NCBI GenBank assembly: GCA_947472885.1
Contig: CANJBX010000001.1
Location: 84,946-148,945, forward strand
Length of the DNA: 64,000 nucleotides
Source: Hyphomicrobiaceae bacterium
GTDB taxonomy: Bacteria; Pseudomonadota; Alphaproteobacteria; Rhizobiales; Xanthobacteraceae
Direction of reading: 5' to 3'
The first letter of the stretch is position 1. Each line of letters begins with the position of its first letter. A model generated the notes under the pieces. It was not told where the DNA came from, did not search any database, and was given only the letters and a program-made list of their open reading frames with translations. Positions 1 to 64,000 of the stretch are shown piece by piece. Made by a program: the position numbers and the translations under genes.

Positions 1-454
1 CGATGAACAGGCCGACGTCGCCCATGCGGATATCCGGGTCGGCGAGGCCATAGGCGCTGGTGGCTTCAACGGCGAGTGCGAAAATCTCGGCGTCGGCGGC
101 GGCGATGTCGCGGCGGCCGAAGGATTCGATGCCGGCCTGGATTAGTTCACCTGAACCGCCGTCCTGCTGGCGAAACACCGGACCCAAATAGCTGAAACCC
201 ATGGGTTTTCCGGCCTCAGCGGAGGCGAGGTAGTCGCGGGAAACGGCAATGGTGAAATCCGGCCGCAGGCAGAGTTCATGACCGCTGGCGTCGGTCGTGA
301 GATACATGCGGCGGCGGATGTCTTCGCCGGACAGGTCGAGGAACGGCTCGGCCGGCTGCAGGATCGCCGGATCGACGCGGCTATAGCCCGTGCGCTCGTA
401 GGACGCGATCAGCGCGTCGGCGCGGGTATCGGGATTTTGCTTGGCGTCGGTCAT
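1..454 (-). CDS. hisZ: ATP phosphoribosyltransferase regulatory subunit HisZ (N-terminal part, runs off left edge)
   Basis: Reverse-strand translation MTDAKQNPDTRADALIASYERTGYSRVDPAILQPAEPFLDLSGEDIRRRMYLTTDASGHELCLRPDFTIAVSRDYL...; class II aaRS-like HisZ motifs; start codon CAT at 452-454. Confidence 0.8.
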   Translation of the reverse strand, partial: MTDAKQNPDTRADALIASYERTGYSRVDPAILQPAEPFLDLSGEDIRRRMYLTTDASGHELCLRPDFTIAVSRDYLASAEAGKPMGFSYLGPVFRQQDGGSGELIQAGIESFGRRDIAAADAEIFALAVEATSAYGLADPDIRMGDVGLFI

Positions 455-620
455 TTCTGGCGGCTTTTGAACGGTTTGGCTTCAATGATGCGGGCCGTGT
501 AGCACGCCACGGGTAAAGGTTCGACGGCATTTGAGGGGTGCAATTAACGACAGCGGCGGGCAATTCACCGTTCTGATTAGCGAAATGGAAATGCGGCTTG
601 ACTCCGCTGGCGCGCCCGCC

Positions 621-633
621 GTTATAATATAAC
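621..633. promoter_or_regulatory. Zur-box-like palindrome GTTATAATATAAC
   Basis: Perfect 13-bp palindrome GTTATA-A-TATAAC in an otherwise GC-rich region, about 20 bp upstream of the DUF2946/TonB receptor genes. Confidence 0.55.
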
Positions 634-653
634 ATAGATAACGCTGGGGCGGC

Positions 654-1031
654 GTGGGAATGGGCTGGTTTCGGTCGATCAGGCGGGGAAGTGGCATGCT
701 GGCGCTGTTTGCGCTGGCATTTCAGTTCGTTGTCGCCTTCGGCTATGTTCATCCGCCGCAAAATCCCGCCACCCTCGGCCCTGCGGCGGTCATGGCCTCG
801 ATCACGCTGGACGGCGCCGCCGGTCCGCCCGGCAAGCATCATCCCGCCGCCGACGTCTTTTGCGACGTCTGTGCAACCCTTACGCTGACCACGCAGGGCC
901 TGGCCGCCTCGCAGCCCGTCCTGGCCGCGCCGTCCTATGGCAGAATAGTGCAAGCCAGCACGCCGGACGACGATGTTCCGGTCCAGCGCCGCTATCTCCT
1001 CGCCCGGTCCCGGGCGCCTCCCGCCGTCTGA
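654..1031 (+). CDS. DUF2946-like small secreted/membrane protein
   Basis: 125 aa ORF with N-terminal hydrophobic segment and a DVFCDVCATLTL motif; immediately upstream of a TonB receptor. Confidence 0.6.
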   Translation: MGMGWFRSIRRGSGMLALFALAFQFVVAFGYVHPPQNPATLGPAAVMASITLDGAAGPPGKHHPAADVFCDVCATLTLTTQGLAASQPVLAAPSYGRIVQASTPDDDVPVQRRYLLARSRAPPAV

Positions 1032-1175
1032 CTCAAAGCCGCGTGATCGCCGCTGCGCATACGCAGCCGCAGGTCGCAGGTCGCGCCCTTCGATCAGAAC
1101 GGACACGTCGCGCAACGCGACGCCTCATCCCGCAGCACATGAACGCGGCATGAGGAGGGGACAGGGACCGCACCA

Positions 1176-3350
1176 ATGTTCAAGCGTAACCACGCATTCT
1201 TGCTGGCAGGCACCGCCGTGCTGCCGCTGTGTTTTTCGCACAGTGCATTGGCGCAGGGCGCGATGGCGCTGCCGGAAATCGTCGTCACCGCGCCATCGCC
1301 CATTCGCCGCGCGCCGACCGGCGACGGCACGGGTTCACAGCCGCAATCCACGCCGCCGGTGATCGAGGATACGTTCTCGGCGGTGACGGTCGTCACCAAG
1401 GATCAGCTCCAGCGCAGCGCGGGCGGCACGCTCGGCGATGTGCTGGGCGACAAGCCCGGCATCACGTCGTCGTCGTTCGCGCCGGGCGCGGCGAGCCGCC
1501 CGGTCATTCGCGGCCTCGATAATTTCCGCGTGCGCGTGCAGGAAAACGGCATCGGCTCGCACGATGTGTCGGACCTCGGCGAAGACCACGGCGTACCGAT
1601 TGATCCGCTCGCCGCCGATCAGGTTGAAGTCGTGCGCGGCCCGGCGACCTTGCGTTACGGTTCGCAGGCCATCGGCGGCGTCGTCAATGTCACCAACAAC
1701 CGCATTCCCGAAGCGCCGAAGCCCGGCATGACCACGCAGGTGCGCGGCGCGTACACGTCGGTCGATCGCGGCACCGAAGGCGCGCTGCTGGTCGACGGCG
1801 GCACGAAAGATTTTGGCTTTCACGCCGATGCGTTCGGGCGCGGCACCAGCGACTATAAAATTCCGGCCTATCCCTATCTCGTCCCGCCGACACCCGCGCC
1901 GGATGTGGGCGGCAAGCAGCCGAACACCGGCAGCCATTCGGAAGGCCAGTCCATCGGCGGCTCGTACTTTTTCAACGGCGGTTTTGCCGGCGCGTCAGTC
2001 ACGCACTTCAACAGCATCTATCATATCCCCGGCATCGACGGCGCGGCGACCGGCACGCGCATCAAGATGGAGCAGACCAAGGTCAACGGCAAAGCCGAAT
2101 GGCGCGCGCCGTTCTCCGCCGTCGAGGCGCTGCGCCTGTGGGTCGGTGTGAGCGAATATCGCCATTCGGAAATCGGCGTTGGCGGCGATGGCATCGACGG
2201 CACGCAGGCGGTGTTCAGGAATCAGGAGCAGGAAGCGCGCCTTGAAATGCAGTTGATGCCATACCGCACGTTCCTCGGTCCGGTGACGACCGCGGTCGGT
2301 GGACAGTTCGGCCATCAGCAGATCGGCACGGCGGGCGCGGCCGGCGGCTTGCTGTCGCCGGCGGAAACCAGATCTGCCGCGGCGTTCGTGTTCAACGAGC
2401 TGAAGTTCACCGACCTGATGCGGATGCAGGTCGCGGGCCGCATCGAGACCGTCAACGTCAATGGCACCGCCGCGACGTTTCCGGCGGACTTCCTCGGCGG
2501 CGGCCCCGATCCGGTCGCCGCGCAAAGCGGCCGCACGTTCACGCCGCGCAGCCTGAGTCTTGGCGTGCTGCACGACCTGCCGTGGAACATGGTGGCGAGC
2601 GCGACAGGGCAATACGTCGAGCGTGCGCCGCGTGCGCTGGAACTGTTCTCGCGCGGCGCGCACGATGCGTCCGGCACGTTCGAGATCGGCAGCGCCGACC
2701 TCAAGCCGGAAGTGGCGAAGACCGCCGAGGTCGGACTGAAGCGCGCCAGAGGCGCGTTCCGGTTTGAAGCTAATGCGTATTACACCGAATATCAGGGCTT
2801 CATTTACAAGCGGCTGACCGGCAACACCTGCGACGAGGATTTCCAGACCTGCGTTGCGGGCGCGGGCGGCGAATTCCGGCAGGTCGTCTATTCGCAGCAG
2901 AATGCGATCTTCCGCGGCGCGGAAGCGTTTGCGCAACTCGATGTGACGCAACTCGGCAACGGCATGCTCGGCATCGACGGGCAATATGACATCGTGCGTG
3001 CGACCTTCGCCGATGGCACCAATGTTCCCAGAATGCCGCCGCAGCGTTTCGGCGGCGGCGTCTGGTGGCGCGACGCCAACTGGTACGCCCGCGTCGGGCT
3101 TTTACATGCCGATGCGCAGAACAATATATCCGGTTTTGAAACGCGCACCGACGGCTACAACCTGCTGAAAGCCGAGCTGACCTACACGACGAAACTTCCG
3201 CAGCGCGATTTCGGGCCGAAGCAAATGACGGTCGGTATCGTGGGGACGAACCTGCTCAATGAGGAAGTCCGCAACAGCGTGTCGTTCCGCAAGGACGATG
3301 TGCTGCTGCCCGGCGCTGGCGTGAAGCTGTTTGCGAATTTCACGTTTTAG
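1176..3350 (+). CDS. TonB-dependent outer membrane receptor, ZnuD-like
   Basis: Signal peptide, plug motifs (VVTKDQLQRSAGGTLGDVLGDKPGITSSSFAPGAASRPVIRGLDNFRVRVQENGIGSHDVSDLGEDHGVPIDPLAADQVEVVRGPATLRYGSQAIGGVVNV), C-terminal ANFTF. Confidence 0.9.
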   Translation: MFKRNHAFLLAGTAVLPLCFSHSALAQGAMALPEIVVTAPSPIRRAPTGDGTGSQPQSTPPVIEDTFSAVTVVTKDQLQRSAGGTLGDVLGDKPGITSSSFAPGAASRPVIRGLDNFRVRVQENGIGSHDVSDLGEDHGVPIDPLAADQVEVVRGPATLRYGSQAIGGVVNVTNNRIPEAPKPGMTTQVRGAYTSVDRGTEGALLVDGGTKDFGFHADAFGRGTSDYKIPAYPYLVPPTPAPDVGGKQPNTGSHSEGQSIGGSYFFNGGFAGASVTHFNSIYHIPGIDGAATGTRIKMEQTKVNGKAEWRAPFSAVEALRLWVGVSEYRHSEIGVGGDGIDGTQAVFRNQEQEARLEMQLMPYRTFLGPVTTAVGGQFGHQQIGTAGAAGGLLSPAETRSAAAFVFNELKFTDLMRMQVAGRIETVNVNGTAATFPADFLGGGPDPVAAQSGRTFTPRSLSLGVLHDLPWNMVASATGQYVERAPRALELFSRGAHDASGTFEIGSADLKPEVAKTAEVGLKRARGAFRFEANAYYTEYQGFIYKRLTGNTCDEDFQTCVAGAGGEFRQVVYSQQNAIFRGAEAFAQLDVTQLGNGMLGIDGQYDIVRATFADGTNVPRMPPQRFGGGVWWRDANWYARVGLLHADAQNNISGFETRTDGYNLLKAELTYTTKLPQRDFGPKQMTVGIVGTNLLNEEVRNSVSFRKDDVLLPGAGVKLFANFTF

Positions 3351-3407
3351 GTTGGCGTCATTGCTTTGTTGGCCTGCGGCCTTCTCGCAATGCCAGCTTG
3401 TGGCACT

Positions 3408-3555
3408 GTTACCCTCTCCCCTTGAGGGAGAGGGTGCCGAGCAAAGCGAGGCGGGTGAGGGGTGCTGCCTGTTACGCGCGCCTTTACCCCTCACCCGGCG
3501 CATCGTTCGCTTGCGCTCACGACGCGCCACCCTCTCCCTCAAGGGGAGAGGGTTA
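3408..3555. repeat. Intergenic inverted repeat (copy E of hairpin family)
   Basis: gttaccctctccccttgagggagagggt ... accctctccctcaaggggagagggttac; two small hairpins that also pair with each other. Confidence 0.85.
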
Positions 3556-3685
3556 CACCGCGCTCGGTGCAAGAGCATCCATCTTCAACTCCCCAGTTCC
3601 CTTAAGATTTTTGTGATTCCGGTCACCGAAAACCCGCGAATCGGCTGATAGGTTTCGGCAGCCCCTCGCCGCAGGAGATTTTCGG

Positions 3686-4207
3686 ATGTACCGCCGCATC
3701 CTTCCGCTCGCCCTTTGCGTATTCGCAGGCACGGCGTTCGCCGAGGACATCCCGACGCGCAAGCCGGGCCTGTGGGAAGTGAAGATGTCGTTCGACGGCA
3801 AGGGCATGCCGGCGCAGACCATGCAGCAATGCGCCGACGCCGAAACCGACGTGGCGCTGCGTTCGCCGCCGGGCAGCGGCGCGGACATGTGCCCCAAGCC
3901 GGTGATGAAGCGTTCGGGCGACACCATGACGATGGACTCGACCTGCACCATCGAGGGCAAGAAGTCGCAGACCCACATGGTCATCACCGGCAGTTTTGAG
4001 TCCGCCTACACGATGAAAGTGTCGATCAAGAGCGACAGCGTGCCGGGCGGCGGCGAAATGTCGATGACGATGGATGCGAAATGGCTCGGCGCCTGCAGGC
4101 CGGACCAGCGGCCGGGCGATCTCATCATGCCGGGCGGCATGAAAATGAACATCAAGGACATGCAGAGGGTGCAGCAGCAGCGGTCGGGTGGTTTGCCGCA
4201 GCGGTAG
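3686..4207 (+). CDS. DUF3617-like periplasmic protein
   Basis: Signal peptide, then IPTRKPGLWEVKMSFDG...MQQCADAETD; typical DUF3617 start. Confidence 0.75.
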   Translation: MYRRILPLALCVFAGTAFAEDIPTRKPGLWEVKMSFDGKGMPAQTMQQCADAETDVALRSPPGSGADMCPKPVMKRSGDTMTMDSTCTIEGKKSQTHMVITGSFESAYTMKVSIKSDSVPGGGEMSMTMDAKWLGACRPDQRPGDLIMPGGMKMNIKDMQRVQQQRSGGLPQR

Positions 4208-4261
4208 GTGCTATGGATGAATCGGTCTTTGGATAGAATGAACCAGGCGGCATACGCGGGT

Positions 4262-4398
4262 GTAACCCTCTCCCCTTGAGGGAGAGGGTGGCGCGCGAAC
4301 GAAGTGAGCGGGCCGGGTGAGGGGTGTTTTCGATTAGGGCATTACCCCTCACCCCGCTCGCAAACGCTCGCGACCCTCTCCCTCAAGGGGAGAGGGTA
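4262..4398. repeat. Intergenic inverted repeat (copy F of hairpin family)
   Basis: gtaaccctctccccttgagggagagggtg ... accctctccctcaaggggagagggta; same subtype as copy E. Confidence 0.85.
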
Positions 4399-4421
4399 GG
4401 ACCACCCGCGTGGCGAGAATT

Positions 4422-5927
4422 TTAATTCCAGCTGATGCCGTGCTTGGCCAGAATGCGCTGCACTTCTTTGACCAGATCACCTTCCGCAACGCTCGTCTGC
4501 GCCTCGGCCTGCTTGGTGAGATAATCGTCGCGGCCTTTTTCGAGCTTGGCGAGGTCTGCGCCGACGATCAGGTCCTTGAGCGTGACTTCGCCCTTGGCCT
4601 TCTCGTCGCCGCCCTGGATGACGACGCAGGGTGAGTTGCGCTTGTCGGCGTACTTCAACTGGTTGCCGAAGTTCTTGGGATTGCCGAGATAGAGTTCGGC
4701 GCGGATTTTGGCGGCACGCAACTGCGCAACCATTTTCTGGTAGTCGGCAATACGCTCGCGGTCGAACACCGTGACGACGACCGGGCCGACTTCCGGCTTG
4801 CTGTCGAGCTTGCCGATCAGCGTGAGTGCGGCCTGCAAACGCGAGACGCCGATGGAGAAGCCGGTGGCGGGCACCGGCTCGCCGCGAAAGCGCGAAACCA
4901 ATCCATCGTAACGTCCGCCGCCGCCGACCGAGCCAAAGCGCACGGGCCGGCCTTTTTCGTCCTTGGTTTCGAGTAGGAGTTCTACTTCGTAGACCGGGCC
5001 GGTGTAGTATTCGAGGCCGCGGACGACGGAGGGGTCGATGCGAATGCGATCTTGGCCGTAGCCGGATTGCGCAGTGAGTTTTCCAATCTCCTCTAATTCG
5101 GAGACGCCTTCTCGCCCCATTTCTGAACCGGCTACTGCTCCCCAAAGAGTATGTAGAACTTCAGTCAATGAACCATTTGCGGGCCTAACAAGAAGCATTA
5201 CGCGATCAATTTGTTGAGGAGTTAGCATAGCTCCGGCCGTGAAATCGCCTTTGCGGATTTCGCCGCCATCCAGCCGTCCGCTCCCGAGTAGCTTGCGGAT
5301 CTCTTCAGGGGGAAACTTGTCTTGTTTGTCGATTGCCCGAAACGTCAATAGCTTTTGTTTTTGATCGACGACGCCCATTGCTTCCAGCACGCCATCAAGC
5401 ACCTTGCGATTGTTCACCTTCACAACGTACTGCCCGCGCGCGATCCCAAGCGCTTCCATCGTGTCGGCTGCCATCATGCACATCTCGGCATCGGCGGCAG
5501 GCGAGGCGCTACCAACCGTATCCGCATCGAACTGCATGAACTGCCGGAAGCGGCCGGGGCCGGGCTTCTCGTTACGAAACACCCAGCCGAAGCGATACGA
5601 ACGATAGGGGAGGACGAAATCTTCCTGCCCGATTTTGCCCGCCACGTAACGCGCGAGTGGCGCGGTGAGGTCGTAGCGCAGCGAGATCCACTGTTCGTCG
5701 TCGTCCTGAAACGAGAACACGCCTTCGTTCGGGCGGTCCTGATCGGGCAAAAACTTGCCGAGCGCGTCGGTATATTCCATCGCCGGCGTTTCCACCGGCT
5801 CGAAGCCGTACAGCTCGTAGACCGCGCGGATCGCATCGGTCATGCGCCGGGTGGCGGCGATTTCGGCCGGGCCGCGGTCTTCGAGGCCGCGCGGCAGCCG
5901 CGCCTTGAGCTTGTGGGGTTTGGCCAT
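4422..5927 (-). CDS. hisS: Histidyl-tRNA synthetase
   Basis: [29 protein letters not shown]...; class II motifs including [14 protein letters not shown] and GGGGRYDGL; start trimmed to 5927. Confidence 0.95.
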
Positions 5928-6002
5928 TGAAATGGTGTCCGGTTCTGGCCGGTTGGTAGCAGCCGCACCTAATGCCAGCAAGCGTCGCAGGACGGGATTT
6001 GG

Positions 6003-6177
6003 GTCTACCTCTCCCCGTTTACGGGGAGAGGTCGCCCGCCGTAGCCCAAAGGGCGAAGGCGCGGCGGGTGAGGGGCTTTTTGCCGTCTTCGCCAGCCCCT
6101 CACCCCAACCCTCTCCCCAACAAAAGGGCGTTCACGCCCGTCTTCGACGGGCTTTGCGGGGAGAGGGAGCGCACCGT
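6003..6177. repeat. Intergenic hairpin repeat (copy A) ending GAGCGCACCGT
   Basis: tacctctccccgtttacggggagaggt ... aagggcgttcacgcccgtcttcgacgggctttgcggggagagggagcgcaccgt. Confidence 0.8.
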
Positions 6178-6220
6178 GTTTGCAGCTGCTAACAACGTGC
6201 TACATCACGCCAAACAACTG

Positions 6221-7555
6221 ATGGTCTCTCGCATGAATCAGCCCGCCCCCAACGACCTCGAAGCCTTCTGGATGCCGTTCACGCCGAACCGCGCCTTCAA
6301 GGCCGCGCCGCGCATGCTCGCGCGGGCCAAGGACATGCATTACGAGACCACCGATGGCCGTCAAATCCTCGACGGCTGCGCCGGCCTGTGGTGCTGCAAC
6401 GCCGGGCACAACCGCGCATCCATTGTCGAAGCGATCCAGCAGCAGGCGGCGGAAGTCGATTACGTGCCGCCGTTCCAGTTCGCGCATCCGAAAGCCTTTG
6501 AACTCGCGAGCCGCATCGCAGAGCTTGCGCCGGCGACGCTCGACCATGTGTTCTTCTGCAATTCAGGCTCCGAGGCGGTCGATACCGCACTCAAGATCGC
6601 GCTCGCGTATCACAATATTTCCGGGCGCGGCGCGCGCACGCGCCTGATCGGCCGCGAACGCGGCTACAGCGGCGTCGGCTTCGGCGGCATTTCGGTCGGC
6701 GGCATTGTCAACAACCGCAAGCATTTCGGCACGCTGCTGGCCGGCGTCGATCATCTGCCGGCGACGTATAACCGCGAGCAGCAGGCGTTCACGGTGGGCG
6801 AGCCTGAGTGGGGCGCGCATCTTGCCGACGATCTTGAGCGCATTGTTGCCTTGCATGACGCTTCGACCATCGCCGCTGTCATCGTCGAGCCGATGGCGGG
6901 CTCGACCGGCGTGCTGCCGCCGCCCAAGGGCTATCTCCAGAAGCTGCGCGAGATTTGCACGAAGCACGGCATCCTCCTGATCTTCGACGAGGTCATCACC
7001 GGCTTTGGACGGCTGGGGTATGCCTTTGCCGCCGAGCGCTATGGCGTGACGCCGGACATGATTACGTTTGCCAAGGGCGTGAACTCCGGCACCGTGCCGA
7101 TGGGCGGCGTGCTGGTTGCGGACAAGGTGCATGACGCTTTCATGCACGGGCCGCCGGGGGCGATGGAGCTGTTCCACGGCTATACCTATTCGGCCCATCC
7201 GCTGGCCTGTGCGGCCGGCCTCGCCACGCTCGACCTCTATCGCGACGAGGGGGTGTTCGAACGCGCCCGCAAGCTGGAGCCGGCGTTCGCGGCGGCGGCC
7301 ATGGGTTTGAGGAATCAGCCGAATGTCGTGGATATCCGGGTCGTTGGCTTAGCCTGCGGCATCGACCTTGCGCCCATTGCCGACAAGCCCGGTGCGCGCG
7401 CCTATGCCGCCATGGAGCGGGCGTTCCACCATGAAAACCTGCTGGTGCGCGTCACCGGCGACACGCTCGCGCTGTCGCCGCCGCTCATCATCAGCGAAAG
7501 CCAGATCGGCGAGCTTTTCGGCAAGGTCGGGCGGATTATTCAGGCTGTCGCCTGA
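6221..7555 (+). CDS. Class III aminotransferase (omega-amino acid--pyruvate aminotransferase-like)
   Basis: DGCAGLWCCNAGHNR, FCNSGSEAVDTALKIA, LLIFDEVITGFGRLG, DMITFAKGVNSG. The supplied ORF extends upstream through a repeat; start is probably 6221 or 6233. Confidence 0.9.
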   Translation: MVSRMNQPAPNDLEAFWMPFTPNRAFKAAPRMLARAKDMHYETTDGRQILDGCAGLWCCNAGHNRASIVEAIQQQAAEVDYVPPFQFAHPKAFELASRIAELAPATLDHVFFCNSGSEAVDTALKIALAYHNISGRGARTRLIGRERGYSGVGFGGISVGGIVNNRKHFGTLLAGVDHLPATYNREQQAFTVGEPEWGAHLADDLERIVALHDASTIAAVIVEPMAGSTGVLPPPKGYLQKLREICTKHGILLIFDEVITGFGRLGYAFAAERYGVTPDMITFAKGVNSGTVPMGGVLVADKVHDAFMHGPPGAMELFHGYTYSAHPLACAAGLATLDLYRDEGVFERARKLEPAFAAAAMGLRNQPNVVDIRVVGLACGIDLAPIADKPGARAYAAMERAFHHENLLVRVTGDTLALSPPLIISESQIGELFGKVGRIIQAVA

Positions 7556-7771
7556 ATCGCCGAGTATCCGGTAAGCGGCTGCCGTCCGGTTTTAACCGCG
7601 TTTGTTAATTCGTCATGAAAACCCGGGAGCATGTCTGGCGGACGCTTGCGCGCTCATGCGCGCTCGGTGAGAGTATGCGCCGGGCATCGAATCGGCTTGT
7701 CAGGACAAGCTGTTGGGGAGGCTGTCGAGGCGCGTATATCGCCTTGCGATAGCCGCTGCGGGGAAGTTGCG

Positions 7772-9568
7772 ATGGTTCGCCTAAGCGCGTTGCTGATCGC
7801 GATCTGTATGGTGGTGATCGCGGCCTCGTTGGGCCTGGTGCTGTACCTGTCGCTCGGGTTGACCGGGGCGGAAGCGGCGGTCGTCGCGCTGTCCGCGCTG
7901 ACCTGCTTCTCCGTCTACAACGCCGTCGCTACGCGGATGCGCTACCAGTCCGAACTCGCGGCGCAGCTTGGCGATCTGTCGCGCGGCACGGCGGATCTCG
8001 CCCGTCAGGTCGGCGAACAGGGCCGCCGTCTGGCCACGCTTGAGAAGAATTCCGACACCAATATCCAGAAGGCATTTGCCGCCACCCAGCCGCTGCAGGC
8101 CGAGATCAGCGAACTCAGCGTGATGCTCCGGCAGGTGGCGCAAACCGTCGCGACGCAGGATGCCACGATCAGCAAGCTGAATGCCGGCGGCGCGGCGCCA
8201 TCGTCCGGCGCGGTAACGCCGGCGATGGATGCGCGAACCGATAGCGCCATGCCCACGGTGATGCCGGACACGCAGGCGGACGTTGCGAAATCTTCCGCGC
8301 CGCCGCGGCTGAACGATACGGTCAACGCCGGCCCGTTCCGCGGCATGACCGGCAGCGCCGTGGTTGCGGCGATCCGCGAGGCCATCGGCGCCAACCGCAT
8401 CGAGGTCTATCTCCAGCCGGTGGTGACGCTGCCGCAGCGCAAGGTGCGTTACTACGAGGCGCTGATGCGGCTGCGCATGCCGGACCAGAACGTGATTGCC
8501 GCCGCCGATTTCCTGCCTTTCGCGGAAGCCGGCTCGCTGATGGCGAGCCTCGATTACCTGATGGTGGCGCGCTGCGTGCGCGTGCTGCGCCGCTTGCAGG
8601 AGAAAACCAAGGACGTCGGCGTGTTCTGCAATCTTGCCGCCGTCACGCTTTCCGACCGCGAAGTCATGGCGCAAATCCTCGACTTCGCCGAAGCCAATCG
8701 CGTACTCGCCCCGGTGCTGACCTTCGAACTTCCCTATCCGGCGATCCGGGCCATGGGCTCGCGCGAAGATGAAAGCCTGGCGCGGCTGACCGACCTTGGC
8801 TTCCGCCTGTCGGTCGATCACGTCACGGACCTGCGCTTCGATGCGCGCGAGCTGGCGGACCGCAAGTGCGCCTTCATGAAGATTTCGGCGTCGATCCTGC
8901 TCGGCCGCACGACGCAGGCGACGGCCAACATTCATCCGGCGGATATCGCGGGGCTGCTGTCGCGCAACGGTATCGAACTGATCGCCGAGAAGGTCGAGAG
9001 CGAAGCGACGGTGGTCGATCTGCTCGATTTCGATCTCAAGTTTGGCCAGGGCTATCTGTTCTCGCAGCCGCGTCCGGTGAAGCAGGAAGCCGGCAGGGGC
9101 GAAGCGGAAGCGCCGGCCGCTGTGATCGAACGGTCCGCGCCTGCGCCGATGCTGTCCGCGCCGGTCGCCTCCGCGTCCGTGACGATACCGCCGCTGGTTG
9201 CCGATGTGACCGAATTGCCGCCGGCTGCCGCGCAGCTTCCTGCCGTCGAACCGGCCTTGACGGTGGCTGCAGCGATGCCGTCGCTGTCCCTGCCGGCTGC
9301 CGATTTCAAGCTGGCGTCGCTGCAGGAAAACGCCGCGCCCGTGAAAGAAGAACCCGCGCCGGTGGTTGCGCAATCCGTTGCAGAACCCGTCGTCCAGCCG
9401 GTCGCGCCGCCAGCGCCCCCGCCGGTTGTGGAACGTGCAGCAGCGCCCGAGCGTGCCCCGGAACGTGCGCCCACGCCGGAGCGTACCGAACAGCGCGTCG
9501 ATACGCGTTCCGCCATCGACCGTAATTCGGCGCTGGCGCGGCTCGCCAGGATCGTCGCACGCCCATAG
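7772..9568 (+). CDS. Membrane-anchored EAL-domain protein with degenerate catalytic motifs, TipF-like architecture
   Basis: N-terminal transmembrane segments, coiled-coil-like linker, EAL domain (YYEALMRLR, FCNLAAVTL, QGYLFSQP), Pro/Ala-rich tail; start trimmed to ATG 7772. Confidence 0.8.
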   Translation: MVRLSALLIAICMVVIAASLGLVLYLSLGLTGAEAAVVALSALTCFSVYNAVATRMRYQSELAAQLGDLSRGTADLARQVGEQGRRLATLEKNSDTNIQKAFAATQPLQAEISELSVMLRQVAQTVATQDATISKLNAGGAAPSSGAVTPAMDARTDSAMPTVMPDTQADVAKSSAPPRLNDTVNAGPFRGMTGSAVVAAIREAIGANRIEVYLQPVVTLPQRKVRYYEALMRLRMPDQNVIAAADFLPFAEAGSLMASLDYLMVARCVRVLRRLQEKTKDVGVFCNLAAVTLSDREVMAQILDFAEANRVLAPVLTFELPYPAIRAMGSREDESLARLTDLGFRLSVDHVTDLRFDARELADRKCAFMKISASILLGRTTQATANIHPADIAGLLSRNGIELIAEKVESEATVVDLLDFDLKFGQGYLFSQPRPVKQEAGRGEAEAPAAVIERSAPAPMLSAPVASASVTIPPLVADVTELPPAAAQLPAVEPALTVAAAMPSLSLPAADFKLASLQENAAPVKEEPAPVVAQSVAEPVVQPVAPPAPPPVVERAAAPERAPERAPTPERTEQRVDTRSAIDRNSALARLARIVARP

Positions 9569-9623
9569 TAGCCCGCCATCGCCGGGCTTGACGCCGCCGC
9601 CGCGCTCGCGTTTTTGACGCTCC

Positions 9624-10487
9624 ATGACCGCAGCCAACTACATCGCGAACTTCTCCGTGCTCGCGCCGGACTACGACGTCCTCCTGTGCGACGTCTGGGG
9701 CGTCGTTCACAACAGCATCGTGGCGTCGCCGCAGGCGCACGATGCGCTGTCGCGCTTTCGCGCCAGCGGCGGCGCGGTGATCCTGATTACCAATGCGCCG
9801 CGTCCCGCCGCGGAGGTGAGGGCGCAACTCGACAAGATGGGCGTGCCGCACCACGCCTATGACAGCATCGTTACGTCGGGCGATCTGTCGCGCAGCATCG
9901 TCGCGGCGCGGCCGGGCAAGGCGGTGTTTCACATCGGGCCGAAGCGCGACCTGCCGCTGTTTGACGGGTTGGGTATTGCCTTCGTGCCCAATGAAGTCGC
10001 GGACTACATCGTCTGCACCGGACTTTTCCATGACGACGGCGAGACGCCGGAGGACTATCGCGCGGCGTTCGCACTATCGCGTGCGCGCAGCATGTTCATG
10101 CTGTGCGCCAACCCGGACCTCGTGGTCGAGCGCGGCACGCAACTGATCTACTGCGCCGGCGCGCTGGCGGAACTCTATCAGACCATGGGCGGCGAGGTGC
10201 TGTACGCCGGCAAGCCGCATCCGCCGATCTATGAGGAAGCGCTGCGCTGCGCGGCACTCGCGCGCGGAAAGGCAACGCCGCTGCCGCGCGTGCTGGCAAT
10301 TGGCGACTCGTTGCGGACGGATATGAAGGGCGCGGAGGCTTTCGGCATCGACAGCCTGTTCGTCACCAATGGCATTCACGCCGAGGAACTCGGCACGCGC
10401 GAAGCGCCGGGCGAAGCGAAGCTCGTGGAAATCTACGCACGCCATGGCGTGACGCCCAAGGCGGCGACACGCAGCCTGGTGTGGTAG
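9624..10487 (+). CDS. HAD-superfamily class IIA hydrolase
   Basis: DVLLCDVWGVVHN, ILITNAPRPA, AGKPHPPIYEEAL, LAIGDSLRTDMKGAEAFGIDSLFVTNGIH. Confidence 0.9.
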   Translation: MTAANYIANFSVLAPDYDVLLCDVWGVVHNSIVASPQAHDALSRFRASGGAVILITNAPRPAAEVRAQLDKMGVPHHAYDSIVTSGDLSRSIVAARPGKAVFHIGPKRDLPLFDGLGIAFVPNEVADYIVCTGLFHDDGETPEDYRAAFALSRARSMFMLCANPDLVVERGTQLIYCAGALAELYQTMGGEVLYAGKPHPPIYEEALRCAALARGKATPLPRVLAIGDSLRTDMKGAEAFGIDSLFVTNGIHAEELGTREAPGEAKLVEIYARHGVTPKAATRSLVW

Positions 10488-10534
10488 CGGAAATTCTCAC
10501 ACCTGCATGTTTGAATCGAAACGGGTGAGCGAAG

Positions 10535-10648
10535 ACGGTGTGCTCCCTCTCCCCTGTGGGGAGAGGGTTGGGGTGAGGGTTCTAGCTCCCTCGGTAGACC
10601 GTAAACCCTCACCCGGCGCTGCGCGCCGACCTCTCCCTTAGGGAGAGG
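10535..10648. repeat. Intergenic hairpin repeat (copy D, opposite orientation)
   Basis: acggtgtgctccctctcccctgtggggagagg ... cctctcccttagggagagg; begins with a one-mismatch reverse complement of GAGCGCACCGT. Confidence 0.75.
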
Positions 10649-10698
10649 CAACTGAGTTCGCGGCGACTTTCGTTTTAGTTTGAAGCAATGTCGATGCG

Positions 10699-11067
10699 CT
10701 AAGCCGCCAGCATCGCTTCGATCTTGGTCTGCAAGGTGCGCGCGTTGAAGGGCTTGGTGATCGTGTTGGCGCACGTTGCCTCGGCCTGATTGATCGACGG
10801 CGCCGTCAGCATCAGAAACGGCGTCTCCGCCAGCTTCGGATTGGCGCGGATGGCGTCGAGCAACTGCCCGCCGCTGATCGGCTCCATGGTTTCGTCGGAA
10901 ATGACGAGGCCATATTCCTTGCGCAGCAGCTTCTGCATCGCGCTGACGCCATTCTCGGCGCCTTCGACATGCTCGAATCCGATCTGCTTCAGGATCGTGG
11001 TGACAATGTTCGCCATGAACGGATAGTCGTCGACGACTAGCACCGGCATCGAAAGATTGACGGACAT
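10699..11067 (-). CDS. Single-domain (CheY-like) response regulator
   Basis: VLVVDDYPFM, LVISDETMEPISG, LTAP, ITKPF: receiver residues present and no output domain. Confidence 0.85.
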   Translation of the reverse strand: MSVNLSMPVLVVDDYPFMANIVTTILKQIGFEHVEGAENGVSAMQKLLRKEYGLVISDETMEPISGGQLLDAIRANPKLAETPFLMLTAPSINQAEATCANTITKPFNARTLQTKIEAMLAA

Positions 11068-11306
11068 TTTTTACTCTCCCTGCCGTAACGCTAGCAAAAC
11101 CCCTTGAATCCGCGGTTAAACGACGAGGCTGATAAATTACGATGCAGGCTGGCTATCTGCACAATTCCGCGTCAGATGATCGTGGATGCGCTATACAGGT
11201 GGTGTGTTTCGGTTAGATGTCATTAAGGCTAAGGCTGCTTGACGCAACGTTGGGCATCTCGTTACCCACACATGAACAAGATCCGCCTGTTTTCTCATCA
11301 TCTGAA

Positions 11307-12296
11307 ATGACCGACCGGAAAAAATCATTCACCATCATTCGAGGTAGTGCTGCGGGCGGCGAAACGCCCGGCGCGCTGTCCGGTGCCGTGGTGGCGCTCG
11401 GAAATTTCGAGGGCGTGCATCGCGGGCATCGCGTGGTGATCGACCATGCGGTGAAGCTCGCGGCGAAATTGGGTCGTCCCGCGGTGGCGCTGACGTTCGA
11501 ACCGCACCCGCGCGCGTTCTTCCGTCCGAGCGAGCCGGTATTCCGTTTGTCCGACGAACGCACGAAGTTGCGGCTGCTTGCAGCGACCGCGCTCGACGGT
11601 GCCGTTGTCCTCAAGTTCGATGCGTCGCTTGCAGGATTGTCGGCGCAGGATTTTGTCAGCCGCATCCTATGCGGCTGGTTGTACATCTCGGGTGCGGTGA
11701 TCGGATTCGATTTTCATTTCGGACGCGACCGCGCCGGTTCGCCGATGTTCCTGACAGGCGAGGGCGCGGAGCGCGGCTTTGTTGTCGAGGTGGTACCGGA
11801 AGTGAAGGACGCCGCCCGGCGGTTTTCTTCGGGTGCGGTGCGCGCGGCGCTCACCACAGGTGATGTTGCAGATGCGGCGTCGATCCTCGGATTTCCGTGG
11901 TCGGTGTCGGGCGAGGTGATCCACGGCGAGAAGCGCGGCCGCGATCTTGGGTTTCCGACCGCCAACCTGCGGCTCGACCCGGGCTGCGGCCTGCGCCACG
12001 GCATCTATGCGATGCGGGTCGCGGTCGATGGCAAGTTTTATGGCGGCGTGGCGAGCTTTGGCCGGCGGCCAACGTTCGATAACGGCGCGCCGCTCCTCGA
12101 AATCTTCCTGTTCGACTTCAAGGGCGATCTCTACGGCAAGGTGCTGGATGCCGCCTTCATCGGCTGGATCAGGCCCGAACTGAAGTTCACCTCGGTTGAC
12201 GCTCTGGTCGTGCGGATGAACGAGGATGCCAGCGAGGCCAAGGCCATGCTGGCGGCCTCCGGGGGCGTTTTTCCGCCATTGGGTAACTTTGAGTAG
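11307..12296 (+). CDS. ribF: Bifunctional riboflavin kinase/FAD synthetase
   Basis: VVALGNFEGVHRGHRVVIDHA, LTFEPHPRAFF, HGEKRGRDLGFPTANL, GIYAMRV; start trimmed to ATG 11307. Confidence 0.95.
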   Translation: MTDRKKSFTIIRGSAAGGETPGALSGAVVALGNFEGVHRGHRVVIDHAVKLAAKLGRPAVALTFEPHPRAFFRPSEPVFRLSDERTKLRLLAATALDGAVVLKFDASLAGLSAQDFVSRILCGWLYISGAVIGFDFHFGRDRAGSPMFLTGEGAERGFVVEVVPEVKDAARRFSSGAVRAALTTGDVADAASILGFPWSVSGEVIHGEKRGRDLGFPTANLRLDPGCGLRHGIYAMRVAVDGKFYGGVASFGRRPTFDNGAPLLEIFLFDFKGDLYGKVLDAAFIGWIRPELKFTSVDALVVRMNEDASEAKAMLAASGGVFPPLGNFE

Positions 12297-12329
12297 GCAG
12301 AATCCTTCTTGATTTCCTCGATGTTGCCT

Positions 12330-12406
12330 TACCCAAATTGGGTATTATTATTCCCATATTGGGTATTGAAATTACCCAAATTGGGTATTATCATCCCCAA
12401 AATGGG
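12330..12406. promoter_or_regulatory. Array of four palindromic operators (CCCAAATTGGG / CCCATATTGGG / CCCAAATTGGG / CCCAAAATGGG)
   Basis: Palindromes centred at about 12337, 12358, 12380 and 12401 (spacing about 21, 22, 21 bp); the fourth contains the probable ATG (12402) of the downstream gene. Confidence 0.75.
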
Positions 12407-13013
12407 AAGGCAGACAGAAGATTACAAAGGGTTTGCTGCTGCGCTTTTTTCAAAAGTGCAGTTGCGTTTGTTGAACCTTTTAATCGGACACCCAAACCAG
12501 GCTTTCCATACTTCCGAGATCATAAAGCGCGTTCAATCCGGTACGGGTGCCGTACAGCGTGAATTGGTGAAACTCGCGGAAGCAGGCATCCTTACATCTG
12601 CGTCAGATGGAAACCGGAGAATTTATCAGGCGAATAAGCAGGCCCCAATTTTTAAAGAGCTTAGCGGGATTATTTTGAAGACTACCGGCTTGGTGGAGCC
12701 AATAAGAGATTCGCTAACCCGTTTTCAAAATCAAATACGCCTCGCATTTATTTATGGTTCGATCGCCAACGGAACTGACACTGCCAACAGCGATGTAGAT
12801 CTAATGATTGTTGGAGAAGAACTGTCTTACAGCGAGATTTTCGGTGCACTTGAAATCGCTGAAAAGGCCATTAGCCGCCCGATAAATCCGAACATCATGA
12901 CGCCGCCAGAGTGGAGTGAAGGACTTTCAAGCGGCAACTCTTTTGTCAGGAAAATTTTTGAAAACCCCAAACTCATTGTTTTAGGAACGGAACATGAGCT
13001 TAAAGGAACTTGA
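12402..13013 (+). CDS. Winged-helix DNA-binding domain fused to MNT-type nucleotidyltransferase
   Basis: wHTH-like SKVQLRLLNLLIGHPNQAFHTSEIIKRVQSGTGAVQRELVKLAEAGILTSASDGNRRIYQAN, then NTase motif YGSIANGTDTANSDVDLMIV (GSx10DxD). The supplied ORF start at 12309 runs through the operator array. Confidence 0.8.
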   Translation: MGRQTEDYKGFAAALFSKVQLRLLNLLIGHPNQAFHTSEIIKRVQSGTGAVQRELVKLAEAGILTSASDGNRRIYQANKQAPIFKELSGIILKTTGLVEPIRDSLTRFQNQIRLAFIYGSIANGTDTANSDVDLMIVGEELSYSEIFGALEIAEKAISRPINPNIMTPPEWSEGLSSGNSFVRKIFENPKLIVLGTEHELKGT

Positions 13014-13428
13014 TAATCTGGTCGGCTTGGGAACCCTGAAAAAAGAAGCTGCGGATCAAGGCGAATTTGATGGTCTTCTGGCGCTAGCCCGCGCAAGGCT
13101 CATTGATGCCGAGAACAAAACCCTTTCGGCCGAAAGTAGATTTGATCTCGCTTACGGCGCGGCTCATGCGCTCTCGCTGGCGGCTATGAGGTGGAATGGG
13201 TATCGCCCGCACAATGCAAGATATGCGGTTTTCTTATCCCTGCAGCATACTTTGGGGCTTGGGCCTGAGGTTTATCGTCCTTTGGATAAAGCTCATAACC
13301 TTCGCAATCTGGCTGACTACGCCGGTTCGTTTCGGGCCGACGCTCAATTGCAAACTGACCTGATAAACGCCACCAAGATTGTGCAAGTCGCAGTTGAAAC
13401 GCTGGGTCCAGTTGAACAAAGGAAATAG
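12994..13428 (+). CDS. HEPN-like protein paired with the nucleotidyltransferase
   Basis: 144 aa predicted all-helical; RFDLAYGAAHALSLAAMRWNGYRP...HNLRNLADYAG; overlaps the MNT gene by 20 bp. Confidence 0.65.
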   Translation: MSLKELDNLVGLGTLKKEAADQGEFDGLLALARARLIDAENKTLSAESRFDLAYGAAHALSLAAMRWNGYRPHNARYAVFLSLQHTLGLGPEVYRPLDKAHNLRNLADYAGSFRADAQLQTDLINATKIVQVAVETLGPVEQRK

Positions 13429-13512
13429 CGTTTTCCCGGAGGCCCTTTAGCTGACGTTTATTGTCTTTATCGTGCCTTTGCGTAGCCCTGCGCCCCTGCT
13501 AAACAGCCCGCC

Positions 13513-16500
13513 ATGACCGACAAATCATCCGATAAATCTGCCGATTCAGCCGCCAACGACCCGGACTATTCCAGGACGCTGTTTTTGCCGCAGACCGAGT
13601 TTCCGATGCGGGCAGGCTTGCCCCAGAAGGAGCCGGAGCTGCTGGCGCTGTGGCGCAAGAACGACCTCTACGGCAAGCTGCGCGCAGCCTCAAAAGGCCG
13701 GACCAAGTTCGTCCTGCACGACGGCCCGCCCTATGCCAATGGCAACATCCATATCGGCCACGCGCTCAACAAGATCCTCAAGGATGTGGTGACGCGCAGC
13801 CAGCAGATGCTGGGCTACGACTCGAATTACGTTCCGGGCTGGGACTGTCACGGCCTGCCGATCGAATGGAAGATCGAGGAAGAAAACTACCGTTCCAAGA
13901 ACAAGCCGAAGCCGAACTTCTCCGACCCCGACGCCATGATCGCATTCCGCAAGGAATGCCGCGCCTATGCCGCGCACTGGATCGACGTGCAGCGCGAGGA
14001 ATTCAAGCGGCTCGGTGTCGAAGGCGACTGGGACCATCCCTACACCACGATGGCGTTCCCCGCCGAAGCGCAGATCGCGCGCGAGATCATGAAGTTCGCG
14101 CAGAACGGCACGCTCTATCGCGGCTCCAAGCCTGTGATGTGGTCGGTCGTCGAGAAGACCGCGCTCGCGGAAGCCGAGGTCGAATACGAGGATTACACGT
14201 CCGATACGGTGTGGGTGAAATTCCCGGTCGTCGGTGGCCCGAAGGAACTGGCAGGCGCATCGGTGGTGATCTGGACCACGACGCCGTGGACCTTGCCGGG
14301 CAACCGCGCGATCTCGTTCTCGTCGAAGATTTCCTACGGCCTCTATGAAGTCAAAGACACGCCCATGGGTAACTGGGCGAATGTCGGCGACAGGTTCATC
14401 CTCGCCGATCCGCTCGCGCTCGATGTGATGAAGCAGGCCAAGGTGCTGGCCTATGAGCGCCGCTCAGCCGTCAGCGGGGAGACATTGGAGAAACTCGTCT
14501 GCGCGCATCCGCTGCGCGAGACAATCGAGGGTTACGGCTTTGGCGTGCCGCTGCTGAACGGCGATCATGTCACCGACGACACCGGCACCGGCTTCGTGCA
14601 CACCGCGCCCGGTCATGGCCGCGACGACTTCGAAATTTGGACTGCAAATTTTCCAAGAATATTGGAAAACATGTCTGCAACAGGAACGCAGTCTTCGGTA
14701 CATTTCAGGCTGACCAAGGGAATTCCATACACGGTCGATGCGGACGGCTGTTTAACTAAGGATGCGCCGGGCTTTGAAGGTCGCCGTGTTCTTACTGACA
14801 AGGGTGAGAAGGGTGACGCTAACGAGGCGGTGATAAAGGCGTTGGTTGAAGCCAAAAACATCATTGCGCGTAGTCGCCTCAAACATCAGTACCCGCATTC
14901 TTGGCGGTCAAAAAAGCCTGTTATCTTTCGCAATACGCCGCAATGGTTCATTGCGATGGATCAGGAAATCGAAGGCGGGAGAGGTGGCGATGACACGCTG
15001 CGCGCCCGCGCGCTACAGGCCATTGAGGTAACGCGCTGGGTGCCTGAGCAGTGCCAGAACCGCATCACCGGCATGATTGCTGGACGTCCAGACTGGGTGA
15101 TCTCTCGACAAAGGGCTTGGGGTGTTCCCATAGCGATTTTTGTAAACACCGTTACTGGACAAATTCTACAGAATGAGGCGGTCAATCAAAGAATCATTGA
15201 CGCTTTCCAAGCTGAAGGTGCGGACGCTTGGTTCGCCATTGGTGCACGAGAGCGTTTCCTCGGCACGGATTTTATTGATGTTGGAGTTTGGCAAAAGGTC
15301 GACGACGTCATCGACGTCTGGTTCGATTCAGGTTCCACGCACGCTTTCGTACTCGACGATCCGGAACATTTCCCCTCGCTCGCCGGCATCAAGCGCAAGG
15401 TGGCGGGCGGCGAAGACACCGTGATGTATCTCGAAGGTTCGGACCAGCATCGCGGCTGGTTCCACTCGTCGCTGCTGGAAAGCTGCGGCACGCGCGGCCG
15501 CGCGCCTTACGATGTCGTACTGACCCACGGCTTCGTGCTGGACGAGAACGGCCGCAAGATGTCGAAGTCGCTCGGCAACGTCGTAGCTCCTCAGGACGTC
15601 ATCAAGAATTCCGGCGCGGACATCCTGCGCATGTGGGTGTGCGCATCGGATTATGCCGACGACCTGCGCATCGGGCCGGAAATTCTGAAAACCACGGCGG
15701 ATACCTATCGCAAGCTGCGCAACACCATCCGCTGGATGCTGGGTTCGCTGGCGCATTTCAGGGACGAGGATCGCATCAAGCCGGAGCAGATGCCGGAACT
15801 GGAGCGTCTGATGCTCCACCGTCTGGTCGAACTCGATGCCGTGGTGCGGCAGGCCTATGCCGATTTCGATTACAAGCGCATTTTCGCGACGCTCTCGACG
15901 TTCATGACGTCAGACCTGTCGGCGTTCTATTTCGACATCCGCAAGGACGCGCTCTACTGCGATCCTTATTCCTCGACGACGCGCAAGGCGTCCCTGACGG
16001 TCATCGACCATCTGTTCCGCTGCACGGTGACGTGGCTGGCGCCGATGCTGCCATTTACGTGCGAGGAGTCGTGGCTCGCGCGCGATCCCAACGCCGGGTC
16101 GGTTCATCTTGAACCGTTCCCCGAAGTGCCGGCGGCATGGCGCAACGATGCGCTGGCCGAGAAGTGGCGCAAGGTGCGCAGCGTGCGCCGCGTCGTCACC
16201 GGGGCGCTCGAACTCGACCGCGCCAACAAGAAGATCGGCTCGTCGCTCGAGGCCGCGCCGCAGGTGTTCGTGTCGGACAAGGATCTGTTCGGCGCGCTGG
16301 TCGATGTCGATCTTGCGGAGACTTGCATCACTTCCGCAGCGATTTTGGTGGAGGGCGAGGGACCTGCTGAGGCATTCCGTCTTGCCGATACGCCCGGCGT
16401 TGCGGTGGTGCCGAGCCGCGCCGAAGGAACCAAGTGCGCGCGCTCGTGGAAAATCTCACCGGCGGTTGGCCAGGACCCGCAATATCCCGACGTCACGCCG

Positions 16501-16554
16501 CGCGACGCGCAGGCGCTGCGCGAGTGGGAAATCTTCCGCAAGGCGGCGGAGTAG
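13513..16554 (+). CDS. ileS: Isoleucyl-tRNA synthetase
   Basis: [45 protein letters not shown]; 1013 aa. Confidence 0.97.
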
Positions 16555-16571
16555 CCGTGGCGCTCCCGGCA

Positions 16572-17087
16572 ATGGCCGCCTTGAAAACCTTTGGCCCGTT
16601 CACCCGGCTAGGGCTCATTGCCGCAGTTCTGACGGTCGCCGCCGATCAGGCGTCCAAGCTGTGGCTGCTGTTCGGGTTCGAACTGCCTTCGCGCGGCACG
16701 GTCCATATCATGCCGTTCCTCGACTTCGTGATGGTCTGGAATACCGGCATCAGCTACGGCCTGTTCCCGCAGGAGGGTACGGCTGGCCAATGGGTGCTGT
16801 TCGCCATCAAGCTGGCGGCGGTGGTTCTGCTGCTGGTCTGGCTGTTCCGGGCCGGAACCCGGCTGACGGCGCTTGGCCTCGGCCTGATCGTCGGCGGGGC
16901 GCTGGGCAACGCCATTGACCGGGTCGCCTATGGGGCGGTGGCCGATTTCGTGCTGTTTTACTTCGCTACCGCAACATACCGCTTCAACTGGTACGTGTTT
17001 AACCTTGCGGACGTGGCCATCGTTGCCGGGGTGGCGGGGGTCCTGTATGAATCCCTGATGACACCGGACGCCGCAAAAGCGCCCTGA
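16572..17087 (+). CDS. lspA: Lipoprotein signal peptidase
   Basis: DQASKLWLLF, NTGISYGLF, GGALGNAIDRVAYGAVADF, FNLADVAI; start ATG 16572 or GTG 16557. Confidence 0.92.
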   Translation: MAALKTFGPFTRLGLIAAVLTVAADQASKLWLLFGFELPSRGTVHIMPFLDFVMVWNTGISYGLFPQEGTAGQWVLFAIKLAAVVLLLVWLFRAGTRLTALGLGLIVGGALGNAIDRVAYGAVADFVLFYFATATYRFNWYVFNLADVAIVAGVAGVLYESLMTPDAAKAP

Positions 17088-17185
17088 TTTTTGGCCACAA
17101 ACTGGCCGGGCGCGGCGCTGCTGCCGAATAGTAACCAGCAGGCTTTAATCTTGAGCCTTCCGGCTTTAGCGGGGATCTTACGCGA

Positions 17186-17890
17186 ATGACCTATCCGGTC
17201 TTTCTTCATCGCAAGTTCCTGCGCGCGTCCTTGGGCGTTGCGCTGGCGGCCATGGTCGGCGTCGCAAGCTTTGCGCATACGGCGATGGCCGCGGACGACG
17301 AAGTCGAAGACACCGCCGACACCAAGTTTTTCAAAAATCTGCTGTCCAGCTTCGGTCTGGGCGGAGGTGGCGGCCCCGGCATCGAGTATCACGAACGCTC
17401 GCCGCTGGTCGTGCCACCGAGCATCACGCTGCCGCCGCCGGACGGCAAGACCGCGGCTGCAGATCCGGCGTGGCCGAAAGACCCTGACCTGGCGCGCCAG
17501 AAGAAAACCAAGAAGAAGATCCTCTCGACTTCTGAAGGCGAAAAAGAAGATATGCGGCAGTTGTCGCCGAGCGAACTCAATCCGGCATCGAAGGCGCGCC
17601 GCACGGCGGACGCCGATGGCGGTCCGGCCCAGCCGGGTCCCGGCGGTGCAATGCCTGAACAATTGTCACCTCGGCAGTTGGGCCATGACGGCTTCACGCT
17701 CGGCTCGCTGTTCGGTAGCCGCGATGGCAAGGAAGTCAAATTCGTCAAGGAGCCGGAACGCTCTGCATTGACTGAGCCGCCGCCAGGGCTGCGTACACCT
17801 TCGCCGAAGTATTCCTATGGCACCAAGGGCAAGCTCGACCCGACCAAGGAAATCGGCAAGGACCAGGCCGTCTTCGGTATCGACAGGTAA
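17186..17890 (+). CDS. Hypothetical secreted protein (DUF3035-like)
   Basis: Signal peptide; GIEYHERSPLVVPPSITLPPP motif; upstream of M16 peptidase genes. Confidence 0.6.
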   Translation: MTYPVFLHRKFLRASLGVALAAMVGVASFAHTAMAADDEVEDTADTKFFKNLLSSFGLGGGGGPGIEYHERSPLVVPPSITLPPPDGKTAAADPAWPKDPDLARQKKTKKKILSTSEGEKEDMRQLSPSELNPASKARRTADADGGPAQPGPGGAMPEQLSPRQLGHDGFTLGSLFGSRDGKEVKFVKEPERSALTEPPPGLRTPSPKYSYGTKGKLDPTKEIGKDQAVFGIDR

Positions 17891-18082
17891 TGTTCTTGTC
17901 GCCTGCAATCGACACGCAATCGTGATGTGGAACGGTGCGGCGCAACGGCGCTGCACAGGTTGTCTCGCGCGTGGTTTCAGCCGAGTCTTGTTGCGTAGCG
18001 GCGCAGCCGTTGTCTCGCCTGCGTTGAGTCTGAGGCGCTCCCTTTCGAAGCGTCCAATGGTGGACAGATGCCGGATCACAAC

Positions 18083-19528
18083 ATGCCAAATTTCTTGAAG
18101 CGCCCGCTGATCGCGCTGGCCATGACGGCCGCCGTCGTTGCCTTGCTGCCGGTGACGCAGGCTGCGGCCCAGAAGGCATCGCCGCCACCAGCCGCTGCGA
18201 AGACGCAGCCACCTGCTGCCCAGGCCGCGACAGGCATTTCAAACTTCACGCTCGCCAATGGTCTGGAAGTGGTGGTCATCCCGGATCATCGCGTGCCGGT
18301 CGTCACCCACATGGTCTGGTATCGCGTCGGCTCCGCCGACGAGCCGCCGGGCACTTCGGGCATCGCGCATTTTCTCGAACACCTGATGTTCAAGGGCACC
18401 GAGAGGAATCCGGCCGGTAAATTCTCCAAGGTGCTTGCCACCATCGGCGCGCAGGAAAACGCATTCACCAGCTCCGACTACACCGGCTATTTCCAGCGCG
18501 TCGCCAAGGAACATCTCGCGCTGGTGATGTCGTTTGAAGCCGACCGCATGACCGGCCTCGTGCTGACCAACGAGAACGTGCTGCCCGAACGCGATGTCGT
18601 GCTGGAAGAATTCAACATGCGCGTCGCCAACAGCCCGGAAGCGCGGCTTGGCGAGCAGGTCGCCGCGGCGCTCTATCTCAATCATCCCTATGGCCGTCCC
18701 GTGATCGGCTGGAAGCACGAGATCGAGAAACTCTCGCGTGAAGATGCGCTCGCTTTCTACAAGCGCTTCTACACGCCGAACAACGCGATCCTTGTGGTTG
18801 CCGGCGACGTCACCGCCGCCGAAGTGAAGACGATGGCGGAAGCGACCTACGGCAAGCTGGCGCGCACGGCCGAGATCACCCCGCGCAAGCGCCCGCAGGA
18901 GCCTGAGCCGGCGTCGGTGCGTCACGTCTTGCTGGCGGATGCCCGCGTCACCCAGCCGAGCCTGCAGCGCAGCTATCTGGTGCCGTCCGATACCACCGCG
19001 AAGCCGGGTGAAGCCGAAGCACTCGATCTGCTCGCCCATATTCTGGGCGGTGGACAAAACAGCCGGCTGTATCGCCAGCTTGTCGAAGACCGCCGGATCG
19101 CGATCAACGCCGGCGCGAGCTATTCCAGCACGGCGCTCGACCCGACCCGCTTTGGTTTCTACGCGACGCCGCAGGCGGATACGTCGCTTGAGAGTCTTGA
19201 AGCCGCCATCGAGCAGGTGATCGCCGATGTTTCCGAAAACGGCGTGACGGGTGTCGAGCTTGATCGCGCCAAGACGCGCATGATCGCCGACGCGGTGTAT
19301 GCGCAGGATAACCAGGCCACCATGGCGCGCTGGTATGGCGCGGCGCTGTCGTCCGGTTCGACGGTCGAGGCCGTGAAGTCGTGGCCCGACCGCGTGCGCG
19401 CGGTGACGCCGGATGCCGTGCGCGACGCCGCCCGCACCTGGCTCAAGGTGCAACGTTCGGTCACGGGTTATCTCGTGAAGGAATGGCCCAAGCCCGGCGA
19501 CAAGGACAAGAAGGAGAAGAAATCGTGA
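18083..19528 (+). CDS. M16 family zinc peptidase (catalytic-type)
   Basis: HFLEHLMFKGT (HxxEH) and downstream Glu region; signal peptide. Confidence 0.92.
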   Translation: MPNFLKRPLIALAMTAAVVALLPVTQAAAQKASPPPAAAKTQPPAAQAATGISNFTLANGLEVVVIPDHRVPVVTHMVWYRVGSADEPPGTSGIAHFLEHLMFKGTERNPAGKFSKVLATIGAQENAFTSSDYTGYFQRVAKEHLALVMSFEADRMTGLVLTNENVLPERDVVLEEFNMRVANSPEARLGEQVAAALYLNHPYGRPVIGWKHEIEKLSREDALAFYKRFYTPNNAILVVAGDVTAAEVKTMAEATYGKLARTAEITPRKRPQEPEPASVRHVLLADARVTQPSLQRSYLVPSDTTAKPGEAEALDLLAHILGGGQNSRLYRQLVEDRRIAINAGASYSSTALDPTRFGFYATPQADTSLESLEAAIEQVIADVSENGVTGVELDRAKTRMIADAVYAQDNQATMARWYGAALSSGSTVEAVKSWPDRVRAVTPDAVRDAARTWLKVQRSVTGYLVKEWPKPGDKDKKEKKS

Positions 19529-20952
19529 TGGCATTCCTTGCAGCCGGCCGTATGCCGGCCATCGCGATCGGCGCCCTGACGCGTCGCGTTCTGCCCGCGC
19601 TCTGTGTCGCCGCCGGCATGGTTGCCGCGCCCGCGCAGGCCGCCACCAATATCGAGCGCATCGTCAGCCCCGGCGGCATCGAGGCATGGCTGGTGCGGGA
19701 AGCCACCGTGCCGCTCGTCGCCATCGACTTTGCGTTCACTCACGGCTCCGCGCAGGTGCCGGCCGACAAGGCCGGGCTCGCCAGCCTGATGACGAACCTG
19801 CTCGACGAGGGCGCCGGCGATCTCGATTCGCGCGCGTTCCACGAGAAGGTCGAGAACTACGCCATCAGCATCGGGTTTTCGGCAAGCCGCGACCAGATTT
19901 CCGGTTCGCTCCGCACGCTCGCTGAACATCAGGACGTTGCCTTCGACCTCCTGAAGCTCGCGCTGACCAAGCCACGTTTTGACATTGATGTCGTCGAGCG
20001 CGTGCGCAACCAGACCATGTCAAACTTGCGCCGCGGCACGATGAATCCAAACGAGATCGCCAACCGGCGGTGGTGGGAAGCAGCTTTCCCCGGCCACCCC
20101 TACGCCATACCCACGAGCGGCACGCTCGAAGCCGTGCCGGGAATTACGCCCGACGACCTCAAGGGCTTCGCGCGGCGCATCTTCACGCGCGACACGCTCA
20201 AGATCGGCATTGTCGGCAATATCGATGCCGCTGCTGCGGGCCGTATCGTCGATCGCATCTTTGGCGAACTTCCCGTGAAGTCCAACGCCGTGCCGGTGCC
20301 TGACGCCAAGCCGCAGGCGCTGGGCACCAGGATCAACGTCGAACTCGATGTGCCCCAATCGGTGGTGATGGTCGGCGGCGCGGGCATTGCGCGCAAGGAC
20401 AAGGACTTCATGGCCGCCTATGTGCTCAATCATATTCTTGGCGGCGGCTCGTTCTCCTCGCGGCTCTATCGCGAAGTGCGTGAGGTGAGGGGTCTTGCCT
20501 ATTCGGTCTATTCGACCCTGATCCCGCTCGACCATACCGCGCTGTTCGTTGCCGGCACCGCCACGCGCGGCGACCGCGCGCAGCAGGCGCTCGAAGTGAT
20601 CGAGCAGGAAATCCGCAGCATGGCGACCGAAGGGCCGAAGCCGGAAGAACTGGCGGAAGCCAAGTCCTTCCTCAAGGGGTCGTTCGCGCTGCGCTTCGAT
20701 ACGTCGAGCAAGATTGCCGGCCAGCTGGTGCAGATGCAGGTCGAGGGCCTCGGCATCGACTACATCACGCGGCGCAATGGCCTTGTGGAGGCTGTCACGC
20801 TCGCCGACCTCAAGCGGGTGGCGAAGCGCATTCTGGATGCCGGTATGCTGGTCGCGGTCGTGGGCCGCGCGCCGACGGCGGTTGCGGCTGGCGGCGGGGC
20901 AACCACACCGGCGGCAAGCCAGCCGGCGGCGGCCAAGCGCGAAGGGCAGTAA
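19528..20952 (+). CDS. M16 family peptidase, non-catalytic partner
   Basis: M16 fold sequence with HxxEH replaced (LMTNLLDEGAG), SRLYREVREVRGLAYSVYS; start overlaps the preceding stop (TGATG). Confidence 0.9.
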   Translation: MAFLAAGRMPAIAIGALTRRVLPALCVAAGMVAAPAQAATNIERIVSPGGIEAWLVREATVPLVAIDFAFTHGSAQVPADKAGLASLMTNLLDEGAGDLDSRAFHEKVENYAISIGFSASRDQISGSLRTLAEHQDVAFDLLKLALTKPRFDIDVVERVRNQTMSNLRRGTMNPNEIANRRWWEAAFPGHPYAIPTSGTLEAVPGITPDDLKGFARRIFTRDTLKIGIVGNIDAAAAGRIVDRIFGELPVKSNAVPVPDAKPQALGTRINVELDVPQSVVMVGGAGIARKDKDFMAAYVLNHILGGGSFSSRLYREVREVRGLAYSVYSTLIPLDHTALFVAGTATRGDRAQQALEVIEQEIRSMATEGPKPEELAEAKSFLKGSFALRFDTSSKIAGQLVQMQVEGLGIDYITRRNGLVEAVTLADLKRVAKRILDAGMLVAVVGRAPTAVAAGGGATTPAASQPAAAKREGQ

Positions 20953-21082
20953 TTCCGCCCTTTTGTTGCCTGATACGATTCCTTGAATATTGACGGGTAA
21001 GAGGGCGTAACGCCGCATCCCGGAACCGCAAGGTGCCGCAGGTGTTGGATTGCCGGGCCTATAGACTTCGCGGGGGATCAGA

Positions 21083-22393
21083 ATGCCGATCGTACAATCG
21101 ACCGACAATGCGTTTGAAGAACGCATCGGCCGTGGCGGCATTCCCCAAGGAGTCTATCGGGCCGCACTGGCGCGTACCGGCGAAGCACTCGACTGGCTGC
21201 GCGCGCGCCATGCCGATGGCACGTTGCCGCTGCTGCGGCTGCCGGAGCGCGACGACGACCTCGCCATCATCGGCAAGGCAGCGGCGGGCCTCAAGGAAGC
21301 CGCCAGCGATATCGTGGTCTTCGGCACTGGCGGCTCAAGCCTCGGCGGCCAGACGCTGGCGCAGCTTGCCGGACACGCCGTGCCGGGCCTCGGCCTTTTA
21401 CGCGACGGCCCGCGGCTGCATTTTCTCGATAACCTCGATCCCGTGACATTCGCGCAGGTGCTGGATCGCCTGCCGCTCGCCGACACGCGCTTTATCGCGA
21501 TCTCGAAGTCCGGTGGTACTGCCGAAACGCTGATGCAGACTTCGGCGGCGCTCGCGGCCGTGAGCAGCGGCCTGTCGCGCGAAATTCCCGGATTGTTCCT
21601 CGGCCTGTCGGAGCCTGTCGTCGAAGGCAAGCGCAATGGCCTGCGCGAACTTTTAGGCAGCCATGACGTGGCGTTCCTCGATCACGATCCGAAACTCGGC
21701 GGCCGTTATTCGGTGCTGAGCAATGTCGGCCTGTTGCCGGCAGCTGTTGTCGGCCTCGATATTGCGGCGATCCGCAAGGGTGCGGCGGTGGCGCTTTCGC
21801 CGGTGCTGGGGGGCGGGCCTGTTGAAGAAGTGCCCGCCGCTGTTGGTGCGGCGCTCGCGTTCGCCGGCGCGCAGAGCGGCAAGACAATTTCGGTGCTGAT
21901 GGCTTACGCCGACCGGCTGGAGCGGTTCACGCGCTGGTATGTGCAGCTCTGGGCCGAAAGCCTCGGCAAGGACGGCAAGGGCACGACGCCGCTTGCTGCG
22001 CTCGGCCCGGTCGATCAGCACAGCCAGCAGCAGCTTTTTCTCGCCGGCCCACGCGACAAGCTCGTCACCGTCATCACGACCGATACCGCCGGCAATGGTC
22101 CGCGCTTCAATCCGAAATACGCCGCGCTCGCGGGCGAAGACGCCATCGGCGGCAAGACCATTGGCGACCTCGTCGCCGCGCAGAGCCGCGCCATGGTCGA
22201 GACGTTTGCCGGCAATGGCGTGCCGGTGCGCACGCTGCATCTGGCGAAGCTCGACGAGGCAAGCCTCGGCGAGTTGCTGATGCACTTCATGCTGGAGACG
22301 ATCATCACCGCCAGGCTTTTGGGGATCGATCCGTTCGACCAGCCTGCGGTCGAGCAGGCCAAGGTGCTGGCGAAGAAGTATCTCACCACCTGA
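21083..22393 (+). CDS. pgi: Glucose-6-phosphate isomerase
   Basis: IVVFGTGGSSLGGQTL, FIAISKSGGTAETLMQ, DQHSQQQLFLAGP. Confidence 0.88.
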   Translation: MPIVQSTDNAFEERIGRGGIPQGVYRAALARTGEALDWLRARHADGTLPLLRLPERDDDLAIIGKAAAGLKEAASDIVVFGTGGSSLGGQTLAQLAGHAVPGLGLLRDGPRLHFLDNLDPVTFAQVLDRLPLADTRFIAISKSGGTAETLMQTSAALAAVSSGLSREIPGLFLGLSEPVVEGKRNGLRELLGSHDVAFLDHDPKLGGRYSVLSNVGLLPAAVVGLDIAAIRKGAAVALSPVLGGGPVEEVPAAVGAALAFAGAQSGKTISVLMAYADRLERFTRWYVQLWAESLGKDGKGTTPLAALGPVDQHSQQQLFLAGPRDKLVTVITTDTAGNGPRFNPKYAALAGEDAIGGKTIGDLVAAQSRAMVETFAGNGVPVRTLHLAKLDEASLGELLMHFMLETIITARLLGIDPFDQPAVEQAKVLAKKYLTT

Positions 22394-22432
22394 CGGCCTT
22401 GTGCGGGGCAACGCGCTTAGGTAGCCATAGGC

Positions 22433-22861
22433 ATGGCCACCGTCCCGGTTACCGACAGAATCAGCGTGGACGAATCGGAGCTTTCCGAGACGTTCGTGCG
22501 CGCCTCCGGTCCGGGCGGCCAGAACGTCAACAAGCTCTCCACCGCCGTGCAACTGCGCTTTGATGTGCGGCGTTCGCTGTCGCTGCCGAACGACGTCGCC
22601 ATCCGCCTGCAAAAGCTCGCCGGCAAGCGGCTGACCAACGAGGGCATCATCGTGATCGTGGCGCAGCAGCATCGCACCCAGGAAAGGAACCGTGCCGACG
22701 CCCGCGACCGCCTGTTCGAGCTGATCCGCGAGGCTGCCGTGAAGCCCATCGTGCGCCGCGCCACCCGGCCGACCAAGGCCTCCAAGACGCGGCGGCTGGA
22801 AGGCAAGAAGGTTCGCAGCAATGTGAAGGCGCTGCGGCGGGACAGACCGGGTTACGACTGA
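22433..22861 (+). CDS. arfB: Peptidyl-tRNA hydrolase ArfB (class I release factor-like)
   Basis: RASGPGGQNVNKLSTAVQLRFD with GGQ motif; basic C-terminal tail (KASKTRRLEGKKVRSNVKALRRDRP). Confidence 0.9.
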   Translation: MATVPVTDRISVDESELSETFVRASGPGGQNVNKLSTAVQLRFDVRRSLSLPNDVAIRLQKLAGKRLTNEGIIVIVAQQHRTQERNRADARDRLFELIREAAVKPIVRRATRPTKASKTRRLEGKKVRSNVKALRRDRPGYD

Positions 22862-22972
22862 GCCTGTTTTGGCGTGTATTTCCCTCGTGTTTTATGCTTT
22901 TCAACAGCCTCGCAGCGGCCGTCTGCGCGGGTTAAAATGGACTTTCCGCGAGTCGCGTCACCGAAAGCCGCC

Positions 22973-24805
22973 ATGCCCGTCCGCCAGCTTGAACCCGGTA
23001 TCATCAACCGCATCGCCGCCGGCGAAGTGGTCGAGCGGCCCGCGAGCGTGGTCAAGGAACTGGTCGAGAACGCGCTCGACGCCGGCGCGACCCGCGTCGA
23101 TATCCTGACCGATGGCGGCGGCCGCCGCCTGATCCGCATCACCGACGATGGCGCAGGCATGACGCGCGACGACCTCGCGCTCTCGGTCGAGCGCCACGCG
23201 ACCTCCAAATTGCCCGACGACGACCTGATGGCGATCAGCACGCTCGGGTTTCGCGGCGAGGCTTTACCCTCGATTGGGTCGGTGGCGCGGCTTGCCATCG
23301 TCACGCGCCATGCCGGCGAGCCGCACGCCTGGGCGATTGGCGTCGATGCCGGCGTGAAGTCGGACGTGAAGCCTGCGGCGCTGAGCGAAGGGACGCGCGT
23401 CGAGGTGCGCGACCTGTTTTACGCGACGCCGGCGCGGCTGAAATTTCTCAAAGCCGACCGTACCGAAAGCGAAGCCATCCGCGATGTGGTGCGCCGCCTC
23501 GCCATGAGCCGGCCGGATGTTGCTTTTACGCTCGCAGGCGAGGAGCGCGCGCCGGTGACGTGGGCATCTCATGGGGCTGCTGCGCTTTCTGGTGTGTCGG
23601 GCAGGCTGGCGCGGCTTGGCGATATTCTGGGCAGCGACTTTCGCGAGAACGCGGTCGAAGTTGCGGGCGGCCGCGATGGCCTGCACATCGAAGGCTATGC
23701 AGGGCTGCCGACGTTCTCGCGCGCGAATTCGCTGTCGCAATACCTGTTCGTCAATGGGCGCTCGGTGCGCGACAAGCTCCTCGTCGGCGCGGTGCGCGGC
23801 GCCTATGCCGATTACCTGCCGCGCGACCGCTATCCGGTAGTGGCGTTGTTCGTGACACTCGATGCGCGCGAACTCGATGTGAATGTGCATCCCGCCAAGA
23901 CCGAAGTGCGGTTTCGCGATGCGGGTCTGGTGCGCTCGCTGATCGTGCGGTCGCTGCAGGAGGCGCTGGGCCGCGACAGTTCGCGCGCCGCGACGACGGG
24001 CGGGTCGGCGACGATTTCTGCGCTGCGGCCGAATTCGGCGTCGATGCCGTCACGCCGCAACTGGGATTGGCGCGTGTCGCCCGCGCGTGGCGGGTTGTCG
24101 TCGGTTGCGATGGGCGCGACGGCGCTGGCGGGATTGGCCGAAGCCGCGCAGGCGGCGTTCGATGTCGGCGCGCCTTCGGCGGATGCGCGGCTCAATAGTA
24201 TCGAGGCGACGCCCGACCTGATCGACAAGCCGCTCGGCGCAGCGCGCGCGCAGGTGCATGAAACCTACATCGTGTCGCAGACCCGCGACGGCATTGTCGT
24301 CGTCGATCAGCACGCCGCGCATGAACGCCTTGTCTATGAGCGCATGAAGGCCGCGCTGGAAAAGACCGGCGTGGCGCGGCAGATATTACTGATCCCGGAA
24401 ATCGTCGAACTCGACGAGGCCGATGTCGGCCGCCTGACCGAACGCGCCGATGAACTCGCGCGCTATGGCCTCGTGCTGGAAGCCTTCGGCCCCGGTGCGG
24501 TCGCGGTGCGCGAAACCCCGTCGATGCTGGGCGAAATGGATGCAGGCGCGTTCGTGCGCGATCTCGCCGAACACATGGCGGAATGGAGCGAGGCGCTGCC
24601 GCTCGAACGCCGCCTGATGCATGTCGCCGCGACCATGGCGTGCCATGGCTCGGTGCGCGCCGGGCGGCGGCTCAAGCCCGAGGAAATGAATGCGCTGCTG
24701 CGCGAAATGGAAGTGACGCCGAACTCCGGCCAGTGCAACCACGGCCGCCCGACTTACGTGGAACTGAAGCTCAGCGATATCGAGCGGCTGTTCGGGCGGA
24801 AGTAG
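22973..24805 (+). CDS. mutL: DNA mismatch repair protein MutL
   Basis: MPVRQLEPGIINRIAAGEVVERPASVVKELVENALDAGA; GFRGEALPSI; C-terminal QCNHGRPTYVEL. Confidence 0.95.
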   Translation: MPVRQLEPGIINRIAAGEVVERPASVVKELVENALDAGATRVDILTDGGGRRLIRITDDGAGMTRDDLALSVERHATSKLPDDDLMAISTLGFRGEALPSIGSVARLAIVTRHAGEPHAWAIGVDAGVKSDVKPAALSEGTRVEVRDLFYATPARLKFLKADRTESEAIRDVVRRLAMSRPDVAFTLAGEERAPVTWASHGAAALSGVSGRLARLGDILGSDFRENAVEVAGGRDGLHIEGYAGLPTFSRANSLSQYLFVNGRSVRDKLLVGAVRGAYADYLPRDRYPVVALFVTLDARELDVNVHPAKTEVRFRDAGLVRSLIVRSLQEALGRDSSRAATTGGSATISALRPNSASMPSRRNWDWRVSPARGGLSSVAMGATALAGLAEAAQAAFDVGAPSADARLNSIEATPDLIDKPLGAARAQVHETYIVSQTRDGIVVVDQHAAHERLVYERMKAALEKTGVARQILLIPEIVELDEADVGRLTERADELARYGLVLEAFGPGAVAVRETPSMLGEMDAGAFVRDLAEHMAEWSEALPLERRLMHVAATMACHGSVRAGRRLKPEEMNALLREMEVTPNSGQCNHGRPTYVELKLSDIERLFGRK

Positions 24806-25786
24806 CTATCCCTGCGGATCGATCTTGGCGAGCTTCACGTAGTCGCCCCATTCCCTGATCTGCTGGTTGAGATAGGCTTGGCCCTGATCCGGTGTCGTCA
24901 CCCACGGGTCGCTGGCGATATTGTTGAGGAACTTCTTGCCGTCCTCGCTGCTCGTCACCTGATTGAACATCCTGTTGATGTCGTCGACGATCGGCCGTGG
25001 CGTTGCGGACGGCACCATGGCGGCGAACCACCCGAGGATATCCATCGGCGTGCCGACTTCCGTCATGGTCGGCAGATTGGGATTGGCCTGCAGCCGCTCC
25101 TTTGAACTGACGGCGAGAATGCGCACGCGGCCTTCGCGCGATTGTGCTGCGCCGAAGATGTTGTCGTACATCGCGTAGTCGATGGCGCCGCTCTTGAGAT
25201 CGTTGAGCGAGTCCACCGCCGTGCGGTAGACGACCTCGACGGCTTCGAGCTTGTTCGTCTCCTTGTAGATTGCGCCCATCACCTTGCCGACCGGATTGGT
25301 GGTGGCGTAGGTCGCCTTTTCCTTGCGCTCCTTGGCATAGGCGGTGACTTCGGCGACCGATTTCCACGGCTTGCTCGGATCGACGCAGAACATTGTCGCC
25401 TGCTTGTTGATCGTCGCTGCAACCGTGATGGCTTTGGCGGCATCGACGGAAGGGTTTTTGAACAGGTGTATGTTGGCGGCGACGGCGCTCGCGCCATGGA
25501 CATAGATCGTGTAGCCGTCGGGTTTCGCGCGCGCGAGGTATTCGGTTGCAAGGTTGCCAATGGCGCCGACGCGGTTCTCGACCAGGATCGGCTTGTTGAA
25601 AACCGGCCGCAGCTTGTCCGCATACCAGCGCACGATGATGTCCGCGCCGGAGCCGGCAGGAAATGCGCAGATGAAGTGAATGTCCTGCGCAGGATAGGCT
25701 TGCGCGCGCAGGATGCCCGGCATGGCGAGTGTTGCGCCAACCGTGGCAATGCCGGTGTTGAACTGGCGGCGTGTGAATGTCGTCAT
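24806..25786 (-). CDS. Tripartite tricarboxylate transporter (Bug) substrate-binding protein, orphan
   Basis: MTTFTRRQFNTG... Tat-like leader, ICAFPAGSGADIIVRWYADKLRPVFNKPILVENRVGAIGNLATEYLARAKPDGYTIYV. Confidence 0.85.
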   Translation of the reverse strand: MTTFTRRQFNTGIATVGATLAMPGILRAQAYPAQDIHFICAFPAGSGADIIVRWYADKLRPVFNKPILVENRVGAIGNLATEYLARAKPDGYTIYVHGASAVAANIHLFKNPSVDAAKAITVAATINKQATMFCVDPSKPWKSVAEVTAYAKERKEKATYATTNPVGKVMGAIYKETNKLEAVEVVYRTAVDSLNDLKSGAIDYAMYDNIFGAAQSREGRVRILAVSSKERLQANPNLPTMTEVGTPMDILGWFAAMVPSATPRPIVDDINRMFNQVTSSEDGKKFLNNIASDPWVTTPDQGQAYLNQQIREWGDYVKLAKIDPQG

Positions 25787-25924
25787 CGGTGTCCTCCCTG
25801 CAACTGCGATCACCACGCAGCGCGATATAGCTTTTGATTGTGACGGAGCTTATCGGCCCATGACGCCGGGGGAAGGGCACATGGCGAATGCAAGCGATGC
25901 AAATAGCGGAGATGCGTGCGGCTT

Positions 25925-26479
25925 TTACGCGCGGCGCAGGAAGACCAGTTCGCTTTCGCCGTAATCGCGGCGTTCGATTTCCTCGTAGCCTTCGGGCGCG
26001 CTAAATCGCGCTTCGAGGGATTCCTCCACCACCGCGAGCCCGCCGCTGACCAGCCAGCCGCCGTCACGCATGGAATTCAAAGCCTTTTCGGCCAGGCCCT
26101 TGCCATAGGGCGGGTCGAGGAATGCCACGGAAAACGGTTCCAGCGGATGCACCGGGCCGAGGCTGGTGGCGTCGCGGCGGAAAATGCGCGTCACGCCGCC
26201 AAGGCCGAGCGCCTCGCCGTTTTCGCGCAGCAGCGCGCGCGCCTCGGCGCCATCATCGACGAACAGCACGAAAGTCGCACCGCGCGAGGAGGCTTCGATG
26301 CCGAGCGCGCCGGTGCCGGCAAACAGGTCGAGCACGCGCGCATCGACAACGGCGTTGCCGTAGCCATGCGTCAGGATATTGAACAGGCTTTCGCGCAGCC
26401 GGTCGGCGGTCGGCCGGATGGCCTGCGATTTCGGTGCCGCGAGGTTGCGCCCGCGCAGCCTGCCGCCGACGACGCGCAT
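25925..26479 (-). CDS. rsmD: 16S rRNA (guanine(966)-N(2))-methyltransferase RsmD
   Basis: MRVVGGRLRGRNLAAPKSQAIRPTADRLRESLFNIL, VLDLFAGTGALGIEASSRGA, FLDPPYGKGL. Confidence 0.95.
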   Translation of the reverse strand: MRVVGGRLRGRNLAAPKSQAIRPTADRLRESLFNILTHGYGNAVVDARVLDLFAGTGALGIEASSRGATFVLFVDDGAEARALLRENGEALGLGGVTRIFRRDATSLGPVHPLEPFSVAFLDPPYGKGLAEKALNSMRDGGWLVSGGLAVVEESLEARFSAPEGYEEIERRDYGESELVFLRRA

Positions 26480-28362
26480 TATTCTTTCGGCCGTGAGGGA
26501 CGGGGACCGGAACGGGTGCGGTCGCGGCGCGTGCCTTTGCCGCCGGCCTTGCCGCCAGGTCCGCTGCGCGGGCGATCTCCATCAGGTCTGCCACCACCGG
26601 GTCTGCCGCCGCCTGGCTTGCCGAAAGAACGCTCGCCCCGCGGCTTATCTCCAAAGGAACGTTCGCCGCGATTCTCGCCTCTTGGCTTGTCACCGTAACT
26701 GCGTTCGCCGCGTGGTTTGTCGCCAAAGCTGCGCTCACCACGGGGTTTGTCTCCGAAGCTACGCTCGCCACGCGGCTTGTCGTCGAAACGCGCGCGCTGC
26801 GGACGGTCGCCATAGCTGCGTTCGCCTTGCGGGCGGTCCTCGCGTTTCGTGAAGGGACGGTCCCCGCGAGGGCGATCACCATAGGGCCGGTCACCACGCG
26901 GCTTGTCGCCGGGCTTACCAAAGGATCGTTCGCGCGGCGCGCCGCCCTCAGGTTTTCCATAGCGCCCGCGTCCACCGCGATCGTCCGGCTTGTCGAATGA
27001 GCGCCGGCCGCGTGGACGCTCGACGATCTCCGGCTCCGGCTCGACTTTCTTCTCGCCGAAACGCTCGACCAGAATGCGGCGGCCCTTGCGGTCGGCAATC
27101 AGGCCAGCCTTTTTCTTGGTTTCCGGATTGGGGCTGAATTTCTCGCGCGGCGCGGTCTCGTCGTTGGTGTTGCCGTGGAATTTCCGCCGCAGCAGTTTGT
27201 CTTCCGCACGCCAGACGTGGCTTGCACTTTTGTGAGGGCGTTTGGGCGAGCGGGACGGGAGTTCGCCTTCCGCAGCGGCATTTTCGGCGAGCCTGGCATC
27301 GCGGCCAAACGTGCGCGGGCGATCTTCGCCAAACTTGCCGTCGCGGGGCTTGTCAAAGCGGGGCTTGTCGAAACGCGGCGCGTCGCCTTGCGGCTTTGCA
27401 AACCGCGCCTTGCGCTCGTCCGCCGCTTCATGGGCGAACGTCGCACGCGTATCCGGGCGGCGGTCGAAACGGTCTTCGCGCTGGGGCTTGCGATAGTCGA
27501 GGCGCTTGAAGTCGGGTTTCTTCTTGCGCACGTCGGAGGCGTCACGCTCGACAATCGCACTGTCGAGATCGACACCTGCGAGCTTGATGATGCGTTCGCC
27601 GAGTTCCTCGCGCAGCTGGCGCGTGCGGACTTCTGCGACCGCGCCTTCGGGGATTTCGCCGAGGTTGAACGGACCGAACGACACGCGGATCAGCCGGTTC
27701 ACCGCAAGGCCGAGCGCGCCGAGTACGTTGCGGACTTCGCGGTTCTTGCCTTCGCGGATCGCGAATGTGATCCAGATGTTGGCGCCGGTGGTGCGGTCGA
27801 TGGTCGCTTCAATCGAGCCGTAGTTCACGCCGTCGATGGAAATGCCGTCCTTGAGCTTGTCGAGGCGCGCCTGCGTGATCGTGCCGAGCGCGCGCACGCG
27901 ATACTTGCGGACCCAGCCGGTATCCGGCAGTTCGAGCGCGCGGGCGAGGCCGCCGTCGTTGGTGAGCAGCAGCAGGCCTTCACTGGAGATGTCGAGGCGG
28001 CCGACGCTGACGACGCGCGGGACTTCTCCCGGCAGCGACTCATAAATGGTCGGGCGGCCCTGCGGGTCGGAGTTGGTCGTCACGAGGCCGGCGGGCTTGT
28101 GGTAGAGGAACAGCCGCGTGCGCTCGCGCTCGGGCAGCGGCTTGCCATCGACTTCCACCTTGTCGCCGGGGCCGATATCGAGCGCCGGAGATCTGATGGT
28201 CTTGCCGTTGACCTTGACGCGGCCTTCCGCGATCCAGGCTTCGGCCTCGCGGCGGGAGCAAAGTCCGGCGCGCGCCATCACCTTGGCAATGCGGGCGCCC
28301 TCGTTGTCGGCGGACTCGCTGGAGTCCTGGGATTCCTGGGTATTTTCGGGGGTCGAATTCAT
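26479..28362 (-). CDS. RluB/RsuA-type 23S rRNA pseudouridine synthase with long RG-rich repetitive C-terminal tail
   Basis: S4 domain (RIAKVMARAGLCSRREAEAWIAEGRVKVNG), VGRLDISSEGLLLLTNDG, EGKNREVRNVLGALGL; tail with repeated DKPRGERSFG. Confidence 0.93.
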   Translation of the reverse strand: MNSTPENTQESQDSSESADNEGARIAKVMARAGLCSRREAEAWIAEGRVKVNGKTIRSPALDIGPGDKVEVDGKPLPERERTRLFLYHKPAGLVTTNSDPQGRPTIYESLPGEVPRVVSVGRLDISSEGLLLLTNDGGLARALELPDTGWVRKYRVRALGTITQARLDKLKDGISIDGVNYGSIEATIDRTTGANIWITFAIREGKNREVRNVLGALGLAVNRLIRVSFGPFNLGEIPEGAVAEVRTRQLREELGERIIKLAGVDLDSAIVERDASDVRKKKPDFKRLDYRKPQREDRFDRRPDTRATFAHEAADERKARFAKPQGDAPRFDKPRFDKPRDGKFGEDRPRTFGRDARLAENAAAEGELPSRSPKRPHKSASHVWRAEDKLLRRKFHGNTNDETAPREKFSPNPETKKKAGLIADRKGRRILVERFGEKKVEPEPEIVERPRGRRSFDKPDDRGGRGRYGKPEGGAPRERSFGKPGDKPRGDRPYGDRPRGDRPFTKREDRPQGERSYGDRPQRARFDDKPRGERSFGDKPRGERSFGDKPRGERSYGDKPRGENRGERSFGDKPRGERSFGKPGGGRPGGGRPDGDRPRSGPGGKAGGKGTRRDRTRSGPRPSRPKE

Positions 28363-28501
28363 GTTGTTTCGCCACAGCCTCACGGCCTGAGCGCCTTATG
28401 TCGTTCTGTGTATTGTTCAGCCCTGTGTATAAAGACCGTGGGCGCGGGCACAACCCCGCTCTCAAAAGCCCGTTAAGATGCCCATTTTGGCCCGAAAACC
28501 G

Positions 28502-28948
28502 ATGCCGACGCCCGCTTTTATGGACATGGCCTTCGAAGAAGCCCGCGCCGCAGCCCTGCGGGGCGAGGTGCCGGTCGGCTGTGTGGTGGTGGCGGATGGG
28601 CAGGTGGTCGCCAAAGCCGGGAACCGGACGCTGGCCGACAAGGACCCGACGGCTCATGCGGAGATGCTGGCGATCCGGGCCGCCACGGCGGCGCTAGGCT
28701 CCGAGCGGCTCAACGGCTGCGATCTCTATGTGACGCTGGAGCCCTGCGCCATGTGCGCGGCGGCGATTTCCTTCGCGCGTATCCGGCGGCTGTATTATGG
28801 CGCGGCGGACCCCAAGGGCGGCGCGGTCGATAATGGCGTGCGGTTTTTCGCGCAGCCGACGTGTCATCACCGGCCGGAAGTTTACGGCGGCATGGGCGAG
28901 GGCGAGGCTTCGGCGATGCTGACGGAATTTTTCAGGGCGCGGCGCTAA
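28502..28948 (+). CDS. tadA: tRNA adenosine(34) deaminase
   Basis: PTAHAEMLAIRAA and LEPCAMCAAAISFARIRRLYYGAADPKGGAVDNGVRFF. Confidence 0.93.
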   Translation: MPTPAFMDMAFEEARAAALRGEVPVGCVVVADGQVVAKAGNRTLADKDPTAHAEMLAIRAATAALGSERLNGCDLYVTLEPCAMCAAAISFARIRRLYYGAADPKGGAVDNGVRFFAQPTCHHRPEVYGGMGEGEASAMLTEFFRARR

Positions 28949-28972
28949 ATCTCAATCGGTGCAGCGCGTTCA

Positions 28973-29134
28973 GTTTACCTCTCCCCGCTTGCGGGGAGAG
29001 GTCGGATCGCGAAGCGATCCGGGTGAGGGGGAGCGAGCGATTTGGAAAGATGCCCCTCATCCCAACCTTCTCCCCAGCATAAGGGCGTTTACGCCCGTCT
29101 TCGACGGGCTTTGCGGGGAGAAGGAGCGCACCGT
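28973..29134. repeat. Intergenic hairpin repeat (copy B) ending GAGCGCACCGT
   Basis: tacctctccccgcttgcggggagaggt ... aagggcgtttacgcccgtcttcgacgggctttgcggggagaaggagcgcaccgt; shares an internal block with copy A. Confidence 0.8.
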
Positions 29135-29158
29135 GACCGCCGCGATTGAACGGCTACC

Positions 29159-30235
29159 TCACGTTTCCTCCGCAAACTCCCACGCCTTGTCCGCCAGCGG
29201 CTTGACCATCTGCGCGCGGGCGGCGGCGTGCGCACTGGTCGCGGTGCCGTCGCGCACGCGGCCGACGATGCCCTGCACGATGGCGGCAAGGCGGAAGAAA
29301 TTATACGCAAGATAGAACGTGAGATGCGGACGCGGGTCGAGGCCCGTGCGCTTCACGTAATCGCCCACATAATTTTCCAGCGATGGAATGCCAAGCGCCG
29401 CGAGATCGCAGCCGACCAGCGAGCCGGTATCCGCGCCGCTGTCGGAGCGCGGCATGTGCCATTGCATCAGGTGATAGGAAAAATCCGCCAGCGGATCGCC
29501 GAGCGTCGAGAGTTCCCAATCCAGCACCGCCAACACTTTTGGTTCATTCGCGGCGAGGATCACGTTGTCGAGCCGGAAGTCGCCATGCACCAGCCGCACC
29601 GGACCTTGCGGCGGCAGATGTTGCGGTAGCCACGCGATGAGCTGCTCCATGGCTTCGACGCGTCCGGTTTCGGACGCGCGATATTGCTTCGACCAGCGCT
29701 CGACCTGCCGTGCGACATAGTTCTCGCCGCGTCCGAAATCCGACAGGCCGATGGCCTGCGGGTCGAATGTATGGAGTTGAGTGAGCGTGGCGTTCATGGC
29801 GTCGTAGGTCGCAGCGCGCTCAGGAGGCGTCACGCCCGGCATGTCCGGCTCCCAGATCACGCGGCCTTCGACGTGGCTCATGACATAGAAGGCCGTGCCG
29901 ATCACGTCAGGATCGTTGCAGAGAATAACTGGCTCGGCGACCGGGAAGCCCTGGCGGTGTAACGCCGCAATGACGCGGAATTCGCGGTCCACCGCATGCG
30001 CCGACGGCAGCAACTTGCCCGGCGGCTTTCGCCGCAGCACATAGCGGCGCGCAGGCGTGGTCAGCAGGTAGGTCGGGTTCGACTGCCCGCCCTTGAATTG
30101 CTGGGCGGTCAACGGGCCTGCGAAACCTTCGACGTTGCGGTTGAGATATTCTTCCAGCCTTGTCACAGCGAAACGCAGCGCGCCGGCGACCTCCTTGGTG
30201 CCGGTGAAGTCGCGCTGGCGGTCGATGCGGTCCAT
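29159..30235 (-). CDS. Phosphotransferase family protein (APH/ACAD10-like kinase)
   Basis: GGQSNPTYLLTT, VHGDFRLDNVILA, AVLDWELSTLGDPLADFSY. Confidence 0.88.
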   Translation of the reverse strand: MDRIDRQRDFTGTKEVAGALRFAVTRLEEYLNRNVEGFAGPLTAQQFKGGQSNPTYLLTTPARRYVLRRKPPGKLLPSAHAVDREFRVIAALHRQGFPVAEPVILCNDPDVIGTAFYVMSHVEGRVIWEPDMPGVTPPERAATYDAMNATLTQLHTFDPQAIGLSDFGRGENYVARQVERWSKQYRASETGRVEAMEQLIAWLPQHLPPQGPVRLVHGDFRLDNVILAANEPKVLAVLDWELSTLGDPLADFSYHLMQWHMPRSDSGADTGSLVGCDLAALGIPSLENYVGDYVKRTGLDPRPHLTFYLAYNFFRLAAIVQGIVGRVRDGTATSAHAAARAQMVKPLADKAWEFAEET

Positions 30236-30237
30236 GT

Positions 30238-31020
30238 CTAGCGGCCTGAACGGGGGCGGATTGGCACGTCATAGTGCTGCGCCGCGCCACCGCCTGCAAA
30301 GGTGAAGTGCCACCATTCGCGAAAATAATTGGAAAAGCCGCGCTTTCGCATCGCCGCGACCAGCGCCATCCGGCGCTGGTGCTGTTCAGGCAAGAGCTTG
30401 TCCACGTTGTTGTGGCTTCTGGGGTCGAGGCAATCGTAGCCGGTGCCCATATCGACGCTGTTGTCCGGCGCGCGCGCCGTTGCAGGCCCGGTGCACGGGC
30501 CGTAACCCGCTGCTGCGTCGAATGCAGGCGTGAGGGCGGCGTCTTTCTCGATCATGGTGAGGTCGATGGCGGTGCCGGTCGAATGGCGCGACACCCGCGC
30601 GATGTAGCCGAGTGCAAACAGGTTGCGCTTGTCGATATTGGGAAAGAACGGCTTGGTCGCCGCGCTGTCCTTGCTGTCCTGCGACCATTGCGCCATGGCG
30701 CGCGCCGCGCGTTCCGGCCGGTAGCAATCGTAAACCTTCAGCGCGCGGTTCGACGCGGCGAGGTCGGCCTGCACCAGCCGGAGTGCGGTTGCCGCCTCGC
30801 GCGTCAGCACGCATTCGGCGGCGTCGTAGCCGGGCAGCGGCTTGCCGGTGAAGTTGTTGGAGGTGGCGTAGCGGATGTCATGCGCAATCGTTGCATCGAC
30901 ATCGCGCAGATAAACGAGCGACGAGGGCAGTGCGGTCTGTGCGGACGTAACGGTGCAGGACGCTACAACGGACACAAACGCCGCTGCAGCGGTCGCTGTA
31001 CCGGAGAACTTCCGCGTCAT
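30238..31020 (-). CDS. M15 family D-Ala-D-Ala dipeptidase (VanX/DdpX-like)
   Basis: VYDCYRPERAARAM, SRHSTGTAIDLTMI, EWWHFTF; signal peptide. Confidence 0.88.
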   Translation of the reverse strand: MTRKFSGTATAAAAFVSVVASCTVTSAQTALPSSLVYLRDVDATIAHDIRYATSNNFTGKPLPGYDAAECVLTREAATALRLVQADLAASNRALKVYDCYRPERAARAMAQWSQDSKDSAATKPFFPNIDKRNLFALGYIARVSRHSTGTAIDLTMIEKDAALTPAFDAAAGYGPCTGPATARAPDNSVDMGTGYDCLDPRSHNNVDKLLPEQHQRRMALVAAMRKRGFSNYFREWWHFTFAGGGAAQHYDVPIRPRSGR

Positions 31021-32061
31021 TTATGGGTGGCGTGCCAGTTTTGCCGGCTTCTTGTTGCCGCGCGCCGCAAGCCTGATCTTGCCCTTGCCGCCCTTGTGCG
31101 CAACTTTCACCTTGGTCACGTCGTTGATGACCACGCGCGGCATCGGCCCCTTCGCCGCAATCGCGGTTTCCGACGGCGGCTTGAACCGGCAATAGAGATC
31201 GACCGCGTCGGCAATCGCGGCGGTGATCGGCGCGCGGTACTGCGCCTGCCGCAGTTTCCATTCCTCGCCGCGGTTGATGATCGAGCCGGCTTCGAGCAGC
31301 ACGGAGGGGACGCGCGTGTTTTTCAGCACCAGCAGCGCGTCGTAGCGGTAGACGCCGGCTTCCGCGTCGATGAGTTCGCGCTGTCGGCTGCCCATGATCT
31401 TTTCAATGTAGTGCGGCGTGTAGTGCAGCCCGCGAGCGGTCATTTCGTTGCCCATGGTTCGCGCAAACAGCACGCTCGAAGCGTAATGCGGATTTGCCGC
31501 CGACACGAAAATCGAATGTCCGGCAAACTTGTCGCTGAAGTTGCGGGTCTTGTCGTCGTACTGGAAGGTTTGGAGCAGGTTGTCCGGCACCGAGTCGTGG
31601 TGGATCGAGAGAAGCAGGTCCGGCGCGATCTTGTTGATGCGCGCGACGCGCGCGCCCAGTCCCGGCCGCGTCCTGCCTTCCGTGATCATCACCGCCGTAT
31701 TTTCAAAACCGCGCTTGTGCAGCACGTCATCGAGTTCGCGCGCCAGCGTAAGATTGAACTGGTATTCGTTCATGCCGCGCGCGCTCACCGCGCCTGCCGC
31801 TTCCAGGGTGTGGCCGACGTCGATCAGCAGGCGGAAACTGGTGCGGTCGCAGGTTGGCGCGGCAGTAACGCGCTGCAGCGATGCAAGCGAGGGCGCCACA
31901 ATCGGCCGTGCCTTGTGTCTGGCTATCTTGGCAATTTTCTTCGCTTTGGCCGCGGTAGCGACAGCGGGTTTCTTCGGCAGGGCGGCCAGTGCAGCCGACG
32001 ACGTTGCCGCGGCAAATGCCACGGCAAGCACCGCAGTTACGATGTGCCGGCAAGCTTTCAT
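31021..32061 (-). CDS. N-acetylmuramoyl-L-alanine amidase (Amidase_3)
   Basis: LLIDVGHTLEAAGAVSARGMNEYQFNL, LLLSIHHDSV, PSVLLEAGSIINRGEE; start trimmed to 32061. Confidence 0.85.
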   Translation of the reverse strand: MKACRHIVTAVLAVAFAAATSSAALAALPKKPAVATAAKAKKIAKIARHKARPIVAPSLASLQRVTAAPTCDRTSFRLLIDVGHTLEAAGAVSARGMNEYQFNLTLARELDDVLHKRGFENTAVMITEGRTRPGLGARVARINKIAPDLLLSIHHDSVPDNLLQTFQYDDKTRNFSDKFAGHSIFVSAANPHYASSVLFARTMGNEMTARGLHYTPHYIEKIMGSRQRELIDAEAGVYRYDALLVLKNTRVPSVLLEAGSIINRGEEWKLRQAQYRAPITAAIADAVDLYCRFKPPSETAIAAKGPMPRVVINDVTKVKVAHKGGKGKIRLAARGNKKPAKLARHP

Positions 32062-32166
32062 CTTTGCGGCCCCGATGAATCGCACCACCCCCGCGATCCG
32101 ATGGACGATGCTAGTAGAGGTTTCGGGGCTTGCCCAGTGCACCAAAAGCACACTTTGGCGCGGCGA

Positions 32167-33156
32167 TCAGTTTCCCCCGAAAAAGTCCAATAACGCCCGA
32201 GTGGTAGCATCCGGCGCTTCCTCCGGGATGAAATGCCCGCAGGGCAGCGCAAAACCCTGCACATTGGTTGCCCAGGCCTTCCAGAGTTCCAGCGGGTTGT
32301 TCTGCCCCGGCAGGCCGCGCTCGCCCCACAGCGCCAGCATGGGGCAGGTGATCTTGTTGCCGGCCTTGCGGTCGGCGTCGTCCAGTGCGCGGTCGATGGT
32401 CGCCCCGGCACGATAATCCTCACAGCCGGCATGGATGCGCAGCGGATCGGTGAACGAGGCGCGGTAATGCGCGATGGCGCGGTCGTCGAATGCGCCGCCG
32501 CCGGGCTTTACGGGTGCGCCGGTGGCTGCACCCGCCGCCGCGCCGCCGGAATGCGTGCCGCCGCGCTGCCATGCCGCCGAGAGCATGTCGAAATATGCGT
32601 TGGCCGACGTGCCGAGCAGCAATTCGGGCAGCGGCGCGTTCTGGGCGAGAAACATCCAGTGCCACGCGCGCATGGCAAGCCGCGCATCCATCTGGTCCCA
32701 CATGTCCCAGGTCGTGATGATGTCGAGCGTGCAGAGCTGTTCGACGCGGCCCGGATGATCGAGCGCAAGGCGATATGCGACACGCCCGCCGCGATCATGC
32801 CCCGCGATGCGGAAGCGCACATGGCCGAGTGCTTCCATGATATCGACCATCGCCTTCGCCATATTGCGCTTGGCATAGGGCGAGCGCAGCCGCTCGGCAT
32901 CGTCCTTGGCGGCGGAGAGATTGGACTCCGGCGCTGCCGACCAGCCGTAGCCGGGCAGGTCCGGGATCACGAGCGTGAACTTTTCCGCAAGCTTCGGCGC
33001 AACGATGTGCCACATCACGCCGGTCTGCGGATAGCCGTGGATCAACAACAATGGCGGACCCTTGCCGCCTGATCGCGCGAACATCTTGCCAATCGAGGTG
33101 TCGATCCAGTGCGACTGAAATCCGGGAAACAGATCGGCGAGGTCGGACATGGTCAT
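32167..33156 (-). CDS. Alpha/beta hydrolase (haloacetate dehalogenase/epoxide hydrolase-like)
   Basis: [50 protein letters not shown] overlap with the purD stop. Confidence 0.85.
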
Positions 33157-34433
33157 GCTCCCTTTTCGCGCTTGATCGCCTGCCAGCCGATGTCGCGGCG
33201 GCAGAAACCTTCCGGCCACGCAATCTTGTCGATGGCCGCATAGGCGCGGGCCTGTGCTTCGCTCACGCTTGAGCCTTGCGCCGAGACGTTCAGCACGCGG
33301 CCGCCATTGGCGAGGATGCGCCCGCCGTCGGCCCTGGTGCCGGCGTGGAAAATCTCGACGCCGTCGATTTTCTCCGCCGCATCGAGATTTTTGATTTCCG
33401 TGCCGCGCTCGTAATTGCCGGGATAGCCCTTCGCGGCCATGACGACGGTGAGCGCCGCATCCTTGAACCAGCGCAGGTCGAACGACTTGAGCTGCGCGTC
33501 GCACGACGCGATCAGCGCCGGCACGATGTCCGACTGCATCCGCAGCATCAGCACCTGGGTTTCCGGGTCGCCGAAGCGCGCGTTGTATTCGATCAGCTTG
33601 GGGCCATCTTTCGTAATCATCAGGCCTGCGAACAGCACGCCCTTGTAAGGGCAACCCATGGCTTTCATCGCCCGGATCGTCGGCAGCACAATCTCGTCGA
33701 GCGCACGCTTTTCCATCGCCGGCGTCATGATCGCGACGGGGGAGTAGGCGCCCATGCCGCCGGTGTTCGGGCCCTTGTCGCCATCGAACACACGCTTGTG
33801 GTCCTGCGCTGAGATGAGCGGCAGCGCGTTCTCGCCGTCGGAAAGGACGAAGAAGCTCGCTTCCTCGCCCTCGAGAAATTCCTCGACCACGACTTCCGCG
33901 CCGGCATCGCCAAGTCCGCCGCCGAACATCATGTCGATGGCGTCGTTGGCTTCAGCGAGCGTCATCGCGACGACGACGCCTTTGCCGGCGGCAAGACCGT
34001 CTGCCTTGATGACGATGGGGGCGCCTTGCTTCGCAATGTAGGCCTTCGCCGTCGCCGCATTCGTGAAGCGTTCATAGGCGGCGGTCGGAATGTTGTTGGC
34101 CTTGCAGATGTCCTTGGTGAAGCCCTTGGAGCCTTCGAGCCGCGCGGCGAGTTTGCCCGGGCCGAATGCCTTGATCCCGGCCTTGGCGAGATCATCGACG
34201 ATGCCGGCGGTCAGCGGTGCTTCGGGGCCGACGACGACAAAGCCGATGTTCTTTTCCTTGCAGAACGCGATGATGGCGGCGTGGTCTGCGATGTCGAGCG
34301 CAACGCAGGTCGCCTCGCGCGCAATGCCGGCGTTTCCCGGCGCGCAATAGAGCGTCTCGACCAGCGGGCTTGCCGCGATTTTCCATGCCAGCGCGTGTTC
34401 GCGCCCGCCGCCGCCGAGGATGAGAATATTCAT
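33153..34433 (-). CDS. purD: Phosphoribosylamine--glycine ligase
   Basis: [50 protein letters not shown]. Confidence 0.97.
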
Positions 34434-34635
34434 GCCTGCCGCACTCTGGAAAATGGACTATGCGAAACGCATAGCATGGCGAGGGTGCCGGGCAACCCAT
34501 TTGGCCGCGTTATCAAACGCGCAAGCGGGCATTCGTCGCCCCCGTGGGCCAGCCATGCAGCACGATTGGGGTTGTTGCGCTGGTCTTGCCCACGAATCCG
34601 CGATAAACGCTGGGTTCCTCCAGCCGGGGCAGTTC

Positions 34636-35850
34636 GTGACCGATGTGAATTCGCAGCCGCGTCCGATGTCGCGCGCCGCCATGGTACTCGCCGCCGGTTT
34701 TGTCCTGACGTTGTTTGGCGGCGGTTCTCGGTTTGTCATCGGGCTTGTGCTCAAGCCGGTGGTCGATGAGCTGTGCTGGCCGCGCAGCTACCTCGGCATT
34801 GCCGTCGGGCTTTATTTCGTCGTCACGGCGGTCTGCACCTTCTATGCGGGCAAGCTCGCCGACCGCGTGAGCTTTCGCATTCTCTTCGGTGCGGGCCTCG
34901 CCGTCAGCGGCGTCGGTGTCGGGCTGATGGGGTTCATGACCGAGCCGTGGCACGCGCTGGTGCTGTATGGCGTGATCTTCGCGATTGGCAACGGCGCGGT
35001 ATCGACGCCGCCGGTTGGCGTGATGGTGACGCGCGCATTTCCGGGCCGCACCGGGCTCGCCAATTCGCTGGTGCTGTCGGGCATGACCATCGGGCAACTG
35101 GTGATGGTCGCGATCCTCTCGCTCGTGCTGGTGGCGATCGGCTGGCGTTCGGTATTCTTCTGGATCGGTCTTGCGCATGCGGCGCTGCTGATTGTCGTGC
35201 TGCCTGCGATTCCCGCGAAACCGACGGCACAGGCCATCGCCGCCGCGCCGCGGCGTGAAGGCATGACCCTGAAGCAGGCGATGCAGACGCGGCAGTTCTG
35301 GATGTTGTGCGTGATCTTCGCGGTCTGCGGTCTCGACGATTTCTTCGTCACCACCCATGTGGTGGCGTTCGCCCAGGATCGCGGCGTCGTACCGTTGATC
35401 GCGGGTTATCTTTTCGCGGTCATGGGTCTCACGGGTTTTGTCGGTGTGATCTCGGCGGGCCTGTGGGGCGACCGCGCAGGGCCGGTGTGGCCGACGGCGG
35501 CTGCTTTCGCCGTTCGCATCGCGGTGTTTGCCCTGATCGTGGTCGATCAATCGCCGCTGTCGATCACGATCTTCTGCCTGGCATTCGGCCTGACATTCCT
35601 CGTCACCGCGCCGCTCACGGTGCTGTTCGTGCGCGATGCTTTCGGCATGGCGAATCTTGGCGCGATTTCCGGCGTCATTACCATGGTGCACATGGTTTTT
35701 GGCGGCATCGGCGCTTACGCAGGTGCAGCAATTTTCGACAGATCCGGCCGCTACGATCTCGCATTCGTGATCGTGCTGGTGGCGACTGTCGTCGCATTGG
35801 TGCTGATGATGTGCCTGGATCGCGGTCACGCTGTCAGACCGGCGTCGTAA
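34636..35850 (+). CDS. MFS transporter
   Basis: Twelve-TM-like hydrophobicity; FGGGSRFVIGLVLKPVVDEL; start uncertain (GTG 34636 or ATG 34666). Confidence 0.8.
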   Translation: MTDVNSQPRPMSRAAMVLAAGFVLTLFGGGSRFVIGLVLKPVVDELCWPRSYLGIAVGLYFVVTAVCTFYAGKLADRVSFRILFGAGLAVSGVGVGLMGFMTEPWHALVLYGVIFAIGNGAVSTPPVGVMVTRAFPGRTGLANSLVLSGMTIGQLVMVAILSLVLVAIGWRSVFFWIGLAHAALLIVVLPAIPAKPTAQAIAAAPRREGMTLKQAMQTRQFWMLCVIFAVCGLDDFFVTTHVVAFAQDRGVVPLIAGYLFAVMGLTGFVGVISAGLWGDRAGPVWPTAAAFAVRIAVFALIVVDQSPLSITIFCLAFGLTFLVTAPLTVLFVRDAFGMANLGAISGVITMVHMVFGGIGAYAGAAIFDRSGRYDLAFVIVLVATVVALVLMMCLDRGHAVRPAS

Positions 35851-35993
35851 TCCCGGAATATTCCCTCATTCTCGGAATAATCTTTTCAGGCCGGGGTTGA
35901 ACCATGGCGTGGCGATCCGTCGCGCGCCTTGGAAACCAAAAACACGCTCGATGTGAAAAGTTTTCGTCGGGTAACATCATCAGGGAGAATAAA

Positions 35994-36650
35994 ATGAGCG
36001 CTCGCCTTTCACTTATTGCTGCAACTGCGGTTGCTTCGCTCGCTATGGGCGGGACCGCGATGGCGCAGCAGAATGCCACCTCGTTCTTCGTCACCAGCGT
36101 CGGCTCCGGCAAGGGCGCGGACCTCGGCGGTCTCGCCGGCGCGGATACGCATTGCCAGAACCTCGCGCAGGCCGCGGGCGCGGGCGCCAAGACCTGGCGC
36201 GCGTATCTGAGCGCACATGCCACCGCCAATTCGCCGGCCGTGAATGCGCGTGACCGGATCGGCAACGGCCCCTGGCAGAATGCCAAGGGCGTTGTAATTG
36301 CCAAGACCGTCGATGAACTTCATGGCGCCAACAACATCACCAAGCAGACTGCGCTGACGGAAAAAGGCGATGGCGTGCCCGGCCGTGGCGACACGCCGAA
36401 CGAGCATGACGTGCTGACCGGCTCGACCGCGGAAGGCCGCGTGTTTCCAGGCAACCTCAGCCTGACCTGCGGTAACTGGACCTCAAGCACGTTCGGCAGC
36501 GCCGAAGTCGGTCACTCGGATCGTCAGGGCCAGACCGATACCGACATCGCGAAGTCGTGGAATTCCTCGCACATGTCGCGGTCGTGCAGCCAGCCGGACC
36601 TCGTCGCCACGGGCGGCGCGGGGCGTTTCTATTGCTTCGCGACGAACTAG
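35994..36650 (+). CDS. Secreted lectin-like/hypothetical protein
   Basis: Signal peptide, then GADTHCQNLAQAAGAGAKTWRAYLSAHATANSPAVNARDRIGNGPW...CGNWTSS...RFYCFATN; multiple Cys. Confidence 0.65.
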   Translation: MSARLSLIAATAVASLAMGGTAMAQQNATSFFVTSVGSGKGADLGGLAGADTHCQNLAQAAGAGAKTWRAYLSAHATANSPAVNARDRIGNGPWQNAKGVVIAKTVDELHGANNITKQTALTEKGDGVPGRGDTPNEHDVLTGSTAEGRVFPGNLSLTCGNWTSSTFGSAEVGHSDRQGQTDTDIAKSWNSSHMSRSCSQPDLVATGGAGRFYCFATN

Positions 36651-36671
36651 ATCATTTGATGTGTTAGAGAG

Positions 36672-36705
36672 CAGGCAGTGGCGAAAACCGCTGCCTGTTT
36701 TCTTT
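36672..36705 (+). terminator. Rho-independent terminator
   Basis: CAGGCAGTGG-cgaaaa-CCGCTGCCTG then TTTTCTTTT (one T-G wobble). Confidence 0.8.
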
Positions 36706-36756
36706 TGAGCTAGAGCGTAATCATATTTGTTTGAATTGATGTTGTCGCGAACTCTG

Positions 36757-36885
36757 GTTACCTCTCCCCGCTCGCGGGGAGAGGTCGGATTGCGAAAGCA
36801 ATCCGGGTGAGGGGCAATTGTGCATGTCTCGATACGCCCCTCACCCCGACCCTCTCCCCGCGAGCGGGGAGAGGGAGCGCACCGT
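36757..36885. repeat. Intergenic hairpin repeat (copy C) ending GAGCGCACCGT
   Basis: gttacctctccccgctcgcggggagaggtc ... ccctctccccgcgagcggggagagggagcgcaccgt. Confidence 0.8.
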
Positions 36886-36921
36886 CGTCGCTGCAAGCGC
36901 GCGGATTAAAGGGATACTGCG

Positions 36922-38352
36922 TTAGCGCGTGTGGCCGGTGTTGAGCGGCTTCTCTTCCAGAATCCACATCGTAATCAGCGCGGCGAACAGGCTAACGGCC
37001 GCAATGCCGAACACGATCTGGAAGCTGGTGGCCGAGCTGACCGTCGTCGCCGCCGAACCCTTCAAGGTGATCGCACCGAAGATCGCAACCAGAATGGTCG
37101 AATAGAGACTGCGCAGGAAGTTCATCCCGCCGACAGCGGTGCCGAACTGCCAAGGCGGCACGGTGTTTTGCAATGCGACGCCGGTTAACGGCGCCAGCGG
37201 GCCGAAGCCGAACGCCAGCACGGCCAGGATGATTTCAAATCCCCAGATGTTGAGGTTCTGGGCTTGCCACGCCAGCACGGCGACGGCGAGCAACGCCGTC
37301 ACGAGTCCCACCAGCGGCACGATCTTGTAACGGCGGTGCCTGGCGATCATCGGCGAGGTCACGCCGGCGCTCACGTTGAGGACGCCCATCAACACCATCA
37401 GCGACAGGCCGGCCGAGGTCGCGCTCATCAGCATGACGTCCTGCAAATAGACCGGCAGGTAGATGTTGAGCGCCACAATGGCGCCCCAGCCGAGCGAATT
37501 TGTTGCGACGGCGCAGCGCGCCACTGGGTCCTGCATGATCGACAGTGGAATGAGCGGCTCCGGCGCTGTCCGCAGCCGCCAGAAGAACAGGCCGCAGAAG
37601 ATGGCCGCCGTCGCGAACAGGCCGAGGATTTCCGGCGACGACCACGGAAAGCGCACGCCGCCGGTCGTCAGCGCCAGCATGAAGCTCACGGTCGATATCA
37701 CGATCAGCGCGGCGCCAAGGAGGTTGAGCTTGTGCGGACGATCATGACGCGGCAGGCGGCGCATCACCGCGAGCGTGAAGAAGATTGCCACCAGCGCCAT
37801 CGGAACGTTGATCCAGAAGATCGCCGACCAGTGGAAATAGTCGGCGAGAAAGCCGCCGAGCGCCGGGCTGCACGCGCCCGCGGTCGTGTAGGTCATGGCG
37901 AAGTAGCCGTAATATTTCGCGCGGTCCTTCGGCGTCGATACGTCGCCGAGCACGATCATGCCGGTGGAGGTGAGGCCGCCGCCGCCGAGCCCGTGCAAAG
38001 TGCGGCCGAGGATCAGCACCGTCATGTTGGGCGCGAGCGCGCAGACGAGCGAACCCGCGAGCCAGCAGCCGATGGCGATTTGCAGCGTGAAGCGGCGGCC
38101 ATAAATGTCGCTGATCTTGCCATAAAGCGGCGTCGAGGCGGTCGCGGCGATGAGGTAGGTGGTGATGAGCCACGGCAGGTTATGGATGTTGCCGAACTCG
38201 CGGCCGATGGCGGGCAGTGCGCTCGCCAGCACGGTCTGGTCCATGGAGCCCATGAAGACCGGAACCATCATGGCAATGACGATCAGGCGGGCCTCGCGGT
38301 GTGCGAGCGGGGCTGGGTCCTGCGGCGCACCCTGCGGTGTCTTGGCTTCCAT
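36922..38352 (-). CDS. DHA2-type MFS multidrug transporter
   Basis: FMGSMDQTVLASALPAIGREFG, TSTPLYGKISDIYGRRFTLQIAI; 14-TM-like. Confidence 0.9.
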   Translation of the reverse strand: MEAKTPQGAPQDPAPLAHREARLIVIAMMVPVFMGSMDQTVLASALPAIGREFGNIHNLPWLITTYLIAATASTPLYGKISDIYGRRFTLQIAIGCWLAGSLVCALAPNMTVLILGRTLHGLGGGGLTSTGMIVLGDVSTPKDRAKYYGYFAMTYTTAGACSPALGGFLADYFHWSAIFWINVPMALVAIFFTLAVMRRLPRHDRPHKLNLLGAALIVISTVSFMLALTTGGVRFPWSSPEILGLFATAAIFCGLFFWRLRTAPEPLIPLSIMQDPVARCAVATNSLGWGAIVALNIYLPVYLQDVMLMSATSAGLSLMVLMGVLNVSAGVTSPMIARHRRYKIVPLVGLVTALLAVAVLAWQAQNLNIWGFEIILAVLAFGFGPLAPLTGVALQNTVPPWQFGTAVGGMNFLRSLYSTILVAIFGAITLKGSAATTVSSATSFQIVFGIAAVSLFAALITMWILEEKPLNTGHTR

Positions 38353-38473
38353 CCCGGTTCCGGCTGTGCGTGTTGTGGTGCGACATTGCGGCGCTTCGCA
38401 CGCAATGACAACCGCGTTGGCGGGGATCAGCGTTGCAGCAACCGGATACGTCGTTCGGCGGGAACGCCGGGGC

Positions 38474-39658
38474 TTACAGCCCCAGCATCGCCTTGGCGAG
38501 AATGCCGGTTTGGATTTCCGAGGTGCCGCCGAGAATCGTGTAGGCGCGGAAGTTGAGGTAGCGCGGCGTCTGCGTCAGCATCTCTTCCTCGTCGGGCGGC
38601 AGTTGCAGGCTCTCGAACAGCGGGCGTTCGGGAATGAACTTCAGCGCGTCGGCGCCGATGGCATCGACGGCAAGTTCTGAAATGTCCTGGCGCAGCTGGC
38701 TCCAGCGCAGCTTCAGGAGCGACGACACCGGGCCGGGGTTCGCGCCCGACTGCAACGCCGACAGCGTCGAGATGTCGATCATCTCCATGGCGTCGAGATC
38801 GGTGCCGAGTTCGGCGAGCTTCGAAATGACCGCCTGATCGTCCGGGCAGCGCGCCTGCACGAGCTTCACGAGCTTGGTGAACTGGGCGCGCACACGGCCG
38901 GCCTGCAACGCGCCACCGCGTTCGAATTCGAGCAGATACTTGGCGACTTCCCAACCCTTGTTCTCTTCGCCGATGCGGCCGGACTTCGGCACGCGCACAT
39001 TGTCGAAGAATACCTCGTTGAATTCGTGGTCGCCGCCATTACCAACGATCGGACGCACGGTGATGCCGGGCGTGTTCATTTCCAGCAGGATGAAGCTGAT
39101 GCCTTCCTGACGCTTGCCTTCGGTCGAGGTGCGCACCAGCGCGAACAAGCGGTTCGACTTGTGCCCGAACGTCGTCCAGATTTTCTGTCCGTTGACAATA
39201 TAATCGTCGCCGTCGGAAATCGCGCGCGTCTTGAGCGAGGCAAGGTCGGAGCCTGAGCCCGGTTCGGAATAACCCTGCGCCCAGTGATCGTCGCCGGAGA
39301 CGATGCCGGGAAGATATTTCTGCTTCTGCGCGTCGGTGCCGTATTTGAGAAGGACCGGGCCGACCATGCGCTGTCCTGCGCCGTTGTAGATCGGCGCGCC
39401 GGCGCGGGCGCATTCGGTGTCGAAAATATAGGACTGCACCGGCGTCCACTCCGTGCCGCCGTATTGTCTGGGCCACGACGGAACCGACCAGCCCTTTTTC
39501 ACCAGCGACTTGTGAAAGCCGGCGGCGACTTCCGGCTCGGAAGAAAAGCCGGTGGTGAGCGCCTGGCTGCGCTTCATGTCGGGCGGCACGGCGTCCTTGA
39601 GGAATGCGCGGACTTCGTCGCGGAACTTGATGTCGTCTTGGGTGAGGGAGAGATCCAT
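38474..39658 (-). CDS. Acyl-CoA dehydrogenase
   Basis: WAQGYSEPGSGSDLASLKTRA, GQKIWTTFGHKSNRLFALVRT, YTILGGTSEIQTGILAK. Confidence 0.92.
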   Translation of the reverse strand: MDLSLTQDDIKFRDEVRAFLKDAVPPDMKRSQALTTGFSSEPEVAAGFHKSLVKKGWSVPSWPRQYGGTEWTPVQSYIFDTECARAGAPIYNGAGQRMVGPVLLKYGTDAQKQKYLPGIVSGDDHWAQGYSEPGSGSDLASLKTRAISDGDDYIVNGQKIWTTFGHKSNRLFALVRTSTEGKRQEGISFILLEMNTPGITVRPIVGNGGDHEFNEVFFDNVRVPKSGRIGEENKGWEVAKYLLEFERGGALQAGRVRAQFTKLVKLVQARCPDDQAVISKLAELGTDLDAMEMIDISTLSALQSGANPGPVSSLLKLRWSQLRQDISELAVDAIGADALKFIPERPLFESLQLPPDEEEMLTQTPRYLNFRAYTILGGTSEIQTGILAKAMLGL

Positions 39659-39668
39659 GATCGTGACC

Positions 39669-40811
39669 TTAGGCGCTGGCGGGTTCGAGCAGCAGACCGG
39701 CGCTGGCGAGCGCCGGGTCCGCGATCACGGCGCTGTAGCGGCGCAGATGTTCGCGGGTCGAACCGAACATGATTTCATAAGCCAGACACCGCTTGGCGAA
39801 AGCGCCGAGCGGGAGTTCTTCGGTGGTGCCGATGGCGCCGTGGGTCTGGATCGCCTGCTGCGCGACAAAGCGCGAGTTGCGGCCGATCTTGGCCTTGGCG
39901 CCGGAGACGGCGCGGGTGCGGCGGTCGGCAGGTCCATCGAGGCTGAGCGTTGCGAGCAGGCATGAAGCGCGCGCTTCTTCCTCGGCGACACGCATGTCCA
40001 CCATCCGGTGTGCCAGCAACTGGAACTTGGACAGCGGCTGGCCGAACTGCACGCGCATCTTGGTGTATTCGATGGTCTGCGTGACCATGGCGGACATTGC
40101 ACCGACGGCGTCGGACGACATCGCGGCAATGGCGCGGTCGATCACGGCTGCGATCGCTTGTGTCGCATCGCCGTTGCCGCCCAGCAGCGCCGGGCCGGGG
40201 ACGAAAACATCGGTGAGTTCGATGTCGGCGAGGCGGTTGCCGTCAACGCTGCGGTAGGGCCGCAGCACCAGGCCAGACGATGTGACGGGAACCACGAACA
40301 CGCCGGTGGTGCCGTTGGTGAGCGTGGCGGAAACCAGCAGCGTGTCCGCCATCGGGGCGGACAACACGGCGGCCTTGGCGCCGGCAATGACGTAATCGTT
40401 GCCGCGCAAGGTTGCCTTGGTCGGCGCGCGGTTGTCATGGGCGAAGGCGAGCTTGGTTTTGCCTTCGACCAGCGGGCCGAGCAGTTCGGCCTTCTGCGCC
40501 GGAGTGCCGAGGGTCGCGATCAGGCCGCCGCCGAGAACTACGCTGGCGAGATAAGGCTCGACCACGAGGTTCTTGCCGAAACATTCCATCAGGATCGCAA
40601 CTTCGACCGCGCCGCCGCCGAGGCCACCGTCTTCTTCCGAGAACGGCATGGCGAGCCAGCCCATCTCGGCGAAGGTCGCCCAGACGTCCGGCGAATAGCC
40701 GGCATCGCTATCGACGGTTTTGCGGAAGGTACGGAAGTCGTACTTCTCGCTGAGAAAACGCTCGGCGGTTTCGCGCAGGATTTTATGCGCGGAATCGTAT
40801 TGCAGATCCAC
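39669..40811 (-). CDS. Acyl-CoA dehydrogenase (paired subunit)
   Basis: FAEMGWLAMPFSEEDGGLGGGAVEVAILMECFGK, QFGQPLSKFQLLAHRMVDM, QTHGAIGTTEELPLG. Confidence 0.9.
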   Translation of the reverse strand: MDLQYDSAHKILRETAERFLSEKYDFRTFRKTVDSDAGYSPDVWATFAEMGWLAMPFSEEDGGLGGGAVEVAILMECFGKNLVVEPYLASVVLGGGLIATLGTPAQKAELLGPLVEGKTKLAFAHDNRAPTKATLRGNDYVIAGAKAAVLSAPMADTLLVSATLTNGTTGVFVVPVTSSGLVLRPYRSVDGNRLADIELTDVFVPGPALLGGNGDATQAIAAVIDRAIAAMSSDAVGAMSAMVTQTIEYTKMRVQFGQPLSKFQLLAHRMVDMRVAEEEARASCLLATLSLDGPADRRTRAVSGAKAKIGRNSRFVAQQAIQTHGAIGTTEELPLGAFAKRCLAYEIMFGSTREHLRRYSAVIADPALASAGLLLEPASA

Positions 40812-40838
40812 TCGACTACTCCGGTGATGAAAAACTCA

Positions 40839-40887
40839 GGGCATGATCCCGAAAAGTGGAAGCCGGTTTTCGGATCAGATCATGCCC
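40839..40887. repeat. Short palindromic intergenic element
   Basis: GGGCATGATCCCGAAAAGTGGAAGCCGGTTTTCGGATCAGATCATGCCC, imperfect 49-bp palindrome. Confidence 0.8.
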
Positions 40888-40894
40888 ACTAAGA

Positions 40895-41668
40895 TTAGAG
40901 GAAGCGGGATGGCCAGTTCAGCGTCCGCCACATGTGCGACGACGGCGTGTTGTCCCAACAGAGGCCTTCCTTCGGCTGCTTGAAGTGGCGGCCGATGATA
41001 TCCTCGAATTCCTCAAGCTCGACGTGGGTGTTCGGGTCGAACGAGTAGACGTCGTACACGGTGATCATGCGCGAGGTCATGTACCACTTGTGCTTGAGCG
41101 CCTCCTTGTAGGCGTGTTCGATGTACGGCTCCGGCTTGTAGTCGGCGCCGAACAGCTTGATGTATTGGTCGGGATAGGTGTAGCCGACCGACTCGTCGGG
41201 ATAGAAGCGCAGCGCCTGATGCGCGCGGATCGCCCAGGAAATTTCCTCATCGACATAGGGCTCGATCATCTGCGAACCCCAGTAGCCGTGGTCGCAGCGG
41301 ATGAAGCCGACAACGCCGATGTCGTGCAGCAGGCAGGCGAGCACGATCTTCTCCGGCAGGCCTGCCTTGCGCGCGTGCCGCGCGCTTTGGAGGAGGTGCA
41401 TCGTCGAGGCCATGCGCAGCCGCAGGAAGTCGATCAGCTGCGGCTTGTCGGGCATCTTCGGCAGGCGCTTGTCTTCGCCCATCAGGAAGACCTTGCCGGG
41501 GTTGGCGGCGAGGGTGGCGTTGCCGTTGGCGATTTCGATCTTGCCGTCGGCCATGCCGAACAGCACCGACTTCGCCGGAAGCTTGGAATTCAGCTCATGC
41601 AGCATCTTTTCTTCATGCTCATCGGCGAGTTCCGAGAGCGTCATCGCGGGCTGCGCGGGGGTATTCAT
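40895..41668 (-). CDS. HD-domain protein
   Basis: HLLQSARHARKAGLPEKIVLACLLHDIGVVGFIRCDHGYWG; start trimmed to 41668. Confidence 0.8.
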   Translation of the reverse strand: MNTPAQPAMTLSELADEHEEKMLHELNSKLPAKSVLFGMADGKIEIANGNATLAANPGKVFLMGEDKRLPKMPDKPQLIDFLRLRMASTMHLLQSARHARKAGLPEKIVLACLLHDIGVVGFIRCDHGYWGSQMIEPYVDEEISWAIRAHQALRFYPDESVGYTYPDQYIKLFGADYKPEPYIEHAYKEALKHKWYMTSRMITVYDVYSFDPNTHVELEEFEDIIGRHFKQPKEGLCWDNTPSSHMWRTLNWPSRFL

Positions 41669-41921
41669 CGGGGGCTCCTGAGTATTTCCAAATGGCTTTG
41701 CGGAATGGCTTTTTGGCCTGTTCCCTTTGCCCATCGGCATACACCCAAACCAGGTTCCGCGATACCCGCCGGGGCTATTGCAATAGTCGCCTGCAAATGT
41801 GTCATGCAGTTTAAGCGGGCTCACGCGGCAGGTCAGGTGGTGCGCCGGACGCTTGCCGCCCGTACCCGGCCACGGTAGCCAGAGAGGGGCGGGTCAGTCC
41901 GCCGCCCCGGAATTTCCCCGC

Positions 41922-42560
41922 ATGATCGTCCACCTCATTTCCAGTTACGGTGTTTTCCTGATCGCAGTTGTCATTGCGCTGGAATGCCTGGCGCTGCCGC
42001 TGGTGCCGGGCGAGGCCGTGATGATCGCGGCGGCGGTCTATGCCGGCACCACCCATGAATTGAACATCGTCGCCGTCATTGCGGCCGGCATGGCCGGAGC
42101 GGTCGTGGGCAACATCGGCGGCTATTTCCTCGGCCGGGAATACGGCTACCGGCTGCTGGTGCGCTATGGCGGCAAGGTCGGCATGAGTGAAAGCCGCATC
42201 AAGATCGCCCGCTACCTGTTCCGCCAGTACGGCGCACGGGTGGTGATCGCGGCGCGCTTCATCACGGTGCTGCGCAGCATTGCCGGGATCCTCGCGGACG
42301 CAAACCACATGTCATGGCCGCCGTTCCTGATGGCGACGCTGATCGGCGGCGTGGTGTGGACGACGCTTTACGGACTGGCCGGCTATTACCTCGGCGATCG
42401 CATTCATCATCTCGCCGGATCGGCGGGCGCATTCATCGCGGTCGCGGTCATTACAGTTGTCTTTTTCGTCGCCCGCGCCGTCGGGCGGCGCGAGGAGCAG
42501 CTGCGCGTCGCCGCCGAGGAGGCCTATCCGGGGCCATTGACGGAAACGCACCGTAACTAA
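41922..42560 (+). CDS. DedA family membrane protein
   Basis: ALPLVPGEAVMIAAAVYAG, GNIGGYFLGREYGYRLL, FGARVVIAARF-like FRQYGARVVIAARFITVLRSIAGILAD. Confidence 0.88.
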   Translation: MIVHLISSYGVFLIAVVIALECLALPLVPGEAVMIAAAVYAGTTHELNIVAVIAAGMAGAVVGNIGGYFLGREYGYRLLVRYGGKVGMSESRIKIARYLFRQYGARVVIAARFITVLRSIAGILADANHMSWPPFLMATLIGGVVWTTLYGLAGYYLGDRIHHLAGSAGAFIAVAVITVVFFVARAVGRREEQLRVAAEEAYPGPLTETHRN

Positions 42561-42624
42561 TCGGCTGCAATTTTGCTATTATCCGCCTCAAGCGGACAAC
42601 TTCAAAGCATGCAAAGGAACGCCC

Positions 42625-43296
42625 ATGTCGCTTGAACTCATCGGTGGCCCCGCCAGCAACTATGTCTGGACCTGCCGCATCATGCTGACCGAGAAGCGCG
42701 TGCCTTACACGCTGACGTCGGTGATGCCGCATTCCCCTGCAGTCGATGCCATCCACCCGTTCGGCAAGATTCCGGTGATGCGTCATGGCGAAATCGTACT
42801 CGCGGAATCGCGCGCGATCTGCGGTTACATCGATCGCATGTTCGACGGCCCGCCGATGGTGCCGGCCGATCCGATCAAGTGCGCACAGGCCGAGCAGTGG
42901 ATATCGATCATCAACACGGCCATCGATCCGGTATGGATTCGTCAGTACGTGGGTGCCGGCTATATTTTTCCTGGCACGCCGGACAAAAGCCCGGACCGCG
43001 CCGCTATCGATGCGGCGCTGCCGAAGATGGAGAAGCAATTTCCGGTGATGAACGAGGCGGTAGAGAACGGTTATTTCGTTGCCGGCAATTTCTCGCTCGC
43101 AGACGCCTATTTCCTGCCAATGCTGTTTTACACCAGCAAGTTTCCCGAAGGTGCGGCTTTGGTCAGCAAGCACAAGGGGCTCAAGGCGTACCTGACGCGC
43201 CACATGGAGCGCAAAAGCGTCAGGGAAACCATGCCGCAGACCCGGCCCGGAACGGCGGGCGCTGCCCCGGCCGCGCCACCGCCAGCGGCGAATTGA
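42625..43296 (+). CDS. Glutathione S-transferase family protein
   Basis: Thioredoxin-like N-terminus, FGKIPVMRHGEIVLAESRAICGYIDR, FSLADAYFLPML. Confidence 0.9.
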   Translation: MSLELIGGPASNYVWTCRIMLTEKRVPYTLTSVMPHSPAVDAIHPFGKIPVMRHGEIVLAESRAICGYIDRMFDGPPMVPADPIKCAQAEQWISIINTAIDPVWIRQYVGAGYIFPGTPDKSPDRAAIDAALPKMEKQFPVMNEAVENGYFVAGNFSLADAYFLPMLFYTSKFPEGAALVSKHKGLKAYLTRHMERKSVRETMPQTRPGTAGAAPAAPPPAAN

Positions 43297-43462
43297 AGCT
43301 CGGCACGGGCGAGGGAAATCCACAGCCAGCGCGTCAGATGCGCGTCAGAAATACATGCATTTCCAGTGCCTTAGTAAAATGCCCCGGACTGTGACTCCCA
43401 TCACATCGCGGTCGGCCGGGCCGGGCTAGGGTTTCATCACTAACCCCGACTCCCCCGACCAG

Positions 43463-43555
43463 GCAGCTATCCCCAATAGCTGCCCATATTTGAGAACCAA
43501 GAATAATTGTCCCCGAATACGCCGCTCTTCCCCCGAGAGCGGCGTATTCTTTTTT
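43463..43555 (+). ncRNA. Candidate small RNA 3' region (hairpin plus intrinsic terminator)
   Basis: Perfect 8-bp hairpin GCAGCTAT-cccca-ATAGCTGC (43463-43483), then perfect 14-bp stem and T6 (43515-43555). No promoter confidently located. Confidence 0.4.
43515..43555 (+). terminator. Rho-independent terminator
   Basis: GAATACGCCGCTCT-tcccccg-AGAGCGGCGTATTC-TTTTTT. Confidence 0.85.
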
Positions 43556-43589
43556 GTGGCCTGCTTTCTGAATCAACTATGGTCCGCCC

Positions 43590-45203
43590 ATGCCAAGCGT
43601 GCCCGCCGAAGAAGCCAGAGCCAACGTTCCCGAGTGGTCCGTTTCCGAACTGTCCGCCGCGCTCAAGCGCACAGTCGAGGACGAGTTCGGCCATGTCCGC
43701 GTGCGCGGCGAAATCTCCGGCTATCGCGGTCCGCATTCCTCCGGCCACAGCTATTTCGCGCTGAAGGACGAGACCGCGCGCATCGACGCGGTGATCTGGA
43801 AGGGCGTCGGCGGCCGCATGCGCTTCAAGCCCGAGGAGGGCATGGAAGTCATCGCGACCGGACGGCTGACGACCTATCCGGGCCGCTCCAACTATCAGAT
43901 CGTGATCGAGAGCCTGGAGCCCGCCGGCGTCGGCGCGCTGATGGCGCTCCTTGAAGAGCGCAAGAAGAAGCTCGCCGCCGAAGGACTGTTCGATGAGGCG
44001 CGCAAGCAGCTCATTCCCTATCTGCCGGAAGTGATTGGCGTGGTGACGTCGCCGACCGGCGCGGTCATCCGCGACATCCTGCATCGGCTGGCGGATCGCT
44101 TTCCGCGCAACGTGCTGGTGTGGCCGGTGCGCGTGCAGGGCGACGGCGCGGCGGAAGAAGTTGCGGCCGCGATCCGCGGTTTCAACGCCATGGCCGAGGA
44201 TGGAAAGTTTCGCCGCCCGGATCTCATCATCGTCGCACGGGGCGGTGGCTCGATTGAAGATCTGTGGTCGTTCAACGAGGAGATCGTCGTGCGCGCCGCC
44301 GCCGACAGCATGATCCCGCTGATTTCCGCCGTCGGCCACGAGACCGACGTGACGCTGATCGACTTCGCCGCCGATGTGCGCGCGCCAACGCCGACGGCCG
44401 CTGCCGAAATGGCGGTGCCGGTGCGCAGCGATCTGCTCAGCGAGATTTCCGCGCTCGGCCATCGCCAGACCGGCGCGTGGCTGCGCGGCATCGAGGCGCG
44501 CCGCACCGAACTGCGTGCGGCTGCGCGCGCGCTGCAACGGCCCGAACAGCTCCTCGAAGCACGCCGCCAGACACTCGACAATCTTTCCGAACGCCTGCCG
44601 CAATCCTTGCGCGCGAATACGGGCCTGCATCATTTGCGCTTCTCGCGTGTCGCGACCCGCCTGACGCCGCATGCGCTGAGCATGCGCCTCAAGGCGGAGC
44701 AGGAGCGGGTGGCGCGTGCGGAACGCGGGGCCAGGCTTGGTCTGGACACTTATATCTCGCGCCGCAAAGATCGCTTTGATGCTGTATCGGCAAGGCTGGC
44801 TTCAGCGTTACGCACCAATGCGCAGTCTCGCCTGATCGCGATCAACCGCCAGCGTGAGCGCACCAACACGCTCTACGCACGGATCGAAACTTTGTTTGCA
44901 TCACAGCACCAGCGCCGCGTCTCGCGCGTCGAACGCGCGGCAGGACTTTTGTCGGCGCTGTCGTATCACGGCGTATTGGCACGCGGTTTCGCGCTGGTCC
45001 GCGACGCATCTGGTACGCCGCTGCGCGCAGCGGCTTCAATCAATGCGGGGCTTGCGCTCGATATCGAGTTTGCCGACGGCCATGTTTCGGCGACCGCCAC
45101 CAGCGGCAGCGGTTTACCGCCCGCTGCTGCGACGCCGGCCCCTGCACCTGCGAAACCGAAGGCAAAAACTGGCGGCGGTGGCAACCAGGGCAGCTTGTTC
45201 TAG
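43590..45203 (+). CDS. xseA: Exodeoxyribonuclease VII large subunit
   Basis: OB-fold [72 protein letters not shown]. Confidence 0.95.
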
Positions 45204-45212
45204 CGCAAGCAA

Positions 45213-45240
45213 AACCCGCCGCGCTTTTGCACGGCGGGTT
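45213..45240. terminator. Bidirectional hairpin terminator between convergent genes
   Basis: AACCCGCCG-cgcttttgca-CGGCGGGTT; T-run on the minus-strand side. Confidence 0.65.
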
Positions 45241-45261
45241 CGTCCGTTCAGCGAAAGCGCG

Positions 45262-45582
45262 TTACGCCTTCATGCAATCGTAGAAGAACGACCAGCTTGC
45301 CTTGCCGGTAAGATGCTTGGCCTTGGACTGGGCATCGCAGGTATTCCACTTGGCCTTGTCCTTCTGCCATTCGGCCTTCGCCGCGTTCCACTTCTTGTCG
45401 GTCCAGTTCTTGACGTCCTCGGTGGCCGACGACGAAGAAGTGGTGGTCGTCGCAGGTTTCATGGTTTCCTGCTTTGCAGCAGGCGCGGGCTTGGCCGGGG
45501 CCGTTGCCGGGGTCTGCGCGAACGCGACCGAGCTTGCGACGACGAAGGCTAGCGCGGTAACGCCGGTGCGAATGTTCAGCAT
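45262..45582 (-). CDS. Small secreted protein (PsiF-repeat-like)
   Basis: Signal peptide; W-rich EDVKNWTDKKWNAAKAEWQKDKAKWNTCDAQSKAKHLTGKASWSFFYDCM. Confidence 0.55.
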   Translation of the reverse strand: MLNIRTGVTALAFVVASSVAFAQTPATAPAKPAPAAKQETMKPATTTTSSSSATEDVKNWTDKKWNAAKAEWQKDKAKWNTCDAQSKAKHLTGKASWSFFYDCMKA

Positions 45583-45696
45583 GTTTCTCTCCTCCAGAAA
45601 AAGCGTGCGCACCACGGCAATCAAATCACCATGGGCGATGCACCTGTCAATTCGCTGGAGGCCGGTAAGGTTCCACCGGAAAGCTGGAGATTTTCG

Positions 45697-46539
45697 TTAA
45701 CGCGCCAGCCATTGGGGCACGCGGCGAAGCGCATCGTTGCGCGCTGCCGGGTTGGTGCCGGAGTGGATCTTGCCGGTGCCATCGACCGAGAACGTATAGC
45801 CGCTGCGGTGCTGCACCGCGCGGCTTGGATAGTCGAAGTCGTGATATGCGCCGGGATAGACATTGATGAGTACGCGCGCGCTGCGGCCCTTGGCGCCGGC
45901 GACCATCTGCTCGCACGCGCGCCATGAAACGACATCGTCGGCGCCGCCGATCAGGATCAGGGTCGGGATGCGCGCGGCCCATGCGGCGGCGTCAAGCCGC
46001 CGGCAGCCGGGATACAGCGCGACGGCGGAACGGAAGTCCGGCTTGTCGTCGCGGACGCGGGCGCGCGGCCGCACGGTCCACAGCACGGCGATGCCCCCGT
46101 TCGACCAGCCGAGCAGGGAGACGTGGTCCGGCTTGACGTAGGTTTGCGACTGCAGCCATTTGCGCGCGGTTTGCGCGTCCTCCGTCCGCTCGCGGTCGGT
46201 GCGGATGGTGGAGCGCGTGCGGCACTGGTTGGCCATGTTGCGCGAGCCGTAGCTGTCGGGAAGCAGCAACGCGAAGCCGGCCTTGTTCAGCCGCTCGGCC
46301 CAGTCGCGATAGAGGCTCGAGAGATTGCCGGAAGAATTGTTCAGGCCCTCGCAGCCGTGCAGGCTGACGACGGCGGGAAACGGCCCCGCACCGTCGGGTT
46401 TGAACAGCAGCGCCTTGAGGGTGAAGTTGCCGTTCTGGATTTCGACCGGCTCGGGCGCAGCCACGGCGCGCTGCGGCATGGTCAGGATGCCGGCCAGAAG
46501 GACCGGCACAAAGGCCATTGCCGCAAGGGCTGGATGCAT
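45697..46539 (-). CDS. Dienelactone hydrolase-family protein
   Basis: VVSLHGCEGLNNSSG, SLLGWSNGGIAVLW, PGAYHDFDYP. Confidence 0.85.
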   Translation of the reverse strand: MHPALAAMAFVPVLLAGILTMPQRAVAAPEPVEIQNGNFTLKALLFKPDGAGPFPAVVSLHGCEGLNNSSGNLSSLYRDWAERLNKAGFALLLPDSYGSRNMANQCRTRSTIRTDRERTEDAQTARKWLQSQTYVKPDHVSLLGWSNGGIAVLWTVRPRARVRDDKPDFRSAVALYPGCRRLDAAAWAARIPTLILIGGADDVVSWRACEQMVAGAKGRSARVLINVYPGAYHDFDYPSRAVQHRSGYTFSVDGTGKIHSGTNPAARNDALRRVPQWLAR

Positions 46540-46796
46540 AAGGCTGGCTCCAAACGACTAGCGGCATGACATATACCACCCGCTCGCGAAAAACACCCGA
46601 TCCGGCGGGCTTCACGAGGAAGTGTGCCGGTTGTACCCGTCGAGAGGGCGCGGTTGGCGGCGCCTTTATGTGCCATTAATGAGGTGAATTCCGGCTTTGG
46701 GATGGCTGCCGGTGTTGCGGCCGGGGCGGGCTTGCCGGGGTTTTCCTTGACGCCGCGAACCACTATGTTGCGGGAAGTTCGTTCAGGAGAAATCGC

Positions 46797-47015
46797 GTGC
46801 TCAATCGCTACGACCACCGCCTGCCGGGTGAAGCGGAAATCAAGTATCTCGATGGCGACTTCCGTGTGATGCGGCCGGGTGCCTTCGTGCGCTGCGCCGT
46901 CACCGGCGCGCAGATTCCGCTCGACGAACTGAAATACTGGAGCGTTGCGCGCCAGGAACCCTACGCGACCCCGGAAGCCGTGCTGAAGCGGCTGTATCCC
47001 GAACGCGTGAAGTAG
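46797..47015 (+). CDS. DUF2093-like protein
   Basis: LPGEAEIKYLDGDFRVMRPGAFVRCAVTGAQIPLDELKYWSVARQEPYATPEAVLKR; GTG start; next to lpxK. Confidence 0.75.
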   Translation: MLNRYDHRLPGEAEIKYLDGDFRVMRPGAFVRCAVTGAQIPLDELKYWSVARQEPYATPEAVLKRLYPERVK

Positions 47016-47018
47016 CCG

Positions 47019-48029
47019 TCAGGCTTCTTTCTTCTTCTGAAAAAGCTTCTCGATGATCTCGCGCCGCACCGCGGCGTCATCGTCGAACGTCATCGCCACC
47101 GGCAACACGACGGTCTGTTGTGCCAGCTGCGCCAGTGCCGGGTCGCCACGCATGCGGGCGATATCTTTTTCCGTCGTCACCAGGGTCAGGTGTTCGATGG
47201 CGGCCGTGTCGAGCAATTCCGTCGCTTCGTGCTGGGTGAAATGATGGTGGTCCGCAAACTTGCGCGTACCACGCACCAGTGCGCCGGCGGCATTCAGCGT
47301 GGCAAAAAACTTTTCAGGGTGGCCGATGGCGGCGAAGGCGAGAACTTTCTTGCCGCGCAGTTCGCTCACGGTCGGCGCTTCGGGCATCAGGCTGCCGGTC
47401 AGTACGGCAAGCCCGCGCGCCTTGGCGCGTGTGATCAGCGCACGCACCGGATTGGCGACTGCGCCGACCACCAGCATGGCGTCGGCGCGGACGAGCTGCG
47501 CGCCGAGTGAAGCGCGCAAGGGCCCGGCCGGAATGACGCGTCCGTTGCCGATGCCGCGCGTGCCATCGACGACCAGCAGCGAAAAATCCTTTTCCAGCGT
47601 GGAATTCTGGAAACCGTCGTCCATGATGATGATGCTGGCGCCGGCGCTGGCCGCCGCTTTGGCGCCGGCGACGCGGTCCGCCGCGACAACCGTCGGGGCA
47701 AGCCGCGCCAGCAGCAAGGCCTCGTCGCCGACGTCGCGCGCGGTGTGGCCTTGCAGGACTTCAACGGGACCTTTGAGGCTGCCGCGGTAGCCGCGCGTGA
47801 GGAAATAGGGCTTCAGTCCGCGCGCCATGAAACTTTTTGCCAGCGCCAGCGCGGTCGGCGTCTTGCCGGTGCCGCCGGACGTGAGATTGCCGACGCACAG
47901 CACCGGCACATCGGCATAGGTGCCCGGACGTTTCATGCGGGCATCGGCGACCGCGCCATAAATGGCGGCGGCGGGCGCGAGCAACTGTGCCGCGATGCCG
48001 CCACGCTGCCAGAACGCGGGTTCACGCAT
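47019..48029 (-). CDS. lpxK: Tetraacyldisaccharide 4'-kinase
   Basis: VPVLCVGNLTSGGTGKTPTALALA, RGYRGSLKGP, IIMDDGFQNSTLEKDFSLLVVDG. Confidence 0.95.
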   Translation of the reverse strand: MREPAFWQRGGIAAQLLAPAAAIYGAVADARMKRPGTYADVPVLCVGNLTSGGTGKTPTALALAKSFMARGLKPYFLTRGYRGSLKGPVEVLQGHTARDVGDEALLLARLAPTVVAADRVAGAKAAASAGASIIIMDDGFQNSTLEKDFSLLVVDGTRGIGNGRVIPAGPLRASLGAQLVRADAMLVVGAVANPVRALITRAKARGLAVLTGSLMPEAPTVSELRGKKVLAFAAIGHPEKFFATLNAAGALVRGTRKFADHHHFTQHEATELLDTAAIEHLTLVTTEKDIARMRGDPALAQLAQQTVVLPVAMTFDDDAAVRREIIEKLFQKKKEA

Positions 48030-49323
48030 CGGTCTGGTTTCCGAGGCGGAGCTGCATCAGGTAGGGGTCGAGCGCGGCGAGGGTGCGCTCCAGCGCGCCG
48101 CCGAGCGATGCGACGGTCTTCTGTCCGGCGGTGACGACGCGGTTGCGCTCTTCCGAGTCCTTGAGCCACAGCCCGGCGCGTTGCGCGAGGCGGGTGGCGT
48201 CGGCGACGAGGTCCGCGCCCTTGGCGCCGTCGAGGGCGGCGTAGATTTCGGCGAAGTTGGCGATGAACGGACCATGCAGCACGGCTGCGCCGAGCTTGAT
48301 CGCCTCGATGGGGTTTTGCCCGCCATGATGGACCAGCGAGCCGCCCATGAACACGACCGGCGCCAGCCGATAGAAGATGCCGAGTTCGCCCAGCGTGTCG
48401 CAGACATAGATGTCGGTCGTGCGTTCGGGAAGTTTTCCGTGCGAACGCTGCATGCAGGCGAGGCCGGGCTCGTGCGCCAGCGCCGCGATCTCCGCGCCGC
48501 GTTCGGGATGGCGCGGCACGATCATGGTGATGAGTTGCGGAAACTGCGATTTGAGGCGCGTATGCACCTCGATCATCGTCTTTTCCTCGCCCGGATGGGT
48601 CGAAGCGCCGGCAATCACGGTGCGGCCGGTGAGGGCGATGGAGAGTTCCTTGAGTTTCGATTCATCGACCGGCAGCTGCGGCACGTCGAGCTTGAGGTTG
48701 CCGACGACGGAAAGCCGCGGCGCGCCAAGTTCGCTGAAGCGTGACGCATCCGTGTGGGTGCGCGCGAGGCAGAGATCGAATTTCTGCAGCAGCGCCTCGA
48801 TGGTGCACGGCATTTTCTGCCAGCGTGCGAACGAGCGTTCCGACAGGCGTCCGTTCAGGAGGATCATCGGCACCGAACGCTGCGCGCTGGACAGGATCAG
48901 GTTCGGCCACAGATCGGACTCGACGAACAGCGCGAGCGACGGCTTCCAGTGATCGAGAAACTTGTCGACAAAGCCCGGCGTGTCGAGCGGGACGAACTGG
49001 TGGATCGCGCCATGGGGCAGGCGCTGGCGCGCCAGTGCGGCCGACGTCACGGTGCCCGAAGTCACCAGCACGCCGAAGCCACGCGCCTTGATGCGTTCGA
49101 TCAGCGGCAGTACGGCGAGCATTTCGCCGACGCTTGCGCCATGCACCCAGATCAGCGGGCCGTCCGGCCGCGCGATCCTGGTTTCGCCACGGCGTTCGGC
49201 AATGCGCGGCTCAAGTTCCTTGCCCTTGGCGAGCCTGCGCTTGAGGAAATGGTTGGCAAGCGGCGTCGCCGCCCTGGTCAGCAGGCGATAGGCAGACAGG
49301 CTCACCGGCAGGCGCACGCTCAT
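48022..49323 (-). CDS. waaA: 3-deoxy-D-manno-octulosonic acid transferase
   Basis: LIWVHGASVGEMLAVLPLI, LFVESDLWPNLI, GASTHPGEEKTMIEVH, GGSLVHHGGQNPIE. Confidence 0.95.
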   Translation of the reverse strand: MSVRLPVSLSAYRLLTRAATPLANHFLKRRLAKGKELEPRIAERRGETRIARPDGPLIWVHGASVGEMLAVLPLIERIKARGFGVLVTSGTVTSAALARQRLPHGAIHQFVPLDTPGFVDKFLDHWKPSLALFVESDLWPNLILSSAQRSVPMILLNGRLSERSFARWQKMPCTIEALLQKFDLCLARTHTDASRFSELGAPRLSVVGNLKLDVPQLPVDESKLKELSIALTGRTVIAGASTHPGEEKTMIEVHTRLKSQFPQLITMIVPRHPERGAEIAALAHEPGLACMQRSHGKLPERTTDIYVCDTLGELGIFYRLAPVVFMGGSLVHHGGQNPIEAIKLGAAVLHGPFIANFAEIYAALDGAKGADLVADATRLAQRAGLWLKDSEERNRVVTAGQKTVASLGGALERTLAALDPYLMQLRLGNQTDA

Positions 49324-50030
49324 GTGCGTTGCTCTTTGCCGTCGGCGATGGCGTAGGCGCGCAGCGTTGCGGCGTTGAGGCGTGCCTCGATCATCAGGCG
49401 ATGCTGTTCGGTCGCGGCCTCGTCCATGTCGCGCGGGACGGTGATGGGGCCGTCGGCTACGACGGCGATGCGGCCGAACGGCATGTTCACGGCTGATCGG
49501 TCCCAGTTGTCCAGCTCGTAGCGCCGGCTCGTCGCGATGGCGATCACGTAGAGCGGGCGGCCCGAAAAGCTGGCGAGTTTCACCACGCCATTGCCGGCGA
49601 CGCGCGAAACCTTCGGCACGTCCGCCGTCAGGGCGACATTGTAGCCGTCATTGAGGGCGTCGAACATCGCCTTGAAGGCGCCGACGCCGCCCTTGCGGTC
49701 GAACCGGCCGCCATGGTCGCCGGAGCCGCGGATGGTGCCGATGCCGAGCCGTTCGGCGGCGACCGCGTTGATCTGTCCGTCATGGTGGCGCGAGATCAGC
49801 ACCTTGGTGCGATAGTTCGCCTGTTCGTGCTTGATGAACGGCATCATGAAATGCTGGCCGTGCCACATCGCGACAATGATTGGAAAATCCGCCTCGACCT
49901 CTTCGTAGAGGGTGGCAGGCTCGACGATCAGCTTGTTGGTCTTCCATACCAGCCGCAGATATTCAGCCGCGAGGAGGCCGATGCCGGTCCTGACGGCAGG
50001 CGACCGCATGATGCGCCGCAAAAGGCTCAT
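49320..50030 (-). CDS. DUF374 lysophospholipid acyltransferase family protein
   Basis: VAMWHGQHFMMPF, VLISRHHDGQINAVAAERLGIGTIRGSG, ALTADVPKVSR. Confidence 0.88.
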   Translation of the reverse strand: MSLLRRIMRSPAVRTGIGLLAAEYLRLVWKTNKLIVEPATLYEEVEADFPIIVAMWHGQHFMMPFIKHEQANYRTKVLISRHHDGQINAVAAERLGIGTIRGSGDHGGRFDRKGGVGAFKAMFDALNDGYNVALTADVPKVSRVAGNGVVKLASFSGRPLYVIAIATSRRYELDNWDRSAVNMPFGRIAVVADGPITVPRDMDEAATEQHRLMIEARLNAATLRAYAIADGKEQRT

Positions 50031-50051
50031 GCTGTGTGCCGCCCGTCCGCG

Positions 50052-50294
50052 CTAGTGCTTGCTGTCGTCGGGATCGAGCATGCGGTGCATGTGAACGATG
50101 AAATAGCGCATGTGTGCATTGTCGACCGTCTGTTGCGCCTTGGACTTCCAGGCGGTGTAGGCGGTGGCGTAGTTGGGGAACACGCCGACCATGTCGATTT
50201 TGGAGAGATCCTTGAACTCCGTGCCGCCGAGGTCGGTCAATTCACCTCCAAACACCAGATGCAGGAGTTGCTTTGCCGGTGCCTCGGTCGCCAT
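50052..50294 (-). CDS. DUF4170-like protein
   Basis: LLHLVFGGELTDLGGTEFKDLSKIDMVGVFPNYATAYTAWKSKAQQTVDNAHMRYFIVHMHRMLDP. Confidence 0.75.
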   Translation of the reverse strand: MATEAPAKQLLHLVFGGELTDLGGTEFKDLSKIDMVGVFPNYATAYTAWKSKAQQTVDNAHMRYFIVHMHRMLDPDDSKH

Positions 50295-50402
50295 CGATGT
50301 TTCTCCACCTTCGTTCAGTGCGGACTAATCCGCGTTGCAAGCTCTGGCACAGCAATTGTGTTGCCAGTTGCGGCTACTGCCAACAATTTGCTGGCCCGCG
50401 AT

Positions 50403-51188
50403 CTAGGTTTGCCGCTCCGCCAGCAACTTGCACAGCACCAGGCTGCGCATACGTCCAGCCGCGACCAGCGGCACATGCACGGGCTCAATCCGGTTATATA
50501 TTACGGCTTCGCCCGCCAAAGATGTAAGTAACCCCCCGGCTTCGTGCACCAAAAGATCGGCAGCCGCAAGGTCCCAGTCCCGGCTGTTGCCGCCGGCATA
50601 GGCACCATCGACTTGTCCCTGTGCCACACGGGCAAACCGCAGCGCCAGCGAGTGAATGCGGGGCAGGATTTCGAGCGTGGGACGCAGCTTCTGGAGGTCT
50701 TCCATGGCGCGCTTTGGGCCGTTCACGCGGGCGCCGTCGAGGCTCGCCGAATCGGTCACGGCGATCTTCGCGCCATTGCAGGTTGCGCCCTTGCCGGCCT
50801 GCGCAAAGAACATCTCGTCCGTCACCGGCGCGTAGACGCAGCCCAGCAGCGGCCTGCCGTCCTCGACCAGCGCGACCGCAATCGTCCAGTCGGGAAATCC
50901 GGCGATGTAGGCGCGGGTGCCGTCGATCGGATCGGCGATCCACAGGCGGCGCATGTCCAGCCGCGCGGGATTGTCTTCGGTTTCTTCCGAGAGCCAGCCG
51001 ACACCCGGCATCGCGAGGCGCTGCTTGAGAAGTGCATCGACCGCCATGTCGGCTTCCGACACCGGCGAGTCGCCGGCCTTGGTCCAGTGCTTGAGGTCGC
51101 CCTTGAAGGTCTTGAGTGCAACGGTGCCGGCGTCGCGCACGGTTGCCGTGAGCGTTTTTGCGATGGCGTCGAGGTCAGACGCCGGCAA
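50403..51188 (-). CDS. Inositol monophosphatase family / 3'(2'),5'-bisphosphate nucleotidase-like
   Basis: SPVSEADMAVDALL, GWLSEETEDNPARL, LWIADPIDGTRAYIAGFPDW. Confidence 0.9.
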   Translation of the reverse strand: MPASDLDAIAKTLTATVRDAGTVALKTFKGDLKHWTKAGDSPVSEADMAVDALLKQRLAMPGVGWLSEETEDNPARLDMRRLWIADPIDGTRAYIAGFPDWTIAVALVEDGRPLLGCVYAPVTDEMFFAQAGKGATCNGAKIAVTDSASLDGARVNGPKRAMEDLQKLRPTLEILPRIHSLALRFARVAQGQVDGAYAGGNSRDWDLAAADLLVHEAGGLLTSLAGEAVIYNRIEPVHVPLVAAGRMRSLVLCKLLAERQT

Positions 51189-52524
51189 CGGTCAGTCCTT
51201 CGATGCGTACCGTCGGCGAGTTGGTGCCGTACTTGAAAACGAGATCGTTGGCTGGCGTCAGCGCGAGGAACATCGCGGGCAAACTTCCGGCGATGGTGAT
51301 TTCGCTGACCGGATAGGTGAGTTTGCCTTTTTCGATCCAGAAGCCGCTTGCGCCGCGGCTGTAGTCGCCGGTGACGATGTTGGCGCCGGAGCCGATCAGG
51401 TCGGTGATGAACAGACCTTCTTTGATATCGGAGATCAGTTCCTCGACCGATACCTTGCCGGGCGTCATGTGCATGTTCGAACCGCCGGGCGACGGTGTCG
51501 ATGATACGCCGCGATGGGCGTGGCCGGTCGTCGTCATGCCGAGTTCGCGCGCGGTGGCGCAGTCGAGAATCCAGGTGGCGAGGCGTCCGTCATCGACCAG
51601 CTTGCGGACCTGACCAGCGATGCCTTCGGCATCGAACGGCGAGGAGCGTAGCCCGCGGATGCGCAGCGGATCGTCGATGATCGAAATGCCGTCGGCTAAA
51701 ATCTTTTCGCCGAGTTTGTCCTTCAGGAACGAAGTGCCGCGTGCAATCGACGCGCCGTTGATCGCCCCAGACAGATGGCCGATCAGCGATCCGGCCGCGC
51801 GGGTGTCGTAGACCACCGGCACTTTCCGGGTCGAGACCTTGCGCGGGTTGAGCCGCCGCACCGCGCGTTCGCCTGCGCTGCGGCCGATCTTGTCCGGCGC
51901 TTCGAGGTCGCTGGCGTGAATGACCGAGGAATAATCGTAGTCGCGCTCCATGCCGGTGCCTTCGCCGGCAATGGCCTGCATGGAAACGCCATGCTGTGAG
52001 CCGAGATAGGCCTGCTTGAATCCCGTACTCGTCACCAGCACCATGCCGCCGATGCCGCAGGATGCCGATGCGCCACCGGACTTGGTGACGCCCTTTACAG
52101 AACGTCCGGCTTCTTCCGCCGCGCGCGCCATGTCCTCAAGCTGCTCGACCGTCGGCATGACGGGATCGAGCAGGTCGAGGTCGGGAATAATCTTTGCAAG
52201 TTGCGAGGGATCGGCAAGGCCGGCGTATTTGTCTTCCGGGGCAACCCGCGCCATCGCGACGGCGCGCTGCGCCAGCACATCGACGTCGGCCTTGATGTCG
52301 CTCGTCGAGACGACCGCCTGCTTGCGCCCGACCAGCACGCGCAGGCCGACGCTGTCGCCTTCCGAGCGTTCGGATTCCTCGACCTGGCCCTCGCGCACTT
52401 CAATCGACAGCGACATGCCGCGGGTTGCAATGGAATCGCAGGAGTCGGCACCGGCGCGCCGCGCGGCGGCGACCAGCCGTTCGGCCATATCAGTCAGGGC
52501 GGTTTGGTCGAGGAGGGAATCCAT
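51175..52524 (-). CDS. pmbA: TldD/PmbA family metalloprotease-related protein
   Basis: AGADSCDSIATRGMSLSIEVREGQVEESERSEGDSVGLRV, STPSPGGSNMHMTPG, NIVTGDYSRGASGFWIEKG. Confidence 0.92.
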   Translation of the reverse strand: MDSLLDQTALTDMAERLVAAARRAGADSCDSIATRGMSLSIEVREGQVEESERSEGDSVGLRVLVGRKQAVVSTSDIKADVDVLAQRAVAMARVAPEDKYAGLADPSQLAKIIPDLDLLDPVMPTVEQLEDMARAAEEAGRSVKGVTKSGGASASCGIGGMVLVTSTGFKQAYLGSQHGVSMQAIAGEGTGMERDYDYSSVIHASDLEAPDKIGRSAGERAVRRLNPRKVSTRKVPVVYDTRAAGSLIGHLSGAINGASIARGTSFLKDKLGEKILADGISIIDDPLRIRGLRSSPFDAEGIAGQVRKLVDDGRLATWILDCATARELGMTTTGHAHRGVSSTPSPGGSNMHMTPGKVSVEELISDIKEGLFITDLIGSGANIVTGDYSRGASGFWIEKGKLTYPVSEITIAGSLPAMFLALTPANDLVFKYGTNSPTVRIEGLTVAGV

Positions 52525-52733
52525 TTTGCTCCAGCAGGTTTACGGGCGCAGCCGGGGCCACGCAACCAAAACAACAGCCCCACAAATGGGGCAGTAAGGG
52601 GCGCGGATCAAGCGGCGTATGGGCGGCCGATTTCGGCTTTACCCCCGATGACGCCTTTCGCTGCTGTGCTATCGTTCCTTCCAAGGCAGGCAAAAAGCCC
52701 GCCATAAAAAGCGACCAGAGCAGGGAGAGCGCG

Positions 52734-53738
52734 ATGCCGGGGAAATTTCGCCGCCGCACGTTTGTAAAGATGCTTGCCAGCGCACCGCTATGGCCAGCCT
52801 TCGGGTCGCGTACGGCGCGCGCCCAGTCGGCATCAGCTTGGCCTGACCATCCCGTCCGCATCATCGTGCCTTATCCGGCCGGCGGTTCGACCGACGTGCT
52901 GGCGCGTATTCTTGCCGAGAGCCTCAAGGAAAAGCTCGGCCAACCCTTCATCATCGAGAACCGGCCTGGCGCGGGCGGCAACACCGGCATTGCGGGCGTC
53001 ACCGGCTCGCCGCCCGACGGTTATACGATTGGCGCAGCGACAGTCGGGCATTTCGCGATCAACCAGTTTCTCTACGACAAGATGCCTTTCGATCCTGAAA
53101 AGGATTTCATCCCCGTGACGATGACGTGGGACCTGCCGAACGTGTTTGCGGTGGCGAGCCAGCACGTTCCCGCGAAGACGCTCGCCGAATTCACGGCGTG
53201 GGCAAAAGCCGGCGGCAAGCCGATCAGCTTCGGCAGTCCCGGTGTGGGCACCTCGCCGCATCTTTCCGGCGCGCTGTTCGGCACGCGCACCGGCATTCCG
53301 GTGACCCATGTGCCGTTCCGTGGTGCGGCGCAGACTATTCCCGCGATGCTGTCGGGCGATGTCGCCTATGCCATCGACAATCTCGCGTCGTATCTTTCGT
53401 TCATCGAGGCCGGCAACATGCGCGCGCTGGCGGTCACGTCGTCCGAGCGCTGGCCGACCTTGCCGAATGTGCCGACCATGGCGGAGGCGGGGCTTTCCGA
53501 TTTCGTCATCACGTCATGGGCGGGCTTTGTCGTTCCTGCCGGCACGCCGCAAGCCATCATCGACAAGCTCGCGCAGGCGATGAAGGAGATCGCCGCCGAC
53601 AAGACGATCCAGCAGAAATTTCTGGTCGCCGGCGCGCGTGTACTCTCCAGCACGCCCAAGGAAATTTCCGACAAGGCTGCGAAGGAGCGTCCGATGTGGC
53701 GCGAGGTCATCAAGGTATCGGGCGCGAAGGCGCAGTAG
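52734..53738 (+). CDS. Tripartite tricarboxylate transporter (Bug) substrate-binding protein, orphan
   Basis: IIVPYPAGGSTDVLARILAESLKEKLGQPFIIENRPGAGGNTGIAGVTGSPPDGYTIG; start trimmed to ATG 52734. Confidence 0.9.
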   Translation: MPGKFRRRTFVKMLASAPLWPAFGSRTARAQSASAWPDHPVRIIVPYPAGGSTDVLARILAESLKEKLGQPFIIENRPGAGGNTGIAGVTGSPPDGYTIGAATVGHFAINQFLYDKMPFDPEKDFIPVTMTWDLPNVFAVASQHVPAKTLAEFTAWAKAGGKPISFGSPGVGTSPHLSGALFGTRTGIPVTHVPFRGAAQTIPAMLSGDVAYAIDNLASYLSFIEAGNMRALAVTSSERWPTLPNVPTMAEAGLSDFVITSWAGFVVPAGTPQAIIDKLAQAMKEIAADKTIQQKFLVAGARVLSSTPKEISDKAAKERPMWREVIKVSGAKAQ

Positions 53739-54213
53739 ATAACGAAAACTTACCGCCGCGGGATTTTCAAACTGCGCGGCGCGAACATAAACGCGATTGC
53801 TAAAGCACGCCGCTTGCAAGGCTACTGCTTCGTAAATCTCGCCGGGCGCCGGATGAGAACATCGCCCTGATTTTTGCGAACGAAGCGCGGACAAACGTCC
53901 GGTACAAACGCCGCTGCGCGGCATCCCGGTAATAATTGCAGGGTGCGGAATCCCCATAAAACAGGCCTATTCCGCTTTCGTTCGCGCGCGCGTTAATCCC
54001 GTAAACGCGTGTTTAAAAATTGCAGCGCCGCCGGAAACCTCTCGTCAATCATGCGAAACGCTAAGCCCCGCAACACGATTGTTTAACCAGCCTCCTTAAG
54101 CGGATTTCGCTTTTGCCGCGCTAGTGTCTCCTCACACGACAGACGGAAGCGGCACAAGCCGCGCTGATCTGGGGCCAACGCGCCCGACAGGGATTTGAAT
54201 TGAGGCGTCAGAT

Positions 54214-54792
54214 ATGAGTACCGGCGGGGCCGTTCCTGCCGGGTCGGGCCGCAGTGCGCGGCTCGACCCGTTCAGCTTGCCAGTCCGCTACAAGGCAAAC
54301 GATGCCTTCGCGGACAAGAGCGAGCGTGTGGTCGAGGTCAATCACGAACGCGTCGTGATGCGGCGTGCCGTACGCGGCATTCCCATGAAGACTTCGACGG
54401 CGCTGTCCGATTTTCTCGGTGTCGCCATTCGCATCGTTCCTCCCAAGGATGATTTCGACGGCCTGGTTGCCGTGGTGCTGGAGCATCGCGACCCCGGCCT
54501 GTCGGTGCCGCTGTTCGTCGCTCAGGATGGTTCTGAAATCTCCGTCGAATGGCAGACGTGGTCGCGGGTGCTTGGGCTTCCCGGCCTCGTCGTCAACGCC
54601 GATGGCACGCTGCGCGATCCGTTGGGCCCGCTTGGCCGCGTACAGGGCAATGTGAAATCGCCGCGCAAGCGTAGCCGCGTCATTGCGCGCAGCCGCCGCA
54701 GCGCCCGCCGCCTGCGCCGCAAGACCGGCGTCGGCAAGCTCGACACCATGATCGTGCGCCGCGGCGAACACGAAATCATCGCGCGTAACTAA
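54214..54792 (+). CDS. Hypothetical protein (DUF6101-like)
   Basis: 192 aa; RLDPFSLPVRYKANDAFADKSERVVEVNHERVVMRRAVRGIPMKT; basic C-terminus. Confidence 0.6.
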   Translation: MSTGGAVPAGSGRSARLDPFSLPVRYKANDAFADKSERVVEVNHERVVMRRAVRGIPMKTSTALSDFLGVAIRIVPPKDDFDGLVAVVLEHRDPGLSVPLFVAQDGSEISVEWQTWSRVLGLPGLVVNADGTLRDPLGPLGRVQGNVKSPRKRSRVIARSRRSARRLRRKTGVGKLDTMIVRRGEHEIIARN

Positions 54793-54804
54793 AAGCTCTT
54801 CTAA

Positions 54805-54844
54805 TTCCCGGGATTGCTTCGTCGTCATGCTCCTCGCAATGACA
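54805..54844. repeat. Partial copy of the CATTGCGAGGAGC...GAAGCAATCCCGG element
   Basis: ttcccgggattgcttcgtcgtcatgctcctcgcaatgac; half-arm similar to 58314-58401. Confidence 0.65.
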
Positions 54845-54930
54845 GGGAGCAGCATAGCTCCCATTGCTCACACTCTTCTTCCCCCGGACGCTGTGACGTT
54901 CTAACCTCGCGGAAAGTGCCGGGAGGTTAT

Positions 54931-56229
54931 GTGCGGTCCAGATTGCTCCTTTGTGTGTTTGTAACGCTCGTGGCCGCCACTGGCGCGAATGCGCAGGGCA
55001 TGGGTTCGTGCGGGCAGGGCGCACCATCGCCCGTATGGTCCGTAGCCTGCGGTGCGGTGATCGACAACGCGCAGGCTTCCCCGGCCGATCGCGCCAGGGC
55101 GATGAAGTACCGGGGCGTCCTTCTTGTCCGCCAGACCCAGTTTGAACTTGCGATCAGGGATTTCAGCGGCGCCATTGCGATCAATCCGTCGGATGCGGAA
55201 GCCTTCAACGACCGCGCGCTGGCGTATCAGATGTCGCGCGATCTTGATCGCGCTGTGCAGGACTACGACAAGGCCATCTCGCTCGATCCGAAATTCACCC
55301 TGGCCTGGTTCAACCGCGGCAATGCCCGTAGCGGGCGCGGCGACCACGCGGGGGCCATCGCGGACTTCACGCAGGCGATTGCATTGAAACCGGATTTCGG
55401 CCCGGCCTACCGCAATCGCGGTCTGGTCAAGCGCGCGGCGGGTGACATGGATGGCGCCATCGCCGATCAAACGTCCGCCCTGCAATACGATGCCAACGAC
55501 TACGATGCGCTGATGGCGCGCGCCGCCCTGCTGATGGGCAAGGCCGAACTCGACAAGGCCATCGTCGATCTCGATGCCGCGATAAAGCAGCGCCCGAACC
55601 AGTCCGACGGCTACAACAATCGCGGCGCGGCGCTGTCGCAGAAGGGCGAGCTTGCGCGCGCTTCGGCAGACTACGACCGCGCGCTGCTGATCTCGCCCGA
55701 CTCCGCCGGCACCTATAGCAATCGCGGCAATGTGCGCTTCGCGTTCGGCAACTTCGGCCTTGCCGCCGACGATCTGGCGCGCGCCGCCAAGGCCAACCCG
55801 CGCAATCCCTATGCTGCGCTGTGGCGTTACCTCGCGGTGGCGCGGACGGGCAATACTTCGACGGCTGAATTGCTGAATGCTTCTGGCGCGTTTGACGCTG
55901 CGGCATGGCCCGCGCCGGTCGTCGCCTATTACCTCGGCAAGACCAGCGCCGACGCCGTGCGCGCCGCGGCCGACAAGGGCGATGCGCAGACCCGCCGTGG
56001 CCAGCAATGCGAAGCGGAATTTTATCTCGGCGAATTCGTGCTGGCGCAGGCTGCCGGCAAGATCGATCCGGGCCGCATCAAGCCGGATCAGCCCGATCAG
56101 AATCTCTACGCCCTCGATCCTGAAGCCATCCGCCGGGCCAAGCCGATGCTGGTGCGCGCCGCGGAAATATGTCCTGCGGGCTTCACCGAGCGCATGGGCG
56201 CGGTCGGCGAACTGAAACGGATGCAATAA
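54931..56229 (+). CDS. Secreted TPR-repeat protein
   Basis: Signal peptide; TPRs such as AIRDFSGAIAINPSDAEAFNDRALAYQ and AVQDYDKAISLDPKFTLAWFNRGNAR; GTG start 54931. Confidence 0.85.
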   Translation: MRSRLLLCVFVTLVAATGANAQGMGSCGQGAPSPVWSVACGAVIDNAQASPADRARAMKYRGVLLVRQTQFELAIRDFSGAIAINPSDAEAFNDRALAYQMSRDLDRAVQDYDKAISLDPKFTLAWFNRGNARSGRGDHAGAIADFTQAIALKPDFGPAYRNRGLVKRAAGDMDGAIADQTSALQYDANDYDALMARAALLMGKAELDKAIVDLDAAIKQRPNQSDGYNNRGAALSQKGELARASADYDRALLISPDSAGTYSNRGNVRFAFGNFGLAADDLARAAKANPRNPYAALWRYLAVARTGNTSTAELLNASGAFDAAAWPAPVVAYYLGKTSADAVRAAADKGDAQTRRGQQCEAEFYLGEFVLAQAAGKIDPGRIKPDQPDQNLYALDPEAIRRAKPMLVRAAEICPAGFTERMGAVGELKRMQ

Positions 56230-56238
56230 GGTCACGCA

Positions 56239-57087
56239 ATGACAGACAGCAATCAGAAGTCGCTTGAAGGCCGTGTGGCGCTGGTCACGGGTGCGGCCAG
56301 CGGCATGGGCCGCGTGATGGCGCGCGCGCTCGCCGGCGCTGGCGCGAAGATCGCCGCGCTCGATGTCAATCGCGCGGGCCTCGATGCGCTCGGCAGCGAA
56401 CCCGTGTTCGCCGGAAAATTCCTTGCGTTGACGGGTGACGTCTCCAATGCCGCCGATTGCCAGCGCGTCGTGCAGGAAGCTGCTGGCAAGCTCGGCGGCC
56501 TCGACATCCTCATCAACTGTGCGGGCGTCAACATGGGCCCGGCGACGCCGCCGGGGCAGGGCCGCGCGAAATTCTATGAAGCCAGCCCCGAAGGCACCCT
56601 GAAGATTTTTGCCATCAACATGGGGGGCGTGTTCCTGATGTCGCGCTTTGCCACCGTCGAGATGCTGAAGAAAAACTGGGGCCGCATTGTCAACATCACG
56701 ACGAGTTACGACACCATGCTGACCGGCGGGCTGACCGCCTATGGCTCCTCGAAGGCGGCGGTCGAGGCCTCGACTTCGGGATGGGCGAAGGATCTCGCCG
56801 GCACGGGTGTCACCTGCAACATCCTCGTGCCGGGCGGGCCGACCGATACGGCATTCTTCCCGGCGGGTGCGCCGAAGCCGCCGGTGCTGATCGACCCGCA
56901 GGTGATGGCGATCCCGGCGGTGTGGCTGTGCTCTCCGGCGTCCGACGGCATTTCCGGCAATCGCTTCGTGGCGCGCGACTGGGACACGACATTATCCCAG
57001 GCCGAGGCGGCGGAGCGCGTGCGTGCGCCCGCAGCATGGCCTACACTTGCGGAAGGCGCGCAGGCCAAGCGCGGGGTTGCTATCTAA
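56239..57087 (+). CDS. SDR family oxidoreductase
   Basis: VALVTGAASGMGRVMARALAGAGAKIAALD, NCAGVN, YGSSKAAVEA. Confidence 0.93.
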   Translation: MTDSNQKSLEGRVALVTGAASGMGRVMARALAGAGAKIAALDVNRAGLDALGSEPVFAGKFLALTGDVSNAADCQRVVQEAAGKLGGLDILINCAGVNMGPATPPGQGRAKFYEASPEGTLKIFAINMGGVFLMSRFATVEMLKKNWGRIVNITTSYDTMLTGGLTAYGSSKAAVEASTSGWAKDLAGTGVTCNILVPGGPTDTAFFPAGAPKPPVLIDPQVMAIPAVWLCSPASDGISGNRFVARDWDTTLSQAEAAERVRAPAAWPTLAEGAQAKRGVAI

Positions 57088-57147
57088 CAACGCGCGATCC
57101 GGCGAAACATCGCCGCAAGATCGCGCGTGAACAAACGGGAGGGAAGC

Positions 57148-58113
57148 GTGCGCGCAGTTGTTGCAAGGGGCTTGGCACTGGTTCTGCTTGTTCCGTTCGC
57201 GGCGCCCGCATTCGCGCAGGATTATCCCAGCCGTCCGATGACCGTGATCGGCACCACGCCGGCCGGCACCAGCGTCGATCTCACCACCCGGTTTTTCGGC
57301 GAGCGCATCAAGGCCGCGACGGGTCAGCCATGGGTGATCGAGAACAAGCCGGGCGCGGCGGGCTCTATCGCGGCCAAGGCGGCAGCGAGCGCGAAGCCCG
57401 ACGGCTATTCAATGTTCGTGTGCACCTCCGGCGCGATGTCGGCCAATCAGTATTTGCAGAAAAACCTGTCCTACGATCCGGTCAAGGATTTCACGCTGGT
57501 CGCGCGCATGTTCCGGCTCGACTTCACCTTGATGGTGAATTCGGAAAAGACGCCGGTGAAAACCGTCGCCGAGCTGACCGAGTTCCTGAAGAAAAAGAAG
57601 GGCCGCGTGTCGTTCGGTTATTTCTCCGCCAGCATGCAGGCGCTGGCGGAACAGTATCGTTCCATGATCGGCATCGAGGCCTCGCCGGCCGCGTACAAGA
57701 GCCCGCACCAGATGATGACCGAACTCGAGGCCGGCGATTTCGATTTCACCTTTACCGCCGCCGAATACGCGCTCAATCCCAAGCCGAACCTGCGCGCACT
57801 CGCCATCGGTGCGGAGCAGCGTTCGCGCCTGCTGCCGGAGGTGCCGACCATGGTAGAGGCGGGTCTGTCCGGCTTCCTGCCGCTCTATTCGTGGTTTGGT
57901 CTCTGCATGCCGGCCGGTGCGCCGGACATCGCGGTGAAGACCCTCGCGCCGATTGTAATTGAGATCGCCAATCGCGACGAGACGCGGCAACTCCTCAAGA
58001 CCTTCGCGGGTGAACCATTCCCCGGTGATGCTGCGGCGTTTGCCAAGACACTGGCGGACACCAGCAGGGACTGGGCTTACTTCGTCAAGCTCGCCAAGAT
58101 CGACGCGCAGTAG
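57148..58113 (+). CDS. Tripartite tricarboxylate transporter (Bug) substrate-binding protein, orphan
   Basis: DYPSRPMTVIGTTPAGTSVDLTTRFFGERIKAATGQPWVIENKPGAAGSIAAKAAASAKPDGYSMFV; GTG 57148 preceded by gggaggg SD. Confidence 0.88.
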   Translation: MRAVVARGLALVLLVPFAAPAFAQDYPSRPMTVIGTTPAGTSVDLTTRFFGERIKAATGQPWVIENKPGAAGSIAAKAAASAKPDGYSMFVCTSGAMSANQYLQKNLSYDPVKDFTLVARMFRLDFTLMVNSEKTPVKTVAELTEFLKKKKGRVSFGYFSASMQALAEQYRSMIGIEASPAAYKSPHQMMTELEAGDFDFTFTAAEYALNPKPNLRALAIGAEQRSRLLPEVPTMVEAGLSGFLPLYSWFGLCMPAGAPDIAVKTLAPIVIEIANRDETRQLLKTFAGEPFPGDAAAFAKTLADTSRDWAYFVKLAKIDAQ

Positions 58114-58174
58114 GTGAATGTGCAGCAGCTTAAATGCATGATTATGAAATGAGCGTGGCGAAACGGGTTCTGAC

Positions 58175-58291
58175 GCCTCTCCCCTGTGGGGAGAGGCCGG
58201 CGAGCGATGCGAGCCGGGTGAGGGGATCTAAATTGTAGTTGGTTCCCCTCACCCGCGCCTTCGGCGCGACCTCTCCCCGCAGGGGAGAGGT
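58175..58291. repeat. Intergenic hairpin repeat (copy G)
   Basis: gcctctcccctgtggggagaggc ... cctctccccgcaggggagaggt. Confidence 0.8.
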
Positions 58292-58313
58292 GAAGAAAGC
58301 AGGCGAGTGCTTT

Positions 58314-58401
58314 GTCATTGCGAGGAGCGTATGCGACGAAGCAATCCCGGTCAGGGATGGTGCGTCCATGACCGGGATTGCTTCGCTTCGCTCGCAATGA
58401 C
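58314..58401. repeat. Palindromic intergenic element CATTGCGAGGAGC...GCTCGCAATGAC
   Basis: gtcattgcgaggagcgtatgcgacgaagcaatcccggtca ... tgaccgggattgcttcgcttcgctcgcaatgac; long imperfect inverted repeat. Confidence 0.85.
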
Positions 58402-58450
58402 AGAAATACAGCGACCGCAAAACACAAACACTGAAATCAGAAACGTCCCC

Positions 58451-60085
58451 ATGTCATCCAGCACCTCCTACGACTACATCATCGTCGGCGCCGGCGCGGC
58501 CGGCTGCGTATTAGCCTATCGGCTGACGGAAGACCGCGCCTGCAACGTGCTGCTGCTGGAAGCCGGCGGGCGCGACTGGCATCCCCTCCTGAAGCTGCCG
58601 ATTGCCTGGACCACCTGCATGGTCACGCCCAAGTTCAACTGGGGCTTCGAGAGCGAGCCGGACGCCCATCGTGGCGGGCGCACGCTGCCGCTGGCGCGCG
58701 GCAAGATGCTGGGCGGATCGACCTCGATCAACGGCATGCGTTATTCGCGCGGCCATTTCCGTGACTACGACCAGTGGCGGCAGCTCGGCAACAAGGGCTG
58801 GGGCTTTGCCGACATCCTGCCGTACTTCAAGCGTTCCGAGAAAAACTATCGCGGCGAGGGCAAGTATCACGGCGGCGACGGCCCGCTGAACGTGCGGCTC
58901 GCGAAAAATCCCTCGCTGCTTTACGAGCCGTTGCGCGACGCCGCCAACGCCGCCGGCATTCCCGAGACCGAGGACATGCACGGCGATCAGCCGGAAGGCA
59001 TTGCACCGGCCGAGATCACGGTGGATCGTTTCGGCCGCCGCCATTCGACCGCGAAAGCGTTTCTGAAACCGGCGCGCAAGCGCAAGAACCTCACGCTCAT
59101 TACGCATGCGCTGGCGAGCAAGGTGCGGATCGAGAATGGCCGCGCCGTTGGTATCGAATACACCCGCAAGGGCGTGGCGTGCTACGCGGCGGCGTCGCGC
59201 GAAGTGATCCTGTCGGGCGGCGCGTATAATTCGCCGCAACTGCTGATGCTGTCCGGCATCGGCCCGGCGGACGAATTGCGCAAGCACAATATCCCCGTTC
59301 TTGTCGATCTGCCGGGCGTCGGCAAGAACCTCGCCGAGCATCCGCTGGTGTCGGTGCAGGCCGAAACCAAGGAGCCGATTGCGCTGCTGCGCCACCTGCG
59401 GCTCGACCGGGCGCTGATCAAGGGCGCGCAATGGTTGTTCACCGGCACCGGCCTGTTCGGCATCAATGCCAACAGCGCGGGGCTGTTCACCCGCACGCGG
59501 CCGGAACTGGAGCGCCACGATGTGCAGCTTCTCTATTCCGCCATCGCGCGCGACGCTAAACTGTGGTGGCCCGGCCGGATCGGTACGCAGAAATACGTCA
59601 TCCAGTGTTCGATCTCGCTGCAGCATCCCGAGGCGCTCGGCGAACTGACGCTGCGCTCCGCCGACCCGGCCGACAAGCCGCGCATCAACATCAACCTGTT
59701 TGGCTCGCAGGCCGATGTCGATACGACGATCCGCGGCATTCGCCTCGCGCGCGAAATCTTCGCGCAGGAGCCGCTCAGGAGCATGATCAAGGGCGAGGTA
59801 ATGCCCGGCAAGGATGTGCAGTCCGACGAGGCGCTCAAGCAGTTCATCTATACCTATGCCGCGACGACGCAGCATCCGTGCGGCACCTGCAAGATGGGTA
59901 ACGACACGATGGCGGTGGTGGACGACGAATTGCGGGTGCGTGGCGTGAAGGCGCTGCGCGTTGCCGATGCCTCGATCATGCCGACGATTCCCGGCGGCCA
60001 TATCAATGCGCCGACCATCATGATCGGCGAGAAGGCCGCCGACATGATCCGCGGCCGCGCGCCGCTGCCGGCTGCTGCGGTGTAA
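58451..60085 (+). CDS. GMC family FAD oxidoreductase (choline/alcohol dehydrogenase-like)
   Basis: [87 protein letters not shown]. Confidence 0.95.
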
Positions 60086-60145
60086 TCCGGCGGCGTAGCG
60101 AAGCGATGGAAAATATGCTATGTTTACGGTCAACGAGGTGAGGCC

Positions 60146-60373
60146 ATGGCCGACCTGCTTGACCGTATTACAGTCGATGCTGCGCAGATGAATGGGCGCC
60201 CGTGCATTCGTGGTATGCGGATCACCGTGACCGATATTCTGCGGATGCTTGCGTCAGGTATGGCCCGCGCCGATATCCTGCGTGACTATCCCTATCTGGT
60301 GGATGATGACATTGCGGCTTCGCTTGCCTATGCCGCACGTCAGTCCGACCATCCGGTGATTGCGGCCGAATAG
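60146..60373 (+). CDS. DUF433 family antitoxin-like protein
   Basis: MADLLDRITVDAAQMNGRPCIRGMRITVTDILRMLASGMARADILRDYPYLVDDDIAASLAYAA. Confidence 0.88.
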   Translation: MADLLDRITVDAAQMNGRPCIRGMRITVTDILRMLASGMARADILRDYPYLVDDDIAASLAYAARQSDHPVIAAE

Positions 60374-60375
60374 CC

Positions 60376-60708
60376 GTGCGCTTCCTGGTCGATGCGCAGC
60401 TGCCGCCACGCCTTGCCAAAAGTCTTCTGGAACTGGGGCATGACGCGTCGCATGTAGCCGATATCGGTTTGCTGGCTGCAAGCGTCCGGCAGATTTGGCG
60501 CGAAGCGATAGAGCGTTCTGCGGCGTTGATTACAAAAGACCGGGACTTTGCCGTTCTGCGCGCCTCTCGCTCCGGCGGACCAGCGGTGGTCTGGCTGCGT
60601 ATCGGAAATGCGACAAACGATGAATTGATGCGCCGCCTTGTTGCGGTTCTTGGATCTGTCGTCGAAGCAATCGACCGCGGCGAAACGCTGGTGGAAGTGA
60701 TTGCATAA
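60376..60708 (+). CDS. DUF5615 PIN-like toxin candidate
   Basis: MRFLVDAQLPPRLAKSLLELGHDASHVADIGL...ALITKDRDFAVL; GTG start 2 bp after the antitoxin stop. Confidence 0.88.
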   Translation: MRFLVDAQLPPRLAKSLLELGHDASHVADIGLLAASVRQIWREAIERSAALITKDRDFAVLRASRSGGPAVVWLRIGNATNDELMRRLVAVLGSVVEAIDRGETLVEVIA

Positions 60709-60763
60709 CAGAAGCGGCGCCGGATCTCTCCAGCACCGCTTCATCTCATTCCATACCCACGCG

Positions 60764-60976
60764 CTAGTCCGCCGCTGACACAGGCGATCCGACCACATCT
60801 TCCCGCGCGCATGCGGGACACTTGTAGGTGCGCAGCTCATGCTTCGTCAGCGTCGGATGCGGACGATGGTCTTGCAACATCGTCGTCGCGCCGCAGGCAT
60901 CGCATTTCGGCCCCAGCGGGCTTCGCGCGATTTGCGGTGGTTCAGGCATGTTTTCGTACTGCCCGTTCTCGGACAT
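60764..60976 (-). CDS. Small zinc-ribbon-like protein
   Basis: MSENGQYENMPEPPQIARSPLGPKCDACGATTMLQDHRPHPTLTKHELRTYKCPACARED; two CxxC pairs; start trimmed. Confidence 0.55.
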   Translation of the reverse strand: MSENGQYENMPEPPQIARSPLGPKCDACGATTMLQDHRPHPTLTKHELRTYKCPACAREDVVGSPVSAAD

Positions 60977-61178
60977 TGTCTGGCCTCTCGCTTGTGGATG
61001 AGATGCCCAATCAACGCCGAAGGCCGGTACCGAGTTCTGGAAACGGAACGCTTTATGTTTTTGCAATGTTGCGGAACTGAAAGATTCGGTCGCAAAAGTT
61101 TTTCGTGAAACCGGGAACCCGCTGTCAGCGCATGTCGTCGATGGTGGCGAAAAAGCGGCACGGCCTCGCGCCAAACGA

Positions 61179-62120
61179 TCAGCCGATTGCTGCCTGTGCC
61201 AGCAATCCCGCGAATAAAATCAGCCCGGCGTCGCGGTCGGACTTGAATATCCGCAAGCATAAATCCGGGTCGTCGATGTCGAGCCGCCAGACCTGCCAGA
61301 CGAGATGTGCGGCGAAGGCGGCAAGGCCGAGCGCGAACACGATGCCGCCGCCGGCGAGCGTGCCGGCAATGCCGATCAGCACGACGGCGAGCGCATAGAA
61401 TACACCCAGCATCGCCTTGGTATTGTCGCCGAACAAAAGCGCGGTGGATTTCACGCCGATCAGCGCGTCGTCCTCTCGGTCCTGATGCGCATAGATGGTG
61501 TCGTAGCCGATCACCCAGGCAATCGAACCCGCATAAAGAATGAGCGCCGGCGTATCGAGCCGCCCGAACGCCGCCGCCCAGCCCATCAGCGCGCCCCAGG
61601 AGAATGCGAGGCCGAGGACGGTCTGCGGCCAGTAGGTGATACGCTTCATGAAGGGATAGATCGCGACGATGGCGAGCGAGGCGATGCCGGTCGCTACCGC
61701 GAACCAGTTGAACTGCAGCAGCACCCCAAGACCAACCAGCGCCTGCGCCACCAGAAAAACCGCCGCCTGCTTGACACTGACCTGACCGGACGGAATGGGC
61801 CGCGAGCGCGTGCGCTCGACAAGGCCGTCGATGTCGCGGTCGACGATGTCGTTCCAGGTGCAGCCCGCGCCGCGCATGGCGAACGCGCCGACGAAGAACA
61901 GCGCGAGATGCCAGAATGGCGGAACCGGATTGTGCGTGGCGACATTCGCCAGTGCCGCCGACCACCAGCACGGCATCAGCAGCAGCCATGAGCCGATCGG
62001 GCGGTCGAGCCGGGCGAGCCGCAGGTAGGGCCGCGTCCACGGCGGCGCCAGCGTATCGGCGAAATTGCCGGTCGCGTCGGCGACCGGCGCATGGCCTTTG
62101 CCGGGTGTGAGGTCAGTCAT
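61179..62120 (-). CDS. ubiA: 4-hydroxybenzoate polyprenyltransferase
   Basis: RLDRPIGSWLLLMPCWWSAAL, GCTWNDIVDRDIDGLVERTRSRPIPSGQVS, YAHQDREDDALIGVKSTALLFG. Confidence 0.95.
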   Translation of the reverse strand: MTDLTPGKGHAPVADATGNFADTLAPPWTRPYLRLARLDRPIGSWLLLMPCWWSAALANVATHNPVPPFWHLALFFVGAFAMRGAGCTWNDIVDRDIDGLVERTRSRPIPSGQVSVKQAAVFLVAQALVGLGVLLQFNWFAVATGIASLAIVAIYPFMKRITYWPQTVLGLAFSWGALMGWAAAFGRLDTPALILYAGSIAWVIGYDTIYAHQDREDDALIGVKSTALLFGDNTKAMLGVFYALAVVLIGIAGTLAGGGIVFALGLAAFAAHLVWQVWRLDIDDPDLCLRIFKSDRDAGLILFAGLLAQAAIG

Positions 62121-62149
62121 GGAAAGCCCTGCTCATCGCAGCGCGTTGT

Positions 62150-62881
62150 TCACCGGATCGGATTGCCGGTCAACGTGTCGAGCGTGCCGCCGCGCTTGAC
62201 GGTGGTGTTTTGCTGCGTCGGCAGGTTGGTGGTGCCGAGTGCTTCGGAGAGGCTCGGCGCGCGCGGCGCTTGTGCTGCGCCTGCCGTCGGGGCGCCGCTG
62301 CAGACCTGCGTTTTGACCTTGCTGAGATTCTCGTGACCGCCGGCGAGCTGCTTGATGACGTCCGGGGGAATGCCGCAGACCGTGGCGTTGTCCTTGGCGT
62401 ACTTGAACCATTTGCTTTCCGCGCCGAATATGCCGGTGACCGCGCTGCAAAGCTCCTCGCGGCTGCCCTTGCGGTCGCTGACGCCCTTGGCGACCTGGCC
62501 CTTCCTGTCGACTTCGCCGCGCAGCCGGTTGAATTCGCCGACGCATTTCTGCTGCTGCTCGTTCGGCGGCGGTCCCATGCCCATGCCACCGGGGCCTCCC
62601 GGAGCCATGCCCGGCGGACGTCCGCCCTGGGGAGGTCCGAAGCCGCCCGGCGCACCCATCATCGGAGCGGGGGCGACGCCGGTCGGACGCGCCTGCTGCC
62701 CGCCGCCATCGGCCGGCCAGGCCGGGCCGGAAGGGGCAGCCTGCTGCTGGCCGTCGGTTGGCCATGCCGGCGCCTGCGCGAAGGCGGGCGCTGCGAGGAC
62801 GGCCAGCGAAACGGCAATAACGGTGGAAACTCGCGTCACGGCGCGCCAGTGGGTGGTCCGGCGGTTGGCGATGGCGTTCAT
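62150..62881 (-). CDS. Hypothetical secreted Pro/Gly-rich protein
   Basis: Signal peptide, Pro/Gly-rich low-complexity segment, then CVGEFNRLRGEVDRKGQVAKG...LCSAVTGIFGAESKWFKYAKDNATVCGIPPDVIKQL. Confidence 0.65.
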   Translation of the reverse strand: MNAIANRRTTHWRAVTRVSTVIAVSLAVLAAPAFAQAPAWPTDGQQQAAPSGPAWPADGGGQQARPTGVAPAPMMGAPGGFGPPQGGRPPGMAPGGPGGMGMGPPPNEQQQKCVGEFNRLRGEVDRKGQVAKGVSDRKGSREELCSAVTGIFGAESKWFKYAKDNATVCGIPPDVIKQLAGGHENLSKVKTQVCSGAPTAGAAQAPRAPSLSEALGTTNLPTQQNTTVKRGGTLDTLTGNPIR

Positions 62882-63252
62882 CTCCCAAAATCCATCTCTG
62901 GCGGCACGGCGCGGCGGAGCGCTGGGCGGCGGTCGTCAAATGGCAGTCATCGGACTGCGGTGATCTGCGCGGGACAGTATCGGATCAACATGTTGACTGC
63001 CCGTAAAATCCGGCGAGAACGGGGCGCGAACCTGCGGGAGTTTGGCGCACTTTGCGGTGTTTTCGGGTGTTCGACAGGCCTGATGGGGAGATTTTCGGGG
63101 TCTGCGCCCATGCGACGTCATGCGCCGGGAGCTGCCCCCATATGGGAGTTGGTCGGTCCGTCACTGGTAACTTATCGGTAAAGAAATGCCACCCAACGAT
63201 TCGCCGGTACACGGAATTGGCGGCTCCTGCCGCTTTTCATTAGGCTGTTGCC

Positions 63253-63857
63253 ATGCGCGCCCTGGATGAACTGGATCCGGCTTTTGTCGCTGACATGGTT
63301 GGCCACATCTATGAGGCTGCCGTCGATCCGCAGCGCTGGTCCGCATTCATCGATCTGATCGAGCAGGCCTACCCGGACAGCCGCGTTACCCTGTTCGGCC
63401 ACGAGAATGGCAGGCCAAGTCCGGGGCTGACCGTCCAGAAAAACTTTGCCGAAGACGCATTGCGCGATTACGTCGAGTTCTACGTCAAGAACAGCCCCTA
63501 CGTTGCGCGCGTTGACCGCGTTCCCGTCGGGCGGCCGTCGTTTTCCGAAATGATGATTACCGACGACGAGCTGCTGCGCACCGAGCACTTCAATGACTTC
63601 GTGCGTCCGCACCGGCTCGGACATTACGCGACCGGCATTCTGCTTGAGCGCGCGCCGAACCTGATGACGGCGCACTCGATTGCCGATCATGACGACGACC
63701 GCGACCGCCGCAAGCGCCAGCTTCGCCTCCTCGACATTCTTGCGCCGCGTCTGACCCGTGCGTTGCGGCTGCGCTGCGCCGTGGCGGAGCAGAACGCGGC
63801 AACGCGCGCCGCGCAGGCGGCGTTCGACCGCTGGACGCATCCGACTTTCGTGCTGAG
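63253..63857 (+). pseudogene. LuxR-type transcriptional regulator, 3' end lost at IS junction
   Basis: PQRWSAFIDLIEQAYPDSRVTLFGHE...AAQAAFDRWTHPTFVL then abrupt change; no HTH domain before the stop at 63891. Confidence 0.6.
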
Positions 63858-64000
63858 AGTCTGTTCGGAAAGTTCAAGCAGGATTGCTTAGCTTTCTCAC
63901 CATGAGTCGGATCGAGGCGAGACGCAAGAACGCGAGCGCTTTTCCATTCAGGCACTCCCAGTCCTTGGCGAGCCTGCGGCATCTGCCAAGCCATGCGAAA
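63855..64000 (-). mobile_element. IS5-family insertion sequence, end with transposase C-terminus (CDS 63874-64000, runs off right edge)
   Basis: Reverse frame FAWLGRCRRLAKDWECLNGKALAFLRLASIRLMVRKLSNPA*, an IS5-family C-terminus; gagtctgttcggaa terminal sequence. Confidence 0.75.

Follow-up and report, generated by a model that had tools for sequence, protein, structure and literature searches.

Described HEPN/MNT pairs and the inserted locus

In the Type VII HepT/MntA system (Class I; SO_3166/SO_3165) the HEPN protein carries an active RX4HXY motif and the MNT protein carries GSX10DXD. SO_3165 acts on its own promoter, which it binds near two palindromes and represses (PMC4621449). Modules of Class II HEPN/MNT are defined by PF05168, and as of PMC7641770 they had no biochemistry. 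AbiE (type IV; AbiEi/Rv2827c) has a wHTH-type antitoxin, AbiEi, that autorepresses through 2-4 inverted repeats over the promoter (PMC7319586). The AF0298-like HEPN-T proteins have lost the histidine of Rx4-6H and have an alternative histidine between helices 2 and 3 (PMC3710099). PDC-M05 is an NTase plus HEPN candidate defence pair that is enriched in archaea, and its antiviral role is unconfirmed (PMC12988326). PDC-M05A is among the genes upregulated in phage-infected Burkholderia cenocepacia (PMC12584637).

The window is a stretch of 64,000 nucleotides from a Hyphomicrobiaceae genome, and the gene pair at 12330-13428 within it is a member of PDC-M05 (Table 1). The first protein matches the PADLOC profile PDC-M05A (E 9.1e-74, residues 11-201). 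The second, adjoining and in the same order, matches PDC-M05B (E 8e-51, residues 1-138). The original prediction, made from the DNA alone, described a winged-helix-like N-terminus followed by an MNT motif, with a 144-aa partner overlapping by 20 bp. All of this was found as described, the shared 20 bp being 12994-13013, where the NTase gene ends and the HEPN gene starts.

Table 1. Features of the gene pair and its upstream DNA, in window coordinates
Feature	Position	Strand	Details
wHTH-nucleotidyltransferase gene (PDC-M05A)	12402..13013	+	203 aa; predicted antitoxin and repressor
HEPN-fold gene (PDC-M05B)	12994..13428	+	144 aa; predicted toxin
N-terminal ArsR/MarR-like winged helix	12423..12641	+	residues about 8-80; recognition helix GTGAVQREL
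Minimal nucleotidyltransferase domain	12693..12986	+	residues about 98-195; third carboxylate position N162
Palindrome 1	12330..12344	.	TACCCAAATTGGGTA; upstream copy in a 43-bp tandem duplication with palindrome 3
Palindrome 2	12351..12365	.	TTCCCATATTGGGTA
Palindrome 3	12373..12387	.	TACCCAAATTGGGTA; predicted core operator in the -35/-10 spacer; place kept in 79 relatives
Palindrome 4	12394..12408	.	TCCCCAAAATGGGAA; predicted core operator over the predicted TSS and start codon; ATG 12402-12404 inside; conserved position
Predicted -35 element TTGAAA	12366..12371	+	promoter scan; family consensus TTGA
Predicted -10 element TATCAT	12389..12394	+	17-bp spacer; 7 nt from its end to the ATG; family consensus TATcAT
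Weaker second promoter-like pair TTGCCT-16-TATTAT	12324..12351	+	duplicate unit

The HEPN, wHTH and NTase assignments are borne out by profile searches and by fold comparison of AlphaFold models, which recover a wHTH/MNT fold for the one protein and a HEPN fold for the other. The first protein matches Polbeta/NTP_transf_2 in Pfam (PF18765/PF01909) and, more weakly, wHTH families. Its family profile matches MNT antitoxins and an ArsR structure, and in Foldseek its model (pLDDT 87, pTM 0.62) finds MNT antitoxins and the AF1382/ArsR/MarR winged helices. The 144-aa protein (P0002) has no Pfam match of its own, and PF05168 is matched by 2 of 12 HEPN relatives (best E 8e-4). Against the PDB the HEPN family profile finds the HEPN structures 9xbd and 2hsb, the best match being AF0298 (2hsb, E 0.008). 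The HEPN model has a pLDDT of 90, and its top PDB matches in Foldseek are HEPN proteins, including HepT, at weak E (0.02 and up) and a TM of about 0.5. The alignments behind the models left out proteins from plasmid and phage records.

The pair is inserted between ribF and ileS (12296-13513). The insert has a GC content of about 0.46 against 0.60-0.65 in its flanks, and ribF adjoins ileS without it in three relatives (L162, L164, L168). The pair is absent from the other genomes of the same family that were sampled, and homologues are found on plasmids and near integrases. By these signs the module is mobile and horizontally acquired. Scans of genome and viral contigs with the single protein gave no match; an alignment used as the query instead gave 80 loci. 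Several gammaproteobacterial genomes hold two copies of the NTase gene (G667, G757, G852, G889, G950, G979). On the Legionella plasmids L016-L018 an aminoglycoside adenylyltransferase-like gene follows the pair at about 3960-4800 and partly overlaps it; in L018 that gene is in pieces. We argue that the locus between ribF and ileS is probably a horizontally acquired, self-regulating HEPN-MNT module that is toxin-antitoxin-like, of PDC-M05 type and near Class II.

The promoter and its palindromes

Four CCC-N5-GGG palindromes (11-mers) lie at 12332, 12353, 12375 and 12396, which gives spacings of 21, 22 and 21 bp. The original prediction had all four preceding the gene. All four are present, but the last contains the ATG at 12402, and the array spans the promoter. 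Chance was rejected as an explanation, as shuffles, control windows, a motif-free spacing scan and genome-wide uniqueness are all contrary to it. The window has 10 near-matches to the site against a mean of 2.6 in dinucleotide shuffles, and no shuffle reached 10. The strict 15-bp site has 4 copies in the organism's 3.88-Mb genome (128 contigs), all of them in the array, against 1 match for the control; a second pair of sites was sought in the same contigs and none was found outside the array. The two halves of the array (12329-12363 and 12372-12406) are 89% identical over 35 nt, which suggests that a unit of two sites was duplicated in tandem to give the four copies. The array as a whole would then look like a duplicated operator-promoter unit.

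Relatives were gathered by protein similarity alone, blind to upstream DNA. A palindrome pair (CCC-N5-GGG, at most 1 mismatch per site) is present in 80 of the 86 close relatives, which are loci with an identity of at least 42%, and the spacing is exactly 21 bp in 79. Control windows drawn at random from these loci have a pair in 14/1517. The motif-free scan looked for any two alike palindromes at spacings of 10 to 40 bp in 138 loci; a spacing of 21 bp is passed by 87 loci and any other by 0-2. Two sites are the norm (96/138), and four sites in a row occur only in the window and in L028 among the 138. It had been asked whether the array always accompanies the pair in homologues. The answer is that a pair of palindromes 21 bp apart nearly always does among close relatives, but four copies are rare. 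The original prediction would have fallen had homologues kept neither the gene pair nor the array, and both turn out to be conserved. An Afipia locus (L025) has two palindrome pairs that are 36 bp apart, and a Rhizobium leguminosarum plasmid (L020, 2880-2985) has two separate TCCA-type pairs with 21 bp within each. This apparent operator architecture, conserved among PDC-M05 relatives, is new here.

The window reads TTGAAA-17-TATCAT-7-ATG, a sigma70-like promoter within the array, and an independent promoter scan agrees. When the family is aligned on the second palindrome of the pair the pattern is TTGA, 17 bp that contain palindrome 1, TATcAT, 7 nt, and then an ATG at positions 7-9 of palindrome 2. 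Strict pairs in the wider set have an in-frame start codon at this fixed place in palindrome 2 in 83 of 103 cases, and it is ATG in 78. Roughly one relative in five has its translation start at another place. Several loci (L016-L018, L138, L143, L146, L147, L156) keep the 21-bp palindromes with no in-frame start codon at the conserved place, which implies that translation begins further down in those clades. If transcription begins at the ATG there is no room for an upstream Shine-Dalgarno sequence, and the simplest interpretation is a leaderless mRNA. We predict that the wHTH-NTase mRNA is leaderless and starts at its own ATG.

One can imagine that the array is an RNA element, with leader or attenuator hairpins, and not a protein operator. 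The 91-nt array does fold well (z -5.2), as any run of palindromes must. However, with the promoter within the array and transcription predicted to start at the ATG, no leader RNA would contain the core palindromes. An RNA leader was rejected on this ground. An Rfam search of the array gave no match. The fixed 21 bp and the half-sites that vary by clade fit protein dimers on one face of the DNA, and we consider an RNA element extremely unlikely. The palindromes overlap the operon's own promoter, as in an autorepressed operon. Self-regulation through the array, as originally proposed, gains support from this family-wide interleaving of 21-bp-phased palindromes with a sigma70 promoter. We argue that the promoter is most likely self-repressed through these palindromes.

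Half-sites and the winged helix

The predicted binder of the palindromes is the fused wHTH. Divergent clades keep the 21 bp and have an altered half-site, mostly together with an altered recognition helix. A TTCAT half-site goes with helix GVATIKRE (L141, L151, L152, L154), TAGCC/T with AGTLHRE or PGTLHRE (L017, L111, L130), and TGCCA with GSASLQRE (L114, L115), all at 21 bp. L020 has TCCA, also at 21 bp. L021, a Rhodococcus plasmid, has TTCC, and its ATG is again inside palindrome 2. Across 138 loci CCC-type sites and a helix of the form GxG[ASTV][VILAS] occur together in 112, neither occurs in 23, and there are 3 exceptions, one of which is a contig edge.

It must be noted that the half-site classes are clustered on the NTase-domain tree, with 1 independent contrast on well-supported branches and 3 on all branches, so the match of helix to half-site is not statistically independent, and the tree test for independent changes had low power. 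The match is suggestive, and what it points to is the fused wHTH as the binder. It also favours self-regulation as first proposed, though few of the changes are independent. That scarcity, together with the fact that binding by the wHTH here is a prediction, leaves some room for another host regulator that binds the sites in its place. However, the geometry is the same across many phyla, and it is kept on plasmids and in horizontally transferred copies. The operator is absent elsewhere in the genome, and the half-site changes with the wHTH helix. We regard a separate host regulator as very unlikely.

A self-repressing MNT protein has a precedent in SO_3165, but no DNA-binding domain is predicted in that protein and its two palindromes differ from each other (PMC4621449), whereas here the wHTH is fused and the palindromes are alike. 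The arrangement over the promoter recalls AbiE. There the toxin is the NTase (DUF1814), which is a protein of its own, while here the NTase (PF18765/PF01909) is fused to the wHTH and the HEPN protein is the partner. The AbiE repeats, at 23 bp, are a further difference.

The HEPN partner and the function of the pair

The original prediction saw no Rx4-6H in the HEPN protein and RNLADY instead. This is confirmed, and it is no local oddity: RNxxxY is common to 75/75 partners, and none of the 75 has a histidine at the canonical place, which R104-x4-Y109 occupies. Y54, R71, R104, N105 and Y109 are invariant in all 75; His85 is present in 53 and His101 in 62. An automatic count in the C-terminal half found an Rx4-6H in 67 proteins. 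We rejected it, as it is the Arg-x5-His of WRxLDxAH, which lies before RN and has an unconserved arginine. In the HEPN model His85 lies between helices 2 and 3, the place of the alternative histidine in the AF0298-like family. AF0298 (2hsb), the best PDB profile match, aligns at R..DY, and the invariant RNxxxY here resembles the AF0298-like HEPN-T and Class II modules. The sequence similarity to AF0298 is very low.

In the first protein GSIANGTDTANSDVDL (GSx10DxD) lies at residues 119-134, and GS119-120 and D131/D133 are invariant in 80/80 NTase proteins. Residue 162 (RxINP) we take to be the third-carboxylate place of the Pol-beta fold, judging by how L020 (RDVDLN) aligns there and by what is known about the fold. 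It is Asn in 69 of the 80, Ser in 5, His in 4 and Asp in 1. A third carboxylate that is mostly Asn makes AMPylation uncertain, and on these residues the activity may have been lost.

These motifs also place the pair among the described systems. Gene order, overlap and folds are shared with Type VII, and so is GSX10DXD (80/80 here). The active RX4HXY of the Type VII HEPN is not found here. Class II lacks RX4HXY too and has a conserved tyrosine, a GSX10DXD MNT and an operon (PMC7641770), all as here. However, our HEPN protein does not reach the PF05168 that defines the class. The text consulted there mentions no wHTH on the Class II MNT, whereas the MNT here has one, and its third carboxylate is mostly Asn. 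The gene pair is close to Class II, not formally within it.

The distribution of the two genes gives another line of reasoning. In one sample of 398 genomes there are 12 HEPN matches, all beside an NTase gene, and the NTase is found in 15. Of 138 NTase loci, 104 have an intact HEPN gene, 22 a partial or frameshifted one and 12 none; these loci were chosen by NTase search, and the broken or missing genes may in part reflect MAG or assembly errors or contig ends. For a toxin-antitoxin pair one would predict just this, that the HEPN is lost while the repressor/antitoxin stays. At several loci (L012, L037, L042, L057, L073, L100, L107) the NTase is intact and a truncated HEPN or a fragment lies downstream. 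Of those with upstream sequence (all but L037), most keep the palindromes.

Even if the regulatory half of our reading is right, the pair need not be a toxin and antitoxin. The HEPN could be the substrate-binding subunit of a two-chain NTase that modifies a small molecule, an RNA or a phage component, and self-regulation would then avoid waste. The HEPN lacks the RNase motif, and HEPN domains are the substrate-binding parts of kanamycin-type nucleotidyltransferases (PMC3710099, PMC2701414). The adenylyltransferase-like genes after the Legionella plasmid pairs are in line with this. However, the NTase gene often outlives the HEPN with its operators kept, which is not expected of a two-subunit enzyme. 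The HEPN is never found without the NTase, and the third carboxylate is lost. We consider the two-chain enzyme unlikely.

We favour the toxin-antitoxin-like reading, in which the gene pair would behave like an autorepressed toxin-antitoxin pair. In this scenario the wHTH-NTase protein would be made first, from a leaderless mRNA that begins at its own ATG. Its dimers would occupy two palindromes separated by 21 bp, or two helical turns, of which the first lies in the -35/-10 spacer and the second covers the predicted start site with the start codon. Bound there, they would exclude RNA polymerase. The duplicated upstream pair in the window would offer two further sites. The NTase domain would bind the HEPN partner and may nucleotidylate it, possibly at the invariant Tyr109, making it harmless. 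If the wHTH-NTase protein falls or is displaced, for example in infection, the promoter would be derepressed and the HEPN protein freed. It would then act as an atypical RNase or an RNA-binding inhibitor. Toxicity, neutralisation and any role against phage are presumed parts of this scenario.

The pair was already known, being catalogued as PDC-M05; what is new is the conserved, interleaved promoter and operator with a predicted leaderless start. In the open-access papers searched we found no description of a PDC-M05 operator, leaderless start or wHTH self-regulation, and preprints or other sources may differ. One bolder extension is that the PDC-M05 promoter is an infection sensor. Removal or titration of the repressor would yield a leaderless mRNA, translatable when canonical initiation fails, and so free a HEPN toxin that lacks Rx4-6H. 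We think this quite unlikely as it stands. PDC-M05, described as among the commoner archaeal defence candidates, resembles the Class II modules. Its predicted HEPN-MNT antitoxin would have its own DNA-binding domain, unlike the characterised MntA. The conserved promoter gives a handle on the family, since one short DNA fragment is enough to approach the operator, the likely repressor, the predicted start of the transcript and the way in which half-site and helix change together.
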